Assembly (NCBI RefSeq): GCF_017355785.1
Contig: NZ_JAFEWE010000001.1
Coordinates: forward strand, 682,001-746,000
Source: Desertivirga arenae
Lineage (GTDB): Bacteria; Bacteroidota; Bacteroidia; Sphingobacteriales; Sphingobacteriaceae
Direction of reading: 5' to 3'
DNA length: 64,000 nucleotides
Made by a program: the position numbers and the translations under genes. Below the pieces are notes generated by a model. That model was not told the DNA's origin. It made no database searches and was given only the letters and a program-made list of their open reading frames with translations. Below are positions 1 through 64,000 of this stretch, piece by piece (within the stretch, counting starts at the first letter, position 1; each line of letters starts with the position of its first letter).

Positions 1-318
1 AGGATATTCTAATGCATTTGAGGGCATCACTACTGTATTTTGCAGTGTATTATTTGCGACAAGCTTATTTAGAGTATCGGATGTAGCTTCAATACTGATC
101 TGAAAAGCTTTACCTGCAGGTCCGGACAGTTTCACCCTAATAGGTACCATTACGAGATCGTCATCTTTGGTCATTGATGCAACATTTGCACCATCAGCTG
201 AGACGACCCGTCCCGTGGCTGAAACAGAATCGAAATTTTCCAGTTCCTCTTCTTTACATCCGGCAATTGCAACAGCCATTACGCCCGCCAGCAGTATTTT
301 CTTTACTAATTGTATCAT
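1..318 (-). CDS. DUF1735-like surface lipoprotein, 3' part missing
   Basis: Reading the minus strand from the ATG at 318 gives an open frame of 106 codons running off the left edge. It begins MIQLVKKILLAGVMAVAIAG followed by Cys21, a lipoprotein signal peptide with lipobox IAGC. The next part has an acidic KEEELENF spacer and a beta-sandwich-like stretch (VPIRVKLSGPAGKAFQISIE, then VMPSNALEYP). That pattern of 'VKLSGPAG..F.V.IEA..DT' and 'V.PS.A' resembles the DUF1735/BT_3987-type N-terminal domain of Bacteroidota PUL lipoproteins, which are usually surface glycan-binding or accessory proteins. It is the last visible gene of the operon reading from 16065. The stop lies outside the window, so length and C-terminal domains are unknown. 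Confidence 0.6.
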   Translation of the reverse strand, partial: MIQLVKKILLAGVMAVAIAGCKEEELENFDSVSATGRVVSADGANVASMTKDDDLVMVPIRVKLSGPAGKAFQISIEATSDTLNKLVANNTLQNTVVMPSNALEYP

Positions 319-377
319 AATTAATTGTCTTACTTTGCTGTTAAAAGCACATCTTAATTAAATCAAACCAAAACACA

Positions 378-2117
378 TTATTGATCCAGCCAAACCCTTC
401 CATCAAGCTGCCATATAGCTTTACGCGGTATGCGGAACCAACTGATAATTTGAGCTGGAATGTCGGCATTCTGGGGAACCATGTTAGACAAGGCCGCAGT
501 AGAAGGCGAGCAGATCAGATCATTAAAGCTTTTCCACTCATAACTTCCGCTTAATTTGAAGTGATTTTCGAGAGGACTAAGATCCTTAATTTCACCACCT
601 TTCGCATCTAATACAGGCCAGTAGCCAGCCAGATATTTATAATAAGGATGGGTTTCATCCACAGCAGTTTCGCATGCATAATTTTTAATAACCGCATCCG
701 GAAGAGAAGTTCTCCAGATCCGGATATCCGCTACCTGCACATCACATTCACCATGACCATTACCTGGAATGAAACCAAGTGTAAGAGGTGCACCGGTCTT
801 AAAATTCCCCCAATCGGTTACGTCCATCTCAGAACCAAAGTACACGCCGTCTGTATAAGTGCGGATATATCTCCTGTTATTTCTCTTTTCAAGCTTTGCA
901 GCGATATGGTTCCAGGTACCTTTACCAAGATCCTGCCCACGCTGCTGACCGCGACGGTCGCCATTGTCTCCGCGCAGGTAGATCTGCCAAAAGGTTTCTT
1001 CCAGGAAGATGCACCATCCCTTCTCGTTGTCAATCGGGTGATTGCCGGACCATTCATTCATCTTACCCAGTACAGAAGGATAGTTCTGACGGTAACTACC
1101 GTCCTTCCGGGGATCATTCTTTTTAATTTTTAATTCTATAGTAAAACCAGCAGTATCCTGAAAATTATAAAGCTCTTCTGTACTTTCATTTGAAGGAACA
1201 TTTGCATGTACACCACCTTCCCTGCCAAACAGCCTTACTGAATTACCAACAAAGCGATTACCGGTGTAGGGCTTGGAAATTCCTTTTTGAACGTACTTAG
1301 AAGCATAGTAAATGATAAATGTATTCGCAGCTGTATTACTGAACACCGTATTATCGTTTTGATTTGCGGGTAGAGTAAAAGCTCCACCGGTACTGGAAGT
1401 TATCACCACCAACCAATTCTCGTCCTTGTATTTTGGCCTGCTCCTTAAAGCGGTAAGAATTTCACCCACCTGGCCATCAAACTTTTCGATCGCTGCTTTA
1501 TATTGAGGAATTGAATTATCGGAACCATATTGATCTCCGGCTTTATCAATTTCTGTGAAATGGGCAACAACAAAAGATGCTGAATCGGTTTTCAGGTTGT
1601 TAACTACGCCAGCTTTTACTTCTTCATCAGTTTTTAGTAAGGAATGAGCATTCGTACCGTGAGTGAAATTTGTATTAAATACTTCGGAAGAAGAAAAGGC
1701 AACGGTTTTAACCTGCGGATTCTCCTGTTTTACCAGATCAAATACAAGAGGAAACTTATCAAGATGATCATTTGTAAAATCAAGATCAGTAACCCCATGC
1801 TTCTCTTTCCTCACTCCTGTCAGCATATCTGCCCAGTTATTTACTTCTGTCGTAAGATCCGGGTTAGCTAATGAAACCCATGAATAAATAGCATTAGGCA
1901 ACAAAGATTTAATGTTAGGAGTATTGGCATCGCGTACAGACACCCCCCTGGCGCCATCAGCAATAATATAGAGGACCTTAGGATTCCCATAAGCTATAGT
2001 GGCTGTGTCCTGATAATCTCTTTCCGCGATTATTCGTTCAAAATCTTTATTACAGGATGTTATGCTGAGCCCCAGCAGCAAGAAAGCACCGAGGCATATT
2101 AACAGACCTTTTTTCAT
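378..2117 (-). CDS. Phosphodiesterase-fold / LamG lipoprotein with degraded active site
   Basis: A 579-residue lipoprotein (lipobox ending Cys22). Residues about 45-330 match the alkaline phosphatase / nucleotide pyrophosphatase fold: VLYIIADGARG with Asp54, then TTEVNNWADMLTG and KHGVTD. Residues about 330-480 are a LamG/concanavalin-like jelly roll (FTIELKIKK, WNHIAAKLE, DIRIWRTSL). The C-terminal about 90 residues resemble the DUF4983 domain that follows such proteins in Bacteroides. The family's metal ligands are mostly lost: the usual DxxGH reads DKAGD (191-195) and the usual SDHG reads SSTGG (241-245). It is therefore probably a binding protein rather than an active hydrolase. It sits 29 bp after the delta-60 lipoprotein and is likely co-transcribed with it. 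Domain naming is from memory; the missing ligands are directly visible. Confidence 0.7.
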   Translation of the reverse strand: MKKGLLICLGAFLLLGLSITSCNKDFERIIAERDYQDTATIAYGNPKVLYIIADGARGVSVRDANTPNIKSLLPNAIYSWVSLANPDLTTEVNNWADMLTGVRKEKHGVTDLDFTNDHLDKFPLVFDLVKQENPQVKTVAFSSSEVFNTNFTHGTNAHSLLKTDEEVKAGVVNNLKTDSASFVVAHFTEIDKAGDQYGSDNSIPQYKAAIEKFDGQVGEILTALRSRPKYKDENWLVVITSSTGGAFTLPANQNDNTVFSNTAANTFIIYYASKYVQKGISKPYTGNRFVGNSVRLFGREGGVHANVPSNESTEELYNFQDTAGFTIELKIKKNDPRKDGSYRQNYPSVLGKMNEWSGNHPIDNEKGWCIFLEETFWQIYLRGDNGDRRGQQRGQDLGKGTWNHIAAKLEKRNNRRYIRTYTDGVYFGSEMDVTDWGNFKTGAPLTLGFIPGNGHGECDVQVADIRIWRTSLPDAVIKNYACETAVDETHPYYKYLAGYWPVLDAKGGEIKDLSPLENHFKLSGSYEWKSFNDLICSPSTAALSNMVPQNADIPAQIISWFRIPRKAIWQLDGRVWLDQ

Positions 2118-2146
2118 ATTAATTAGTCAATTACAATTGGTTTAAT

Positions 2147-3751
2147 TTATTCTATGGTTACCCGGGTTATGTTGCTAACCTCCTGATTGTCAAAACGACC
2201 GAAACCACCTATCAGTAGCAGGGTGTTCTTCTGATCTGCATTCTTCATTTCAATTACATCATTCAGATAACCCGAAAAGCGTCCGGTATTGTTATACCTG
2301 TCAGCCAAAGTTCCATTAGGGTTAAGAATCATGAATCCACTTCTTGAAATGCCACTATAGGTTTTAAAGCCTCCTGACACGACGATTAGACCGTTGCTCA
2401 GCTGCTTGGCGAAACTGGCATACCCCCCGGAGATCTCTTTGGCTGTGAACGTATTATCAGGCGAACCATTTGAATTAAGCATAGCAATTCCCGCCGACAC
2501 ATGTCCACTATAGGTCCTGAAGCTACCTGTAATGAAATACTTACCCGTTGATTCATTATAAGTCAAAGAAGCTATGTTGTTATCAGTGCCGCTACCAGCC
2601 GTAAAACTTCCGTCGATAGTTCCATCCGCATTTAAACGAACTATGTTATTTACCACCTGACCATCGAACCGTGAGAACTTACCAAAAATGACCAACTTAC
2701 CAGCCAGAGGGCCAGTAGTATGCATGTAGGAATCGATGTAACCGTTTGCACCCGTAAAGGCTTTCCCTGACTGGTCAAAACGATAGCTCTTATCGAGAGA
2801 ACCATCTGCAGAAAGACGAACAATTTGCCTTACTTCTGTACTATCAAGAATGATAGAGTCGCGCGTTTGTAAATAATTTGGCTCGCTGTAAATACGCTTT
2901 ACATAATACCTGAAGTTACCGGTCGCTATAGCCTTGTTGTTAAAAGTATAAAGGCGGCGAATTGGGGCATCTGTACCGCCATTAAAGCGGGGGAAAAACT
3001 TAATAACTCCAGTTATCTTTTTCAAATAGGTATCATACTGGGCGGTATCTACACTTCCATTAGAATTCACTGAAGTAATATTGCTTATGCTTCCCTGTTG
3101 GCCATATCCATTGAAGGCTCCAGCCACAATGAATTTGCCACCCATTTCGATGATAGAAGACAGATCACCGTTGGCAGCTCTACCTGTTCTGAAGGAACGG
3201 TCAAGCACCCCATCATCAGAGATTTTGATGATTCTATTAAGCGGACTTAGTAAACCTTTATTATCATAATCTGTAAAAGCACCAACAAGAATATTCCTGC
3301 CATCCGGCATTTTATAAAACTGATTAATATTTCGATTAGCTCCGGCAACAGCAACGAAAGTTGGATCGATATTGACTAAGCCATTAACCTTAAAATAAGG
3401 GCCTATAACGATCTGGTCTTTTACAACAAGAGAGGTTACCCCTGAACTCGCATTTTCGGGAACTTTCACTTTTACAGATGATTCTGTAATGGAGACGATT
3501 TGAGCATCAACCCCATTAAACTGGAAATGTACCTGATCTTTGTAGGCTAATAATCCTTTTACAGGAATTGTAACTTCTGCTCCGGTATCCCCATTTGCCG
3601 GACTAGGCAGGATCTCCCTGTTTAATGTGATTCCCAAAGGTTCTTTGGCTCCTTCATAAGGATCTTCAAAGGTTTCGTCCTCTTTCTTACACCCGGTAAA
3701 TATTAACGATGCAAAGGAAATAACCGACAATATATAATATATTTTTCTCAT
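2147..3751 (-). CDS. TIG/IPT plus delta-60 repeat lipoprotein (DUF5008-like)
   Basis: A 534-residue lipoprotein with signal MRKIYYILSVISFASLIFTG and Cys21. An IPT/TIG-like immunoglobulin domain fills about 45-125 (ending 'VTSLVVKDQIVIGPYFKV'). The rest, about 130-530, is a series of delta-60-type repeats with the pattern 'ILVGAFTDYD..., RIIKISDDGVLDRSF' and 'LVIFGKFSRFDGQVVNNIVRLNADGTIDGSF', which would form a beta-propeller. Lipoproteins of this layout are annotated DUF5008/DUF5124 in Bacteroidota PULs. No catalytic motif is visible, so a surface ligand-binding role is the best inference. It sits 13 bp downstream of the FAS1 lipoprotein in the operon. Confidence 0.7.
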   Translation of the reverse strand: MRKIYYILSVISFASLIFTGCKKEDETFEDPYEGAKEPLGITLNREILPSPANGDTGAEVTIPVKGLLAYKDQVHFQFNGVDAQIVSITESSVKVKVPENASSGVTSLVVKDQIVIGPYFKVNGLVNIDPTFVAVAGANRNINQFYKMPDGRNILVGAFTDYDNKGLLSPLNRIIKISDDGVLDRSFRTGRAANGDLSSIIEMGGKFIVAGAFNGYGQQGSISNITSVNSNGSVDTAQYDTYLKKITGVIKFFPRFNGGTDAPIRRLYTFNNKAIATGNFRYYVKRIYSEPNYLQTRDSIILDSTEVRQIVRLSADGSLDKSYRFDQSGKAFTGANGYIDSYMHTTGPLAGKLVIFGKFSRFDGQVVNNIVRLNADGTIDGSFTAGSGTDNNIASLTYNESTGKYFITGSFRTYSGHVSAGIAMLNSNGSPDNTFTAKEISGGYASFAKQLSNGLIVVSGGFKTYSGISRSGFMILNPNGTLADRYNNTGRFSGYLNDVIEMKNADQKNTLLLIGGFGRFDNQEVSNITRVTIE

Positions 3752-3764
3752 AAAATTCCCTCCT

Positions 3765-4517
3765 CTATTTAGTTGAACTTGTATTGTTACGGGTTAAAGA
3801 AACTTCTTCTAAAAACTCGACAAAGTCAAATCCGAAGAATTCCTCGTTGCGCAAGGTGTGGACTATTCCATTCTTTGGCTGTATATCCGTAGACGAGGTC
3901 CTCACTGTTCTCCAATCGTCGTCAGGGCGGGAGGCATCAGGAACATAGGAGATGGTAAGCTGCCTGTACCCTAAGTACTTAACCCCATTTGCATCACCGT
4001 ACTCCACGCCAATATTAAAAAGAGACTTGTCGTAAGAATGAAATAACTGACCAGGGAACATATTCTTTTGAACAAAGTCGATCTGAGGGTAGTCTTTGAG
4101 CTTGTAAGCGTCCCTGAACATGTGGCGTTGCAAATATTTACGCCAAATCACCGAGTCGATGTCCGAAAGCTTTCGGATAGGCTCCAGATTTCTGAATTTC
4201 AAATTTGCATTTAAATTGATGTAGGTCGTATCACCTAATGGACTAACTCGTGTTCCAATCAGATCTCTGATCCAGGTATCATTAGGAGCAAAAAAAGTGA
4301 GGTTTTCGTTCCTGAAAGTACTTTCTAGTCCCGCAAGTTTCACAATTTGAGCGATGGTGTCAAAGGGCACCGGCTTTGATTCGAGGTATTGCAGCATGTC
4401 GCCGTCGAATTCTGCAATAGCCTTTCCTCCATCTATATAGTAATCATCCTGCTTACATGCGGTTAAAGCAAATAACAGAGAAAAAATAAAAGCTAAATTT
4501 TTCATACTTTTTATCAT
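3765..4517 (-). CDS. Fasciclin (FAS1) domain lipoprotein
   Basis: A 250-residue protein with a lipoprotein signal (FALTAC, Cys21 from the first Met). A single FAS1 domain covers about 40-235: MLQYLESKPVPFDTIAQIV at the start, NLTFFAPNDTWIRDLI (the conserved 'TvFAPtD' H1 box) and NGIVHTLRNEEFFGFDF (the H2 box) at the end. FAS1 proteins are adhesion or ligand-binding modules; in Sphingobacteriia they often sit next to SusD. There is a second in-frame Met at 4505 that could also be the start. It lies 18 bp after SusD and has a longer paralogue at 10398-11522, which supports a duplicated SusC-SusD-FAS1 unit. Confidence 0.8.
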   Translation of the reverse strand: MIKSMKNLAFIFSLLFALTACKQDDYYIDGGKAIAEFDGDMLQYLESKPVPFDTIAQIVKLAGLESTFRNENLTFFAPNDTWIRDLIGTRVSPLGDTTYINLNANLKFRNLEPIRKLSDIDSVIWRKYLQRHMFRDAYKLKDYPQIDFVQKNMFPGQLFHSYDKSLFNIGVEYGDANGVKYLGYRQLTISYVPDASRPDDDWRTVRTSSTDIQPKNGIVHTLRNEEFFGFDFVEFLEEVSLTRNNTSSTK

Positions 4518-4535
4518 AAAAGGTTATGATTCGGT

Positions 4536-6098
4536 TTAAATTCCTCCATTAACCCAATATTCTGTAAGGGTTATATACGGGTTGTTCCTTATGGCACTAC
4601 CTGAAATGGGCCAGGTCCATCCACCTCTTAAAAATTGATCCTGGGTAAGAGGGCTAGAAGTCCAGGCAGAACTTACTATCCTGCGTGTTCTTATCAGGTC
4701 AAAATAATGATGCCCCTCGCCAATCAGCTCCCGGGAACGTTCCATAAAAATAAAGTCCTTTAAAGCTTGTCCTGAGCCATCGTAGGCAGGTGCCTGGGCT
4801 CTGGTTCTTACCCTGTTGAGGATTGTCCGGGCATTTCCATCGTCTCCCAGTTCAGCTAAAGCTTCAGCATACATTAGTAAAGACTCGCCGTATCTGAAGA
4901 TCATAAAACTATTATCGGGATTAGCAGTTCCCTGACCACCCTGATTTACATTAACCCCTCCTAGCTTTGCAAAATTGAAAAAGCCATTATTAGCATACAT
5001 TTCGACAAACCATATCTCTTTCCTGCGGTCGGCAACATCCTGAGGAAAAATGCTATTCATATAAGTGGCCTTATAATAAGCAGAGCTTCGCTCCCACTCG
5101 AAGAAAGGGGTTTTATAAGGATAATGCAGGAACATATGTGCAACAGCAGCCTTTTCATTGGTTGAAACTCCATAGTTCACTGTTTGAAAGAATTCGAAAA
5201 GACTCTCGTCAGAACGGCCTCCCGCTACCAGATACCATTGATCAATCGGCAACAGGCGGTGGGGATGATTTCCTTCATTGTCTACCAACTCTTTTCCAAG
5301 ATTAGCAGTTGCCTGGTAATAGTCGCGAGCATGCTCCCGGTCAAAGCCTGCGTTCCACATGTTCATGTTCATAAGCAGGGCAATAGCACTTGCCCTAGTC
5401 GCACGAACTCCTTTTAAAGCAGGATCTCCATAAGACCATAGCATACCATCCTTCTTGGCGCCAAGATCAGCAATACAGTTATTTAAGACTGTAACCATAG
5501 ACTCGCGGGGAAGAGGTTCAATGTGAAAAGCATCTCCATAATAAGGAACATCTCCATAAAGCCTCACCATTTCAAAATAGGAGAAACAGCGGGCGAAAGC
5601 AGCTTCCCCGATATAGTGCTTCTTCATTTCCTCGCTAACCCCCGGAATTCCTTCGTTCAATTTCTCGATAACGATACTGGCACCCTGAATTACTTCATAG
5701 AAGGTCCTCCAATCTGTTATACTTCCGAAGTTATAATTGTAATTCCCCTGAGCCCAGGGTCTTCCACCGTCTAAAACATCGATCAATTTGTTTCTGGCAA
5801 GAAGATCAATATAAGCGATCGATTCAGGATTTCTTGATGAGTTGCCTCTTACAGTTGGATCCGAAGCAACTTCTCCCGCCCGGTATTCACCCGTAGCACC
5901 AATGAATTGCGTTTCAGTTATCTTACCAAAAAGCTTTCTAGAAAGGTCATTTATGGCAGCTTCAACATCTTGTGGAGAGGTATAAAAGTTATTACCCGTA
6001 AGCTTGTCTATTGGCTTTACATCTAAAAACTTTTTGCAGCTGCTTAAGCTTGTACAAGCAAAAGCGGCAATTATTATAGAGGTTATAATCTTTTTCAT
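4536..6098 (-). CDS. RagB/SusD family nutrient-uptake lipoprotein
   Basis: A 520-residue SusD homologue, the usual length. Signal MKKIITSIIIAAFACTSLSS and Cys21 give a lipoprotein anchored in the outer membrane. The helical TPR-like N-terminal part contains YEVIQGASIVIEKLNEGIPG and GEAAFARCFSYFEMVRLYGDVPYY, the SusD signature. The C-terminal part has FMIFRYGESLLMYAEALAEL and FIFMERSRELIGEGHHYFDLIRTRRI, typical of the SusD C-domain. SusD caps the paired SusC transporter and binds the glycan. It starts 9 bp after the SusC stop. The two SusD proteins of the operon differ clearly in sequence, so each probably serves its own SusC. Confidence 0.95.
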   Translation of the reverse strand: MKKIITSIIIAAFACTSLSSCKKFLDVKPIDKLTGNNFYTSPQDVEAAINDLSRKLFGKITETQFIGATGEYRAGEVASDPTVRGNSSRNPESIAYIDLLARNKLIDVLDGGRPWAQGNYNYNFGSITDWRTFYEVIQGASIVIEKLNEGIPGVSEEMKKHYIGEAAFARCFSYFEMVRLYGDVPYYGDAFHIEPLPRESMVTVLNNCIADLGAKKDGMLWSYGDPALKGVRATRASAIALLMNMNMWNAGFDREHARDYYQATANLGKELVDNEGNHPHRLLPIDQWYLVAGGRSDESLFEFFQTVNYGVSTNEKAAVAHMFLHYPYKTPFFEWERSSAYYKATYMNSIFPQDVADRRKEIWFVEMYANNGFFNFAKLGGVNVNQGGQGTANPDNSFMIFRYGESLLMYAEALAELGDDGNARTILNRVRTRAQAPAYDGSGQALKDFIFMERSRELIGEGHHYFDLIRTRRIVSSAWTSSPLTQDQFLRGGWTWPISGSAIRNNPYITLTEYWVNGGI

Positions 6099-6107
6099 TG
6101 TTAGTTT

Positions 6108-9100
6108 CTATTTTCCAGAGTTAAGCTCCATGTTTAAACCAATACTGAAAGTCCTTGGGACAGGGTAACCGTCTGAGTTATCACGTCCCAAACTGTTGAC
6201 ATTCTCCGGATTTGGTCCGCTGTAAGATGAGAAAGTAGTAAGATTATTGGCCGTGAAATGAACTCTGAGATTGTACAGACCTATCTTCCTGATTGCCTCC
6301 TTATTAAAGGCATAAGAAAGCGTAAAGCTGTTCACTTTAAAATAAGAACCTTCTTCAGCCCAGAGGGTCTGGTCTTTTCTGAAAGGCTGGATCGCATCGT
6401 ACCTTGCGTAATCGTATGGATTTGGATATTTAGCTATATCTCCTGCCTGTGTCCAGATATTCAGGTTTTCCAAGGGAACTACTGAAGTAAGCGCAAAAGG
6501 ATCCCGCATGATCGCGAGTCGGTCTGACAAGGCATTATTTAATATAGTTCGCTTTGCCGTATAAGAAGCATAAACGTTCAATCCCCAGTTCTTATAGGTG
6601 ATATTTGTAGATAGACCTCCTGTAAAGAGAGGCTGAGAGTTGCCTGAAATTTCGTAATCGACACCATCAAGTATATAGTCGCCGTTTACATCTTTCAGGT
6701 TTGGATCGCCGGCTTCAAAGAAACGCCCCCCTGTTCTATATTTTAAACCAGTGACAGGATCTACCGGAACATCTGCATCTGTTGCATAAGTTCCCTGGTT
6801 AACCCTTAGATAATTAGAAAGCGTATTTCTACCAACCCGGTACACCAGGTGCTGTAAAAATCGTGCGTCCTCATCAAACTTGATGAATTGCCCGTACTGT
6901 TCCAACGGAAGCTTGGTAAGTACATCACGGTTTAACGCTCCATTAGCAGAAAGGGAAAAGTTCCAGTTCTTACCTGGTTTAAAGGGACGCACGGTCAGCG
7001 CTAATTCATAACCATAATTGGCGATGGCTGCATCGTTACTTACTACTTTGTTGAAACCAGTGATATTAGCCAATGGACGATCAATCAGCATATTCTCCAC
7101 TTGTTTGAAATACGTATCAAAGTTCACTTCGAAGCGGCTATTAAAAAGCGACGCATCAAACCCTAAATTATACTGAACTGTAGTGGTTGGCTTTAAGCGG
7201 GGATTCGGGATCTGGTCATAATCTACTCCGATAGAAGGATTATTATTATAACTACCATTAACATTATAAAGTCCGTAAATGCTTTGTAAGTTACCATTGG
7301 GACTAATGTTCTTACCCCAGCTTAATCGAAGCCCGGCGTTATCTAACCATTTCAAATTTTGCATCCAATCTTCTTTGGAGAAGTTCCAGCGCAGTCCTAC
7401 TGAAGGGTTTTTGGAATAGGGATTTTCCATTCCACTTAAAGAAGTACCATCCAGGCGGTAAGAAAGATCAACGATATACTTCTTCTTGAAGTTGTATGAA
7501 AAGGCTCCGGCAAAAGATGCGATCCGTTCGTCCCGGTAATTGTCTAAAACGCCGCCTCCGCGGGAGAAGTATGCATCGTATCCTACTGGTCCCTGAAGCT
7601 GGTCATTCGCTGTTTTCTCCTGCCGCATCACATTTGCCTGCCGAGCCTTTTTGTAGATCTCGTTAAAGGCATTGATGAAGATCTCATGGGAACCGAAATT
7701 CTTTGCATAGGAAAGGTTGTTCCTGTTATAGAGTGTATAATTTCTTCCGGTAAAGCCGTAAACACTTGCAAATTGATTATTGGCTGCAGCAGGGCGGAAC
7801 GAATCTTCTGTATCAGAAGTATAATCGTAACTGACGTTAGAAGACAAAGCCAGGCCAGGAACAAATTCATAACGGCCTTCAACATTTGCTCTCAGGTTAC
7901 GTGAATTATTATTATTTGCCGTTTTTAAAGCTGAAACAACACTGGAAGTAGCCTGGTAAAAGGATGGGGGAGGCAACAGAGATGAGGCTTGTCCATTCCG
8001 AGCGACGCCTTTTTGGAGTAATCCAACTCCGTCACCCTTACTTTGCTCACCTACCGCACCAAACAAAGCACCAAAGAAGCGAAACTTATTGTTGGGTTTG
8101 TACTCCATGTTCATGTTCACACTATACCTGTCAAAGCCAGTATTTTTAATCACTCCTTTTTCTGTGTAGTAGCCTAAATTGGTTTTGTAATTGAAGGTTT
8201 GATTGCCTCCGTCAATAGCGATATTATGCGTTTGATTGTAGGTGGTTTGATAAAATACTGACTGCCAATCTACAGAGTTATTAAAGTAAGCATTTAAACT
8301 GTCTGATATGAATGGAGTATAACCCAAACGGTTCAAATCCGCTTCCGACAACTTGTTCTTTAAAATCTGCTGGATCTTTAATTGTCGTTCAGCATTTCCC
8401 CCTATTGTCTCTCTAAGCTTGGGAGGCGAATTAACAAATGCCTGCGTGGAATAACGAACACGAGGGACCACAGAATTTCCGCGTTTGGTAGTGATGATAA
8501 TAACACCATAAGCACCACGGGATCCATAGAGCGAAGTTGCCTGCGCATCTTTAAGGATTTCAATACTTTGAATGTCTTCAGGCGGGATTAACGACGTCGG
8601 GCTAATACCCGGGCCCTGGGTCTGAAAGCCAAATTCAGAGGCCTTATCTGCGTCTAGTGGTACACCATCAATTATGTATAATGGAGACTGCTGCTGCAAA
8701 TAAGAATCACTACCCGATCCGGTAACAGATAAACTGGAAAGTCCGCGGATCTGAATTGATCCCCTAAATCCAGGGGCTCCTGTGTTCACCTGGATATTCA
8801 AACCAGCTACCTTTCCTTGCAATAACTGTTCGACGTTCGAAACCGGAACGTCTTGTATTGCTTTTTCTCCGATAGTGGTGGAAGCCCCTGTGGTGATCTC
8901 TTTCGAACGCTTCTGATATCCGCGGATCACGACTTCCTGGAGGCTTCTTTTATCGCTCTCCATATATACATTTACAGTAGTTTGATTAGGTTTTAACTTT
9001 ACTGTTTGAGTAACAAAACCGACATAAGAAAATACGAGCGTTGCTTCAGGAGCTACATTTATAGTGAAAGTTCCGTTAATACTTGTATTTCCAATGGTTT

Positions 9101-9257
9101 TTGGCGGTGTCCCTGTTGCTATGGTTACTCCGGGAAGGGTTCCCCTGCCCTCCTTTTCAACAACAGTACCGGTTACCCTGACTACACTTTGCGCATAGAT
9201 GCTAAAACATCCCAGACAGGCGATCAGGGTGATTATATAAGGAAAAGTTCTTTTCAT
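6108..9257 (-). CDS. SusC/RagA family TonB-dependent outer-membrane transporter
   Basis: About 1049 residues from the chosen start MKRTFPYIITLIACLGCFSI. An in-frame Met at 9290 would overlap the preceding stop at 9277, while the Met at 9257 is directly followed by a good signal peptide (cleavage near IYAQ). Domains: carboxypeptidase-regulatory-like fold (VRVTGTVVEKEGRGTLPGVT), TonB-interacting stretch (SLQEVVIRGYQKRSKE), plug (IQDVPVSNVEQLLQGKVAGL, SPLYIIDGVPL, SIEILKDAQATSLYGSRGAYGVIII) and a 22-strand barrel ending in FSIGLNMEL. It forms the uptake pair with the SusD at 4536-6098. Confidence 0.95.
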   Translation of the reverse strand: MKRTFPYIITLIACLGCFSIYAQSVVRVTGTVVEKEGRGTLPGVTIATGTPPKTIGNTSINGTFTINVAPEATLVFSYVGFVTQTVKLKPNQTTVNVYMESDKRSLQEVVIRGYQKRSKEITTGASTTIGEKAIQDVPVSNVEQLLQGKVAGLNIQVNTGAPGFRGSIQIRGLSSLSVTGSGSDSYLQQQSPLYIIDGVPLDADKASEFGFQTQGPGISPTSLIPPEDIQSIEILKDAQATSLYGSRGAYGVIIITTKRGNSVVPRVRYSTQAFVNSPPKLRETIGGNAERQLKIQQILKNKLSEADLNRLGYTPFISDSLNAYFNNSVDWQSVFYQTTYNQTHNIAIDGGNQTFNYKTNLGYYTEKGVIKNTGFDRYSVNMNMEYKPNNKFRFFGALFGAVGEQSKGDGVGLLQKGVARNGQASSLLPPPSFYQATSSVVSALKTANNNNSRNLRANVEGRYEFVPGLALSSNVSYDYTSDTEDSFRPAAANNQFASVYGFTGRNYTLYNRNNLSYAKNFGSHEIFINAFNEIYKKARQANVMRQEKTANDQLQGPVGYDAYFSRGGGVLDNYRDERIASFAGAFSYNFKKKYIVDLSYRLDGTSLSGMENPYSKNPSVGLRWNFSKEDWMQNLKWLDNAGLRLSWGKNISPNGNLQSIYGLYNVNGSYNNNPSIGVDYDQIPNPRLKPTTTVQYNLGFDASLFNSRFEVNFDTYFKQVENMLIDRPLANITGFNKVVSNDAAIANYGYELALTVRPFKPGKNWNFSLSANGALNRDVLTKLPLEQYGQFIKFDEDARFLQHLVYRVGRNTLSNYLRVNQGTYATDADVPVDPVTGLKYRTGGRFFEAGDPNLKDVNGDYILDGVDYEISGNSQPLFTGGLSTNITYKNWGLNVYASYTAKRTILNNALSDRLAIMRDPFALTSVVPLENLNIWTQAGDIAKYPNPYDYARYDAIQPFRKDQTLWAEEGSYFKVNSFTLSYAFNKEAIRKIGLYNLRVHFTANNLTTFSSYSGPNPENVNSLGRDNSDGYPVPRTFSIGLNMELNSGK

Positions 9258-9276
9258 GATTTTCAATTTTACATCA

Positions 9277-10368
9277 TTAATCGTCTTCAAACTTTGGATC
9301 GTCAGTCAGGAATTTAAATACGATTTCCCAATCGCCTTCGCGGAAAATTGCAAAGTTCAAACTCAACGTGGCTGTATTCCTTGCCCCTCCAAATACTAAT
9401 CTTGAATATTGCAATGCCACTCTTGCAGTATTACCATCAGAATAATTTGTTCGTCTTGCAGTCAAAGGAATCGGATAGGCTACATCATATTGTACATATT
9501 CGTTAGTCTTCACCATGTTGAAAGCATGCAACATCGTTGTCCACCTGGTTTCATTGAATTTGGAAGGGTTAATAGCGACGTCATTTTTGTCGATGGCCTT
9601 AATCCTGAGGTTATGACCGTTACCGCCTGTAAAAGGTCGAATGAATACAACTACATCCTTCACGTCATCGTTACTTACCAATTCCTTATTGCTGGTCTTT
9701 CCGATCACACCTGAAAGACCAGGTCTTATGAAGTCTTTCTTAAATGTGTTGTTCCTGAATTTGGGATCAGGAGCATCACCGCCCGTAAAATCATTCTTAT
9801 CGTTGGAAGGAAAGTAGGGCCGTTCCCTGAATGGCCTTATCTGAAAATCTTTCAGAACTACCGAGCCCCCGGTATTAGTGACCTTTACATCAAAATATCG
9901 CGTATTTTGAGGGAGGTTACTGCTATCTGCAGCTCTCGGTGTAATAAGATCGTTATTAGAGGAAGCCCATAAGATAAACTCTCCTGATTCTCTAACTTCA
10001 AATAATGGATGATCTTCCAATTTCCTTTTAGCCTGGATCTCTTCAAGGCTTTTCTCGTCACCAGTATATTCATTGGTCCATACCCATACCGGCCGGGTTT
10101 GAAACAAGTCTGTCACGGGTCGACCGTCCCCCCATCTGGCATTAACTATCTCAAATTTTAAGGGCCAGGTAGAGTTATCTGTATTTAGTCCCTGGCGGCT
10201 TATGGTTGTGCGTCCCAGTATTGGTTCTAAAATTTTGCTACTATAGTTGAGGTTCGGACTTAAGTAGTCCTTTTCCTCGGGTAGATCAAAGACTTTTTCA
10301 CAGCTACTCAGGAGTATAATTGCTGCAAAAAAGGCAGTAACACGGTTTATCTTTGCTGTTATAGACAT
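9277..10368 (-). CDS. DUF5007-like lipoprotein
   Basis: A 363-residue lipoprotein; the signal ends ILLSSC with Cys23. The mature N-terminus (EKVFDLPEEKDYLSPNLNYS) and the central GDGRPVTDLFQTRPVWVWTN and SGEFILWASSN stretches match what I recall as the DUF5007 family, found almost only beside SusC/SusD genes. No catalytic residues or membrane segments are visible beyond the signal. The C-terminal half (ARVALQYSRLVFGGARNTAT, WEIVFKFL) looks like beta-sheet. It lies between the two SusC-SusD-FAS1 units, 19 bp before the second SusC. A surface-exposed binding role is inferred from position only. Confidence 0.7.
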   Translation of the reverse strand: MSITAKINRVTAFFAAIILLSSCEKVFDLPEEKDYLSPNLNYSSKILEPILGRTTISRQGLNTDNSTWPLKFEIVNARWGDGRPVTDLFQTRPVWVWTNEYTGDEKSLEEIQAKRKLEDHPLFEVRESGEFILWASSNNDLITPRAADSSNLPQNTRYFDVKVTNTGGSVVLKDFQIRPFRERPYFPSNDKNDFTGGDAPDPKFRNNTFKKDFIRPGLSGVIGKTSNKELVSNDDVKDVVVFIRPFTGGNGHNLRIKAIDKNDVAINPSKFNETRWTTMLHAFNMVKTNEYVQYDVAYPIPLTARRTNYSDGNTARVALQYSRLVFGGARNTATLSLNFAIFREGDWEIVFKFLTDDPKFEDD

Positions 10369-10397
10369 TGATTAGTTTTTTTAATTAATCCCCTATG

Positions 10398-11522
10398 TTA
10401 TTTAGCAGGTTCGTTCATCGACCATTCTGCGAGCTGGAAGGCAGAACCGCCGAATCGCATGGAATTGAAGGTTATGCGATAATAGCGATAGGCGGTTTTG
10501 TTATTAAAATAGAAGACCCTTTCCATAAAGCGCTCCCGGAACACTTCCTCATTTCGAGAGTCTAAAGTGGTCCACACTTTATTATCATTCGATCCATCCA
10601 ATGACCAGGATGCAGGATCCCTATCCTCAGCGTCATTGGCGGATACCAAGGTGTAAGATCCCGCAACTACAGGCTCATTAAATTCATACTTCAACCATCC
10701 TCCCCTGAATGGATCTTCGAGAAATTTTGTATTTCTGTCGCGATCAATAACCCTATTCGAACCCTCAATATTATTGGGGTTGCAGGCAGAACGCGCACAA
10801 CTTGAAACAGAAAGTTTTCCTCCCACCTTGGCGAAAAGATTAGGTGGAGGTGGGACATAGGTAAACCGGCTAACGAACTGTCTGAAACCGAAGATATGAT
10901 CGGATGATACGACGTGAACCACACCATTCTTCGTTTTTATGTTATTGGAAGTAGTGGTAGTAGCCACCCAATTTCTTACCAAAGCACTTCTGTTCGTGTT
11001 TTGAAAAACAATATTTTCAGCGCCGCCGCTAGTGTACCCAGACGAAGAACTTGTTCCAAGCTTAGCATTCATTGGGTAGTTATACTTCACTCCGAATAGG
11101 TTCACTCCATCCTGGAATGCAAGCAAATTGGTAGTATAATTTCCTTTGATAATATACTGTGACATCATTGTATCCAAGTGGACGCCTTCGACGGAGCTCA
11201 GGGCCAAGGGAGGCAATTCTGACTTTTTCCGTAAATTATTTAAATTGGTCAGAGCGACTTGAAAGCTTTGATTGGGTACGGCGAAAAGAGTCACCGAATC
11301 ATTCTTCAAAATATTCTGATAACCCATACGATCGATAACCTTGACCAGGGAATCAAATACTCCGGGCTTACTTTTGAGATACTCATAGGTATTGCCACTA
11401 AAAGTCTTGTCTTCCACTCCTGCATTATAGTAGCCCGAGTCTTTGCTACAGGAATAAATACATGCGAGTATGGTGGCAAACGCAGGTATTAAAAATCTTA
11501 AATACTTACTTTTCTTTTCCAT
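10398..11522 (-). CDS. FAS1 domain fused to discoidin-like (F5/8 type C) domain, lipoprotein
   Basis: About 374 residues from MEKKSKYLRFLIPAFATILA. The upstream Met at 11540 would overlap the SusD stop at 11531, so the Met at 11522 is preferred; the lipobox IYSC follows. The FAS1 domain is at about 35-225 (TYEYLKSKPGVFDSLVKVID, SVTLFAVPNQSFQVAL, NGVVHVVSSDHIFGF). The C-terminal about 140 residues are a galactose-binding/F5-8C fold: VIDRDRNTKFLEDPF, WLKYEFNEPVVAGSYTLVSA, DPASWSLDGSNDNKVWTTLD, YRYYRITF. Such domains bind carbohydrate. The paralogue at 3765-4517 lacks this C-terminal domain. It is a likely glycan-binding surface protein serving the upstream SusC/SusD. Confidence 0.8.
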   Translation of the reverse strand: MEKKSKYLRFLIPAFATILACIYSCSKDSGYYNAGVEDKTFSGNTYEYLKSKPGVFDSLVKVIDRMGYQNILKNDSVTLFAVPNQSFQVALTNLNNLRKKSELPPLALSSVEGVHLDTMMSQYIIKGNYTTNLLAFQDGVNLFGVKYNYPMNAKLGTSSSSGYTSGGAENIVFQNTNRSALVRNWVATTTTSNNIKTKNGVVHVVSSDHIFGFRQFVSRFTYVPPPPNLFAKVGGKLSVSSCARSACNPNNIEGSNRVIDRDRNTKFLEDPFRGGWLKYEFNEPVVAGSYTLVSANDAEDRDPASWSLDGSNDNKVWTTLDSRNEEVFRERFMERVFYFNNKTAYRYYRITFNSMRFGGSAFQLAEWSMNEPAK

Positions 11523-11530
11523 GGCTTCAT

Positions 11531-13036
11531 CTATTCCCAATAAGGGTTTTGCGTTAATAACTTATTTTGTTGCAGTACTTTCCTCGAAACGGGCCAGTAT
11601 ATTCCTCCGGATCTGATCAGGTTAGTAAAATTGGTATTGGTCCCTTTAATCTTATTATACCGCACCAAATCGTACCAACGGTGTCCCTCTCCCATGAGTT
11701 CGCGTTGACGTTCCTTAAAAATTGCGTCAATCAAGTCGCCGTTAATATTCTGATCATATGCCTTAAGGCCTCTTAATTGCCTGATAATATTCAGAACTTC
11801 TATCGCTCCCCCAGTTTCTCCAAGCACAGCCAACGACTCTGCCCTTAGAAGTGCAATGTCTTCCAATCGGGTAAAAACTATGGGACTAGTGAAGTACCTG
11901 AAATTGGGGTCTGTTTGTCCTCCCTGAATTGATTTGATCTTACTGAAAATAGGATACTTGCCGTTGTAGTTACTGAAATAGGCAGTATTGCGTGGGTTTC
12001 CGAGGGTATCTAAACTGAAGCGTTGATCGTCAGCCTCATTGAATATATTAAGAATAGAATCTTTTACCATGTAGATATCCGGGATCTTTTTCGTCACCAC
12101 AGGTTCAGCAAGTGTTAATTCCTCAATATGTCCGGTTGTAGAGCCATCTTCGTGGCCATAGTCGGAATTGAACCCCAACAAGTGATTAAATCTCTTTGCG
12201 TCAAAGAATCCATTTCCCCTTGTGAGCTCATCTGTCGGCAACCATGACATGGCACTCTTTCCAAAATTGTCTATTACAAACTTTGAATATTTGGAAACAT
12301 CGGCATAATTTCCTTGCCAGGCAGCCACATGTGCCAAAATCCCATATGCAGAAGTCTTTCTTGCAAGAGCGCCTTCCCAACGTACGCGGTCTTCATTGTA
12401 ATAATTCCCTTGTTGCTGTGGATCATTATCACTGTAGATATAAGGTAGATCAGCAGCTGCTGCCAATAATTCTTTCTCTACCCAGGCTAGCACTTTGTCT
12501 TTACTTTCACGAGGCATCTTTTCAAAGTTGCCATCGTGTGAAGTGATGATAAAAGGCACATCTCCCCAAATCCGTACCATGTAGAAATAGGCAAAAGCCC
12601 TGAGGAACCTGGCTTGAGCGATATCAAGTTTCATGTTATTGTCTGTATAACGAAGGTCTTTCTCTTTAACTTCTGGAATCCTTTCGATAAAGAGGTTTGC
12701 AGCATTAATAGCGGCATACCACCTTGTCCAGTTAGAGAGTTCTTCAACCACAGGAAAGGAAGCATTCAAAGAGTTTTTGATCACGGCATTAAGATCCTGG
12801 CGAATAGGACTGGCAAAATCGCCCGAGCGTACATCACCGTAAATCCAATGTGCGTTGTTATCTATAAGGGCAGCACGGGTAAGAGCGTAAACTCCCATGA
12901 GAGCTCCCCTGGAATCCTCCAAAGAGTTCCACATATTCTCCTCTCCAACTGTTCTTACAGAATCTACCTCGAGTAGCTTCTTGCACCCTGAAAGTACAGC
13001 AGCGAAGAGTAAGCATGATAGTATTATCTTTTTCAT
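11531..13036 (-). CDS. RagB/SusD family nutrient-uptake lipoprotein
   Basis: A 501-residue SusD homologue. Signal MKKIILSCLLFAAVLSG with Cys18. Signature stretches are WYAAINAANLFIERIPEVKE, AQARFLRAFAYFYMVRIWGDVPFI, FTRLEDIALLRAESLAVLGE and FKERQRELMGEGHRWYDLVR. It partners the SusC at 13087-16065, 50 bp upstream, and is followed by the FAS1-discoidin lipoprotein. This repeats the order seen at 3765-9257 and points to tandem duplication followed by divergence. Confidence 0.95.
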   Translation of the reverse strand: MKKIILSCLLFAAVLSGCKKLLEVDSVRTVGEENMWNSLEDSRGALMGVYALTRAALIDNNAHWIYGDVRSGDFASPIRQDLNAVIKNSLNASFPVVEELSNWTRWYAAINAANLFIERIPEVKEKDLRYTDNNMKLDIAQARFLRAFAYFYMVRIWGDVPFIITSHDGNFEKMPRESKDKVLAWVEKELLAAAADLPYIYSDNDPQQQGNYYNEDRVRWEGALARKTSAYGILAHVAAWQGNYADVSKYSKFVIDNFGKSAMSWLPTDELTRGNGFFDAKRFNHLLGFNSDYGHEDGSTTGHIEELTLAEPVVTKKIPDIYMVKDSILNIFNEADDQRFSLDTLGNPRNTAYFSNYNGKYPIFSKIKSIQGGQTDPNFRYFTSPIVFTRLEDIALLRAESLAVLGETGGAIEVLNIIRQLRGLKAYDQNINGDLIDAIFKERQRELMGEGHRWYDLVRYNKIKGTNTNFTNLIRSGGIYWPVSRKVLQQNKLLTQNPYWE

Positions 13037-13086
13037 CTAGTTTCTTTTAATTCAGATATGTAAACTATTTGCTATTAATTTGAGGC

Positions 13087-16065
13087 CTATAATTCCATCT
13101 TAACCCCAAGTGTAAATGTCCGCGGTATCGGAAGTCCGTAACCTGTATCATAGCCGGTGTAGTCTACCAACTCAGGATCGCGACCCGTATATTTGGTCAG
13201 CGTAAACACATTATTGATGGTAGTGTAGATATATAAATTTTGAAGCTTCATTTTGGATCGGGCCATCTTAGTCAGGTCGTAACCTACCGACAGGCTGCGC
13301 AACTTGAGGAATGAGGCATCTTCCAGAAACAAGTTTTGATCTGGACGGTAGGGTAATACCGTACTCCATGGATTATACAAAGGATATTTGCTGTAATCGC
13401 CGGTTTTTTCCCAAAAAGTGATCTCTTTAACCGAATTAATATTTGACTGCCCCTCCCTATTGATAAAATCAAAGCGGTTGGCCATATTCTGATTAATGAT
13501 GTCCCTTCCCAGGTTATAGTAAAAGTTGAGGTTCAAATTCCATTTGCCGAAAGTCAAGGCATTATCAAAGTTTCCATAAAGAACCGGCAGAGCATGCCCC
13601 ATCATTACTTTATCAGAATTGTCAATAGCATTATCGCCATTAATGTCTCTCCATTTCGGATCGCCCCCTTTAAGAAGACTTCCATTGAATTTCATTACCT
13701 CGCCATTCCTAACCGGAACTTCGGCGTCTGATTCATAAATTCCATCATTCTGCAAAAGCCAGTAAGAATCTATAGACTCCCCTACTTTCAGCAGCCTGTT
13801 GCTGAGCTCTACCTGCTGAATGTCACCCGGAAGGGCCTTTAGGCGATTTTTATTGACATTAAAAGACATTGAAGAAGTCCAGGAATTCTTCGGATTCCTG
13901 ATAATCTCTCCAGAGACAATAACATCAAGACCAGTATTCCTTACAGACATTCCACTTTTGATAAACTCCCTGTATCCATACTCAGCACCATCAGGCACAC
14001 CAAACAAAAGGTTCTTTTCCGTTTTGGAGTAAATGGTCGCAGCAAGCCTCAGTCTGCTATCGAGCGCTGCAGTACTAAGGGTTCCGTTAACTTGATTTGA
14101 ATAAGCCCATGGGATTCCATATCCAACCCATCCGAAGTTATAAGGGCGGGTAAGTACTGCGAAGGCGTTATAGCCAGGGACCGTAACATTACCGGTATAC
14201 CCAACGTTTGACATGTATTGCGGGCCTTCGGCATAATTATCATAACTATTTAATCTGCCAATGCGGCCAATGCCAAACTTAAGATCAAGAGCGGAGATTT
14301 GCTTTGACTTGCTAAACAGTTCGTTCTTTAAGTTCCATCCGATAGATGCAGTGGGTGAAAAGAAAAAACGCTTAGTAGGTTGGGCATTAGAAGACCCGTC
14401 AACTCTTAGTGTGGTAGAAAAGGAGTACTTGTTGTTTAAAGAATAGTTCCCGGTAGTGTACGCAGACAAAAGATTCGACCGTGTACGATCCAGGAAGCGA
14501 AATACAAGCTCTTTAGGGAAAGCTCGTGGCAACAAATACTCGTCAGGCTTATTTGGATCTGAAAAAAGAAGATTTATTTTAATGAAATCTGATGATCCCT
14601 TATAAGCGTAAGCATTATTGTATTTATAAGTATCCCATTGGATTGATTGTCCTAACTCCAGATGAAAGTTATTACCAGAATCAAACACTTTGTCGTATTT
14701 TGCACTATTTGTAAGAAGGAACCGCTGGTTAAATCCGTAATAATTAGAAGCGTAACTGGTATTTTGCATTAAGGATCTCGTATAAAAAATATCCCTGTAA
14801 CCCTCATTGTAATTAACTGCAAGTCGAGAGTCAAAACGAATCAAGCCAAGATCAAGTCCCAGGTTAGCATACCCGTCAATGATATTCGTTTTATTATCAT
14901 CAAATCCATTTTTATAGAGAGACAAATAATTGCCGTAGACATCTTTGTTAGGGCTAAGCGGCGAGCTTAGATCCGGGAAATAGTTTACTTGGGTAAAACG
15001 ATCTCTCAGGCTCCTGTTCCTGTCACGCTCAACGCGGTTGGCATTTACCATCGCGGAGAAAAGAAGCCATTTTACAGGACGCATGTTTATGTTAAACCTG
15101 GTACTATAACGATTAACTGCTGTCTGGTCTGCAACTCCCTGGTTTTGAAGATTGCCGAGTGAAAATCGAAAATTAGCTCGTTTTGTTCCACCTGTTATGG
15201 AGGCATTAATAGAATAAGACATCGCATTCCGGTAATAGAGATCCGACCAGTTTGACGGTCCAAAATATCCCGCACTAAGTGAATCACTTAAATAAATTGG
15301 ATATACCTCGTCTTCAGAATTCCGGCCGTTGGTAGTATAGAGGTCGTAGAAGCGCTGCCTGAATGCATTCTCATAATTACCATTAATGGTAGTAATTCCA
15401 GGCCTTGGAGAGTAACCGATATAAGAACTGAAGGTAACGCGGCGTACGGTATCTGCCAGTTTCGATTTCAAAAGAATAATCCCATTGGCGGCCTGTGGAC
15501 CATAAACGGCAGTAGCCTCTACATCAGATAGCACTTCTACTGATGCAATGTTATCCATATCAATATTTGAAAGGACATTTGTAGCAGGGCCTATCCTGTT
15601 AAAATTGTATTGCTGGATATCGTAGGCAAATGGATGCTCATTTACCAGGGGCATTCCATCAAGTATTACAAGAGGTTGGGCATCATAGACATGCCTTGGG
15701 GAAAGCAAGGGTAGGGCGGCGCCGCGAATGAACATGGTTTGATTAGTACCAGGTTCACCTGATGACTCCTGTACATTTAAGCCGGCAAACCTTCCTTTAA
15801 CATATTGCTGAAGGGTTACTGCAGGAAACATGGAAAGGTTAAAGGGTGTATTTGGCGAAAGTTTCCCCGATAGACTGTCTTTAAAAGACGATCGGCCAGA
15901 GCGATTTTTTTTATACGCTTTTACAGAATCTTCTAATGCAATCTTCTTTACAAAGATTGCATTTCGAATCTCATGAGTTCGGATTTTCTTTTCCTTTTCG
16001 ACACCAGATGCCCTGGAAATCCCAGCAACTGCAAAAACAGAAAAGGCTAACAATAAGTATCGCAT
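13087..16065 (-). CDS. SusC-type TonB-dependent transporter lacking the N-terminal CarboxypepD_reg domain
   Basis: A 992-residue outer-membrane receptor with signal MRYLLLAFSVFAVAGISRAS. The plug is clear (VTLQQYVKGRFAGLNVQESS, FIRGAALPLLSPRH, PLVILDGMPLVNEHPF, NIASVEVLSDVEATAVYGPQ), as are the barrel and terminal strand (PIPRTFTLGVKMEL). Between signal peptide and plug there are only about 85 polar, basic residues. They do not show the usual beta-sandwich of SusC proteins ('V.G.V.D..g.plpGv.V'), and no clear TonB-box-like motif was recognised. It is the first gene of the ten-gene operon. The 235-bp gap upstream holds the terminator of the preceding gene; no convincing TAnnTTTG element was found there. 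Confidence 0.9.
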   Translation of the reverse strand: MRYLLLAFSVFAVAGISRASGVEKEKKIRTHEIRNAIFVKKIALEDSVKAYKKNRSGRSSFKDSLSGKLSPNTPFNLSMFPAVTLQQYVKGRFAGLNVQESSGEPGTNQTMFIRGAALPLLSPRHVYDAQPLVILDGMPLVNEHPFAYDIQQYNFNRIGPATNVLSNIDMDNIASVEVLSDVEATAVYGPQAANGIILLKSKLADTVRRVTFSSYIGYSPRPGITTINGNYENAFRQRFYDLYTTNGRNSEDEVYPIYLSDSLSAGYFGPSNWSDLYYRNAMSYSINASITGGTKRANFRFSLGNLQNQGVADQTAVNRYSTRFNINMRPVKWLLFSAMVNANRVERDRNRSLRDRFTQVNYFPDLSSPLSPNKDVYGNYLSLYKNGFDDNKTNIIDGYANLGLDLGLIRFDSRLAVNYNEGYRDIFYTRSLMQNTSYASNYYGFNQRFLLTNSAKYDKVFDSGNNFHLELGQSIQWDTYKYNNAYAYKGSSDFIKINLLFSDPNKPDEYLLPRAFPKELVFRFLDRTRSNLLSAYTTGNYSLNNKYSFSTTLRVDGSSNAQPTKRFFFSPTASIGWNLKNELFSKSKQISALDLKFGIGRIGRLNSYDNYAEGPQYMSNVGYTGNVTVPGYNAFAVLTRPYNFGWVGYGIPWAYSNQVNGTLSTAALDSRLRLAATIYSKTEKNLLFGVPDGAEYGYREFIKSGMSVRNTGLDVIVSGEIIRNPKNSWTSSMSFNVNKNRLKALPGDIQQVELSNRLLKVGESIDSYWLLQNDGIYESDAEVPVRNGEVMKFNGSLLKGGDPKWRDINGDNAIDNSDKVMMGHALPVLYGNFDNALTFGKWNLNLNFYYNLGRDIINQNMANRFDFINREGQSNINSVKEITFWEKTGDYSKYPLYNPWSTVLPYRPDQNLFLEDASFLKLRSLSVGYDLTKMARSKMKLQNLYIYTTINNVFTLTKYTGRDPELVDYTGYDTGYGLPIPRTFTLGVKMEL

Positions 16066-16252
16066 AATTAGGGGTTCATAATTTGAATTAGTTTATAGAA
16101 TACTTTGAAAGAGCTTCCTCTTAAGCTTTGGAATAAAGCGCTCTAACTGTAGAGATTGGTTCGTATTTGTTCGATCATAGTTGGAATTGAGTTAGTTAAA
16201 CAATAGTTATTTTTCTGATATTCTTCGTACTTACCGTGCTGGTTGATTAAGC

Positions 16253-16296
16253 ATAGAGATCAAAGTGCAGCGGTGACAAAGCACTCTGATCTCTAT
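16253..16296 (-). terminator. Hairpin downstream of the DUF4965 gene
   Basis: Sixteen-base arms (16253-16268 and 16281-16296) pair with one non-Watson-Crick position around a 12-base loop, directly after the stop codon at 16301. On the minus transcript no run of T follows the stem, so it may terminate weakly or protect the 3' end. It separates this gene from the downstream SusC operon. The rest of 16066-16252 shows nothing recognisable. Confidence 0.6.
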
Positions 16297-16300
16297 CTTT

Positions 16301-18742
16301 CTATTTTAGCTTGTGATCAAGCATTTTTATAAAGTAACCTCCTACAACGCTGCGTGCTGTAAAATTCATCCTTCTGGAATTCGTTGTTCCATGCCAATCG
16401 CTCAGAGGTACTCGGTCAGGAGTTTCAAGAGCATATTTATACATGGGACTAACCAATGCATTAAAATCTTTTGGATTATCAGCCAGCGTTGCTGACCAAA
16501 GGACCCAGTCAGACTTAGTATAAGTCTCGCGACTGTCAAGAGGCAGGCCGTATACGTTTTGTTTGGTCAGATAAAAGTTCACCTCTTTTTTATAAACTTC
16601 TTCTGGAAATAGATTAAGGTTCAATACTTTATCCCAAACCAGGTTATATTTCTGACTCCAGCTATTTTTCTGATTAAACGTGAGAGCATAATGGTCTCCT
16701 GCGTCAGCAATATTCATCCAGCGTTTTGCCATATCTTTTGCCAAAGCCCCATACTTTTTGGCAACATCCTTGTTCCCCAGCATATCGGCCAGCATCGCAT
16801 ACCCACCTAATGCAGTGATGGCTTTCACAGACAAATTTGCGTTACGTGCAAGGTGCCCGGCAAAGTCGTCCGTGGATAATTGATTGGCGGGATCAAATCC
16901 TTCCTTGCTTAAATAATCCGCCCACACTGATAATGTCTCCCAGTGCTTCTTTGCGTAGTTCGCATTACCTTCTGCCTTGGCAATGGCCGCTGCAAGAATT
17001 AACATATTACCTGATTCTTCAACTGGCATATCCTCTCCATAAGTTTGCCCGTTAGCGATTGGATAACTACCCAGATCATGAGCGGCATAAGGTTTTTTCC
17101 AACGACCGCTTTCGCTATAGTAGAAAATTCCGTTCATCATTCCTTTCAGTAGATCGGGGTTGTAAATAAGGAATAGAGGAGCTGAGGGATATGTTATGTC
17201 TACTGTATTGATTGATCCATTACTAAAGTTCTCTTTCGATAGGAAAAGAAGCTCGCCTTCCGGACTTTTGGTTAAGATATGAGCAGATATTGCCTGTCTA
17301 TAAGCTATTTCGCAAAGCTTTGCATATTGTTCACCTCCGCTTTTAAATGCATCATCATAAAGTTTTTTATCGAAGTCGACACATTTCTTCATGATTTCCT
17401 GGTATTGCTGAGAGGCTAGTGCAAATTGGTTCTCAATTGTTTCAGTACCGTTGATATTCCACCAAGGGCGAAGGTTGTTTTGGAAATACTGTACAGCAAA
17501 TATCTCATCATAGCCGATCATTATATAATTTTCCACAGCTGCCCCTCCAACTGTACCTACTGGGATGGTCGTATTAAGCTTTAATTTTGCCCCCATCATT
17601 TCGGTAGCTGCAGGGTCTGTATCTGAAATAAAATTATTTAAAGCCTCTGATTCAGAACTTATATTTTGGATAGCGTTGCTTTGTTGAGGTACAGCGACAT
17701 AAACCGATCCCCAGTCTATGCGAACATCATCACCGGTTCTTTTTAGTAGCGGTTGCTCTACAGTTCCCGCTTTTAAAATATTTAATCCATTTCGTGAATA
17801 CTCCACTCCTTTTACCGGTTGGAAGGCTGCATGAACGGCCAGTGTACTTGAGGCTCCAAAGTAAAGCTTCACCAGGTGTTGTTTACCGTCGTTAGAATTT
17901 ACTTTTGTCGAGATATAAGAAACAGGACGCGACATAAGGTTCAAGTCATCCATCAGCAAGGGGGAGGTGAAGGTCACATTAAGGTCAATTCCTCCACAAG
18001 TGAATGCATATATAGTTTGGGTAGCATTAAGGTCAATACTTTTTTGCTTTGCCTCAAGGACTCCAGGCCCCTTAGTAGCAGCTTCTTCAACCAATCCCAT
18101 ATCCAACCACCGTCCACCAGCTGTATTCGCAACATGAACAGCTATTATATTCCGTCCTGTTTTTAATAGCTTTTTATTTACAGGGATATAAGCGTAGTTC
18201 TCTGTCCAACCAGCCTTACTATAAGCAGGTTTACCGTTGATATAAACCTCAATATTATCATCGTGATTTAATTTAAGATATACAGCCTTCTCGCTGATCT
18301 TATTCAGGTCAAAACTTCTTCTAACCCAGATATCATTCGTTTTCCAAGGTGTTTTAACCTCACCTTTGTCTGAGCCTAGTGGCGCCGCTCCGCTCTTCCA
18401 GGCGTTATCGTTGAAACTAATTCCTTCCCACCCATTTGCTGGTCTCGTCTCCGTATACTGAACAGTATACTCTGATTGATCTGCAGCGGGTAATATAGGA
18501 GTGTATACTTTTTCAGCCTTCCCTAAAAAATTGTAGATCTTACCGTCAACACTTAGCATTCCATTCAATGACTGAGGAGCCCCGGTCCAATGCGTTGTTG
18601 TTGCAGCATTTAACGTGTCATTCCCTGACCAGATGCTAAAGTACGGGTGATGTGTAACTAAAGGATATGCCGGTGCCAGCCGATGCTGAGCATTGGCACT
18701 CGAAGCCAATAGCAGGGCAGCTCCTAAAAATAATCTCTTCAT
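16301..18742 (-). CDS. DUF4965 / glutaminase A-like protein with inserted sugar-binding-like module
   Basis: An 813-residue protein with a signal peptide (MKRLFLGAALLLASSANA). The order is a DUF4964-like start (LAPAYPLVTHHPYFSIWSGN), a DUF5127-type beta-sandwich, a DUF4965 segment (ENYIMIGYDEIFAVQYFQNN) and an (alpha/alpha)6-like C-terminal DUF1793/glutaminase A region (EESGNMLILAAAIAKAEGNA, GLPLDSRETYTKSDWVLWSA). At about 105-225 a galactose-binding-like module is inserted (NDIWVRRSFDL, LKLNHDDNIEVYINGKPAY, GRNIIAVHVANTAGGRWLDM). Proteins with this layout are called glutaminase A, but many PUL members have no proven glutaminase activity and may act on glycans. The next gene carries a similar module. 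Confidence 0.8.
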   Translation of the reverse strand: MKRLFLGAALLLASSANAQHRLAPAYPLVTHHPYFSIWSGNDTLNAATTTHWTGAPQSLNGMLSVDGKIYNFLGKAEKVYTPILPAADQSEYTVQYTETRPANGWEGISFNDNAWKSGAAPLGSDKGEVKTPWKTNDIWVRRSFDLNKISEKAVYLKLNHDDNIEVYINGKPAYSKAGWTENYAYIPVNKKLLKTGRNIIAVHVANTAGGRWLDMGLVEEAATKGPGVLEAKQKSIDLNATQTIYAFTCGGIDLNVTFTSPLLMDDLNLMSRPVSYISTKVNSNDGKQHLVKLYFGASSTLAVHAAFQPVKGVEYSRNGLNILKAGTVEQPLLKRTGDDVRIDWGSVYVAVPQQSNAIQNISSESEALNNFISDTDPAATEMMGAKLKLNTTIPVGTVGGAAVENYIMIGYDEIFAVQYFQNNLRPWWNINGTETIENQFALASQQYQEIMKKCVDFDKKLYDDAFKSGGEQYAKLCEIAYRQAISAHILTKSPEGELLFLSKENFSNGSINTVDITYPSAPLFLIYNPDLLKGMMNGIFYYSESGRWKKPYAAHDLGSYPIANGQTYGEDMPVEESGNMLILAAAIAKAEGNANYAKKHWETLSVWADYLSKEGFDPANQLSTDDFAGHLARNANLSVKAITALGGYAMLADMLGNKDVAKKYGALAKDMAKRWMNIADAGDHYALTFNQKNSWSQKYNLVWDKVLNLNLFPEEVYKKEVNFYLTKQNVYGLPLDSRETYTKSDWVLWSATLADNPKDFNALVSPMYKYALETPDRVPLSDWHGTTNSRRMNFTARSVVGGYFIKMLDHKLK

Positions 18743-18769
18743 AAATATTAATCTGCGTGTGTTTGTGTC

Positions 18770-21037
18770 TTATTTTTTTGCTAATGACGTATTACTATCC
18801 TTTTTACTCATTAAAGTAAGCCCGGCATCTATAAATTGTCCTCCGATTGTTTGATGACAATGAATGGCTATCACATTCTTACCATTTGAAACCAATGCCT
18901 TCTTCGCACCATCTTCAATAGCTACAAGGGTATATTTTGGAGTGAAGCCCTTTATGTCCGCTGCTTTTACACCATTGATGTACACTTCACATTCATCATC
19001 ATGATGAATGGAAAGCATTAGCTCATCTTTATTGATCTTCGAAAGATCACCTACCCTGAACTCATGTCTTAACCAAATATCGCTTGTGGTCCATGGCGTT
19101 CCAATGACAGCTCCCGGAGTTCCCTCTTTACCAAAGCCACCTTTTCCCGACTGCCAGTTCTGGTCATTGAACTCTTTGCTGAACCAGTTGCTGAAAGGTT
19201 TGCTGAAACTATACTTCCAGATCTTAGCATCACTTTTTGCATTAGCCAGAATATCCCTCAGATAGATATTCCCTTTAATAGCGCGCTCATTTGAAGCCCT
19301 AATCTTATCTATGGATCCTTTAATCACCTCGCGATCATAGGTAAGCAGTCCATTAAGTTCTATTTCCACATCTGTGATCTCCGTATATACCGCAGCACTT
19401 AAGCCATTATTAGTCTTGTACTGGGTAAGGTCGTTGGCGAACTGATCGTACAGATTCAAGTACTCTTTTTCATTGTCGATCATTATATAGGTTGGACCAG
19501 TTTTCCAGGTATGACCAGGAATGATAAAACCAATGCCACCATATTCACCGCACGCCAGCGTTTGGGTTGCACTTGCAGCAGGTACATCTGGAGGTGGATA
19601 ACTGTGGATATCCATGACGTCTCCCACGCCATAATGACTTCCACCACTAGCCTGGTTTACTAACCTTGTTGGATCTAGTTGTTTTACTTTCTGTACAAGT
19701 GCGGGAGTATTATGCTGCGCCTGACTTTCATTAAAAACCACCCAACTTATTATTGAAGGTGAATTCCAATGGGTTTTAATCATGCGGGTAAGCTCTGATG
19801 AGAAGGCAGCAGTATCAACAGGAGGCACATGCTCGGTGTATGAGTTCGGTGAAGGCATATCCTGCCAAACCATCAAGCCTAATTTATCTGCCCAGTAATA
19901 CCATCTGTAAGGTTCTACCTTTATATGCTTGCGGACCATATTGTATCCGAATTTTTTGATCATCTCCAGGTCGTAACGCAAAGCAGCATCGGTTGGAGCG
20001 GTATAGCCTCCATCCGGCCAAAAGCCCTGATCTAAAGGTCCCAGCTGGAAGAGAAATTTATTATTAAGGAACATCTTCTTGATTCCGTTCTCCTCTCCAA
20101 TAGAGATCTTTCTCATACCGAAATAACTCTCTACAGCATCGATATTTCTGGATCCCTGTTTAAGTGCGATGCTTAGGTCGTATAAAAAGGGGCTATCCGG
20201 AGACCAAAGCTTAGCATTTTTTACAGGCACACTTATCTCTGTATTCGGTTGCACAGTAATTGTTTGTATTACTTTTCCTTTATCTTTTATCTGTATCGCA
20301 ACTTCTAAATTCTGTGTTGTCTTATCTGTTTGAACGAACAGCTTTACAACGGATCTATCAATATCCGGAACAATCTTCAGATCGCTTATGCTGGTTTGCG
20401 GAACAGGCTCAAGCCAAACTGTTTGCCAAATACCTGTGACAGAGGTATACATAATTCCTTGAGGGTTCAAGGTTTGTTTTCCACGAGGAAAGCCACCTTT
20501 ATCTGTAGGATCATAAACTCTAAGTGCAATATCCTGAGCTCCGGTTTCTTTTATCTGTGCTGTAATATCAAAACTGAATGGATCATATCCACCTGTATGG
20601 ATACCCAGGCTTTTTCCATTCACGAACACTTCTGTTTCGTAATCAACAGCTCCAAAGTGTAATAATATACGTTCACCTTTCCAGGATCCAGGAACGTTAA
20701 ACTTCCGGCGGTACCAAATACTTTCATGATGCTCCATTACACCAGAAAGTGCAGACTCCACCGCAAATGGTACAAGGATGGAACGGGACAGATCACCTGC
20801 AGGCAAAGCTTCAGTTCTGTTCGCAGCAGGCTGGAACTGCCATAGTCCGTTTAGATTGAGCCATCTGTTCCGCGCAAATTGAGGACGTGGATATTCGCTC
20901 AATACATTCTTCGGATCTACATCTTTTGAAAATTTACTCATTAATGCAGCTTTTTTCGGTTGCCATTCCTGTGCAGAGGATATGAGCGGCAATGAAAGAG
21001 CAGCAATAAGAATTAATTTTTTGAAATTCATACTCAT
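18770..21037 (-). CDS. Glycoside hydrolase family 2 enzyme with C-terminal sugar-binding-like module
   Basis: A 755-residue secreted enzyme (signal cleaved near SSAQ). It has the GH2 sandwich (WYRRKFNVPGSWKGERILLH, VDYETEVFVNGKSLGIHTGG), an immunoglobulin-like domain and a TIM barrel (NMVRKHIKVEPYRWYYWADK, LGLMVWQDMPSP). The acid/base is Glu437 in SWVVFNES and the nucleophile is Glu498 in ACGEYGG. Residues about 605-745 form an extra module (NDQNWQSGKGGFG, SDIWLRHEFRVG, SIHHDDECEVYINGVKA, GKNVIAIHCHQTIGGQFIDA) similar to the insert of the next gene. Substrate cannot be fixed (beta-galactosidase, glucuronidase or mannosidase types share these motifs). It begins MSM; either Met could start. There is a 27-bp gap to the DUF4965 gene, probably one transcript. 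Confidence 0.85.
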   Translation of the reverse strand: MSMNFKKLILIAALSLPLISSAQEWQPKKAALMSKFSKDVDPKNVLSEYPRPQFARNRWLNLNGLWQFQPAANRTEALPAGDLSRSILVPFAVESALSGVMEHHESIWYRRKFNVPGSWKGERILLHFGAVDYETEVFVNGKSLGIHTGGYDPFSFDITAQIKETGAQDIALRVYDPTDKGGFPRGKQTLNPQGIMYTSVTGIWQTVWLEPVPQTSISDLKIVPDIDRSVVKLFVQTDKTTQNLEVAIQIKDKGKVIQTITVQPNTEISVPVKNAKLWSPDSPFLYDLSIALKQGSRNIDAVESYFGMRKISIGEENGIKKMFLNNKFLFQLGPLDQGFWPDGGYTAPTDAALRYDLEMIKKFGYNMVRKHIKVEPYRWYYWADKLGLMVWQDMPSPNSYTEHVPPVDTAAFSSELTRMIKTHWNSPSIISWVVFNESQAQHNTPALVQKVKQLDPTRLVNQASGGSHYGVGDVMDIHSYPPPDVPAASATQTLACGEYGGIGFIIPGHTWKTGPTYIMIDNEKEYLNLYDQFANDLTQYKTNNGLSAAVYTEITDVEIELNGLLTYDREVIKGSIDKIRASNERAIKGNIYLRDILANAKSDAKIWKYSFSKPFSNWFSKEFNDQNWQSGKGGFGKEGTPGAVIGTPWTTSDIWLRHEFRVGDLSKINKDELMLSIHHDDECEVYINGVKAADIKGFTPKYTLVAIEDGAKKALVSNGKNVIAIHCHQTIGGQFIDAGLTLMSKKDSNTSLAKK

Positions 21038-21350
21038 TTATTTGTTAAGTGGTGTGTTTATAATTTCTAGTGCTTTTTAGAGCTTAAATCGGTTCGTTTT
21101 TGTTGGTGAGCTCCCAGCAGCTCATTCTCCCCTCTTTGTTACAATCCAAATGTCGCCAATGTCCATATTCCGGATTTCTCAAACTATGGCTCATTCGTCT
21201 CATTTTCAGTAGAAGGAATTTAGACAGGTCTATGTGGTGGTCTTTAAAGAGCGTTTTAACACCTGAATAAGGAAATAAGAAATTACAACCCTTGCTAGAC
21301 TGTATTTCAGACAAGCTTTTCTATTATATTTGAATCAGCGGAACTAACCC
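21038..21350 (+). promoter_or_regulatory. Divergent intergenic region; possible promoter of the sensor kinase
   Basis: This 313-base gap separates the minus-strand GH2 gene from the plus-strand kinase. A TATATTTG box at 21325-21332 fits the Bacteroidota -7 consensus TAnnTTTG for the kinase, but no good TTTG was found at the usual 19-20 base distance, and the leader would be very short. A 76-codon minus-strand frame here has no coding features. No strong inverted repeat was seen. Confidence 0.3.
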
Positions 21351-24300
21351 ATGCACTTGTTTAGACCAATTTTACCAGTCCTATTTTTTCTACTGGCACT
21401 TGAAGTAGTCCGAGCGCAGTCATATTACTTTAAGCACTATCAGGTGGAAGAAGGCCTTGCACATAATTCTGTAATAACCCAGATACAGGATAGCAAGGGC
21501 TACATGTGGATTGGAACAAAGGGCGGTCTGAACCGATTTGATGGCTATACCTTTAAGACTTTCAGAAACGACAAGAACAAGTTTGGCGCTATTGGCAACA
21601 ACATTATTGTCTCTATCGAAGAAGATAAAAACGGAATGATATGGGTGGGAACTGGCAGGGGAATCTTCAAATATGACCCCTATCTTGAAACATTTAAAGA
21701 ACTTATCCTAACTCTTAAGGGAGGGATCACCTATATCCGCACCGACAAACAAAACAATCTATGGTTTTTGGCCGAGGGTTGGCTTTATCATTATGATCAG
21801 CAAAAGGACAGGGTAACTAATATTGGCATCGAAGGATCTTGCCTTACCATTGGCAAACGGGGAAATATTTGGCTGGGTCGAAATAATGGAACGGTTGTAA
21901 GCTACAACCCTAACACAAAGAGCCTAAGTACTTTGCCTGTACTGGACAAGGCTTTACCCCCTCAGGAGAAGTTTATTACCAAAGTTCTTGATATGGGTCA
22001 GGACAGCTTGCTAATAGGGACCACTAAGCTCGGTGTAAAGGTTTATAATGTGAGAACCAAAGCAAGAAGTTCCTTAATACTTGGCAACGAGCGCAATACG
22101 GATCTTTTTATCCGGGACATGCTCGTATACGACGATAAGGAGTACTGGTTTGCCACTGAGTCTGGGATTTTCAATTATAATTTCAGGACTAAGAAGAGTG
22201 AAAGGATCGTAAAACGAAACGGGGATAAATATGGGTTGACTGATAATGCTGTCTACTCTCTCTGCAAGGATAAACAAGGTGGACTGTGGGCGGGAACTTT
22301 CTTTGGAGGTCTCAATTACTATTCAAAAGAAGGTGCCCGCTTCAAAAAATACTATCCAACAGATGATAAGAATTCCATTTCAGGCAATGCCGTCAGGGAG
22401 ATCTGCAGTGATGAACAGGGAAATCTGTGGATAGGTACTGAGGATGCTGGAATTAATAAATTCAACCCGAAAACCGGATCTTTTCAAAGGTATATCCCTA
22501 ATGGAAAAGCTAACAACTTATCTTATACCAATATACATGGTTTACTTGCTTATCAGCATCGTCTTTATATAGGTCCCTTTATTCGCGGGATGGAAATAAT
22601 GGACATAAAAACGGGGCATATTACCGATCGTTACAGGCTTATAGGGGAAGATAAAACCAAGGTTACGGACTTTGTAATGTGTATTTACCTTACGCGAGAC
22701 AGTACCATACTGATTGGTACAACTGGTAATCAGCTGGGGCTCTTTTCTTTCGACCCGGTGAAGAAAGTTTTTAAAAAGTATGGTTGGTTACCAGATGGAT
22801 TTGACGTTTATGCCTTGTTCGAGGATCATGAAGGGACAATCTGGGCCGGCAGCCCGAGTTCCGGGGCTTCCTATTTCAACATTAAATCAGGTAAAAGAGG
22901 AACGATCAGTTTCCGGGATAAGAATGATGAGGCGGAATTCGACCGTGACTACCTCATTCAGGGAATTTACGAGGATAGCGACCATTGTTTATGGTTTGCA
23001 ACAGATGGAGGTGGTTTAGTGAAGCTGGGGGCCGACCGGAAAACCATAAAGAAATACACGACAGAAACAGGACTGCCTACCAATGCTGTTTACCGGATGC
23101 TCGAGGATAATTCCAAGAACCTTTGGATTAGTTCTTTAAAGGGACTGGTGCGCTTAAATCTAAAAACAAATGCAATAAAAGTATATACGCAGTATAATGG
23201 TTTAATCACCGACCAGTTCAACTATAATTCGGCTTATAGAACGGCAAACGGAGAAATGTTTTTTGGTACAGTTAAGGGTATGATCTCTTTCTATCCTGAT
23301 GAATTTGTTCAGACTAAAACTATTGTGCCATCTTACATCACGGGGTTTCAGATCAATAATAAAGACGTAATTCCAAATACAGAGAACTCACCTTTATCCA
23401 AATCCATCTCTTATACTGACACTTTGGTGCTAAACCATGATCAGACCAATTTTAGTATCGAATTTGCCGCTATAAACTATACTTCCCCGGAAGTTACGCG
23501 GTACAAATATCAGATGAAAGGTTTGGATAAAGACTGGAATTATTTAAGCAATAATCGAAAGGCGTACTTTACGGGGCTTCCGGCAGGCAATTATACTTTC
23601 ATCCTTCGTGCAGAAAGTAATGATGGAAGCTGGACCAGCAAGGAAAAACGTTTATTTATTCTGATACTGCCTCCATTATGGAAAAGTAAGCCGGCTTACA
23701 TGCTGTACATCACACTGTTTATCATTGCATTATACCTATCGTTCAGGTATTATCATTTATACTTACAGAGAAAAAACAGCGACAAGTTACGGATGTTCGA
23801 ATACGAAAAAGAGAAGGAGATATATCAGGCGAAGATCGAGTTCTTTACTAATATTACTCATGAAATTCAAACTCCCCTCACCCTGATTGTGGGCCCGCTG
23901 GCACTTATCATGGAAAAGATAAATGAGTTTACGAGCATTAAAAGGAGCTTGTTAATGATGGAGCAGAACACAAAACGCCTATTAGAGCTGACCGGCCAGC
24001 TACTTGACTTCCGAAAAACAGAGATAAATCAGTTTGGACTCAACTTTGTAAATACAAATATTTCAGAAATCCTTATCCAGCAGGTAGAGGTATTCAGGCA
24101 GGAAGCTAATAAAACGTATATTGAACTAAGTTTTACCCAACCTTCTGAGCCCCTTATTGCCTTTGTTGATAAAGAAGCATTTATAAAGATCACTAGCAAT
24201 CTTATCTCTAATGCAATTAAATACGGAGGAACAAAAGCCTTGGTGGAGATTGTTCCAATATCACCAGATTCTGCAAATTTCACCATCCGGTTTTCTAATG

Positions 24301-24566
24301 ATGGGCCCGGTATATCTAAAGATTTCAGCCAGGATGTTTTTAAACCCTTTTTCCGGGTGCCGGGAAACAAAAAGCCTGGTACAGGAATAGGCTTGGCACT
24401 CGCGAAATCGTTGACAGACCTTCATAATGGCACTTTAAAACTGACTTCTACTACAGCTAATCAAACCGTCTTTGAGCTTACCCTACCTCTCAGGCAGAAA
24501 TTTGAGTTTAAAGTCAGCTCCTGGAAAAAACTCCAGGAGGAAGCTCCGCAGCACACAAAAGAATAA
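21351..24566 (+). CDS. Sensor histidine kinase half of a split HTCS (Reg_prop/Y_Y_Y)
   Basis: A 1071-residue protein. A signal peptide (1-22) is followed by about fourteen Reg_prop repeats forming two periplasmic propellers (GYMWIGTKGGLNRFDGYTF, GNLWIGTEDAGINKFNPKTG, KNLWISSLKGLVRLN). Next come a Y_Y_Y domain (YKYQMKGLDKDWNYLS, LPAGNYTFILRA), one membrane helix (about 783-803, MLYITLFIIALYLSF), HisKA with His837 in THEIQTPLTLI, and HATPase_c with N box NLISNAIKYG, G1 NDGPGI and G2 GTGIGLALAK. It ends right after the ATPase. Typical HTCS proteins continue into REC and AraC domains; here those are in the next gene, 43 bp on and in another frame. It probably senses a glycan fragment for one of the flanking operons. 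Confidence 0.92.
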   Translation: MHLFRPILPVLFFLLALEVVRAQSYYFKHYQVEEGLAHNSVITQIQDSKGYMWIGTKGGLNRFDGYTFKTFRNDKNKFGAIGNNIIVSIEEDKNGMIWVGTGRGIFKYDPYLETFKELILTLKGGITYIRTDKQNNLWFLAEGWLYHYDQQKDRVTNIGIEGSCLTIGKRGNIWLGRNNGTVVSYNPNTKSLSTLPVLDKALPPQEKFITKVLDMGQDSLLIGTTKLGVKVYNVRTKARSSLILGNERNTDLFIRDMLVYDDKEYWFATESGIFNYNFRTKKSERIVKRNGDKYGLTDNAVYSLCKDKQGGLWAGTFFGGLNYYSKEGARFKKYYPTDDKNSISGNAVREICSDEQGNLWIGTEDAGINKFNPKTGSFQRYIPNGKANNLSYTNIHGLLAYQHRLYIGPFIRGMEIMDIKTGHITDRYRLIGEDKTKVTDFVMCIYLTRDSTILIGTTGNQLGLFSFDPVKKVFKKYGWLPDGFDVYALFEDHEGTIWAGSPSSGASYFNIKSGKRGTISFRDKNDEAEFDRDYLIQGIYEDSDHCLWFATDGGGLVKLGADRKTIKKYTTETGLPTNAVYRMLEDNSKNLWISSLKGLVRLNLKTNAIKVYTQYNGLITDQFNYNSAYRTANGEMFFGTVKGMISFYPDEFVQTKTIVPSYITGFQINNKDVIPNTENSPLSKSISYTDTLVLNHDQTNFSIEFAAINYTSPEVTRYKYQMKGLDKDWNYLSNNRKAYFTGLPAGNYTFILRAESNDGSWTSKEKRLFILILPPLWKSKPAYMLYITLFIIALYLSFRYYHLYLQRKNSDKLRMFEYEKEKEIYQAKIEFFTNITHEIQTPLTLIVGPLALIMEKINEFTSIKRSLLMMEQNTKRLLELTGQLLDFRKTEINQFGLNFVNTNISEILIQQVEVFRQEANKTYIELSFTQPSEPLIAFVDKEAFIKITSNLISNAIKYGGTKALVEIVPISPDSANFTIRFSNDGPGISKDFSQDVFKPFFRVPGNKKPGTGIGLALAKSLTDLHNGTLKLTSTTANQTVFELTLPLRQKFEFKVSSWKKLQEEAPQHTKE

Positions 24567-24609
24567 TTATAGCAGACATTATACAGATCAGGATTTACAA
24601 AAGGATTAT

Positions 24610-25389
24610 ATGAAGGATAGTATTTTAATAATAGACGATAACGAAGATATATTAGACTTTCTTTCTCAGGTGCTTGGCGAAGTTTATAAGTTGCATCTTG
24701 CTATTAATGGAGAAGTAGCGCAGGAAATTCTCCAGAATAACATGGTGAACCTTATTATATCAGATATCATGATGCCTGGAATTGACGGATTTCAACTCTG
24801 TAAACTAATTAAATCGAGGGTTGAATACTGCCATATCCCTATAATCCTTCTTACCGCAAAAAACACCTACCAGGCGCATATAGAAGGCCTAGAAGTTGGT
24901 GCCGATGCTTATATACAAAAACCTTTTGCGCCTGAATTCCTACGCCTCCAAGTAGCTAACCTCTTAAAAAACAGGATGAAGGTGAAAGAGCATTTTTCAG
25001 TAGATCCTATTAACGACCGACGTGAACTCGCATATTCCAAGATGGACGAACAATTCCTGCAGAAACTGGAAGATTACATACATGTAAATATGAGAGATCC
25101 GGACATCGATATTAATAAGCTGGCAGATCATATGAACATGAGCAGACCTACGTTTTACCGCAAGATCAGCTCGCTTTCTAATCTTTCTCCTAAAGCTCTG
25201 ATAAACGTTATTAGGTTACAAAAAGCTGCTGATCTTATTGCTCAAAATGAATTTACCTTATTTGAAATAGCAAAAAAGGTAGGCTTCAGGTCACAAAGTG
25301 TGTTTGGCAAGAACTTTCAGAAGCATTTTAAGCTAAGCCCGATGGAATATTTGAATGATTTAAAAAAGAAAGCCTATGAGAAGTACTAG
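24610..25389 (+). CDS. Response regulator, REC plus AraC-type HTH
   Basis: 259 residues from the ATG at 24610; the frame is open further upstream to 24472, but that part only shadows the kinase and reads as non-protein sequence. The REC domain (about 1-120) has DDNED, phospho-acceptor Asp52 in IISDIMMPG, LLTAK and Lys104 in QKPF. The AraC HTH (about 165-255) has INKLADHMNMSRPTFYRKIS and LFEIAKKVGFRSQSVFGKNF, ending FKLSPMEYL. This is the output half usually fused to the C-terminus of an HTCS kinase. It is probably co-translated with the kinase, 43 bp upstream. The stop codon lies inside a perfect inverted repeat that also serves the convergent GH92 gene. Confidence 0.92.
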   Translation: MKDSILIIDDNEDILDFLSQVLGEVYKLHLAINGEVAQEILQNNMVNLIISDIMMPGIDGFQLCKLIKSRVEYCHIPIILLTAKNTYQAHIEGLEVGADAYIQKPFAPEFLRLQVANLLKNRMKVKEHFSVDPINDRRELAYSKMDEQFLQKLEDYIHVNMRDPDIDINKLADHMNMSRPTFYRKISSLSNLSPKALINVIRLQKAADLIAQNEFTLFEIAKKVGFRSQSVFGKNFQKHFKLSPMEYLNDLKKKAYEKY

Positions 25390-25410
25390 AAGTACTTCTC
25401 ATAGGCTTTC
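25362..25410. terminator. Perfect 20-bp bidirectional terminator overlapping a stop codon
   Basis: Arms 25368-25387 and 25391-25410 are exact reverse complements around a 3-base AGA loop. Six A residues at 25362-25367 become a T6 run after the stem on the minus strand, giving a canonical intrinsic terminator for the GH92 gene (stop at 25448). The left arm encodes the last codons of the response regulator, and its TAG stop (25387-25389) begins at the end of that arm and runs into the loop. Confidence 0.85.
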
Positions 25411-25447
25411 CAGCAATTAAAAGAAACTAAGCTTGTCTGCTGTATTA

Positions 25448-27550
25448 TTATTTATCGAGAGAAGATATCCACTGCTCAGTAGTACCCCAGGCTTTGTTTG
25501 GGGTAGCAGAAGAGATAAACTCCAGGGTACCTCCTTCCATAAGCTCCTGGTGACTAATCCAGTTCCTATTGAGCTTCTGGCCGTTCAAATACACCGCGCT
25601 GACAAATGAATGATCGTTTGAGTAGTTTTTAATATTAAGCTTTATCGTCTTGCCTTGAGGAAGCGCAACTTTTAATGTTTTGAACAAGGGCAGGTGAATA
25701 TAATAAACAGGCTCACCCACGCAAGCTGGTGAAATACCCAAAGCAGCGAGAACAAACCAAGAGGACATTGCCCCTGCATCATCGTCCATTGTTCTAAGAT
25801 AAGCTTGAGCTTCATTTTTATAGATCCGCCCGATATAAGAGCCTATCCCCTTGCTATTATCATTGAAATAATTTTGCACCATAGTATCGACAGCGATCTT
25901 CCTCATGAGTTCCTGCGACTTCCATGGTTCCCTGGTGGCATGATATAAATAGGGTGCCTGAATGTCCGGCTCATTAGCATGATTATAGTAATCTCCCTCA
26001 AAAAAACCATCTAACTGTTTAATAAATTCATCCTCTCCACCTGCCAGCTCTTTCAATCCTTTTATATCGTATGGCACCAGCCAGCGGTACTGCCATACTG
26101 TTCCCTGATACATCTTTCTTGCCGACATAGCATCTAGATCACCCTTACCCAGGTCCTGAAAATCTTTTTTCCAGTAGTTCTTGTATTCAAGGGTCTTTAA
26201 GTAGTATTTCTTACTCAGCTCATCTTTCTTCAAGTCTTTGAGTAGCTCGGTAAATGCCCATAAATCATAAGAGGATTCAAGAGCTTTATCAGGACTGGAG
26301 AAATTAAGCTGATCCATTTCTGCTTTTATAGGATCAAGGATACCTTTGAGAGGCAGCGGGTAGCCCTTTCGCAGTGCATCCAGTAATACAACCACTGCAT
26401 GCTCAGTTCGTACGGTATTTGAGGGCTCATTCTGGGTAGCATAATCCTTCTTACCAAATCGATATAAATGGGCAATAGATTTAGCTATGTCCTGATACCT
26501 CTCCGAAAAAACAAATGACAATAAAGGTAGTTGAGTTTTGTAGTTATCCCAGATTGCCCAGCCATTATAAAAATCACTTTTTCCGTGTTGTAAAGAGCCA
26601 TCATTACCGCGAAATGTTCCGTCCTTTTCTGAAATCTTGTAAGGGGATTGAAGAGCGCGATAAAGAAGAGAATAAAAAAGTTTTGCACGTTCCTTATCCC
26701 CTTCCACCGTAATCCGGCTTAACTGGCGATTCCATTCGTTAGTACTTTCAGTTCTCATGCCGGAAAAAGTTTCGTACTTAATATCCTTTTTTGCGTAATC
26801 AGGACTTACAGATGAAAAGGCAATACGCATTTCCAGATCACTAAGGTTTTCCTCTAGTCTTATTAGATATTGATGATCTCCATGTTTCTCCCAAGTTACC
26901 GGCTGGCTAAACTCGAGGTAATAAAATAACTTGTACTTGCCAGCATTACAGGTAGTACCGGCCTCTACGAATCCACTGAGTGAATTCCCTTCAACTTCAT
27001 GTTCTTCTGCATAGAACCTGTTTGCCAGAACGCTGCTCAGATCCATTAACAAACCTTTCTTCCCCTTTGGAAACTGATACTTGTGAATACCTGATTTTTC
27101 CGAAACGCAAAAGGAAGCCTTTATGCCATTGGTAAAGCTAACACCGTAATAACCAGGGCTTCCTTCCTCCTTATATTTTATCAATTTCTGTTTTTCAGCA
27201 AAGCCACCGAGAAAAGGTTTCAATAAAATATTCCCACCGCTTCCCTGGCATCCTACCCCTTCGAAGCGATTATGAGTAAAGCCCTGAAACACCTTGGCCA
27301 GGTGCTCGTAACCAGTGTGAGTATTCGGATAAGTTACCGGACCAATACTTAGCATACTAAAAGGATATGAAGCAGCAGGTGAGAGTTGTCCGTGATCTCC
27401 TGATGTTCCCAAAAAAACATTTACTAAACCAGCTGCATTTTTACTACTCCCATCCTGCGCTTCAACCGAAAAAGGTACAATCAAAAAGAATAGTACATAT
27501 AGGCTACGAAGTACGCTTTCGTACGTTTGATCAATCTTCAAGGAAATCAA
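25448..27550 (-). CDS. GH92 family alpha-mannosidase-like enzyme, TTG start
   Basis: About 700 residues. N-terminal GH92 motifs: VNVFLGTSGDHGQLSPAASY, GYEHLAKVFQGFTHNRFEGV, GCQGSGGNILLKP. C-terminal motifs: NEPDIQAPYLYHATREPWKS and RTMDDDAGAMSSWFVLAALG, equivalent to the 'GNDDxGxMSAW' box with the acidic catalytic pair; the Gly-Asn of that box is changed to Thr-Met. GH92 enzymes are Ca-dependent exo-acting alpha-mannosidases. A signal peptide (SLYVLFFLIVPFSVEAQ) is present. No ATG exists between the in-frame stop at 27560-27562 and the signal. The likely start is the TTG at 27550, overlapping the preceding TGA as TTGA; another TTG lies at 27541. It is the last gene of the operon and is followed by a strong terminator. 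Confidence 0.88.
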   Translation of the reverse strand: MISLKIDQTYESVLRSLYVLFFLIVPFSVEAQDGSSKNAAGLVNVFLGTSGDHGQLSPAASYPFSMLSIGPVTYPNTHTGYEHLAKVFQGFTHNRFEGVGCQGSGGNILLKPFLGGFAEKQKLIKYKEEGSPGYYGVSFTNGIKASFCVSEKSGIHKYQFPKGKKGLLMDLSSVLANRFYAEEHEVEGNSLSGFVEAGTTCNAGKYKLFYYLEFSQPVTWEKHGDHQYLIRLEENLSDLEMRIAFSSVSPDYAKKDIKYETFSGMRTESTNEWNRQLSRITVEGDKERAKLFYSLLYRALQSPYKISEKDGTFRGNDGSLQHGKSDFYNGWAIWDNYKTQLPLLSFVFSERYQDIAKSIAHLYRFGKKDYATQNEPSNTVRTEHAVVVLLDALRKGYPLPLKGILDPIKAEMDQLNFSSPDKALESSYDLWAFTELLKDLKKDELSKKYYLKTLEYKNYWKKDFQDLGKGDLDAMSARKMYQGTVWQYRWLVPYDIKGLKELAGGEDEFIKQLDGFFEGDYYNHANEPDIQAPYLYHATREPWKSQELMRKIAVDTMVQNYFNDNSKGIGSYIGRIYKNEAQAYLRTMDDDAGAMSSWFVLAALGISPACVGEPVYYIHLPLFKTLKVALPQGKTIKLNIKNYSNDHSFVSAVYLNGQKLNRNWISHQELMEGGTLEFISSATPNKAWGTTEQWISSLDK

Positions 27551-28935
27551 TTGAGATTTTTAATCTTAATACTTCTAAAACTTACATCATCGCCATGGTC
27601 CTGCAATAGAATATGGCCTTCAGGTGCCTCCCCGAAATTGATCCAATTTTTGTATTTACTGATAGCTACCAGGTCCCGGAACTCCTTTGAGCCTCTTACA
27701 TACTCCAAAACTTTCACTCCATTAAGATAGTGCTCAACCCGGTTATCAGGATAGACGACCACACGCCCACTGTTCCATTCACCGATCGGATGAAGAAAAC
27801 GATCAGGTTTATTAGCTGTCATCAGATCATATAAAGAAGACAGTGTGCGGTTCCCGTCACGTCCCAGTTTAGCATCGGGATGTAATTTATCGTCGAGCAC
27901 CTGGTATTCAAGTCCAATAGCAGAACCTGCATTTTTTTCAGAAAGGGTGACAAAGTACTTCACTCCGCTATTAGCCCCTGGAGATAATTTAAAATCAAAG
28001 CTAAGGTCGAAAGCGCCAAATTTATCTTTAGTAACAATATCGCCCCCATTGGTTGACTCTGCACCATTTGACGGCAATACCCTCAGAACGCCATCCTTAA
28101 TTACCCAACCTTTTTCAGGGAAGCTTTCCTTGTAAGCCCCAACCCAACCCTTAGAGCTCTTCCCGTCAAACAACAGTTTCCAGCCATTTTGCTTCTCTTG
28201 CATACTTAAAGAGTTTGGCTGCATGTTAACCACAAAGATGTTAGATGGAAAGGGCTCAGGTTTTAAGTTAGAAGTTCTGATACTGATGTTTTTAAAATAG
28301 ATATTCTTTCCTGCTTCTTCCTCTTTTGACACACTATGTACCTGCAATCCAATGAAGCCCTTCTGATCTACCGTATCTATTAAATAAGCTACAGGCTGGC
28401 CATTTAACCAGGTTTTAGTGACGTTGCCTATGCACTCGATCTTAACATGATTATACTCTCCGCTTTTATACAAGTTCTGCGCGCCCGGATTTAAGGAAAG
28501 AGGGTATAACCATTGCCTTCTACTTTCATCATATATTCCCCCGCTCCACTTCCTGTCACTTGGATCTATTTCTACCTGCCTGCCGTAAACGGCACCCTTA
28601 CCTTTGTTTAGCGCAGGATTGTAATGACTGCGGGTTTGAATACCTGAATTGATAGCTGCGCTTAGTTTGATATCCAACTCCAGGACAAAGTCGCCATACT
28701 CTCTTTCTGTAACCAGGAAGGTGTTAGGAGAATTAAGGACTGTTGTTCCTACAATTACTCCATCTTCAACTTTAAAGGGTGCATTTCCACCCATGGGTTT
28801 CCATCCTTTTAAGGTTTTTCCATCGAAGATCTCCGCTCCTTGCACATCTTTATGCTGTTTAAAGCTTGCTTTAGATATTGAGGGCTGAAGCAAAACAGCC
28901 AGAATAAGCAGAGAAGATAGTCGTGTAAGTTTCAT
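27547..28935 (-). CDS. Tandem DUF1080 protein (3-keto-disaccharide hydrolase type)
   Basis: About 462 residues from MKLTRLSSLLILAVLLQPSI; the longer frame to 29010 would overlap the previous gene, and the signal peptide supports 28935. It holds two DUF1080 (PF06439) beta-jelly-roll domains. The first has AEIFDGKTLKGWKPMGG, VEDGVIVGT, FVLELDIKLSAAINSGIQTR and WNH-like contacts. The second has WKLLFDGKSSKGWVGA, IKDGVLRVLPS, FDLSFDFKLSPGANSGVKYF and HPIGEWNSGRVVVY. Members hydrolyse glycosides after C3 oxidation of a sugar. It lies 4 bp after a Gfo/Idh/MocA oxidoreductase, which fits oxidation followed by cleavage of the 3-keto intermediate. The two domains may differ in activity. Confidence 0.85.
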   Translation of the reverse strand: MKLTRLSSLLILAVLLQPSISKASFKQHKDVQGAEIFDGKTLKGWKPMGGNAPFKVEDGVIVGTTVLNSPNTFLVTEREYGDFVLELDIKLSAAINSGIQTRSHYNPALNKGKGAVYGRQVEIDPSDRKWSGGIYDESRRQWLYPLSLNPGAQNLYKSGEYNHVKIECIGNVTKTWLNGQPVAYLIDTVDQKGFIGLQVHSVSKEEEAGKNIYFKNISIRTSNLKPEPFPSNIFVVNMQPNSLSMQEKQNGWKLLFDGKSSKGWVGAYKESFPEKGWVIKDGVLRVLPSNGAESTNGGDIVTKDKFGAFDLSFDFKLSPGANSGVKYFVTLSEKNAGSAIGLEYQVLDDKLHPDAKLGRDGNRTLSSLYDLMTANKPDRFLHPIGEWNSGRVVVYPDNRVEHYLNGVKVLEYVRGSKEFRDLVAISKYKNWINFGEAPEGHILLQDHGDDVSFRSIKIKNLN

Positions 28936-28939
28936 AATT

Positions 28940-30142
28940 TTAAAAATTATATTCTGATTTCCAGGGCTTAATTTCATGCTGAGCAATAGCCTGATTTGCC
29001 AGATGTACACAAACAGAAGTAGTAGCTCCGGTTATTACATTGGACGCAGGCATACTGCCTGTAGTTATTGCTTTATAAAAATCGTTCAGGGCATACCATG
29101 TACCGTCCTTCGATCTCTCCTTCAATATGGGGATGCCTCCATTTGTATTCCATTCGATCTTTGACGCTCCAGTCACACCATCGATGGTCTCCAACTCCTT
29201 ACGCGTTTCCTTCTCAGGATAGAACACTCCCTGATCTGTTAGTAAGGATATTGTACCCTTTGTCCCTTTTAGCCTGAACAAATATCCATCATAGGCATTT
29301 CCACATGTAGCACCAAAATTACCGATCATATTATGTTTGTTGTATCGTAAAGCGACCTGCACATTATCAAAAGTCTCTCTGCCGTCTTTGTAGAAGTCTA
29401 TGCCTCCCGTTCCAAGAACCTCATCTGGATGAGTATTAAAAGCCCAATTAATAAAATCGATCTGATGCGACAAAAGTTCAGCGACAAGGCCTCCCGAATA
29501 CTCTTTATACATCCGCCAGTTAACCTGTTTCTCAAGAGCCGGATTAGGAACACTACGTCTCCAATTCCAATTTCTATCCCATCTGCTTTCCACCTGGGTT
29601 ACTTTCCCCAGATAACCTTTATCAATCATATCCTTAACCCGGTAGTACAGAGGTATGTACCGGTATTGGTGCCCCACCTGTAATACCTGTTTAGGGTATT
29701 TCTGCGCCAGCTTCACCAGCTTTCGGGCTTCAGAAATATTATAGGTCATCGTTTTTTCCAGGTATACATGTTTCCCGGCCTCTAATGCTGCTACAGCAGC
29801 AGGATAATGGACGTTCAATGGAGTAGCTATCAAGACAGCCTCGATACTCTTATCGTCAAGCAGTTTTCTGTAGTCTGAATATTGCATCAGCCGACCCTGT
29901 TCAGGGATCCTTTCTGCCTCTTTAAGGCGGAAATCGAGTATATCGCAAATTGCCGAAACACGAAAAGAGGTATTAAGCTGCCTGGCAGTATGCATTAAAC
30001 CTTTTCCACGGTCGCCAGTACCAATAACGCCGAGATTAATTATTCCATTCGGCTTATGAGAGAATGCATTCAACATTTGATTTTGCAGTAGCAAAGACCC
30101 TGTAAGTAATCCTGCCTGCTTCAAAAAGTCGCGTCTAAACAT
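28940..30142 (-). CDS. Gfo/Idh/MocA family oxidoreductase, exported
   Basis: A 400-residue protein. A Tat-like N-terminus (MFRRDFLKQAGLLTGSLLLQ) is followed by a Rossmann fold (NLGVIGTGDRGKGLM, IEAVLIATPLNVHYPAAVAA, AGKHVYLEKTMTYNISEARK, the family's EKP-like motif with EKT). The C-terminal alpha/beta domain includes SGGLVAELLSHQIDFINWAF, with the conserved His of the active-site helix. Such exported enzymes oxidise the C3 hydroxyl of glycosides in 3-keto pathways. It directly abuts the paralogue at 30143 (no gap) and the DUF1080 gene. Substrate is unknown. Confidence 0.88.
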   Translation of the reverse strand: MFRRDFLKQAGLLTGSLLLQNQMLNAFSHKPNGIINLGVIGTGDRGKGLMHTARQLNTSFRVSAICDILDFRLKEAERIPEQGRLMQYSDYRKLLDDKSIEAVLIATPLNVHYPAAVAALEAGKHVYLEKTMTYNISEARKLVKLAQKYPKQVLQVGHQYRYIPLYYRVKDMIDKGYLGKVTQVESRWDRNWNWRRSVPNPALEKQVNWRMYKEYSGGLVAELLSHQIDFINWAFNTHPDEVLGTGGIDFYKDGRETFDNVQVALRYNKHNMIGNFGATCGNAYDGYLFRLKGTKGTISLLTDQGVFYPEKETRKELETIDGVTGASKIEWNTNGGIPILKERSKDGTWYALNDFYKAITTGSMPASNVITGATTSVCVHLANQAIAQHEIKPWKSEYNF

Positions 30143-31492
30143 TTATTTAAAGACTTTTCCGTTCACAATTACTTCCTGTTTTTTCTCATCAAAAGTTGCT
30201 TTTGACCCGGAGTGCGAGGCAGCAGTTGTCATAATATTGGCGATTGAATGATAATATCCGGCCTCGACAGGAGCATTCGGCTGTCTCCTGCTCCTAATAC
30301 ATTCCATCCAGTTAAGCATATGGTTGGTAGTTAACCAATCGCCTCCGGTATTTGCACTGGCAACAACCTGCATAGAAGCATCTGCAAGAGCAATAGTAGG
30401 CAACAAGTTAGCTTTCATGCCCATTGCAGCAGCATGATTTTCCTGCAATCCTCCATTAGGGGAAATCTGATTGGTGATCAAATTCAGCTCTCCGCCGTTT
30501 GAATAATAGATCTCTGCGGGCTTCTCAGATCCGTTATGCATCCTTGAACTGAATATTACCTGAAAGCCCTTCTGATCGCCTTCCAGGCCATAATCAAATA
30601 CTGCTGTTGTAGTATCCCAATTCTTCCTGCCGTCATTCCACATATAAATTCCACCGTTTGATACCACACTCCTGGGATGTTTTAAACCAGTAAACCAATG
30701 AACCGTATCAATCTGATGACTCATCCATTGACCTGGCATCCCTGAAGAATAAGGCCAGAATAAGCGGTATTCCAAATACTTACGTGGATCCCATGGCTCG
30801 AAGGGCCGGTTCATTAAAAACCTTTTCCAATCAGTATCAGATTCCTTTAGCTTAGTGATCAAACCTGGCCGTCTCCACCGTCCGGGTTGATTTACATTCC
30901 AGGTCAACTCTACCATGGTTATATCGCCAAACTTTCCTTGTTTGATAAAGTCAGCAGCTGCATGGTAATTTGCACCACTACGTCTTTGTGAACCGATTTG
31001 AACTATCCTGTCTGTCGCTTTTACCGCCTTCAATGCCGCCCTGTTGTCTTCCATGGTTTCTGCAAAAGGTTTCTCAACATAGGCATCGCACCCTGCCTTT
31101 ACAGCTTCAATAGTATGGAGGGCATGCTGAAAATCGGCTGTACTTATGATAACTGCATCAAGGTCTTTCATCTGATACAATTCCTCATTATTCACACAAG
31201 GCTTAATTTTCTGGTTGAGTTTCTGCTCCAAAAAAGCCTGGCCCTCCTCGCGGCGAAGCTTCCAGAGGTCAGACAAGGCAACAATATCAAAGTTCAACTT
31301 TGAATGATGGGCGGTAAAAGCTGGAAAAAGCGAGGTCCTGAAACGGTCGGAAAAGCCTACTATCCCCACGCGCACACGATCATTGGCTCCTATTATCCGG
31401 CTATAACTCTTAGCTGTAAAAGGTAAAGTACTTAAATAAGTACCCGCGGCTGCAACAGCAGCCTGTCTGATAAATTCCCTTCTTGAAGTCAT
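30143..31492 (-). CDS. Gfo/Idh/MocA family oxidoreductase, Tat-exported
   Basis: A 449-residue protein. The Tat-like leader MTSRREFIRQAAVAAAGTYL has twin Arg followed by EF. Rossmann-fold elements are VRVGIVGFSDRFRTSLFPAF, LDAVIISTADFQHALHTIEA and AGCDAYVEKPFAETMEDNRA; the EKP motif is intact and IVQIGSQRRSG follows. The C-terminal part has GMPGQWMSHQIDTVHWFTGL, with the catalytic-helix His. The glycine-rich loop reads GFSDRFR rather than GxGxxG, so cofactor contact may differ from its neighbour. It is the first gene of a compact operon with the second oxidoreductase, DUF1080 and GH92. The upstream gap 31493-31615 carries a 7-bp inverted repeat (31568-31590). Confidence 0.88.
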   Translation of the reverse strand: MTSRREFIRQAAVAAAGTYLSTLPFTAKSYSRIIGANDRVRVGIVGFSDRFRTSLFPAFTAHHSKLNFDIVALSDLWKLRREEGQAFLEQKLNQKIKPCVNNEELYQMKDLDAVIISTADFQHALHTIEAVKAGCDAYVEKPFAETMEDNRAALKAVKATDRIVQIGSQRRSGANYHAAADFIKQGKFGDITMVELTWNVNQPGRWRRPGLITKLKESDTDWKRFLMNRPFEPWDPRKYLEYRLFWPYSSGMPGQWMSHQIDTVHWFTGLKHPRSVVSNGGIYMWNDGRKNWDTTTAVFDYGLEGDQKGFQVIFSSRMHNGSEKPAEIYYSNGGELNLITNQISPNGGLQENHAAAMGMKANLLPTIALADASMQVVASANTGGDWLTTNHMLNWMECIRSRRQPNAPVEAGYYHSIANIMTTAASHSGSKATFDEKKQEVIVNGKVFK

Positions 31493-31567
31493 TTAACAAG
31501 GTTTTTTCAAATGCAGAAAATCGATTAGTTTATAATTATTTCATTAGGTTCAGAAATGTCAGAAATT

Positions 31568-31590
31568 TAAACGCAAAACACAAGCGTTTA
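31568..31590. repeat. Short inverted repeat between oxidoreductase and GH127 genes
   Basis: Arms TAAACGC (31568-31574) and GCGTTTA (31584-31590) are exact complements around a 9-base A/C-rich loop. It could be an operator or a weak terminator for the GH127 gene (stop at 31616). No T run follows on the minus strand. The half-site AAACG resembles LacI-type operators, but the spacing is unlike the sites near 39-43 kb. Confidence 0.3.
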
Positions 31591-31615
31591 TTCAAATTCT
31601 AGCATTATACATCCC

Positions 31616-34147
31616 CTATTTCAGTCCTGTCACAACAATGTTATCATACGATGGCATTCCATCGTATGATCGAAGCCCGATTGAGCCGCTGATGTATTCT
31701 GTATCAGTTACAGAAACAAGAGGCTTTGTTGTATTGTCAATAAAAACCTCAATCAAGGAGCCTGCTGCCTTTACCTTCAAGCGATACTTTTGTCCAGGAC
31801 TAACTTTAAATGGAACCGAGTTCAGCATTTTGTAATTCCCAGATCCAGCCTTACCAATCTCTAAACGATTAAACCCGGGACTGATGCCCACATAATACCC
31901 TTTATAAAAATCAGCCCCGATAGATGGGTTTGAAACACGAAATATAACTCCTGAATCACCGATTTTTCCGGGCACAATATCCGTTTGCAGGATGAAATCG
32001 CTCACATCCACAGAAGGGGCAACCAACTTCGATCCGTGAATGCCTGCTCCCCATGATCCGTGGTTGGATGCGTTGCAGATGGCCTGATCTTTCACAAACC
32101 ACCCTCCACCATAAAAGATCCAATCATTCATCTTCCCATCATTAAAGTCGGCACTGAACTTATTTTTCGTTGCCTTTCCTGGGCCTATTAAAGGGAAAAT
32201 AGAGACCCTGAGATTTTCAGCCCCATAGGGGATCAGACGAAGTTCTTCCTCTGGTTCAGTAGATGGTAGCGGACTGTAAGGAACCTCAAAAGCGGAGATG
32301 TTGTTGTAGGACATTGTCCAGCCGGGAATCCTTTTTCCTTTAAACTTCAGCACTACCGGAGTATTATCAGGGTTGAAGGGATCATTGGTCAGATTGCTTT
32401 TTTCTACAATGACCTGTTCATTCAAATTTTCATTGTTCAATAAAAGTCCGTAGTTCCAATCTTTAACTGGGTAGAGCTCATAATCGGCGAAGCCAGCTAC
32501 CGGATGCACCTTGGTAACTAGCTTTCTGGCATTAACTTTTAATGCATATACCAGAGGCCCTCGTTCCACACTTACTGCATTATTCACCTGTTTTGTTAAT
32601 TTCACTGCCATTGGAAAATTTAACAGAACTTCATCCCCATCTTTCCATTCCCTTTTCAAAGCCAGAATATTTCCTGCAGTAGAACCAGTTTGGAGCTTTC
32701 CATTCACCTTTATGCTTGCTTTAGTGCACCAGGCCGGAATTCGTAAACGTAAAGGAAAAAAAGCAGGTTCTTTCATGGATAGATTCAACTTTACCTGTTC
32801 CCCGAAAGGGTAATCGGTTTCTGCTGTGATCTTTACCGGAATGTTATTTGCCACGGATGCCCGTACTTCTACAGGCGCATAAGCTATTATAGCCAGACCT
32901 CCGTCGGGGGTAGCCGCCCAGCTGTTCTTTACGAAATAGGGCCAGCCCATATGCATATTGAAGCGGCAACAACCCATCCCCGAGTAGGGACTTAAAAGTA
33001 GCGCCTCCGGATAATCTTCATCGAAACCGTTATTGCCCTGCATACATCGCAGCTGATTGGGTTGCGTATAATAAAGATGCTCTTTCAAGTCGGGGCTAAA
33101 CTGTGCAGGAAGGGTATTGAATGCTATTTTCTCAAGCCGGTCTCCTATACTAGCATCTTCAAAGAACCGCGCTGCAGTTTCCAGGCTTTGCATCCATTCA
33201 ACAACCGTACACGTTTCCACCCCCTGGACTGAGCTTTTACCGGCAAGGAATTCTGTGCCTGATGCTATTCCGGTTGGCTGAAGATGATCCCTGTCCAGGT
33301 GATCAATCCCTTTGAAAAAAGCCGCTTTATACGTTTTATCCGGCTTATGCTGATAGGCTATTGCCGGAAAGCGTAAAGCCTGACCTACACTTACTGCGTG
33401 CTTGGGGTGGAAATCATCACCAAAATGGTAAAAGAAATTTTGAGTGAAGATCTGCTTCCAGGGATAGGCTTGTTTCTCCAACAAGCTTGCCAGCTCGAGC
33501 AAATACTTCTCACCGGTCTTATTGTATAGCCAGAGGACCACTTCAATGTTATCAGCCGCCCTCGACCTGCTCCAATCCCTTAAAGGGTTAGCAGGAAGGT
33601 TCAGCAGTTGATATTCAAAATACTTGCTTAAAAAAGGGATAACTTGTTCATCTCGTGTAGCTTCATAATAGGTTTTCAGAGCGTATAACACCGGCATACG
33701 TGGCCACCAGTCATTCATTTGCGGCGGTCCGAAAAGACCATTCTCCTGTTGGCTGTTAAGGATATGATCGATCCATTTGCGGGCTTTTTCTTTTAAAGTT
33801 TCATCATTAAGCGTATAAGCAAGCGCAACCAAGCCCTTAACATAGTAAGCAGGCCTTTCCCATCCTTTACCTGTACCTCCCAGCCAGTCAGAACCCTGGC
33901 CCAGATTGTCAGATTCAGGGTAAAGCTCTTCTGCATGACCGGTGGCACCATCTGCCTGAAGCTCTAGCTGTTTTAATAACCATCCTTTTGCTTTAATGCT
34001 ACCTAGTGGAAGTTCAGCATTAGCTAATGGATACAAGGGTGCTTTTGAAAAAGCATAATCTGCTCTAGTGTTTTCCTGGGCGGTAACTTTCCCATGGCTT
34101 AATATCACTAACAGCACTCCGGTTAACAGCCCGTGTGATGTACGCAT
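31616..34147 (-). CDS. GH127-type beta-L-arabinofuranosidase (DUF1680) with C-terminal jelly-roll
   Basis: An 843-residue secreted enzyme (signal to about residue 23, VTAQ). The (alpha/alpha)6 barrel contains PLGSIKAKGWLLKQLELQAD, NSQQENGLFGPPQ and NDWWPRMPVLYALKTYYEAT. The GH127 zinc/catalytic set is intact: Glu299 in GTEF (candidate acid/base), Glu311 and Cys313 in VETC, and Cys393-Cys394 in GCCRFNMH, where the nucleophilic Cys is expected. DUF1680 beta domains follow (VERGPLVYALKVN). The last about 180 residues are a DUF1080/LamG-like jelly roll (FILQTDIVPGKIGDSGVIFR, GSIGLRSYDGMPSYDNIVVT), probably a binding module. GH127 removes arabinofuranose from plant glycans and hydroxyproline arabinans; GH146 is a close alternative. 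Confidence 0.85.
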   Translation of the reverse strand: MRTSHGLLTGVLLVILSHGKVTAQENTRADYAFSKAPLYPLANAELPLGSIKAKGWLLKQLELQADGATGHAEELYPESDNLGQGSDWLGGTGKGWERPAYYVKGLVALAYTLNDETLKEKARKWIDHILNSQQENGLFGPPQMNDWWPRMPVLYALKTYYEATRDEQVIPFLSKYFEYQLLNLPANPLRDWSRSRAADNIEVVLWLYNKTGEKYLLELASLLEKQAYPWKQIFTQNFFYHFGDDFHPKHAVSVGQALRFPAIAYQHKPDKTYKAAFFKGIDHLDRDHLQPTGIASGTEFLAGKSSVQGVETCTVVEWMQSLETAARFFEDASIGDRLEKIAFNTLPAQFSPDLKEHLYYTQPNQLRCMQGNNGFDEDYPEALLLSPYSGMGCCRFNMHMGWPYFVKNSWAATPDGGLAIIAYAPVEVRASVANNIPVKITAETDYPFGEQVKLNLSMKEPAFFPLRLRIPAWCTKASIKVNGKLQTGSTAGNILALKREWKDGDEVLLNFPMAVKLTKQVNNAVSVERGPLVYALKVNARKLVTKVHPVAGFADYELYPVKDWNYGLLLNNENLNEQVIVEKSNLTNDPFNPDNTPVVLKFKGKRIPGWTMSYNNISAFEVPYSPLPSTEPEEELRLIPYGAENLRVSIFPLIGPGKATKNKFSADFNDGKMNDWIFYGGGWFVKDQAICNASNHGSWGAGIHGSKLVAPSVDVSDFILQTDIVPGKIGDSGVIFRVSNPSIGADFYKGYYVGISPGFNRLEIGKAGSGNYKMLNSVPFKVSPGQKYRLKVKAAGSLIEVFIDNTTKPLVSVTDTEYISGSIGLRSYDGMPSYDNIVVTGLK

Positions 34148-34414
34148 ATAATGGTTTTGTGTGTGTGTGTCTGTCCTTCCTTAGCTCTTCAAAAATCACT
34201 ATTACAAGGCTTCTTTAATTCTCAAGCTTTGGTTGATTTGTCTCAATTTCCCGATGAAAAAAAATCCAAAACCTCGGTTTAAAGCAATCAGGCTGCGTTT
34301 TGCAGATCCATTAAATCCTGCAACTTCTTAGGGGCCTAGCTAAAAATCCCGCTTTAATTAAATTTGAGAAGAATTCTGTTTTTCTGGAACTACACACAAC
34401 TAAATTTTTGATAT
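34148..34414. other. Divergent intergenic region
   Basis: A 267-base gap between the GH127 gene (minus) and the sugar dehydrogenase gene (plus). It holds a short (GT) run at about 34157-34170 and A/T-rich sequence upstream of the plus-strand start. No clear TTTG/TAnnTTTG pair, operator or small gene was recognised. Confidence 0.4.
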
Positions 34415-35917
34415 ATGGTAAAGGGGCTTCGAAATACTGCGATAATATTATGCATAATATCAATTGCCCTATTTACCAATTGCATTTTTTATCCATCCAT
34501 TCAACATCCCGCTGGAGCTCTAAATGTTGTTGTTGACACGATTGCGAAAGACCTTACGGTACCATGGGATATATGCTTTCTTCCTAACGATGACCTTTTG
34601 TTCACTGAACGCAATGGTAAGGTGAGGCTCTTTAGAGATAATACGCTGCAAGACCTCCCGGTATTAACTATACCAGACATAGAAGTCAAGGGAAAAATGG
34701 GCTTACTAGGTATGTGTCTGCACCCCGGGTTCACATTAAATCATAAAATTTATCTTGCATATAATTATCGTATGGAAGGACAAACCTTTCTAAGAGTGGT
34801 TAGCTATACCTATCTTAAAGAACGGTTGGTGAGTCCTCAGGTAATAATAGAAGGGATACCGGGAGTTTTTAACCATACAGGCTGCAGACTAAAATTCGGT
34901 CCGGATCTGAAACTTTATATAACTACAGGAGATGCAGATATTCCCCGATTATCTCAGGATATCAAAGTCTTTAACGGTAAAATTTTGCGACTTAATGATG
35001 ATGGATCTATACCGGCAGATAATCCATTGAAAGGTGACTCTGTAAGAAGAGAGATATGGAGTTACGGACATAGAAACCCACAAGGGATTTCGTTTCAACC
35101 AGGGACAGGCTTATTGTTCAGCTCTGAACACGGCCCAACTGGCGGTGACGAAATCAACATTATCCGCAAGGGCGGCAATTATGGTTGGCCGGTAGTACAT
35201 CACCGTGAAATACAGGAGCCAATGATAAGTCCCGTAATGGAGTTTTCTCCTTCAATAGGCCCCGCTGCAACCCTATTTTATACCGGAAAAGCCTTCCCTT
35301 CATTAAAAGGTAACCTTCTGGTAGGCTGCATGCGTGGGGAAGCAATCTTAAACATCCAGTTAAGAGATTCGGAAATAAAATCTTATAATTATCTCTTAAA
35401 AAAAACTTTCGGACGGATAAGAGCGATAGCTGAAGACAGCAGGGGATACATTTATATTTCCACTTCCCAGGTAGATCCTCCAGAGAGCAGGCTGCAGACG
35501 GGCGAAAGGGACTATGATCTGATTCTGCGATTAAGACCAGCAGACAGCAGGGATCCGGAGAACAGGATCATCCGGATCAGTACTATAAATGAACTCACAG
35601 AAGCAATTAACGACAGCAGAGCTGCACGGGTTAATAGTCCCGGCAGAAAGCCCGAGATGCTGTACTTACAGCTGTGTGCTGGTTGTCATGGACAGAAGAT
35701 GCAGGGCAAAGAAAGTACGCCTAGTCTTGTAGACAAACTCTGGTTGAACGGGGGATCAAAGGAAGCAATTTCCAGATCCATCAGTGAGGGAATTATCAAG
35801 AAAGGAATGCCTGCGTGGAAAGGAGTGCTAAGTGACAAAGAAATTGATGCAATCAGAGATTTAATTCTAAGGTCTACCAGTTCACGTCCAGGTAAAAGGC
35901 CTCCTCATTTTCGATAG
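34415..35917 (+). CDS. PQQ-type soluble aldose sugar dehydrogenase fused to cytochrome c
   Basis: A 500-residue protein. The N-terminus has a lipoprotein-like signal (IALFTNC, Cys23). Residues about 40-385 are a GSDH/SGDH six-bladed propeller: VPWDICFLPNDDLLFTERNG, MGLLGMCLHPGFTLNHKIYL, GDADIPRLSQDIKVFNGKIL, WSYGHRNPQGISFQPGTGLL, SSEHGPTGGDEINIIRKGGN. These are the PQQ- and Ca-binding stretches of sorbosone/aldose dehydrogenases. Residues about 410-490 are a class I cytochrome c with CAGCH heme site and a late Met (KKGMPAW) as likely axial ligand. It would oxidise aldoses outside the cytoplasm and pass electrons to the respiratory chain. Its 3' end overlaps the convergent gene by 44 bp. Confidence 0.88.
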   Translation: MVKGLRNTAIILCIISIALFTNCIFYPSIQHPAGALNVVVDTIAKDLTVPWDICFLPNDDLLFTERNGKVRLFRDNTLQDLPVLTIPDIEVKGKMGLLGMCLHPGFTLNHKIYLAYNYRMEGQTFLRVVSYTYLKERLVSPQVIIEGIPGVFNHTGCRLKFGPDLKLYITTGDADIPRLSQDIKVFNGKILRLNDDGSIPADNPLKGDSVRREIWSYGHRNPQGISFQPGTGLLFSSEHGPTGGDEINIIRKGGNYGWPVVHHREIQEPMISPVMEFSPSIGPAATLFYTGKAFPSLKGNLLVGCMRGEAILNIQLRDSEIKSYNYLLKKTFGRIRAIAEDSRGYIYISTSQVDPPESRLQTGERDYDLILRLRPADSRDPENRIIRISTINELTEAINDSRAARVNSPGRKPEMLYLQLCAGCHGQKMQGKESTPSLVDKLWLNGGSKEAISRSISEGIIKKGMPAWKGVLSDKEIDAIRDLILRSTSSRPGKRPPHFR

Positions 35918-36398
35918 GGACAACGCTAACTTTTGGAAATGAAAAAGCATCAGGTTTACATGTTCTTACCATCCCTGTTAGCACGCCTTTCCCATATTCC
36001 GGAGGGTATGGTGTATGCATCTTCAACCTGGCGAATTTCTTTTTTTCGTCAAAGCTCTCTAATAGGAAATAACCCACTTCGCCATTAATATGATTACTTT
36101 TATATGCAGCATCAAGGTTGATCAGCAAAGATTTGAAGTCTGCATTCGGGTCTGGTACAGTGGCACCTCTTCCTTTACCCAGCGTGAAAATTGTATTTGG
36201 ACCATAAGTTACTGAGACGGCCTGCAAAGCGTCCAGCCAGTCCTGTTCATGATACCATCCCTCCATTACCAACCCTGTAAGACCATATTTAGCAAGGAGA
36301 TCGTCAATGTTCATACTATGTTCTTTCAGAATGTTTACTGCTGATAATATAGCCCGTCCGCTTACTTTATTCTCTTCTGCAAATGCTTTGTAATACAT
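35874..36398 (-). CDS. Conserved-looking protein of unknown function
   Basis: 174 residues from the ATG at 36398, chosen because AGGAGA sits 4 bases upstream (36403-36408 on the plus strand reads TCTCCT); an in-frame Met at 36419 lacks this. It is soluble and acidic-basic mixed, with no signal or membrane helix. It contains MNIDDLLAKYGLTGL, MEGWYHEQDWLDALQAVSVT, INGEVGYFLLESFDEKKKFA and KMHTPYPPEYGKGVLTGMVR. The 'G.VG..LLESFD...K.A...H.PYP..YG.G' pattern recalls small ligand-binding domains, but I do not recognise the family. The 3' 44 bp overlap the sugar dehydrogenase gene on the other strand. Confidence 0.65.
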   Translation of the reverse strand: MYYKAFAEENKVSGRAILSAVNILKEHSMNIDDLLAKYGLTGLVMEGWYHEQDWLDALQAVSVTYGPNTIFTLGKGRGATVPDPNADFKSLLINLDAAYKSNHINGEVGYFLLESFDEKKKFARLKMHTPYPPEYGKGVLTGMVRTCKPDAFSFPKVSVVPIENEEAFYLDVNW

Positions 36399-36482
36399 AA
36401 TATCTCCTGTTAGGAGCACTACTACGAAAAAACTTGGATAAGGTTATCGAATTTAAGGAAAGCAAATTAACCGGAAGGGTAC

Positions 36483-37376
36483 CTAAAAGTATTTTACAAG
36501 AGTTCTCAGACTTAAAAGTATCAAGAGCACCCCTACCAATACGGTCATGGACCTTCTTGGAATTTTGTTTACCAGGTAGGCTCCTAATGGCGCTGCAATT
36601 ATTCCTCCGACAATTAAGCCTGCAATCACCTTCCAGCCGCTAATACCGTCAAAAAGCATAAAGGTAATACCACTGGCGAAGGCAACCGCAAACTCAGCAG
36701 TGTTTACTGAGCCAATAGTATAACGCGGATCTCTTCCTTGACCCATTAAGGTGGAGGTAACGATAGGGCCCCAACCTCCACCTCCTATTGAATCCATAAA
36801 GCCGCCAAATAAGGCAAGAACTCCCAGTTTTTTAGTTTTCCTTTTTTGAATATTCCGTTTTAATCCCTTTATAATGATGACTGTAGCAAGGATGATCATG
36901 TAGACCGCGATATAGGGTTTGATAACATTACCATCTATAACATCAGAGAGCAGGTAAGCTCCAAGTATAGAACCAGCTACACCAGGTATAAGGAGGTTTA
37001 ATACAAGTTTCTTATTAATATTTTTAAACTTATAGTGGGAAACAGCGGAAACCCCCGTAGTGAACATCTCAGCAACATGCACGCCCATACTACTAATGGC
37101 GGGAGGTACTCCAAAGGAGAGCAATAGAGAGGTTGAGGTAGCTCCGTAACCCATTCCAAGAGTCCCATCCACTAATTGGGCAAAAACGCCAATTAACAGG
37201 AAAATGAAAAATTCGGAATCTAAGCCCTGCTTTACAGCATCTATCGAAAAACTGGCGTGATAATTAAAAACAAGTATTCCGAGTAAGCCGACCACTAACA
37301 CTGAGGGAACTGCATACCATAAGAAGTTAGCTTTAGTTCTGAGTTCCGATGTGCCTTGCTGAATCTTTGTTGACAT
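36483..37376 (-). CDS. TSUP family (TauE/SafE) membrane transporter
   Basis: A 297-residue protein with about 8 membrane helices. The two internally related halves of the TSUP fold are visible: LVDGTLGMGYGATSTSLLLS...PPAISSMGVHVAEMFTTGVS, and GGFMDSIGGGGWGPIVTSTL...GSVNTAEFAVAFASGITF. Members export sulfite, sulfoacetate or related anions, or have unknown substrates. It lies 73 bp after the lacI-type gene on the same strand but has no visible link to glycans, so substrate is open. A long, soluble N-terminal tail (MSTKIQQGTSELRTKAN) precedes the first helix. Confidence 0.9.
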   Translation of the reverse strand: MSTKIQQGTSELRTKANFLWYAVPSVLVVGLLGILVFNYHASFSIDAVKQGLDSEFFIFLLIGVFAQLVDGTLGMGYGATSTSLLLSFGVPPAISSMGVHVAEMFTTGVSAVSHYKFKNINKKLVLNLLIPGVAGSILGAYLLSDVIDGNVIKPYIAVYMIILATVIIIKGLKRNIQKRKTKKLGVLALFGGFMDSIGGGGWGPIVTSTLMGQGRDPRYTIGSVNTAEFAVAFASGITFMLFDGISGWKVIAGLIVGGIIAAPLGAYLVNKIPRRSMTVLVGVLLILLSLRTLVKYF

Positions 37377-37449
37377 ATTGAAGGATAATATGTCACAAAA
37401 GTAGAGAAAAATATTAAGTATATAATACCGGTAGACTTTATTTTTTCAA

Positions 37450-38475
37450 TTACTTCCTGCCTGAACTGGAATCTCTTACCGTAAGTTCAGTATCAAGTAT
37501 AATCCGTTCATTCTGAGGATCTATTTCCTGCTGGTCCAATCTCTTGAGAAGCAAAGAAATCACTTGATCTGAGATCTTTTCAATCGGCTGTGCAATGGAA
37601 GTGATGGAGGGCGTGTATAGTTCAAACAACTCATTATCGTCGAATACAAGAACTCCTATATCTTCCGGAATCTTTAAGCCTAGTTCCTTTATTGCCCTTA
37701 ATCCACTTATTCCTAAATAATTAGTTGCGAAAACAATAGCATCCAAATCCCTCTTCCTTTTCAGAAAAGAAACAATTTGTCTTACAATATTTTCCGAAGA
37801 CTGGTTATAGGAGACCTCTTTAACGTGTTCCGTGAGCTTAAACTCTGCAGTAGCCTGCTCATATCCATGCAAGCGATCCTGCATTTGCGACTGCAAAGAA
37901 TCAAGCGTAACAAAGCCTATATTCTTATACCCTTCAAGAACGAGATGTTTCATTCCAGTATAAATACTTTGAACGCTATTAACTCCGACAAAATCAACAC
38001 CAGGAACATTTTCGAGAAAGCGGTCAAATAATACTACTGGCGATCCTGATTTTATCAGGGAAGTTACTTCCTCTTCAATCCCTTCTGGCGGAGCAATAAT
38101 GTAACCGTCTACGTGTCTCTCCCTAAATATACTTAAGATCTGTTTTGTCTTTTCCGTATCGTTCTCCGTACTACTATAGATTATTTTATAGCCATTCTTA
38201 TAGGCATTGTTTTCAATTAATCGGGCAATATTTGCGAAAAAGGGGTTGGCAATGCTTTCAACAAGTAGACCGATAATATTTGATTTTCCTGTACGCAGGC
38301 TTCTGGCTAAAACATTAGGCTTGTAACCTACCTCCTCTACAAATTTCAGCACTCGTTCTACCAATTCGTCACTTATCCTCTTCTCCTTTGCTCTTCCATT
38401 TAAAATAAAGGAGACAGTTGTGGTAGATATATTAAGATGCTTTGCAATGTCGATTATCGAGAGCTTTCTTTTCAC
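37450..38475 (-). CDS. LacI family transcriptional regulator
   Basis: A 341-residue protein. The N-terminal HTH (MKRKLSIIDIAKHLNISTTT, VSFILNGRAKEKRISDELVE) and hinge helix (YKPNVLARSLRTGKSN) are canonical. The periplasmic-binding-protein core follows (IIGLLVESIANPFFANIARL, VDGYIIAPPEGIEEE, DAIVFATNYLGISGLRAIKE, EDIGVLVFDDNELFELYTPS, the usual LacI effector region). It likely represses or activates the neighbouring ROK, transketolase-like and GH97 genes through the shared palindromic sites described separately. A related imperfect site sits in its own promoter at 38503-38515, suggesting autoregulation. Confidence 0.95.
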   Translation of the reverse strand: MKRKLSIIDIAKHLNISTTTVSFILNGRAKEKRISDELVERVLKFVEEVGYKPNVLARSLRTGKSNIIGLLVESIANPFFANIARLIENNAYKNGYKIIYSSTENDTEKTKQILSIFRERHVDGYIIAPPEGIEEEVTSLIKSGSPVVLFDRFLENVPGVDFVGVNSVQSIYTGMKHLVLEGYKNIGFVTLDSLQSQMQDRLHGYEQATAEFKLTEHVKEVSYNQSSENIVRQIVSFLKRKRDLDAIVFATNYLGISGLRAIKELGLKIPEDIGVLVFDDNELFELYTPSITSIAQPIEKISDQVISLLLKRLDQQEIDPQNERIILDTELTVRDSSSGRK

Positions 38476-38492
38476 TGGAGGGAAATTTGAGC

Positions 38493-38524
38493 CAAAGATA
38501 TATTAAACGATTTAGTTAGAGAAA
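38493..38524 (-). promoter_or_regulatory. Putative lacI promoter with imperfect operator
   Basis: On the minus strand a TATCTTTG box (plus 38493-38500) fits the -7 consensus, about 18 bases upstream of the ATG. Just upstream lies TTAAACGATTTAG (38503-38515), two or three mismatches from the CTAAAACGTTTTAG sites of the neighbouring promoters. The -33 box is poor (TTTC). The operator centre sits about 3 bases closer to -7 than in the other sites. Confidence 0.4.
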
Positions 38525-38618
38525 TGTAACCTTGCAGGGAATATTTTTAATAAATTATTTCTGAATTTTAAAACTAAACTAATTGGTAGATAAACGGGAA
38601 TAATCAATAATAACTTAC

Positions 38619-38654
38619 AAAAAAACAGGCAGACCAAGATCTGCGATCTGCCTG
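38619..38654 (-). terminator. Intrinsic terminator of the ROK kinase gene
   Basis: CAGGCAGA (38626-38633) pairs exactly with TCTGCCTG (38647-38654) around a 13-base loop. Seven A residues at 38619-38625 give a T7 tract after the stem on the minus strand. It lies 47 bp after the ROK stop at 38701 and isolates the ROK transcript from lacI. A 62-codon frame spanning this area is not a gene. Confidence 0.85.
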
Positions 38655-38679
38655 AACCAATCAAAATATAAGAGAGCTC

Positions 38680-38701
38680 GTTGTTTAAACGTTTTAGCAA
38701 C
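38680..38701. promoter_or_regulatory. LacI-type operator overlapping the ROK stop codon
   Basis: The 22 bases are near-palindromic: GTTG at one end, CAAC at the other, with TAAACGTTTTA in the middle. This is the most symmetric outer-arm match to the sites inside the ROK and GH97 promoters. Here no well-spaced -7 box is present, so it may be an auxiliary operator for looping rather than a promoter site. Confidence 0.5.
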
Positions 38702-39597
38702 TAGTGCTTATGAACAATTTCTACTTCTTCTGGATGATACCAAAGGCTAGACGCGCCTATTAAGGCTGCCTCTTCTCCCAATAGCGCTTTAAACACGGGT
38801 ATTTCTTTAAACTCATCACTTATTGATTCATGGAGACTACTCTCAAACAAATCATAAGCATTAGCAATATTCCCTCCCAGAATAATAGCCTCAGGATTCT
38901 CTGTTGCTATAAATTCATTTAAAAATTGTCCTAGATTCTGACCAAACTGCCTAAAGACTTCTGCAGCCAGGGGATCTGTTTCGGCAAGAGCAACAAGTAC
39001 TCTGACATTAGTAACAACATTTCCGCTGAGCTCCTTATATTGTTTCAAAAACCAGCGAGTAGACAGATAGTCTTCTGCGATACTTTCTTTAAAAGGAGAA
39101 TTCCAGCGGTCTGCATCAATAGCCATATTATCTGAATAAACCGAGGATCCTAATCCGGTACCCAATGTAAGCCCTATAATCCTTGAAAAACCCTTTCCTG
39201 CACCACCAAATGCTTCCCCCTGAAGAAAACAGGCGGCATCATTCATGAAACGAATCCTATCGGGACTTGTGCCAAGAGCTTTAGCAAGAAGTTCTTTTAT
39301 ATTCAAGCCATACAAAGAATCATACTTATCCTGATTCTTCACGAAGCAGATTCCTTTTTCGTAATCAAATGGCCCCGGCATGCCTATACCAATCTTAGTG
39401 ATATTAATTTTCAATGATTCAAAAGCACCTTTTATTGCTTCGGTCCATGCCTGAATAATTTCATCCACCTCATCATGCGAATTTACATTATTTCTGGTCC
39501 AGGTGTCCTGAAGCACTTTCCTGGTATCCAGATCCACTAGTGCTGCAGTAATGTGAGAGCCCCCAATATCAACGCCCATCACTATTGAATTACTCAT
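38701..39597 (-). CDS. ROK family sugar kinase-like protein
   Basis: A 298-residue protein. The phosphate-binding motif VMGVDIGGSHITAALVD opens the sequence; IGIGMPGPFDYEKGI, MNDAACFLQGEAFGG and IIGLTLGTGLGSSVY follow, then AIILGGNIANAYDLF. These are the ROK/hexokinase-fold ATP and sugar sites. The usual ROK zinc motif CxCGxxGCxE is absent; that region reads DADRWNSPFKESIAEDYLST, so it may belong to the zinc-free branch. It lacks a DNA-binding domain and is therefore a kinase (glucokinase-like) rather than a NagC-type repressor. A LacI-type operator lies inside its promoter. Confidence 0.9.
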   Translation of the reverse strand: MSNSIVMGVDIGGSHITAALVDLDTRKVLQDTWTRNNVNSHDEVDEIIQAWTEAIKGAFESLKINITKIGIGMPGPFDYEKGICFVKNQDKYDSLYGLNIKELLAKALGTSPDRIRFMNDAACFLQGEAFGGAGKGFSRIIGLTLGTGLGSSVYSDNMAIDADRWNSPFKESIAEDYLSTRWFLKQYKELSGNVVTNVRVLVALAETDPLAAEVFRQFGQNLGQFLNEFIATENPEAIILGGNIANAYDLFESSLHESISDEFKEIPVFKALLGEEAALIGASSLWYHPEEVEIVHKH

Positions 39598-39706
39598 ATG
39601 TAAAATTTATGTATAAAAATAAGTAGTAGCCCCCGTAATGATTTACTCTGCAAATTACATTTGGTATAACAATGGTTAGTCCTATAATTATACTCGGTGG
39701 TACTAA

Positions 39707-39737
39707 CAAAAATAACGTTATAAAACGTTTTAGCAAA
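39707..39737 (-). promoter_or_regulatory. ROK promoter with embedded LacI-type operator
   Basis: Read on the minus strand: TTTG (39737-39734), a 19-base spacer, then TATTTTTG (39714-39707), a full match to the Bacteroidota TTTG-N19-TAnnTTTG promoter. The spacer contains CTAAAACGTTTTAT, a palindrome centred at 39726/39727. A bound repressor would cover both boxes. The ROK start is 110 bp downstream. Confidence 0.65.
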
Positions 39738-39835
39738 TTAATTTTTAAAATAATGTTTCTTTAAAATTACTGCACCCTTCTTTTGATTCTATATGGAGGA
39801 TATGCATATTCCAGGGAAACAACTAACAGTACAAC

Positions 39836-40465
39836 CTAAATAATGATTTGCTCCCATGGTGTCTCAACAATCACTAATTGGGGCTTTTGAATTTCCCCAT
39901 CCTGAAAGGCCCGAATTACATTAGTTAAAAACCCTGAATCTTCTCCTCGGGTAGTACTTAAGTGCCACCCCCCGCATTTGAACTCTTCGGAATTACAAGA
40001 AGGAATATTGCCTTGAACTATTAATATAAGATTTAGTGGCAGGTTTGCAGGTAATGACCTTAACTCCTTCATTAAAAGGTCAGAAGCGGGAACAATAGCG
40101 AAGACAAGAGATCCTTCGCGGCATCTTAATTTTTCCTGCGCCAGATGTAAGCCTCTATTTAAAATATTTGAAGAATTATCCTTTACCACAACCACCCCTC
40201 CTTCTTCACAAATTAAACTTTCACCTTTTTTCGCTAACTCTGGTGGATTATTACCAGCTAAAATAGGCTCGAGAAAGGTTGAATACCTCCAGGAGACGAG
40301 AAGCAAATGGAATTGTTCCTCTTCTTGTTTGATAAATTCACTTAAATACAGAGGAATAAGAAAATTCATGCAGCAAATTGTTTTCCCCCGATATTCAAAG
40401 TTATTTGAGCGAAGTTCGCGGAATATAGTTCGTGCCTTATGTGTCAGTGTATCTTGCTTTATCAT
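39836..40465 (-). CDS. Protein resembling a degraded transketolase N-terminal domain
   Basis: 209 residues, no signal peptide. The order of segments matches the thiamine-diphosphate domain of transketolases: HKARTIFRELRSN (family 'KARxIRxxil'), MNFLIPLYLSEFI (family 'vdiLavLYf'), NSSNILNRGLHLAQEKLRCR (family 'GSLGqGLsxAxGmA'), PASDLLMKELRSLPANLPLN (family 'GDGElqEGxvwEA...ldN') and LILIVQGN...GWHLSTTR, then PQLVIVETPW (family 'P.viia.T'). The cofactor-binding GDG, the GH.G motifs and the N of the Mg site are gone. This is either a pseudo-enzyme with a new role or a decaying gene. The alignment was done by eye. A LacI-type operator-promoter lies just upstream, so it is part of that regulon. 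Confidence 0.5.
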   Translation of the reverse strand: MIKQDTLTHKARTIFRELRSNNFEYRGKTICCMNFLIPLYLSEFIKQEEEQFHLLLVSWRYSTFLEPILAGNNPPELAKKGESLICEEGGVVVVKDNSSNILNRGLHLAQEKLRCREGSLVFAIVPASDLLMKELRSLPANLPLNLILIVQGNIPSCNSEEFKCGGWHLSTTRGEDSGFLTNVIRAFQDGEIQKPQLVIVETPWEQIII

Positions 40466-40499
40466 ACGCTTTAAACAAATACAACAATCTTAGTAGCAG

Positions 40500-40530
40500 T
40501 AAATATACAAACTAAAAGGTTTTAGCAAAA
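40500..40530 (-). promoter_or_regulatory. Promoter of the transketolase-like gene with embedded operator
   Basis: Minus strand: TTTTG (40530-40526), an 18-base spacer containing CTAAAACCTTTTAG centred at 40518/40519, then TATATTTA (40507-40500), one base off TAnnTTTG. The start codon is 35 bases downstream of the -7 box. The layout is nearly identical to the promoter at 40708-40738. Confidence 0.6.
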
Positions 40531-40583
40531 GGCTTTATCAAAATTATTTCTCTCAATCTTTATTACTAACATTGAAATTAACC

Positions 40584-40610
40584 AAAAAAAAAGAGCACTG
40601 GGAGTGCTCT
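40584..40610 (-). terminator. Strong intrinsic terminator
   Basis: AGAGCACT (40592-40599) pairs perfectly with AGTGCTCT (40603-40610) around a GGG loop, and on the minus strand the stem leads into a T8-T9 tract (A run at 40584-40592). It lies 187 bp after the GH97 stop and about 92 bp after the predicted start point of the orphan promoter at 40708-40738. Confidence 0.9.
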
Positions 40611-40702
40611 GTAACCAATTTATAAATCTGACACGACTGATGATGCCTGTTGCAATACATCTTTGCCAAATTAGAAGAGTGTGATTATCCGTTGCGAGGA
40701 TA
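40584..40702 (-). ncRNA. Candidate small RNA of about 118 nt
   Basis: The orphan promoter (-7 box TATATTTG at 40715-40708) predicts a start near 40702, and the intrinsic terminator ends the transcript near 40584. The interval codes only for an implausible 35-codon frame that runs through the terminator. The product could be a regulated sRNA or the remnant of a deleted gene's transcription unit. No homology was checked. Confidence 0.35.
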
Positions 40703-40707
40703 CAGTG

Positions 40708-40738
40708 CAAATATAACAAGTAAAACCTTTTAGCAAAA
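40708..40738 (-). promoter_or_regulatory. Orphan promoter with embedded LacI-type operator
   Basis: Minus strand: TTTTG (40738-40734), an 18-base spacer with CTAAAAGGTTTTAC centred at 40726/40727, then TATATTTG (40715-40708), a perfect -7 match. About 40 bases here are a diverged direct copy of 40500-40540, 208 bp away. No gene follows before the terminator at 40610. Confidence 0.6.
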
Positions 40739-40796
40739 TACTTTGTTAAAATATTCTTGGCAGCCGCATTCCCTGCATCTCTTGTAAATAGGCCTT

Positions 40797-42746
40797 CTAA
40801 CGTGTTATTTGAAGTCTTGCTACCCAACCGCCTCCGGTGGTCATACTTATTTTATGTTTCGTATTGCGGTTTACCTCAAGACTTTCCATTTTAAAGTCCT
40901 TCGCATTCCTGTCTGCATTTATTCCGTCTTTCCAAACGTCCATCTTATACTTTGCATTCCCCAGGAAAGACAGGTCGAGTTCTAAGTTACGTGCGGTCCA
41001 GTCGGTCATAGCTCCGATATACCAGTCGCCATTCTTTGCCTGTCGGGCAACTGCCACGTAATCACCCACTTTGGCCTGTAAGGGAATTGTTTTCACCCAT
41101 TCAACTGGCACGGCGGATAAGAATTTCATACAATCGGGTTCTTTATAGTAATGCGTTGGAAGGTCGCAGAGCATCTGCAGCGGACTTTCAAAAACTACAT
41201 ACATCGCCATCTGATTACAACGGGTGCCGAGGGTCATGGGCTCCCCTCCTACTCCGGCGAAAGCATCTTTTTGTACATTTAACATTCCCCCCGGCGTAAA
41301 GTCCATTGGACCGGCAACCATACGGGTAAATGGTAAAGTGGTGGTATGTTCCGGATCAATGGCACCTGTAAACTTACTTATTTCATTGCCGAATACGCCT
41401 TCGGAGGTTAATACGTTGGGATAAGTCCTGATCCATCCGGTAGGTTTATAAGCCCCATGAAAGTCAACCATCATTTTCCTTGCAGCAGCAGCCCTGGATA
41501 CCTTTTCGTAATAATTCACCATATCCTGATCGTCACGCTGCATAAAGTCGACCTTAATACCCTTGATTCCCCATTTGGCAAATTGATCGAGGGCCACATC
41601 CAATTGCTTATCCAAAACCAGCCAGCTTGTCCACAAGATAAGCTCAACGTTCCTGCTCTTTGCATACCTTGCCAGTTCTTCGACATTAATATCCGGAGAT
41701 TGCTTTAGCAGATCACGGGTATCGCACCAACCCTCATCCAGCAAAACGTATTCGATCTTATTCTTCGAAGCAAAATCTATATAATATTTATAGGTGTCGT
41801 TATTGATCCCCGCCCGAAAGTCAACCCCGTAGATATTGTTATAATGCCACCAATCCCATTGAACTTTCCCTGGCTTCACCCAAGAATAATCACCAGCAGA
41901 AGGTTTTGCCAGTTGATAAACTAATTGGTTGCTTAATAAACCCTTATCTTCCTTCTCGATCATCACAATGCGCCAGGGAAAAGATTGAGGCCCGTTAATC
42001 TTAGCAATAAAATCCTCCCTCGAATTAACTTTTTCATCGCGATCACTGGTTACAGCTTTCTCTTTCGGATAATGTGGAAAGACTGCCCGGAGAGCTCCGT
42101 TTCCTTTACCCCGGAGCCACATACCCGCATAATTAAATAATCCTGATTCAGTCAGCAGCAGTTTTGTACCCTTTACCTCGAAGAGTGCGGGTAAGCTGGC
42201 CAGCTTCTTAGCATCAATACTGTCTATCCTGTAATTCTTATAGGTGCGTTCATTGTGAGAATAAAAATCGTCTTCCTGCGGATACCAGGATCTCCCTGTT
42301 CTATCTAAAGAAAATTCAGCTTTCTCGTCCACAACCTTGTAAGAACCGTTTCTGTTGCTGATCCAACGCCAGGCAATTCCATTGTTATATACCCTCCATT
42401 CGAGCGACAAGCTATTGCTGAAGTCGACGTGTAATTGATTGTAATTATCCTGAATAGAATTACTTTTCTGGTAGATAACAGGTTGAAGGACTGCGTTCCT
42501 TGAGCTGGTTTGACTTTTGCTGACCTTCCAGCTCTTTGCCTTGTCAAGATCTGTCTTAAACGCTATTTCCGACTTCCCAATTAATTCCCCGGATTCAGAC
42601 TGCACAGAATAAAAAATGGATTCCCCAACAGAAACATCGAGTTGAATAGCCTTATCAGGAGAGGAGAGTGAGAACCTCTTTTGGGCAAATGTGACTGCAG
42701 TTCCCAACAACAGCCAACTTAATAAGAGTGTGTGTTTAAAAAGCAT
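40797..42746 (-). CDS. GH97 family alpha-glycosidase, probably retaining type
   Basis: About 649 residues from MLFKHTLLLSWLLLGTAVTF; an in-frame Met at 42791 precedes it by 15 residues without signal-peptide character. The N-terminal beta-supersandwich has FSLSSPDKAIQLDVSV and NGIAWRWISNRNGSYKVV. The barrel has WDWWHYNNIYGVDFRAGIN, YVLLDEGWCD, KGIKVDFMQRDDQDMVNYYE, MVDFHGAYKPTGWIRTYPNV and TSEGVFGNEISKF. In GH97, retaining alpha-galactosidases use the Asp of VDFM and have Gly in DFHGA, where inverting SusB-type enzymes carry Glu; this sequence fits the retaining type. Its promoter holds a LacI-type operator (42846-42876), and a terminator lies at 40584-40610. Confidence 0.88.
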   Translation of the reverse strand: MLFKHTLLLSWLLLGTAVTFAQKRFSLSSPDKAIQLDVSVGESIFYSVQSESGELIGKSEIAFKTDLDKAKSWKVSKSQTSSRNAVLQPVIYQKSNSIQDNYNQLHVDFSNSLSLEWRVYNNGIAWRWISNRNGSYKVVDEKAEFSLDRTGRSWYPQEDDFYSHNERTYKNYRIDSIDAKKLASLPALFEVKGTKLLLTESGLFNYAGMWLRGKGNGALRAVFPHYPKEKAVTSDRDEKVNSREDFIAKINGPQSFPWRIVMIEKEDKGLLSNQLVYQLAKPSAGDYSWVKPGKVQWDWWHYNNIYGVDFRAGINNDTYKYYIDFASKNKIEYVLLDEGWCDTRDLLKQSPDINVEELARYAKSRNVELILWTSWLVLDKQLDVALDQFAKWGIKGIKVDFMQRDDQDMVNYYEKVSRAAAARKMMVDFHGAYKPTGWIRTYPNVLTSEGVFGNEISKFTGAIDPEHTTTLPFTRMVAGPMDFTPGGMLNVQKDAFAGVGGEPMTLGTRCNQMAMYVVFESPLQMLCDLPTHYYKEPDCMKFLSAVPVEWVKTIPLQAKVGDYVAVARQAKNGDWYIGAMTDWTARNLELDLSFLGNAKYKMDVWKDGINADRNAKDFKMESLEVNRNTKHKISMTTGGGWVARLQITR

Positions 42747-42845
42747 AGTATTCCAGGTTTTCGAACGCAGCCTTCCTTCACTACAATGCATGCATTGATC
42801 CCGGAGCTTCGTTCAGTTGGTATTGGTAGTTCAATTATGTAATAT

Positions 42846-42876
42846 CAAAGGTAGGAACTAAAATGATTTAGCAAAA
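42846..42876 (-). promoter_or_regulatory. GH97 promoter with embedded LacI-type operator
   Basis: Minus strand: TTTTG (42876-42872), an 18-base spacer containing CTAAATCATTTTAG centred at 42864/42865, then TACCTTTG (42853-42846), a full -7 match. The leader to the ATG at 42746 is about 95 nt. Operator centre to -7 distance (11 bases) equals that of the promoters at 40500 and 40708. Confidence 0.65.
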
Positions 42877-42930
42877 TATTATGAAAAGTTTTTATGGAAG
42901 GTCAGAGATAGTTTTGAGAAGCAGATTTAT

Positions 42931-42971
42931 TAAAATGCAAAGAATGCCTGCCCGGCGAACATTCTTTGCAT
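42931..42971 (-). terminator. Terminator hairpin of the LacZ-type GH2 gene
   Basis: ATGCAAAGAATG (42935-42946) and CATTCTTTGCAT (42960-42971) are perfect 12-base arms around a 13-base G/C-rich loop, 8 bases after the stop at 42979. On the minus strand the stem is followed by TTTAATAA, a modest T tract. Confidence 0.75.
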
Positions 42972-42978
42972 CTTTATT

Positions 42979-46986
<4,008 letters not shown>

Positions 46987-48363
46987 ATGAGATCTCTCCT
47001 CTTAGCTTCTTTATTCCCCCTCAGCCTTCCAGTATTTGCTCAGCAGCAAGACAATGATTCTATAGCCTTGCGTCGCTTGTCTACAGAAGTACTTACACAT
47101 AGTAAAGCATATGCTAATCTAAGAGAACTTACTAAGACAATAGGTGGCCGCTTAGCAGGCTCTCCGCAGATGATAAAGGCAGAGAAATGGGGAGAAAAAG
47201 TATTGAGAGAGGCAGGAGCCGATAGGGTCTATACTCAGGCCTGCCAGGTTCCCCACTGGGTAAGAGGAGCTAAAGAAGAGGCAAGTATGATCTCAGCTCG
47301 CGGAAATAAACGTATTCCACTAAATGTACTAGCCCTAGGTAATTCGCTTGGCAGCAGCCCTGCAGGTATTACTGCTCCTGTAATAGAAGTCTCTTCCTTT
47401 GAAGACCTGGAAGCAAAGAAGGAGCAAGTAAAAGGTAAAATCGTATTCTATAATTATCATTTCCGGCCCGAGTTCATCCGGACTTTCGAATCGTATGGAG
47501 ATGCAGTAAAATATAGGGGACAAGGGGCCAGCCGGGCGGCAAAATATGGGGCAGCGGCGGTTATAGTACGATCTATGACTCATGGCGCGAATAACTTCCC
47601 TCATACTGGTTCTCTGCGGTATGAAGAAGGCCTTCCAAAGATACCGGCCGTTGCAATCGGACTGGAAGACGCAGATCTCCTAAGCAAATCCCTTAAGAAT
47701 GAGACCGGCCTGAAGCTCTACTTGAGAACAAACTGTAAAATGCTACCTGAGGTAGAAGGGCATAATGTGATCGGCGAGATTAAGGGCACTGAATTTCCAG
47801 ACCAGATCATTACAGTTGGTGGCCACCTGGATTCCTGGGATGTAAATGAAGGCGCCCATGACGACGGTACAGGCTGCGTGCAAGCTGTGGAAGTACTCCG
47901 CGCATTCAAAGCGTTGGGCATTAAACCGAAGCGTACCATACGTGTTGTGATGTTCGCCAACGAAGAAAATGGTGCCCGCGGGGGGTTGAAATATGCCGAA
48001 ATAGCCAAAGCTAAGGCAGAGCAACATGTTTTCGCATTAGAAAGTGATGCCGGTGGTTTTACACCACGTGGTTTTGGCTTTAGCATGCCGAAGGAGAAAC
48101 AAGATAAGATCATCTCCTGGACTCCTCTGTTCCGCCCTTATGATGTATATGATTTTACCACTCAGGGCGGAGGTGTCGACGTAGGAAAACTCGCGGAAGC
48201 CATAGGCACACCAATTGGCGAATTACTTCCCGACTCTCAGCGCTATTTCGACCTGCATCATGCAGCAAACGATACTTTCGAGACGGTGAACAAGAGAGAA
48301 CTTGAACTAGGAGCATTTTCAATGGCCGGGCTCATCTATTTGATTGATAAGTATGGGTTGTAG
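46987..48363 (+). CDS. M28 family zinc aminopeptidase with PA domain
   Basis: A 458-residue secreted protein (signal LLLASLFPLSLPVFAQ). The peptidase domain has the M28 zinc ligands: His and Asp in GGHLDSWDVNEGAHDDGTG, the catalytic Glu pair in FANEENGARGG, Asp in ALESDAGGF and His in DLHHAANDTFETV. A protease-associated insert (about 125-235) carries KIVFYNYHFRPEF and GAAAVIVRSMTHGAN. These enzymes trim amino acids from peptides outside the cytoplasm. It is on the opposite strand to the sugar genes on both sides. Its 5' end abuts the repeat patch, so the normal ribosome-binding site is not evident. Confidence 0.92.
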   Translation: MRSLLLASLFPLSLPVFAQQQDNDSIALRRLSTEVLTHSKAYANLRELTKTIGGRLAGSPQMIKAEKWGEKVLREAGADRVYTQACQVPHWVRGAKEEASMISARGNKRIPLNVLALGNSLGSSPAGITAPVIEVSSFEDLEAKKEQVKGKIVFYNYHFRPEFIRTFESYGDAVKYRGQGASRAAKYGAAAVIVRSMTHGANNFPHTGSLRYEEGLPKIPAVAIGLEDADLLSKSLKNETGLKLYLRTNCKMLPEVEGHNVIGEIKGTEFPDQIITVGGHLDSWDVNEGAHDDGTGCVQAVEVLRAFKALGIKPKRTIRVVMFANEENGARGGLKYAEIAKAKAEQHVFALESDAGGFTPRGFGFSMPKEKQDKIISWTPLFRPYDVYDFTTQGGGVDVGKLAEAIGTPIGELLPDSQRYFDLHHAANDTFETVNKRELELGAFSMAGLIYLIDKYGL

Positions 48364-48384
48364 AATAAGATCTTCAACCCCTGA

Positions 48385-49512
48385 TCACTCCAGTAGGGCT
48401 GCTGCTGTCCATAACACAGGTGCCTGGCCATGCATATCTCCGGTCAATCGCTTTCTATCCAGGTAGAACTGACGGTCATTCTTTTTATTTGTGCCTTCAC
48501 ATACATCGCGCACATCACCGTTTTCTTCAACAAGATCCACCAGCGCGATCCATGCTTTCCTTGCAGCAGGAGCATATTTCTCATCTTTAAGCCATCCACG
48601 CTTCACGCCACTAACCATAGCATAAGCAAACATGGCTGTTCCTGAACTTTCGGTCCAGCAATCTTCATCATCAATCAGCTGCCGCCACATCCCTTTCTCT
48701 GTCTGGTAGCGCAACAAGGTGCCCATCATTTTTTGGTAACCCTCAAGGATGCGCTTTCTATTTGGATTGCTTTCCGGAAGCGATTTTAGTATCTCGGTCA
48801 TACCAGCAGCCATCCATCCATTCCCTCTTGCCCAATAGAAAGGGACGTCGGGCGCATGATAAAACAGGCCGTTCGGTTTTTGCAATGAGTCGAGATACAA
48901 GACCATTTCCCTTGCAGCCCGGTCTATATATTTCTTATTCTCTGTAGCCCTGAACGCTTGCACTTGTACCGCGTTGATCATGAACATATCATCTATCCAT
49001 AAACGAGTTTGCCAGCTATAGCCCTTTTCCGCAAAGGCAAGTCCTTCCTTCGGGATCACCTGTCCTTCGGGCTTGTCCCATTGCTTATCAGCATATTCCC
49101 TGCCGAAATTGAGATAACTCTTCTTCCCCGTCTGCAGATATAGTTGCAATGGAAGGGCGCCAAATACAGTATAATCGACATGATTTGGAACGGGAAGCAG
49201 CGCCGATTCTTCCTCAACCAATTTCACATATCTCTTCTCCAATTCCGCTGTAAGTCGCGGAATCCTACCGGCCCTGCTAAATTTAAGAGCCCCAAACCAG
49301 GTACAAACTTCTGGATAGGTTACGAATTTAGGAGGCTCCGCACGTCCGTAATTGGTATGCGGACTCTGAAGAAAACGAAGGCTTAGCTTATTTCCTACCT
49401 CCAAAGGACTGTATCCTTTTTTCCAATTTCCCCAAATTTTGGAGGGGCTTTGCGCCTGGCAAGTGAAAATGATTAAAAAGAGAATGACGAAGCTGAAAAG
49501 TCTTTTTAGCAT
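48385..49512 (-). CDS. GH105/GH88-type unsaturated glucuronyl hydrolase
   Basis: A 375-residue protein with a signal peptide (FVILFLIIFTCQAQ). (alpha/alpha)6-barrel motifs of GH105 (YteR-like): VPNHVDYTVFGALPLQLY, SWQTRLWIDDMFMINAVQVQ with the catalytic Asp, NGLFYHAPDVPFYWARGNGW, MAAGMTEILKSLPE and DCWTESSGTAMFAYAMVSGV. Such enzymes release unsaturated uronic acid from oligosaccharides left by polysaccharide lyases, for example rhamnogalacturonan fragments. It is the last gene of the fucose/rhamnose operon and 21 bp from the convergent M28 gene; no hairpin was seen between them. Confidence 0.88.
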   Translation of the reverse strand: MLKRLFSFVILFLIIFTCQAQSPSKIWGNWKKGYSPLEVGNKLSLRFLQSPHTNYGRAEPPKFVTYPEVCTWFGALKFSRAGRIPRLTAELEKRYVKLVEEESALLPVPNHVDYTVFGALPLQLYLQTGKKSYLNFGREYADKQWDKPEGQVIPKEGLAFAEKGYSWQTRLWIDDMFMINAVQVQAFRATENKKYIDRAAREMVLYLDSLQKPNGLFYHAPDVPFYWARGNGWMAAGMTEILKSLPESNPNRKRILEGYQKMMGTLLRYQTEKGMWRQLIDDEDCWTESSGTAMFAYAMVSGVKRGWLKDEKYAPAARKAWIALVDLVEENGDVRDVCEGTNKKNDRQFYLDRKRLTGDMHGQAPVLWTAAALLE

Positions 49513-49527
49513 CTTAGTATAATTTTC

Positions 49528-49863
49528 CTAACTGTTCAAACTGAAAATGTTCTCCATCAGCATCCATTTCTCCCCTCGCTCAGCGCCGGGAAGGGCTTGC
49601 TGATATTTCCACATCAACTCTTCCCATTCCTGCACTTTAGGATTGGATGCATCCATTGCAGATTTTCTTTCGAAGCTGAAAGAATCATCTGCAGTGATAA
49701 TCATAAATAAGCGGTTCGAATAACAAAAGATCTCCAGATCGGTGATCCCGCTGGCCCTGATACTTTCTTTAACTTCATCCCATACTTTTTTATGCCAGGA
49801 AATATATTCGTTAATCAAAGTCTGATCCTGTTTCAGATCCAGTGTCAAATAATACTTCTTCAT
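49528..49863 (-). CDS. L-rhamnose mutarotase-type protein (RhaM/DUF718)
   Basis: 111 residues, no signal peptide, the usual size for RhaM. It has the ferredoxin-like fold pattern LDLKQDQTLINEYISWHKKV (family Tyr and His active-site residues), WDEVKESIRASGITDLEIFC, NRLFMIITADDSF and a terminal WEELMWKYQQALPG. Members interconvert alpha and beta anomers of L-rhamnose or L-fucose in the cytoplasm. With two GH29 fucosidases in the same operon, L-fucose is a plausible substrate; the sequence alone does not decide. Confidence 0.85.
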   Translation of the reverse strand: MKKYYLTLDLKQDQTLINEYISWHKKVWDEVKESIRASGITDLEIFCYSNRLFMIITADDSFSFERKSAMDASNPKVQEWEELMWKYQQALPGAERGEKWMLMENIFSLNS

Positions 49864-49888
49864 GAGCTAAGCTATTTTAGGGTTAGTT

Positions 49889-50539
49889 CTATTTTAAATA
49901 AGGAGCTATTGCTGCTGCCCAAAGCTGGTATCCCTGAGCATTCATATGAATGCCATCAGAAACAAAGATCTCTGGTTTTGGATTTCCGTCTTCCTTCAGC
50001 AAGGGACTAAAAACATCTATAAACTGAGCTCTTTTCCTTAACAGCATAAAGGCCTTCATCTGCTCATTCAGCTCCTTTATCTGAGGAACTAATTGCAGTC
50101 GGGCGGGACTTGGTTTTACAGAAAGGACGCTCACCGTTGCCTTGGGATACTTCTCCTGGTAATGAATTATGATTTGTTTTAGGTCCCCCACTACTCTGTC
50201 TACCGTTTTACCTGAAGCAAGGTCATTGTCACCTTCATATATCAGGATCTGTTTAATTTTATGCTTCCCGGTTATGCGATCGGCGTACTCCAACAGATCG
50301 CTGGCTTGCGAACCTCCAAAGCCGCGGTTTAATACTTGTTTATCAGGAAAGTATGAAGAGAGGTTTTCCCAGCGTCGGATGGATGAGCTACCAGTGAAAA
50401 GGATTAGCTTCTTTTTTAAGGGCTTCTGGGCGTCTTCTTGTTCAAAGGCAGTTATTTCTTTTTCCCAGCGCGATCCTGTTTGTGCATAACCAGCCATCAC
50501 AAAGGCCAACAACAGGGAAAGGACTACGAGTTTCTTCAT
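49889..50539 (-). CDS. SGNH/GDSL-type esterase
   Basis: A 216-residue secreted protein (signal LSLLLAFVMAGYAQ). SGNH blocks: ILFTGSSSIRRW (block I with the nucleophilic Ser), LNRGFGGSQASDLL (block II Gly), IYEGDNDLASGK (block III Asn) and VSDGIHMNAQGYQLW (block V Asp and His). It resembles platelet-activating-factor acetylhydrolase-like esterases that remove acetyl groups from glycans. It is placed between the GH29 and mutarotase genes, 4 bp from the GH29 stop. Confidence 0.88.
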   Translation of the reverse strand: MKKLVVLSLLLAFVMAGYAQTGSRWEKEITAFEQEDAQKPLKKKLILFTGSSSIRRWENLSSYFPDKQVLNRGFGGSQASDLLEYADRITGKHKIKQILIYEGDNDLASGKTVDRVVGDLKQIIIHYQEKYPKATVSVLSVKPSPARLQLVPQIKELNEQMKAFMLLRKRAQFIDVFSPLLKEDGNPKPEIFVSDGIHMNAQGYQLWAAAIAPYLK

Positions 50540-50543
50540 ATTT

Positions 50544-51947
50544 TTAGTTTAAAATAAGTTCAATAACAGGAATCTCCACCTCGGGACTACGTACCGGAAG
50601 CTCCAGGATCACATCATTCTCTCCCGTAGTTTCCGTGGTGTGACTCCCTGGCTTAATATCGGATTTAAATTTAATTTCTGAACCATCGTTCAACAACTGA
50701 GCGTACTTAAACTTCCCCTTGTAATCTTTCAAGTGCAAGGATTTGAAGGGCCAGGATAATACATGGATATATAACCGCTTTGTAACCGGGTTATAGGTTA
50801 GAAGACAGTTATCCGGCTTTGCAAAAATGGCAGGGGCTTGGGTGCAGCCATAAATGGAGCGGTTATTTAACTTCATCCAATTGCCTATCGCCGTCAATCT
50901 TTCGTCGGCTTTCTCCTCAAATAATCCTCTTGCTGTAGGGCCGACATTCAATAGCAAATTTCCACCTTTACTTACGGTTTCAATCAACATGGCAATGAGC
51001 TGCTTCTCCGACTTCCATGAATATTCGTCGCGATTATAACCCCATGAACCCGAAAAGGTCTGGCAGGTCTCCCAGGGTATATTTTTTCCACTGATACTGG
51101 GCCAGCTAGCTGGCATAAATTGCTCAGGAGTTTTATAGTCCCAGCCCCAGCTGGTTTCACTTAGGTCCAGGCGGTCATTTACGATGATGCCCGGCTGCAG
51201 TTTCCTGACAAGTTTAAGCAAGCCCTCAGAATCCCAGTCATCGCGACCTTTACCATTTACGCCAGGATAGGAATAATCGAAGAATAGCTCATCAATCTTT
51301 CCAAACTGGGTAAGCAATTCAGTCACCTGATCCTTCAGATACTGCTGGTATTTTTTCATATCGCGTTGCTGGTTTAAAGAAGCGACGTTTTTTTCTTCGC
51401 GAAGCGGGTGGTTCCTGTCTATAGTAAAATGAGGATGGTTCCAGTCGATCAGGGAATAGTAAAAGCCAACCTTTATCCCTTCTGCTCTCAGGGCATTGAC
51501 CAGTGGCTTTAGAAGGTCCTTCCCTGCTGGTGTTTTTGTGGCTTTAAACTCTGTATACTTCGAATCCCATAAACAAAATCCTTCATGATGCTTAGTAGTG
51601 ATCACTACGTACTTCATTCCTGCCTGTCTTGCTTTTTTTGCCCAGGCTATAGGATCGTACAAGTCGGGATTAAATATTTCGAAGTATTTCCGGTACTCCT
51701 CTCCATTCATTTTCTCCCTATTTTGTACCCATTCGTGCCTGGCAGCAGCAGAGTATAGGCCCCAGTGAATGAACATCCCGAAGCGGGCATCCCTCCACCA
51801 CTCCATACGCTGGTTTTTCTGACTCTCAGTTTCCCTGGGCCATGCCGGACTATCCGGGCTACGGGACTCTTGTGCGTCTACATGATGAAGACTCGAAGCC
51901 AATAAAATGCTAAATGCTATTTTTCTTATAAAATGTGTTTTACCCAT
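50544..51947 (-). CDS. GH29 alpha-L-fucosidase
   Basis: About 467 residues from MGKTHFIRKIAFSILLASSL; the Met at 51983 would overlap the GH3 stop at 51955, so 51947 is preferred. Signal cleaved near HVDAQ. Motifs: MEWWRDARFGMFIHWGLYSA, YVVITTKHHEGFCLWDSKYT, VGFYYSLIDWNHPHF, GKIDELFFDYSYPG with the nucleophilic Asp of FFD, GIIVNDRLD and NLLLNVGPTARG. It releases terminal L-fucose from glycans with retention. A paralogue lies at 62136-63476 in the same operon and differs markedly, so the two probably cleave different fucosyl linkages. Confidence 0.92.
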   Translation of the reverse strand: MGKTHFIRKIAFSILLASSLHHVDAQESRSPDSPAWPRETESQKNQRMEWWRDARFGMFIHWGLYSAAARHEWVQNREKMNGEEYRKYFEIFNPDLYDPIAWAKKARQAGMKYVVITTKHHEGFCLWDSKYTEFKATKTPAGKDLLKPLVNALRAEGIKVGFYYSLIDWNHPHFTIDRNHPLREEKNVASLNQQRDMKKYQQYLKDQVTELLTQFGKIDELFFDYSYPGVNGKGRDDWDSEGLLKLVRKLQPGIIVNDRLDLSETSWGWDYKTPEQFMPASWPSISGKNIPWETCQTFSGSWGYNRDEYSWKSEKQLIAMLIETVSKGGNLLLNVGPTARGLFEEKADERLTAIGNWMKLNNRSIYGCTQAPAIFAKPDNCLLTYNPVTKRLYIHVLSWPFKSLHLKDYKGKFKYAQLLNDGSEIKFKSDIKPGSHTTETTGENDVILELPVRSPEVEIPVIELILN

Positions 51948-51954
51948 GTTAATT

Positions 51955-53676
51955 TCAGTTAAGAGGCTGATCTTTTCTTTCAAGCTTTACCGGAGATACT
52001 CCTTCAGCCTTTAGTTGTCCGGTAAGTACTTTAACAACGGCATTATGCATTTCCGGGCCATTTGAATAAGCATTTATACAAGTATTAACCCGTTCAAAAT
52101 ATTCGTTCAACAAATAAGGACTTCCAAAGGAAACAACGATCACTTTGTCTTTGGGCATCGCATTTACTCCCCAGGCCGTCTGCGCCTCATCGTCGTACAA
52201 TTGCAATGGCCCGAATGGTGTATGGGTTTGACGGACAACAGCAACAATTACTTTATCGTACTTCGTGCTTACATCTTCCGTCCATCCCTGAGTTTCATAT
52301 AACAAGTTTCGTTGGAAATCTACTGAAAATCCTTCTTTTTCCAGACCCGCAGCAAAGTTCTTTAACACTTCCAGGCCCCCGTCACCCCCTTTGCGACTGT
52401 CGGTGGTGACTGCTATCACTAATATCTTTTTTGTCTTTGAAGGGCTGAGAGGGATGGTCGAATTTCGATCGCGTACCAGGGTAACTGCCTTCTCCGAGAT
52501 TCCCCGTGCGGTAGCGGCCGAGCTAAGTTTTTCTTCCCGAGTCATTTCCCTGATCAGCTGATTATCTTTATTCATCAAACCATATTTTTTCTTCATAGCC
52601 CATATACGGCTTACAGCATCATCCAATCGGGCCATTGGTATTTCTCCACGCTTTATCCGGGCTTCAACAGTGTCTAAGAACTCGTACGAGGGCCATAAAA
52701 GTACATCTACCCCGGCAAGAAAGCTTTGAATCTCTCCTTCCAGCTGATTAGGGTACCAACCCCTGAATCCTCCCATGGTCATAGCATCAGAAACGATCAC
52801 TCCCTTAAAATTCATTTCCTCTTTAAGAAGATTTGTAAGCAATTCGCGAGAAAGTGTGGCAGGCGGGAAGAAACCATTCAATTTCTGTTTCTGATAGGAC
52901 GGCAAGGTAATATGCCCCGGCATAATGGCCGCCACGCCTGTGTCGATCAGCGCCTGAAATACCTTTCCGTGATACTGTCTCCATTGCTCCATACTTAAAG
53001 AATTCGAAGTTGTGGTAAGGTGCTGATCCCGGCTATCTATTCCATCTCCCGGAAAATGTTTTATAGTGGCTGCCACCCCATTATCCTGTAAACCTTTTAT
53101 TTGCCTGCTTAACAAGCGGATCGCCTTGTCTGGATCATCAGATATGGCCCTTGTGTTTACAATGGGATTTAAAGGATTGATACTAAGATCAGCAACAGGA
53201 TGAAGTACCCACTTTACTCCCAGGGATTTCGCTTCCTTCGCCAGGCTCACACCATACTCATAGGTAAGCCTGGGTGAGTTTGCAGCCCCTAGTGCCATTT
53301 CCCTTGGCAGGGAAGTCATCCCCGGAAGAGAAATGCCATTCTCGTAATCCTGCTGAAACAGCAGGGGAAGTTTGCTGGCCGCTTGATAGGCAAGTACCGA
53401 TTTCTTCAGATGCTCCACCTTTTGGTTTTCGGGCACATTAACGAAGAGTTTCCAGCCCATGAAAAAACCAGTAACAGGATATTTTTTAAAGAAAGTTTCC
53501 AGGCTTCCGTTTCCCAGACGCAGTTCCGATTCCCTGTCGGGAAGCATCAGCATGGTCTGCCCTATCTTCTCCCGTAAGCTTAATTTCTTCCAATCGTCAC
53601 TGGTTCGTTCCTTTTTTGATTGAGCAAAAGAAGTGCAGGCCAATACCAAAAGGTATGTGGTAAGTTTAAATCTCAT
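51955..53676 (-). CDS. GH3 beta-N-acetylhexosaminidase-like enzyme
   Basis: A 573-residue secreted protein (signal LLVLACTSFAQ). NagZ-type GH3 motifs: MLMLPDRESELRLGNGSLE, FQQDYENGISLPGMTSLPRE, AATIKHFPGDGIDSRDQHLT, IDTGVAAIMPGHITLPSYQ and FKGVIVSDAMTMGGFRGW with the nucleophilic Asp. The NagZ Asp-His acid/base pair is kept as DQH, in register with DSH of BsNagZ; the His of KHFPGHG is Asp here. A C-terminal (alpha/beta) domain follows (KKILVIAVTTDSRKGGDGGL). It likely removes beta-linked GlcNAc or a related sugar. It is 21 bp after the GH141-like gene. Confidence 0.88.
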   Translation of the reverse strand: MRFKLTTYLLVLACTSFAQSKKERTSDDWKKLSLREKIGQTMLMLPDRESELRLGNGSLETFFKKYPVTGFFMGWKLFVNVPENQKVEHLKKSVLAYQAASKLPLLFQQDYENGISLPGMTSLPREMALGAANSPRLTYEYGVSLAKEAKSLGVKWVLHPVADLSINPLNPIVNTRAISDDPDKAIRLLSRQIKGLQDNGVAATIKHFPGDGIDSRDQHLTTTSNSLSMEQWRQYHGKVFQALIDTGVAAIMPGHITLPSYQKQKLNGFFPPATLSRELLTNLLKEEMNFKGVIVSDAMTMGGFRGWYPNQLEGEIQSFLAGVDVLLWPSYEFLDTVEARIKRGEIPMARLDDAVSRIWAMKKKYGLMNKDNQLIREMTREEKLSSAATARGISEKAVTLVRDRNSTIPLSPSKTKKILVIAVTTDSRKGGDGGLEVLKNFAAGLEKEGFSVDFQRNLLYETQGWTEDVSTKYDKVIVAVVRQTHTPFGPLQLYDDEAQTAWGVNAMPKDKVIVVSFGSPYLLNEYFERVNTCINAYSNGPEMHNAVVKVLTGQLKAEGVSPVKLERKDQPLN

Positions 53677-53697
53677 GAATATTTTTTTTTAGAAAGA

Positions 53698-55992
53698 TTA
53701 TTTAATCAGCTGATCCTCATCCCATTCATTTCCTGCCTTTCCCCGGTTTTGTAAACCTCCTGTCTCCTTGCGTGAAGGCAGAGCCATGCGGAACAGATCC
53801 TTCCGGAGACCGACGGCAGGAAGAACAGAATTTAGCTTTGGAAATTTCTCAAGGATTGCCCGATTACTCGTTGTAAAGTCGAGCATTTCACTATTCGTAA
53901 AAGACGCCTGTTCAAGGCTCGAAACTTCCAGGTTCCCCCTGATCTGTACATCGCCATGCTTCGGTTTAAGATAAGGGCCGCATTGCACGGAAACATTATC
54001 TATTAAAGCACAACCGTTAGGATATTCGGGATGCCAGGCCGGGTTAAAAATATCAGACCATAAGTTCGTTTTCAGTCCATACTCGGCCATTATCCTCTTA
54101 CCATAAGACTTCCAGGGTTCCTGCAATGGATTCATTTCCAGAAGCCGGCTTTCATAAGGGCTGCCTAACTTATAGTTCCGGGCAATTCCCCTGTCGTCAA
54201 TCCCTTGATCCTTACAGCGGATGAAAAGATTATTCTTTGCAATATTGCTATGTCCGCCGCCGAATTTGATCGCGTCAATAGCATCATAAACGATGTTGTT
54301 GTAAAAAATATCCCCACTGTCACCATCATCACAATAGAAGCCGTTCGAGCGGTTTATATGGTGGATAAAATTGTAGCGAAAGATATTGCCGTAGGTACTC
54401 CAGCCACCGTAATTGTAAAAAGCGCCATTATCACTCTCGCCAAGGGCGATGTTATGAACTTCATTGTATTCGAAGATACAGTTGTTCACCATGTCTGTCC
54501 TCACGGCACTCTTAGGCATATCGTGCATCAGGTTATGTCTGACCAAAATACCTACACTATTAGCCAATTGGATCGCCTCCCGAAAAGAAAGCTGGCCGAT
54601 TTGATAGATATGATTATTCTCTACCATCACCCCCGAGTTCAGCAGCTGCTTTCTGTTGCCTGTATTCGCAATAAGAATCCCAGCCCCACCTGTCTGGAAA
54701 ATGTCGTTACTTCTCAGCCGGTTATCCTTCCCTCCTTTTACTATCAGCCCATTATTCCCGACATTGCTTATTGAACAACCTGCAATCTGAATCCCGGAAG
54801 CATCGATAAGTTCCACACCATTCAAACGTGTACCAGATATTGAAAGTCCGCTAAATCTAAGGTTAGAACTGCCCGTTACTCTAATTCCAGGTTTATCTGT
54901 ATCAGCTATCATGATGTCCAGGCTTTCTAATGCTGCCGGAGCATAAAAATAGATCTTCTGCTCATTTACGTCCAATGCCCATTCTCCCGGGTAATCTATC
55001 TCCTCAAGCAAATTGATCGCCCGCCACTTCTCTTTTCCCGTCCCGTTCCGCCATAAAGGGTTCTGACTAGCAATACTACTATATTTAGATCCCATTCCCC
55101 CATCGGGCTCCTCGCTCAATTGAATGGTATTGCTATTTATTTTAATACCTTCTACCTTTATTGTAAAAGGTTCCCAGGGCACACGCCAAAAGCCTTTGAG
55201 CCAAAGCTCATGACCTGATTTCAATGCTGCTTCCCAGCGCGCTGATCTTCCTGATCCGTCCAGGTCCAGTTCATTTACCTGGTCTTTATCTTCCGGTTTC
55301 CCTCCTGTACCATAAAAAAATGTTTTGTTGTCAAACGATCCATTGCAGGTTACCCAGCCTGGATCATTGTTATTTCTGATATTTTCTTCCGGATTTGGCC
55401 ATTGCGAGAGTGGCTGCCTCCTATCATTGATAAAAAAATCGATTATATGCCAGCTGTCTGAAAAGCAATTGGCAGGTGCAAAACGGCGGGCATTGTGTAA
55501 ATTCAGGCCCTTAAGGTCTATTTCGAACAGTTTCTCCGGATCAGCTTTTGGATGGATCCTCACCAGCGTCATCTTACTAATTGGCTTAACAAGATCCAGG
55601 GGTATAAGTCTGCCAGCAATTAGCTTAACCTTCCCTTTTTCTTCTGCTTCATATTGAATAGGCCCAATCGGGGTTCCGGAATCTTCCTTTGAAAATTCTA
55701 ATCCTTCCGGCGTCAGATAATCTCCCTTTCCGATGATCACCTTAACACCTCCTGGCGGGAGAGTCCCCGAACCTTTCATCTTCCGGATCTTATTCCTGGC
55801 TGCTTCAATGGAATTTAATGGAGCGGTCTTGGTACCTGAATTATGGTCACTACCATTAACCGACACATACATAGTTAAACTCCTGTTCGTTTGACAGAAC
55901 AAAGGCTTATCTCTGAAAAAGACTAAAGACAAGACACAGAGTAGAGCCTTGAAATAGAACAGCGATCTTTGTCTCCTGAAATTTAGAATCAT
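53698..55992 (-). CDS. GH141-like right-handed beta-helix enzyme
   Basis: About 764 residues from MILNFRRQRSLFYFKALLCV; the frame to 56079 adds 29 residues without signal character. After the signal, YVSVNGSDHNSGTKTAPLNS starts the DUF1565-like opening. PSQWPNPEE-like and GWVTCNGSFDNKTFFY segments follow, then a long parallel beta-helix (GIRVTGSSNLRFSGLSISGT, NGLIVKGGKDNRLRSNDIFQ, VMVENNHIYQIGQLSF, AFYNYGGWSTYGNIFRYNFI, NGFYCDDGDSGDIFYNNIVY). This layout matches GH141 (alpha-L-fucosidase / xylanase family, including an RG-II fucosidase of B. thetaiotaomicron). GH110 and other pectin-related helices are alternatives. Substrate is inferred from context. Confidence 0.7.
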   Translation of the reverse strand: MILNFRRQRSLFYFKALLCVLSLVFFRDKPLFCQTNRSLTMYVSVNGSDHNSGTKTAPLNSIEAARNKIRKMKGSGTLPPGGVKVIIGKGDYLTPEGLEFSKEDSGTPIGPIQYEAEEKGKVKLIAGRLIPLDLVKPISKMTLVRIHPKADPEKLFEIDLKGLNLHNARRFAPANCFSDSWHIIDFFINDRRQPLSQWPNPEENIRNNNDPGWVTCNGSFDNKTFFYGTGGKPEDKDQVNELDLDGSGRSARWEAALKSGHELWLKGFWRVPWEPFTIKVEGIKINSNTIQLSEEPDGGMGSKYSSIASQNPLWRNGTGKEKWRAINLLEEIDYPGEWALDVNEQKIYFYAPAALESLDIMIADTDKPGIRVTGSSNLRFSGLSISGTRLNGVELIDASGIQIAGCSISNVGNNGLIVKGGKDNRLRSNDIFQTGGAGILIANTGNRKQLLNSGVMVENNHIYQIGQLSFREAIQLANSVGILVRHNLMHDMPKSAVRTDMVNNCIFEYNEVHNIALGESDNGAFYNYGGWSTYGNIFRYNFIHHINRSNGFYCDDGDSGDIFYNNIVYDAIDAIKFGGGHSNIAKNNLFIRCKDQGIDDRGIARNYKLGSPYESRLLEMNPLQEPWKSYGKRIMAEYGLKTNLWSDIFNPAWHPEYPNGCALIDNVSVQCGPYLKPKHGDVQIRGNLEVSSLEQASFTNSEMLDFTTSNRAILEKFPKLNSVLPAVGLRKDLFRMALPSRKETGGLQNRGKAGNEWDEDQLIK

Positions 55993-56105
55993 TTGGTTAG
56001 TGATGTTTGAACTATGGGAACAAATGTATTTCTGATTCTTATTCCTGACCCCTGGAAATGTTGCAAAAAACATATTCAATCGTTCAAAATTCTACTTCCC
56101 TGGCT

Positions 56106-59100
56106 CTAATCAGGCTTTTGCTCTTTGAGGACATCGTTAAGATATTCTTTGGGAGATTTACCATATTGTTTCTTGAAGGAGGATGTAAATGAAGAAGGAT
56201 TTTTGAAGCCTACTTCGTAAGCGATCTCTGATATGGAAAGCTTACGTTGCAGCAAGAGTTCCATTGAGTGCTTAATACGAACCTGGTATATAAGTTCGAT
56301 GGGGGTTTGGCCGGTAATCGCTTTTAACTTCCTGAACAGGTGGCTGCGGCTCATAAAGACAGCTTCTCCCAGATCTTCAACAGAAAACTCCTCGTTGCTC
56401 AAATTCGCATTGATAGTATCCAGCACTTTTTGCAAGAACTGTTCATCCAGAGGGTTCTTAGCGATGTCCTTTGGAATAACCACTCCATCTCCTTTATATT
56501 TTTCAATCAGCCGGCGTTGCGATTCAAGGAGCTTTTCTGCTTTTACCTTCAGTATTTCAGGATGAAAAGGTTTCGAAATATAATCGTCGGCGCCGGTTTG
56601 CAAACCCTGTAATTTGTCTTCATCTGTTGATTTTGCAGTTAACAGGATAAAGGGAATATGGCTTGTCTTCAGGTCCGACTTCAACAGCCTGCATAATTCC
56701 ATTCCAGTCATTTGCGGCATCATCAGATCGCTGATGATCAGATCGGGCTCCTCATCCTTTAGTTTCTCAAGTGCGTCATTACCATTAATGGCTCTTCTTA
56801 CTTGGTAATTCGAATCAAAAAGTAAAGTCAGATAATCCAGGATCTCCTTGTTATCCTCCACAATAAGCAATTTAGGTTTCTCATCCTTATTCGGGACTGT
56901 TGAAATACCGTCTGCAAGCGAACTATCGAAAACAAGTACCGGAGATTCGGCAAAGTAAAGATCATTAGCCGAAATTATCGGGGTAACATCCTTCCTGTAT
57001 GGAAGTCTGACAGTAAAACTTGTTCCCTTCCCCGGACTGCTCTCAACCTCAATTTTCCCCCCATGAAGCTCTACCAGATTTTTCGTAAGCGCTAAACCTA
57101 CTCCCGTACCTTTCTTATTATGTTCCGAGTAGAAGCGTTCAAAAATATGCGGCAACTCCTCCTCGGAAACACCCTTTCCGTTATCGCGGATAGTAACTGA
57201 AACTTCTTCCTGATCTGATTCGGCAGAGCTTAGGCCCGAAAGAATAAGCTGAATCTTTCCTCCTTCCGGGGTGAATTTGAACGAATTAGAAATTAGATTG
57301 TTCAGCACCATTTCAAGTTTGTCAGGATCAAAAGGAAGGATCCTTTCACCAAGTTGGTTAAGCAAACTGAATTCGATCTGGTTACGTTCGGCAAGAGGTT
57401 GAAAATTCACGAAAATAGCTTTCAGAAATCCACTAAGTTCCAGAGGTACAAGCTTTAATTTAAGCATACCCTGTTCGGCTTTCTGGAAGGTCATTAGCTC
57501 ATCCAGCAACAACAGCAATTTTTTACAGTTTCTGTAAATGAAACTCACTTTCTGCTTTTCCTGGCTACCAAGGGTCTGGTTTGCCAGTAATTCCTCTACC
57601 GGAGCAGAAATCAGTGTAAGCGGGGTTCTGAATTCGTGAGAGATATTAGTAAAAAAATCAACCTTCATCTCGTTCAGTCTCTTCAGTTGTTCTTTCTCCA
57701 TCTTCTGATACTCAATTTCCTGCCTATGCCTGGATTGAATAAGCACATACCTGATCAGAACATAGAGCAGGATGTTAAACAGGATCACATAAAGGACAAT
57801 AGCCCACCAGGTCTTCCAGGGAGGTGGTAAGACCGTCACCTTTAAAACCGCCGGCTTTTTACTCCAATTATTCATATAATTTGCCGCCTTTACCTTGAAA
57901 TAATAGGTACCTGCATCTAAATTGGTATAAGTGGCAGTTCTGGCAGAAGCATCAGCATTGATCCAGGTTTTATCAAAGCCCTCCATTTTGTAAGAGTACC
58001 TGTTTTGCTCAGGATTGGAATAATGCAGGGCGGTAAAACCGAGCGTGAATACGTTGTTATGGTAATTTAGCTTAATCTCCGGTATTGAGGAGAAACTTTC
58101 GTTCAATATGATATCATCATTAAAAACCTGTCCTATTTCAACAGGCTGGTTAAATAGCTTCAGCTCTGAAAGAGCCACTAAAGGCGCGTCTCCAGAATTG
58201 GGAATCTGCGAAGGATCAAATGCGATGAAGCCGTTGCTTGTACCGAAAAGGAATTCATGAGGACTTACTTTATAGCTACTACCGATGCTGAAATTAACAT
58301 TGGAAAGGTATGTTTGAAAGGCTTCTCTACCCAAATCAAAGCGCGCAAGTCCTTTTATTGTAGATATCCATAAAATGCCACTATCATCGGCAATGATCCC
58401 ATTGATCGATTTGTCAGGTAGCCCATCCTTTTCCGTGAACGTTTTAATATCGTAGGCAGCAGATTTATTTCGCCCAAGATCTATTTTATTTAAGCCGGCC
58501 TCTGTACCAGCCCAAATTACGTTAGCAGGATATTCAGTAATAGCTACTACGTTTGAACCTAACAATCTTTGCTTCTGGCTGGTCTTGTTGAAATGGAAAT
58601 GCTTCCGGGTACGGGGATTAAAGTAAAGAAGGCCTCCGTTTTCAAATCCGAGCCATAAATTCCCTTTCGCATCCTCATAGATCTGACGTACAAAACCTCG
58701 TTTTATGATCTCTGGTACCCTGCGATCCCTCGAAAGATCAACCTTTTTGCCTGAAGGATCTATCAGTAACAATCCTTTATTGGTTCCTATCCATAAATTG
58801 TCCCTTGAATCGCGCAGGGTGGCAAAAGTAGCCTGATTATTTATGCCTGCAGTATAATTTTGAACGTCAGCCACAGAAATCCTAAGGCTTCCTCCTAATG
58901 TTCCTGCCCATAGCTCACCATTATTTACATAGAGGGATCGGTAGGCGTTCAGGGAAAACTGACCAGGGCCAAACTTGAGCCTGGCCGACCGCTGGGTATT
59001 CGTATTGTATTGGTAAAGGCCTGAGCTAGCAGTCCCAAGAAAAACATGGGTACCATCGGCGGAAGCAATACTTCTAACCTGATCTGCAGAATTAATACCT

Positions 59101-60179
59101 CGGAAGGTATAATATTGAAAAGCCAGCAAGTTAAGATCAGATTTGTTTAAGCCAAGCTCGGTGCCACACCAGAGCACCCCACTGCGGTCTATTAATGCTC
59201 TGTAAACTATGTTATTACTGATACTATTCTTATCGAGAGCATTGTTTCTAAACAACTCGAGAACAGGCTTTCTATTCAGGTTTTTTATCCTTCCCAGTCC
59301 CTCCTCGGTGCCCAGCCAAAGATCATTTTGCTGCCATAGCGCTACATCAAAAACCTGCAATCCTTTTAAAAGAGAACCATTCCCAACCTCGTCTTCAAGC
59401 CGCTTATAGCCTGTAAACTTGTTCTGCATTGCGTCAAACTCCAGCTTTATTATACCATCGGCCCCGGTTCCTACAAAGAGCGACTTATCAGCTTCCAGTA
59501 AAGACCAAACCCTGTCGCCATACGGATTTGGCTTAATATTGATCTTAAAAAGTTGTGCCTTACTTGTTTTAGTGTTAAATCGCACTATGCCCGAGTCGCA
59601 GGCAAGCCATAGACAATTCCCCCAGGAGGGCAAAAGTTTAGCTATACCGCCCTTTAGTGGGTAATTGCTGAAGGTCCTGATCTGGTTGTTGCCAGGATTG
59701 TATTCCAGCAAGCCCTTTGATGTTCCTATCCATAACTTCTTATCCAGATACAAAAGGGAGGAGATCGGAACCTGAGTACTTAAGGGCGAATTACCACCTC
59801 TCTTACCCAGGTCGATAAACTGTTCTGTACTTCTGTCAAACTTGCTTAATCCATATTTTGTACCGATAAAAAGATTACCTTTTTCATCCTCGGCAATTGC
59901 GTGAGCCCAGCTGGTGGTAATTGTGCTCGTAGCATGGTTGCTATAGAATTTTTTGAAAGTATATCCATCGAAGCGACAAAGACCATTCATAGTGCCTACC
60001 CATAAATATCCTTTGCTGTCCTGGAATATATTTCGAACCCGGTTATCCGGGAGCCCCTGACTGCTAAAATATTGCTCAAAGCGCACTCCGGGACTGACAA
60101 CAGCTTCCTGTGCCCAAACCGATCGGATAGCAATATACGCTATGCTTAAAAAAGAAAATAAAAAGCGCCTTCCGCTCAT
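56106..60179 (-). CDS. Intact hybrid two-component system regulator (HTCS)
   Basis: About 1357 residues from MSGRRFLFSFLSIAYIAIRS; the Met at 60224 precedes the signal and is unlikely. Domains in order: signal, periplasmic Reg_prop propellers (GYLWVGTMNGLCRFDGYTF, NLWIGTNKGLLLIDPSG, GILWISTIKGLARFDLG), Y_Y_Y (NRYSYKMEGFDKTWINADAS), a membrane helix (WWAIVLYVILFNILLYVL), HisKA (FFTNISHEFRTPLTLI), HATPase_c (GKGVSEEELPHIFERFYSEH, GTGVGLALTKNLVELHGG), REC (LLIVEDNKEILDYL, IISDLMMPQMTGMELC, LLTAKSTDEDKL, ISKPFHPE) and AraC HTH (HLFRKLKAITGQTPIELIYQ, SISEIAYEVGFKNPSSFTSS). It sits inside the operon it probably controls, 71 bp after a 33-codon membrane-peptide gene and 113 bp before GH141. Confidence 0.95.
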   Translation of the reverse strand: MSGRRFLFSFLSIAYIAIRSVWAQEAVVSPGVRFEQYFSSQGLPDNRVRNIFQDSKGYLWVGTMNGLCRFDGYTFKKFYSNHATSTITTSWAHAIAEDEKGNLFIGTKYGLSKFDRSTEQFIDLGKRGGNSPLSTQVPISSLLYLDKKLWIGTSKGLLEYNPGNNQIRTFSNYPLKGGIAKLLPSWGNCLWLACDSGIVRFNTKTSKAQLFKINIKPNPYGDRVWSLLEADKSLFVGTGADGIIKLEFDAMQNKFTGYKRLEDEVGNGSLLKGLQVFDVALWQQNDLWLGTEEGLGRIKNLNRKPVLELFRNNALDKNSISNNIVYRALIDRSGVLWCGTELGLNKSDLNLLAFQYYTFRGINSADQVRSIASADGTHVFLGTASSGLYQYNTNTQRSARLKFGPGQFSLNAYRSLYVNNGELWAGTLGGSLRISVADVQNYTAGINNQATFATLRDSRDNLWIGTNKGLLLIDPSGKKVDLSRDRRVPEIIKRGFVRQIYEDAKGNLWLGFENGGLLYFNPRTRKHFHFNKTSQKQRLLGSNVVAITEYPANVIWAGTEAGLNKIDLGRNKSAAYDIKTFTEKDGLPDKSINGIIADDSGILWISTIKGLARFDLGREAFQTYLSNVNFSIGSSYKVSPHEFLFGTSNGFIAFDPSQIPNSGDAPLVALSELKLFNQPVEIGQVFNDDIILNESFSSIPEIKLNYHNNVFTLGFTALHYSNPEQNRYSYKMEGFDKTWINADASARTATYTNLDAGTYYFKVKAANYMNNWSKKPAVLKVTVLPPPWKTWWAIVLYVILFNILLYVLIRYVLIQSRHRQEIEYQKMEKEQLKRLNEMKVDFFTNISHEFRTPLTLISAPVEELLANQTLGSQEKQKVSFIYRNCKKLLLLLDELMTFQKAEQGMLKLKLVPLELSGFLKAIFVNFQPLAERNQIEFSLLNQLGERILPFDPDKLEMVLNNLISNSFKFTPEGGKIQLILSGLSSAESDQEEVSVTIRDNGKGVSEEELPHIFERFYSEHNKKGTGVGLALTKNLVELHGGKIEVESSPGKGTSFTVRLPYRKDVTPIISANDLYFAESPVLVFDSSLADGISTVPNKDEKPKLLIVEDNKEILDYLTLLFDSNYQVRRAINGNDALEKLKDEEPDLIISDLMMPQMTGMELCRLLKSDLKTSHIPFILLTAKSTDEDKLQGLQTGADDYISKPFHPEILKVKAEKLLESQRRLIEKYKGDGVVIPKDIAKNPLDEQFLQKVLDTINANLSNEEFSVEDLGEAVFMSRSHLFRKLKAITGQTPIELIYQVRIKHSMELLLQRKLSISEIAYEVGFKNPSSFTSSFKKQYGKSPKEYLNDVLKEQKPD

Positions 60180-60231
60180 GAAGTTTTCCCGTGAAAATAT
60201 AATTTGTTTTTGGATAGGCTGCAAAGAACCT

Positions 60232-60258
60232 GCTAAAAGTATATTTCCTGCTAAATAA
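60232..60258. repeat. Short direct repeat upstream of the HTCS gene
   Basis: CCTGCTAAA occurs at 60232-60240 and again at 60249-60257 or so, 17 bases apart, about 60 bases upstream of the HTCS start. The spacing is between one and two helical turns, so it could be a binding site for the AraC-type regulator or chance. It overlaps the stop of the membrane-peptide gene. Confidence 0.3.
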
Positions 60259-60352
60259 AGGTATAGATCATAAACAGCAATAATATGGTGAGGAAGAGAT
60301 AGGTAACCGTTAGCACCGTGTAATTTTTAATCTTCTGCTTTCTTTGTTCCAT
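60251..60352 (-). CDS. 33-residue single-pass membrane peptide upstream of the HTCS gene
   Basis: Reading the minus strand from the ATG at 60352 to TAG at 60251 gives 33 residues. A basic N-terminus (MEQRKQKIKN) is followed by about 20 hydrophobic residues (TVLTVTYLFLTILLLFMIYT), a typical N-in membrane helix. The ATG lies 2 bases after the TAA of the preceding gene (60355-60357), and AGAAGG is well placed as a ribosome-binding site at the end of that gene, so translation is likely coupled. It is too short for usual gene callers. The position between a glycosidase-like gene and the sensor kinase suggests a membrane accessory or regulatory role, but there is no direct evidence. Confidence 0.55.
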   Translation of the reverse strand: MEQRKQKIKNYTVLTVTYLFLTILLLFMIYTFI

Positions 60353-60354
60353 TT

Positions 60355-62124
60355 TTACCTTCTACCGCTGATCTTGTTCCTATAATAGTTTACTGATGCT
60401 CCCATACCTTTTTCCCCATGATATGCCGGCGAAACATATTCGAAAGAGAATGCCTTGTAAAGGCTAGCCGCCGAGGGATTTGCTTTCTTGAAATCTTCAT
60501 ATTGCCCCCAATACTTATCGTAGTTGAAAATGGCCTCGTGCATATCTTTGATATCGTATTTTCCTATTTTGTCTCCCTCAAAACCTAAGGCCATAACCTT
60601 CCATCCTTCTGCAATGATCTGGTGAAGTAATAATCCATACTTTGAAGAAACCTGCACATATTCCTGATCCTCTTTATTAGTCATCCGAACCTTCCGGCTA
60701 AGCTTCTCAATTTTCTTCCAGAGTTCTACCGCCTCGAACTTCTCCTGCACTGCCGCATCCAACACACCGTCCTTATAATACTGTGTAAAAGCCTTATAGA
60801 GCAGACCCTCAGAAGAGAATTGTTTAGGATTGGGATTAGGATCAGAACCTGAGAGGAACTCGTCGCGCATCCACCAGGTCCAGCTTGTTTGAAAAGGAAG
60901 TTTCACGCTGGAATGCCCCCGTATCACTGCTTTTGCCGATAATAAGGCCAGTTCCCTGAATCTCTTTCTTGATATTCCCTTAATTCCCATATCTGTCATC
61001 ACCAAATTAAAAACCTCCTCTTCTGATCTTCTGGTATTAAGAGCCCACTTGCTGATCACATTCGCATTTAGTCGGCACCAAAACTCATTACTGATATATG
61101 GACCGACCCAGCCGCCGCCTCTTGACCAGGACCATACTCCACGGAAGTTCGGGCTATTTTTGATGTCCTGCAGACTTTTAAAGCCAGGTTGGGGCTTGTT
61201 TGCTGAATATTCCTCGAAACCCTCGATCACACCATTCATCACATAATCCGGATAAGCGCCCTTGCCCTCATACTCTCTTTGACATTGTACTTCAACGATT
61301 TGAGGGTGCTTTCCTAAGGTCAGTGTTGGGTTGAAATCGAAAGTTCGCTGATAATCGCCTTTCGTATGTTTTATCGCAAAAACCAGGTTGCGATGGGGCT
61401 CTATCTGATTGGTTACTTTAAGGTAATAGTCAGGCTGTTCATGCATCCCCCCGAAAGACCAGGTGCGGTAGAAGATCATCTTATTACGCTTCTCACACAC
61501 TTCCTCCCGCAATAGCTCTAACAGCCTTACATGACTCTGAGGACCATTAGTAATAGGGCCGTTACCGGTATGATAGGGAACATTATTCAGATACGTTTCA
61601 CCCGTACGGATCACCAATCCATCCAGATCAGGAAAGGTATCAAACAATTCATTCAACATTAATCTATGGATCTCCACAGTTTTGGGGCGTTCGAAAGAAA
61701 TCTTTCCATCCTTGTCAGTGATCTCATCTTTGTAGAGCTCAACGAGCTTTTTAGGCAGGACAATTATATCTGTGAAGTAGTAAACTTTGATGCCTGAGGC
61801 ATGTGCCAGCCTGATATTCTCCCTAACTTTCCGGGCTGCATTCTCAACCCATTTCCTTTCAGCCGAGCCCTCTGGAAAAATATTTTTATTCAATCGATCG
61901 AAAGTAATAGCAGCATGAGCAAAAGTAAAATCGTTTATCACCTGCCCGTTGTATCCCCACTTTTTGAGATAGGAAGGATCTGTAAATGCGCTTTTAGTGA
62001 GCGGTTCTCCGGGGTTATGGTGGACCATATCGAGGATAAAGAAAGCATTGTTCTGTGCCTTAATTGAGGTTCCGCTTAGCAGGATAAGTAAGAGGAAAAT
62101 CAGTTTATTGAAGTGTGTGTTCAT
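60355..62124 (-). CDS. Putative secreted TIM-barrel glycosidase-like protein, family unknown
   Basis: A 589-residue protein with a signal peptide (LLLILLSGTSIKAQ). A barrel-like N-terminal half contains FILDMVHHNPGEPLTKSAFT, YLKKWGYNGQVINDF, HASGIKVYYFTDIIVLP, FPDLDGLVIRTGETYL, KMIFYRTWSFGG and HPQIVEVQCQREYEGKGAYP. Acidic residues in RTGETY and QREYEG are candidate catalytic groups. The C-terminal half is helical (VQEKFEAVELWKKIEKLSRK). I do not recognise a named family; GH67/GH115-like alpha-glucuronidase or hyaluronidase-like folds are possible analogues. It sits between GH29 and the membrane peptide, all minus, tightly spaced. Confidence 0.7.
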   Translation of the reverse strand: MNTHFNKLIFLLLILLSGTSIKAQNNAFFILDMVHHNPGEPLTKSAFTDPSYLKKWGYNGQVINDFTFAHAAITFDRLNKNIFPEGSAERKWVENAARKVRENIRLAHASGIKVYYFTDIIVLPKKLVELYKDEITDKDGKISFERPKTVEIHRLMLNELFDTFPDLDGLVIRTGETYLNNVPYHTGNGPITNGPQSHVRLLELLREEVCEKRNKMIFYRTWSFGGMHEQPDYYLKVTNQIEPHRNLVFAIKHTKGDYQRTFDFNPTLTLGKHPQIVEVQCQREYEGKGAYPDYVMNGVIEGFEEYSANKPQPGFKSLQDIKNSPNFRGVWSWSRGGGWVGPYISNEFWCRLNANVISKWALNTRRSEEEVFNLVMTDMGIKGISRKRFRELALLSAKAVIRGHSSVKLPFQTSWTWWMRDEFLSGSDPNPNPKQFSSEGLLYKAFTQYYKDGVLDAAVQEKFEAVELWKKIEKLSRKVRMTNKEDQEYVQVSSKYGLLLHQIIAEGWKVMALGFEGDKIGKYDIKDMHEAIFNYDKYWGQYEDFKKANPSAASLYKAFSFEYVSPAYHGEKGMGASVNYYRNKISGRR

Positions 62125-62135
62125 CGAAATAATGT

Positions 62136-63476
62136 TTACTGGGCTCCTTCGAGCTTAGATTGTGTTTCAGAAGAGTTGGCGTTATCCTTAAAGCTTGCCC
62201 CGGAAATCTTAAGCACTACCGGATTGGGCCATTTATTATCGGTATAAAAGCGCTGACCGTTCACTGCGCTTACTACCAAACCCAGATCTCCCGTTTGTAT
62301 TTTTATAGAGGCATCGAAGTTTTGCCGGTACTCCACCAAATTACTTTCATAGCCAAGGATGCTGACGGAAGTTAAAGCGGATGCTTTCAGAGAAGTGAGA
62401 ATTATTTCTTTGCGTTCCCCGTACTTCCAGCTGGTGCCTGGAATAAAAGCATAGATAAATCTTCCATCTTCCGAGCTGGTATACCAGATATTTCCTTCCC
62501 TGGTCCTTAACGCGGCCCGGACATTGTGGATCGCTTCTGTGTTTGCGAAGTTCCATAATGCAATTTCACGCAGGCGGGCCTCCTCCTCCTCGCGTAATGA
62601 ACCATCCGGCTTCGGCCCGATATTTAGCAGCAGATTACCTCCCTTTGCCCGCGTTTCTATCAAGGTACTGATCAACTCTGTTCCCGTCTTGAATTGATCA
62701 TTTGTCGGTTTATACTGCCAGTCAGTACCCATAGTCAGGCAGGTCTCCCACGGAGAGGATATCACTGCATCGGGCACTTTCTGCTCGGGAGTCACCATGT
62801 GTCCCCTGGTAACTACTATATCGGGCTGCAATTTCCAGCAATACTCCTTTAAGCCTTCTGCCGGCCCATCGAGGAAGACGATGTCTATCTTACCATAATT
62901 AGTTAAAAGCTCCTTTAACTGGGATTTATCATATTCCATCAATGCCGGGTTCTGTAATGGAAAGTGGCTGGGGTGCTGCAAGCGCCCAATCGGTGAGCCC
63001 GTTTTATTCAGGAAGTAAAAATCTTCAGGAGAATAATATAGGCCGATGGCTATCCCCTGTTTCCTGAATGCAGCTATGATTTCCTTCGTAACATCCCTTT
63101 GGAAAGGAGTATTTGTGATGCTGAATGAGCTCGTTCCGGTTTTGAACATACAAAAGCCAGAATGATGTTTGGCAGTAAACACTACGTATTTCATTCCTGC
63201 AAGGCGGGCAAGTATCGCCCACTCCTCAGGGTTGAACCTGGAAGGATTGAATGTATGAGGCAATTCATTAAAGAACTTGTTACGGTAGGCTTTAGAGGAA
63301 CCAGCCAGGGAGTGACTGATCACAGCCCCAAGTTGCGAATCGAGGCTCCAATGGATGAACATTCCAAAGCCGAGACCGCTAAACCACTTTTCCCGCTCCG
63401 GTTTATTCGCCGCTTGCTGCGAATAGGCAAATGGAGAAATTAGAAAATAACTAATCAGGGCAATAAACCATCTCAT
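62136..63476 (-). CDS. GH29 alpha-L-fucosidase, second copy
   Basis: About 446 residues from MRWFIALISYFLISPFAYSQ; the Met at 63518 would overlap the preceding stop at 63502 and lacks signal character. Motifs: KWFSGLGFGMFIHWSLDSQL, YVVFTAKHHSGFCMFKTGTS, IGLYYSPEDFYFLNKTGSP, GKIDIVFLDGPAEGLKEYCW with nucleophilic Asp in FLDG, DIVVTRGHMVTPEQ and NLLLNIGPKPDGSLREEEEA. It differs from the 50544-51947 enzyme, notably in the IDWNHP-like loop. A C-terminal beta domain follows. It is in the same operon as the SGNH-associated gene (25 bp upstream). Confidence 0.92.
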   Translation of the reverse strand: MRWFIALISYFLISPFAYSQQAANKPEREKWFSGLGFGMFIHWSLDSQLGAVISHSLAGSSKAYRNKFFNELPHTFNPSRFNPEEWAILARLAGMKYVVFTAKHHSGFCMFKTGTSSFSITNTPFQRDVTKEIIAAFRKQGIAIGLYYSPEDFYFLNKTGSPIGRLQHPSHFPLQNPALMEYDKSQLKELLTNYGKIDIVFLDGPAEGLKEYCWKLQPDIVVTRGHMVTPEQKVPDAVISSPWETCLTMGTDWQYKPTNDQFKTGTELISTLIETRAKGGNLLLNIGPKPDGSLREEEEARLREIALWNFANTEAIHNVRAALRTREGNIWYTSSEDGRFIYAFIPGTSWKYGERKEIILTSLKASALTSVSILGYESNLVEYRQNFDASIKIQTGDLGLVVSAVNGQRFYTDNKWPNPVVLKISGASFKDNANSSETQSKLEGAQ

Positions 63477-63501
63477 ACTGTAGCCTTTTCGGATGTTCAA
63501 C

Positions 63502-64000
63502 TTAATTCTGCAAATCACCGATCAGCATGATATAGCCTGCATAACAGGCATTCTCCTGGTATCTCGATTCCTTATCCATTGTCTGGTTGTTACGTTGGCT
63601 TAATATTTCTTTCTTGTCGAGCTGCCTGCCGGAAACCTCCAAACGGACAGTGTGTAAACCTTTACTCAGTCCCTGCTTAAGGAAATACTGCGGCCGGTAA
63701 TACGTAGAATAGCTGTCGAAACGAGGCACGAGCTCTTTGTCACCCCCATCAACACTTAATTCATACTGTCCGCAGCCAGGACCTACTACATCATACAATC
63801 CAGCTACCTGCCCTTTGAACCGGAATGACAGGCTTGCTCCCTTTTCGCTGGATTTGATAAATTCTGTAAATGGCTTTTTAAATATTCGTTGTAATTCAGG
63901 ATCATCCGTAGTTACTTTTTCCCAGTTTCCTGTTTTGACTGCCTTCTCAACCGGGATAAGCTTTGCTGCCTCCCAATTATCCTTTATGAAGGGTTTTACA
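63502..64000 (-). CDS. C-terminal sugar-binding-like domain of a gene cut by the window edge
   Basis: The minus frame is open from the right edge down to the stop at 63502, about 166 codons; the start is outside. The visible part begins VKPFIKDNWEAAKLIPVEKA and contains FIKSSEKGASLSFRFKGQVA, VVGPGCGQYELSVDGGDKEL, YYRPQYFLKQGLSKGLHTVR and LEVSGRQLDKKEILSQRN. This is a beta-sandwich, galactose-binding-like domain often found at the end of SGNH/GDSL esterases, but the catalytic part cannot be seen. It heads the operon in this window. Confidence 0.6.
   Translation of the reverse strand, partial: VKPFIKDNWEAAKLIPVEKAVKTGNWEKVTTDDPELQRIFKKPFTEFIKSSEKGASLSFRFKGQVAGLYDVVGPGCGQYELSVDGGDKELVPRFDSYSTYYRPQYFLKQGLSKGLHTVRLEVSGRQLDKKEILSQRNNQTMDKESRYQENACYAGYIMLIGDLQN

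Follow-up and report, generated by a model that had tools for sequence, protein, structure and literature searches.

The stretch of Desertivirga arenae DNA analysed here (the window, 64 kb) encodes a LacI/GalR-family regulator beside a sugar kinase and two glycoside hydrolases, and it raises the question of whether the palindromes in the nearby promoters are operators that define a regulon. Within 4.4 kb there are six CTAAAACGTTTTAG-like sites, and four of them lie inside the -33/-7 spacers of putative Bacteroidota-type promoters. We consider it quite probable that the LacI-family repressor encoded next to them, perhaps together with a close paralogue, uses these sites as operators and thereby controls the use of mannose and alpha-mannosides from several places in the genome. 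The genes concerned are as follows:

37450..38475, minus strand: LacI/GalR-family regulator of 341 residues, with a helix-turn-helix at residues 7-54 and a sugar-binding domain
38701..39597, minus strand: ROK-family sugar kinase (Pfam ROK, 104 bits)
39836..40465, minus strand: orphan gene of 209 residues, with no family match
40797..42791, minus strand: GH97 enzyme (Pfam GH97), closest to retaining alpha-galactosidases
42979..46620, minus strand: GH2 beta-galactosidase (NCBIfam Bga2A, above cut-off), adjoining the GH97 gene

The regulator has the domain arrangement of the LacI/GalR family, an N-terminal LacI helix-turn-helix (Pfam PF00356, 39.9 bits, cut-off 27) followed by a sugar-binding domain (Peripla_BP_3, PF13377, 98.1 bits). 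These were the only Pfam models that it matched, with no GntR-family DNA-binding domain among them, and its nearest solved structures are CcpA and PurR. The ROK protein, which may be a mannose kinase, exceeded the cut-off of no NCBIfam kinase model and showed weak structure matches to ManNAc kinase, glucokinase and glucomannokinase. For the 209-residue orphan, Pfam and NCBIfam gave nothing at an E-value of 0.001, and a search of 151 genomes matched its own genome alone, with no relative in the 150 others. The GH97 protein scores 707.7 bits against the NCBIfam retaining alpha-galactosidase model, under the cut-off of 800, and its best PDB matches are 3a24 and 5e1q.

The putative promoters and sites are listed below, with scores in bits from R1, a profile built from the sites of relatives:

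39707..39737, minus strand: ROK promoter; TTTG, 19-base spacer, TATTTTTG; operator 39720-39733 (19.0 bits)
40500..40530, minus strand: orphan-gene promoter; TTTTG, 18-base spacer, TATATTTA (one base off); operator 40512-40525 (13.9 bits)
40708..40738, minus strand: second promoter, further upstream; TTTTG, 18-base spacer, TATATTTG; operator 40720-40733 (11.0 bits), 208 bases upstream of operator 40512-40525
42846..42876, minus strand: GH97 promoter; TTTTG, 18-base spacer, TACCTTTG; operator 42858-42871 (19.8 bits)
38502..38515, no strand assigned: weak match to the operator (3 mismatches) within the lacI promoter, whose -7 box at 38493-38500 is exact (TATCTTTG)
38684..38697, no strand assigned: operator-like site next to the ROK stop, roughly 210 bases upstream of lacI (12.7 bits)

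Sigma-ABfr promoters carry TAnnTTTG at -7 and TTTG near -33 (PMC7366714). Both elements are exact in three of the four putative window promoters, and in the other the -7 box is one base off; the window promoters differ in that an operator-like palindrome takes up their spacer. When both strands of the window were scanned, exact TAnnTTTG with an upstream TTTG at a spacer of 17-20 occurred just three times, at minus-strand starts 39737, 40737 and 42875. The original prediction had named these three promoters, with a full -7 box and a spaced TTTG or TTTTG, and they are the sole such promoters in the window; its account of the fourth as one base off agrees with the box read there. Its distances from operator centre to -7 box were also reproduced, at 12 bases for 39720 and 11 bases for 40512, 40720 and 42858, and its fifth, weaker site is present in the lacI promoter. 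The sixth site, predicted to overlap the ROK stop, is present but abuts it, as its core ends 3 bases short of the stop codon (38701-38703).

Similarity of this kind could arise by chance or from the promoters themselves, since the spacers are AT-rich and TTTG is part of the promoter. At up to 3 mismatches the window holds 8 matches, six in 38502-42871 and two outside, against a chance expectation of 4.26 for the whole window, and 8 were reached in 5 of 100 shuffles. At up to 2 mismatches, 5 matches fall in 4503 bases, while 2000 shuffled versions averaged 0.04 matches and never had more than 2. Because the pattern was derived from the same region, it is fairer to compare the 5 real matches with whichever of the 16,384 14-bp palindromes did best in each shuffle; this gave 2 to 4 matches in 25 shuffles. 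Among the 16,384, the operator palindrome takes first place in this region, and it shares first place in the intergenic DNA of 36 homologous lacI loci. In the whole genome of Desertivirga arenae, with up to 2 mismatches allowed, 35 places match the plain 14-base pattern and 80 match its reverse; for a flanked version the counts are 53 versus 32. Some of the 35 places were inspected, and 2-mismatch sites within reading frames were set aside as probable chance. The plain pattern is not rare genome-wide, and therefore the regulon is not defined by the pattern alone. The original claim that the operator set defines a regulon stands on clustering, promoter position and other genomes, which are the main and strongest support, but not on the bare pattern by itself.

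The comparison with other genomes argues strongly against chance. Within one family, relatives of the LacI protein were found in at least 102 of the 251 genomes (own genome counted, up to 8 candidates scored per genome), with E-values up to 1e-95. Of 39 genomes that encode a close homologue of the LacI protein (among the matches listed), 31 have the exact operator pattern, versus 26 of the 211 others (Fisher 7e-17, kinship ignored), and the 251 genomes together contain 98 pattern matches versus 24 for the reversed pattern. Homologous lacI genes have the operator nearby in the same family and also in some genomes of other families. With the operator tied in this way to the LacI homologue at the genome level, we regard a chance or promoter-derived origin of the sites as extremely unlikely. 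A lack of conserved sites at orthologous loci, which the original prediction had named as its refutation, was thus not what the comparison showed overall. Conservation is nevertheless incomplete. Comparison of orthologous promoters, proposed earlier as a check, gave an intergenic site within 1 mismatch of the operator in 27 of 36 relatives' loci and none in the other 9; 24 of 55 lacI stretches are without a site, as are 16 of the 26 loci examined in a named-genome search (39 loci found).

The promoter geometry recurs in part of the relatives' set, which comprises 52 sites after exclusion of three in-frame ones. An exact TAnnTTTG accompanies 13 of them, always 11-13 bases from the operator centre and at no other scanned offset (7-25). 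The remaining 39 lack an exact -7 box, and just 3 of the one-off boxes (n=19) are at offset 11-13. These sites were oriented by their TTTG flank, and the conservation of TTTG among them is partly by construction. The same holds for the central C (49 of 52) and G (41 of 52), as the sites were chosen near the consensus. Unbiased palindrome scans also returned centres of ...ACGT... and ...TCGA..., the even palindrome with a central CG that is typical of LacI/GalR operators, from which the window's own sites 40512, 40720 and 42858 deviate in lacking the central CG.

To score further sites, profile R1 was built from relatives only, with the own genome excluded and 48 of the 52 sites used (four with poor orientation were dropped). 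Among the best 150 of 7343 candidates scored in the own genome, the sites of GH97, GH125, ROK, manA and MFS rank 1st to 5th, in that order, although the sites discussed here have modest E-values for the whole genome (0.006 to 4.5). A genome scan with a matrix, as originally suggested, hence recovers the window sites together with coherent targets elsewhere, namely a GH125 alpha-mannosidase, the phosphomannose isomerase manA and an MFS permease. The regulon likely extends beyond the window, and mannose/alpha-mannoside use is likely the right name for it, with operators before mannosidase, transport, kinase and phosphomannose isomerase genes, the sugar of the kinase and permease being presumed. 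In relatives the operator precedes ROK, MFS, GH125, GH92, GH38-like and SusC genes, and in one genome, found separately, manA. The manA operator, which we had expected to be generally conserved, is not. Of 56 genomes matched, 30 loci were fetched and 7 that could not be anchored were dropped; among the 23 anchored upstream regions the site is patchy, with at most 1 mismatch in the own genome, 2 in two others and at least 3 in the remainder.

The effector might instead be a galactoside or fucoside. The GH97 enzyme is nearest to retaining alpha-galactosidases, the GH2 protein exceeds a beta-galactosidase cut-off, the MFS permease exceeds that of the NCBIfam L-fucose permease FucP (325.7 bits, cut-off 280.4), and at one related locus an operator lies ahead of an alpha-L-fucosidase gene. 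Given these family assignments, that the permease imports mannose is a guess based on the gene context. However, most other operator-linked or adjacent genes are mannose-related (GH125, GH92, GH76, GH130, GH38-like and phosphomannose isomerase), and neither a 3-mismatch pattern search nor profile R1 found an operator upstream of the GH2 gene, which makes a galactoside or fucoside effector quite unlikely.

Which protein binds the sites is a related issue. Across the roughly 3.1-kb loci of the 14 LacI genes in the own genome, 2-mismatch sites occur only at the window LacI and at one paralogue. This paralogue, on contig 41, is 54% identical to the window protein and lies in a cluster with GH92, GH130, SusD and GH2 genes. 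Of the 7 site matches in the cluster, 3 read GCTAAATCGATTT and a further one is located some 60 bases ahead of the paralogue gene. The paralogue could be the main binder, or both proteins could bind equally, in which case the local LacI would not be the main regulator; the two sets of sites are near-identical, and profile R1, trained on both kinds, is unable to separate them. On the other hand, in a genome of the same genus an operator precedes an MFS-ROK run next to a 74% homologue of the window LacI. In addition, proteins with K at the equivalent of LacI position 17 differ from others in the second half-site, and the window protein has T there. We therefore think it unlikely, if somewhat less so than a different effector, that the paralogue takes the chief role. 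The second half-site has A versus T in 24 to 7 cases for K proteins and 12 to 23 for others (p=0.0006 uncorrected; both strands counted, some sites twice, kinship ignored). Since 28 of 32 K proteins belong to one clade and no tree correction was applied, this link is only a lead; the first half-site difference is not significant (p=0.08). A tentative and speculative extension is that an ancestral operator of the Sphingobacteriaceae paralogues split in two, a change at the recognition-helix residue aligned with position 17 (K as opposed to T, P, I or V) being matched by T versus A beside the central CG. Each cell would then have two nearly insulated mannoside regulons, with the operator 5' half fused to the -33 element. 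The paralogue pair offers a natural test of how LacI recognition helices select DNA.

If the adjacent LacI is indeed the repressor, its dimer would occupy CTAAAWCRWTTTAG between TTTG at -33 and TAnnTTTG at -7 when the sugar is absent, and, with the operator 5' half abutting TTTG, would block RNA polymerase by promoter occlusion. A pathway sugar, probably mannose or a mannoside, would free LacI from the operator. In the window this would release the ROK kinase, GH97 and orphan genes; elsewhere in the genome it would release the genes for the GH125 alpha-mannosidase, the MFS sugar permease and the phosphomannose isomerase, and possibly those for GH92 enzymes. The mannosides served may be of the glycoprotein or fungal-mannan type.

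Control of sugar genes by LacI-type proteins is of a familiar kind, and the Desertivirga arenae regulon is a well-supported new example. In the same phylum, Bacteroides thetaiotaomicron ManR (BT2103) is predicted to control mannose uptake, conversion to fructose 6-phosphate and alpha-mannosidase/SusCD genes (Ravcheev 2013, PMC3878776), but it is a GntR-family protein, whereas the window regulator is of the LacI family. The Bacteroides regulators KdgR, UxaR, UxuR and UxmR share family and phylum with it but control uronate catabolism (PMC3878776); this comparison covers family and function. A LacI survey describes five orthologous groups of mannose/mannoside regulators, ManR among them (Ravcheev 2014, PMC4052901), which resemble the present case in family, in the even palindrome with central CG and in mannoside-gene control. 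In that survey a single taxonomic group stands for the Bacteroides phylum, and as far as its accessible sections go, our results supply a likely operator and pathway for a LacI group outside its branch coverage. A literature search, with RegPrecise and most subscription papers outside its scope, found no LacI mannoside regulon of Sphingobacteriaceae. Through these sites, several Bacteroidota promoters also become candidates for repressible control.

Autoregulation is common, though not universal, in the LacI family. The lacI promoter here has only the 3-mismatch site at 38502-38515, which profile R1 did not report, and the stronger site lies upstream, just beyond the end of the ROK gene. At a homologous locus of the same genus (L078:9041), a site is likewise located directly past the ROK stop.

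A near-palindrome resembling CTAAAACGTTTTAG, the putative operator, is found six times between and before four genes on the minus strand of the window at 38.4-42.9 kb, which are the GH97 gene, a 209-residue orphan, the ROK kinase gene and lacI (37450-38475). As in the original prediction, four of the six copies are located inside the spacers of Bacteroidota-type promoters, a consensus for which is already in print (PMC7366714). A strict search (TTTG, 17-20 bases, TAnnTTTG) of both strands of the 64 kb returned exactly the three promoters with a full -7 box that had been proposed, each carrying an operator, and the -7 box of the fourth promoter is indeed off by one base. The distances from operator centre to -7 box, 12, 11, 11 and 11 bases, also agree with those predicted. 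The natural reading of this geometry is that a LacI dimer would sit on the spacer and occlude the promoter.

At up to two mismatches, 4503 bases of the window contain 5 matches, compared with a maximum of 2 in 2000 shuffles, and CTAAAACGTTTTAG ranks first in the region among all 16,384 fourteen-base palindromes (best palindrome per shuffle, 2 to 4; 25 shuffles). Across the whole genome, two-mismatch matches to the bare pattern are frequent, with 35 places for the pattern and 80 for its backwards version, and a flanked version gives 53 matches versus 32.

Because the pattern had been read off this region, independent support was sought. An unbiased palindrome scan of 39.6 kb of intergenic DNA from 36 homologous lacI loci placed CTAAAACGTTTTAG and CTAAATCGATTTAG jointly first, each present in 9 loci at up to one mismatch (mean of 0.03 over 2688 palindromes matched in composition). 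Counting sites within one mismatch of a four-member consensus, we found 52 intergenic sites with the consensus TTTGCTAAAWCRWTTTA; they fall in 27 of the 36 lacI loci, and the other 9 contain no such site. An exact -7 box stands beside 13 of the 52 sites, always at a distance of 11-13 bases from the centre, and at no other offset between 7 and 25. For one site in four, nesting in a promoter is thus a conserved feature in its own right. The other 39 are without an exact -7 box, and one-off boxes near the relatives' sites show no preference for offsets 11-13 (3/19). The exact pattern TTGCTAAAWCGWTTTA occurs in 31 of 39 genomes that carry a close LacI homologue, in 17 of 62 whose homologue is more distant, and in 9 of 149 that lack one at an E-value limit of 1e-95; in G001, a genome of the same genus, the pattern is missing and so is any homologue at E up to 1e-60. 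Outside the family, operator sites are found near LacI genes 50-58% identical, in Pontibacter, Dyadobacter, Hymenobacter and a Ferruginibacter MAG. The site is present in 10 of 26 loci examined near LacI homologues, and those lacking it are two Fulvivirga, five flavobacterial, one Lentimicrobium, one Pedobacter, five Mucilaginibacter and two unclassified MAG loci.

A profile trained on 48 sites from relatives, none from Desertivirga arenae, was run over its genome, with 150 of 7343 candidates scored. Among the matches listed, this genome-wide scan, a check named in the original prediction, recovered the window GH97 and ROK sites as matches 1 and 3. Match 2 lies ahead of a GH125 alpha-mannosidase gene (contig 7), match 4 precedes a phosphomannose isomerase gene by 55 bases (contig 10, opposite orientation), and match 5 is ahead of a FucP-like MFS permease gene (contig 7). 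Further down, the matches comprise among others the remaining sites of the window, sites of a GH92/GH130/SusD cluster that surrounds a LacI paralogue (contig 41), and sites near genes for GH92 enzymes (contigs 2 and 42). Matches inside three reading frames are probably due to chance: one of GH31 (possibly with its start placed too far upstream), one of 1159 residues and one of 1076. Within loci of ~3.1 kb around each of the 14 LacI genes of the genome, sites occur only around the window gene and the contig 41 paralogue. Another lower match, on contig 38 (G000:C38:125111), is an operator-like site ahead of genes for an ECF sigma factor and then a FecR-type protein, an arrangement that might connect the regulon with a system for uptake at the outer membrane. 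Pattern and profile scans gave no operator for the window genes of a GH92 mannosidase (25448-27550) and an alpha-L-fucosidase (62136-63518).

The gene content suggests a pathway in which mannosidases would release mannose, the MFS permease would bring it in and the ROK kinase would add a phosphate, after which phosphomannose isomerase would channel the product to fructose 6-phosphate, with permease and kinase specificities inferred from gene context. We are cautious about these two specificities, since the kinase falls below every NCBIfam kinase cut-off and the permease exceeds that for the L-fucose permease FucP. Gene content in relatives supports the mannose theme: one locus (L109) contains LacI, ROK, GH125, GH76, MFS and SusC genes in that order, GH92 and GH130 genes are present as well, a GH38-like enzyme gene carries an operator in three genomes, and in one genome (G104) an operator lies 28 bases upstream of manA, the phosphomannose isomerase gene. 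Two observations count against a simple mannose picture: an operator before manA is not general among relatives, and the window enzymes are galactosidases, although these may trim galactose off mannose-rich glycans. GH2, GH125 and lacI genes adjoin in three related loci, one also with GH97 and alpha-L-fucosidase genes. Three separate pieces at G000:C41:150531-151262 resemble a GH38-like alpha-mannosidase that is full-length and operator-linked in Desertivirga xinjiangensis, and look like a decayed remnant in the Desertivirga arenae genome.

In Bacteroides thetaiotaomicron, the predicted regulator for mannosides is ManR, of the GntR family, and LacI-family proteins are predicted for uronates (PMC3878776). 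Judged from sequence, the window regulator belongs instead to the LacI family and would apparently do the job of ManR. LacI control of mannosides is already known as a kind, with five mannose or mannoside groups in a LacI-family survey (PMC4052901). A single taxonomic group stands for the Bacteroides phylum in that survey. What is new here would therefore be mannoside control by a LacI protein in a lineage outside the coverage seen in these two sources.

Operator type may vary with the regulator. For the LacI proteins of two sets of loci (L078-L117 and L148-L166), the residue that corresponds to LacI position 17, in the recognition helix, was assigned by reading the alignment. Proteins with K at this position tend to have TCGA-type sites nearby, and those with T, P, I or V tend towards ACGT-type sites. 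With both strands counted, the second half-site differs between K proteins and others (24/7 versus 12/23, p=0.0006), and the first is below significance (23/8 versus 18/17, p=0.08). The K proteins fall largely (28/32) in one clade. We regard a possible link between residue 17 and the operator centre as a lead.

The 209-residue orphan (39836-40465) has two tandem operator-bearing promoters upstream. It matches no protein family, and 150 other genomes of the bacterial family yielded no relative; perhaps the gene arrived recently or changes fast. Between ROK and lacI, a hairpin with a trailing T run was noted by eye (38590-38660), suggesting that lacI is transcribed separately. The site past the ROK stop precedes this hairpin, ~210 bases upstream of lacI. 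A site directly after the ROK stop is also found in Desertivirga xinjiangensis (L078, L168), and the window site may be an auxiliary one for lacI.
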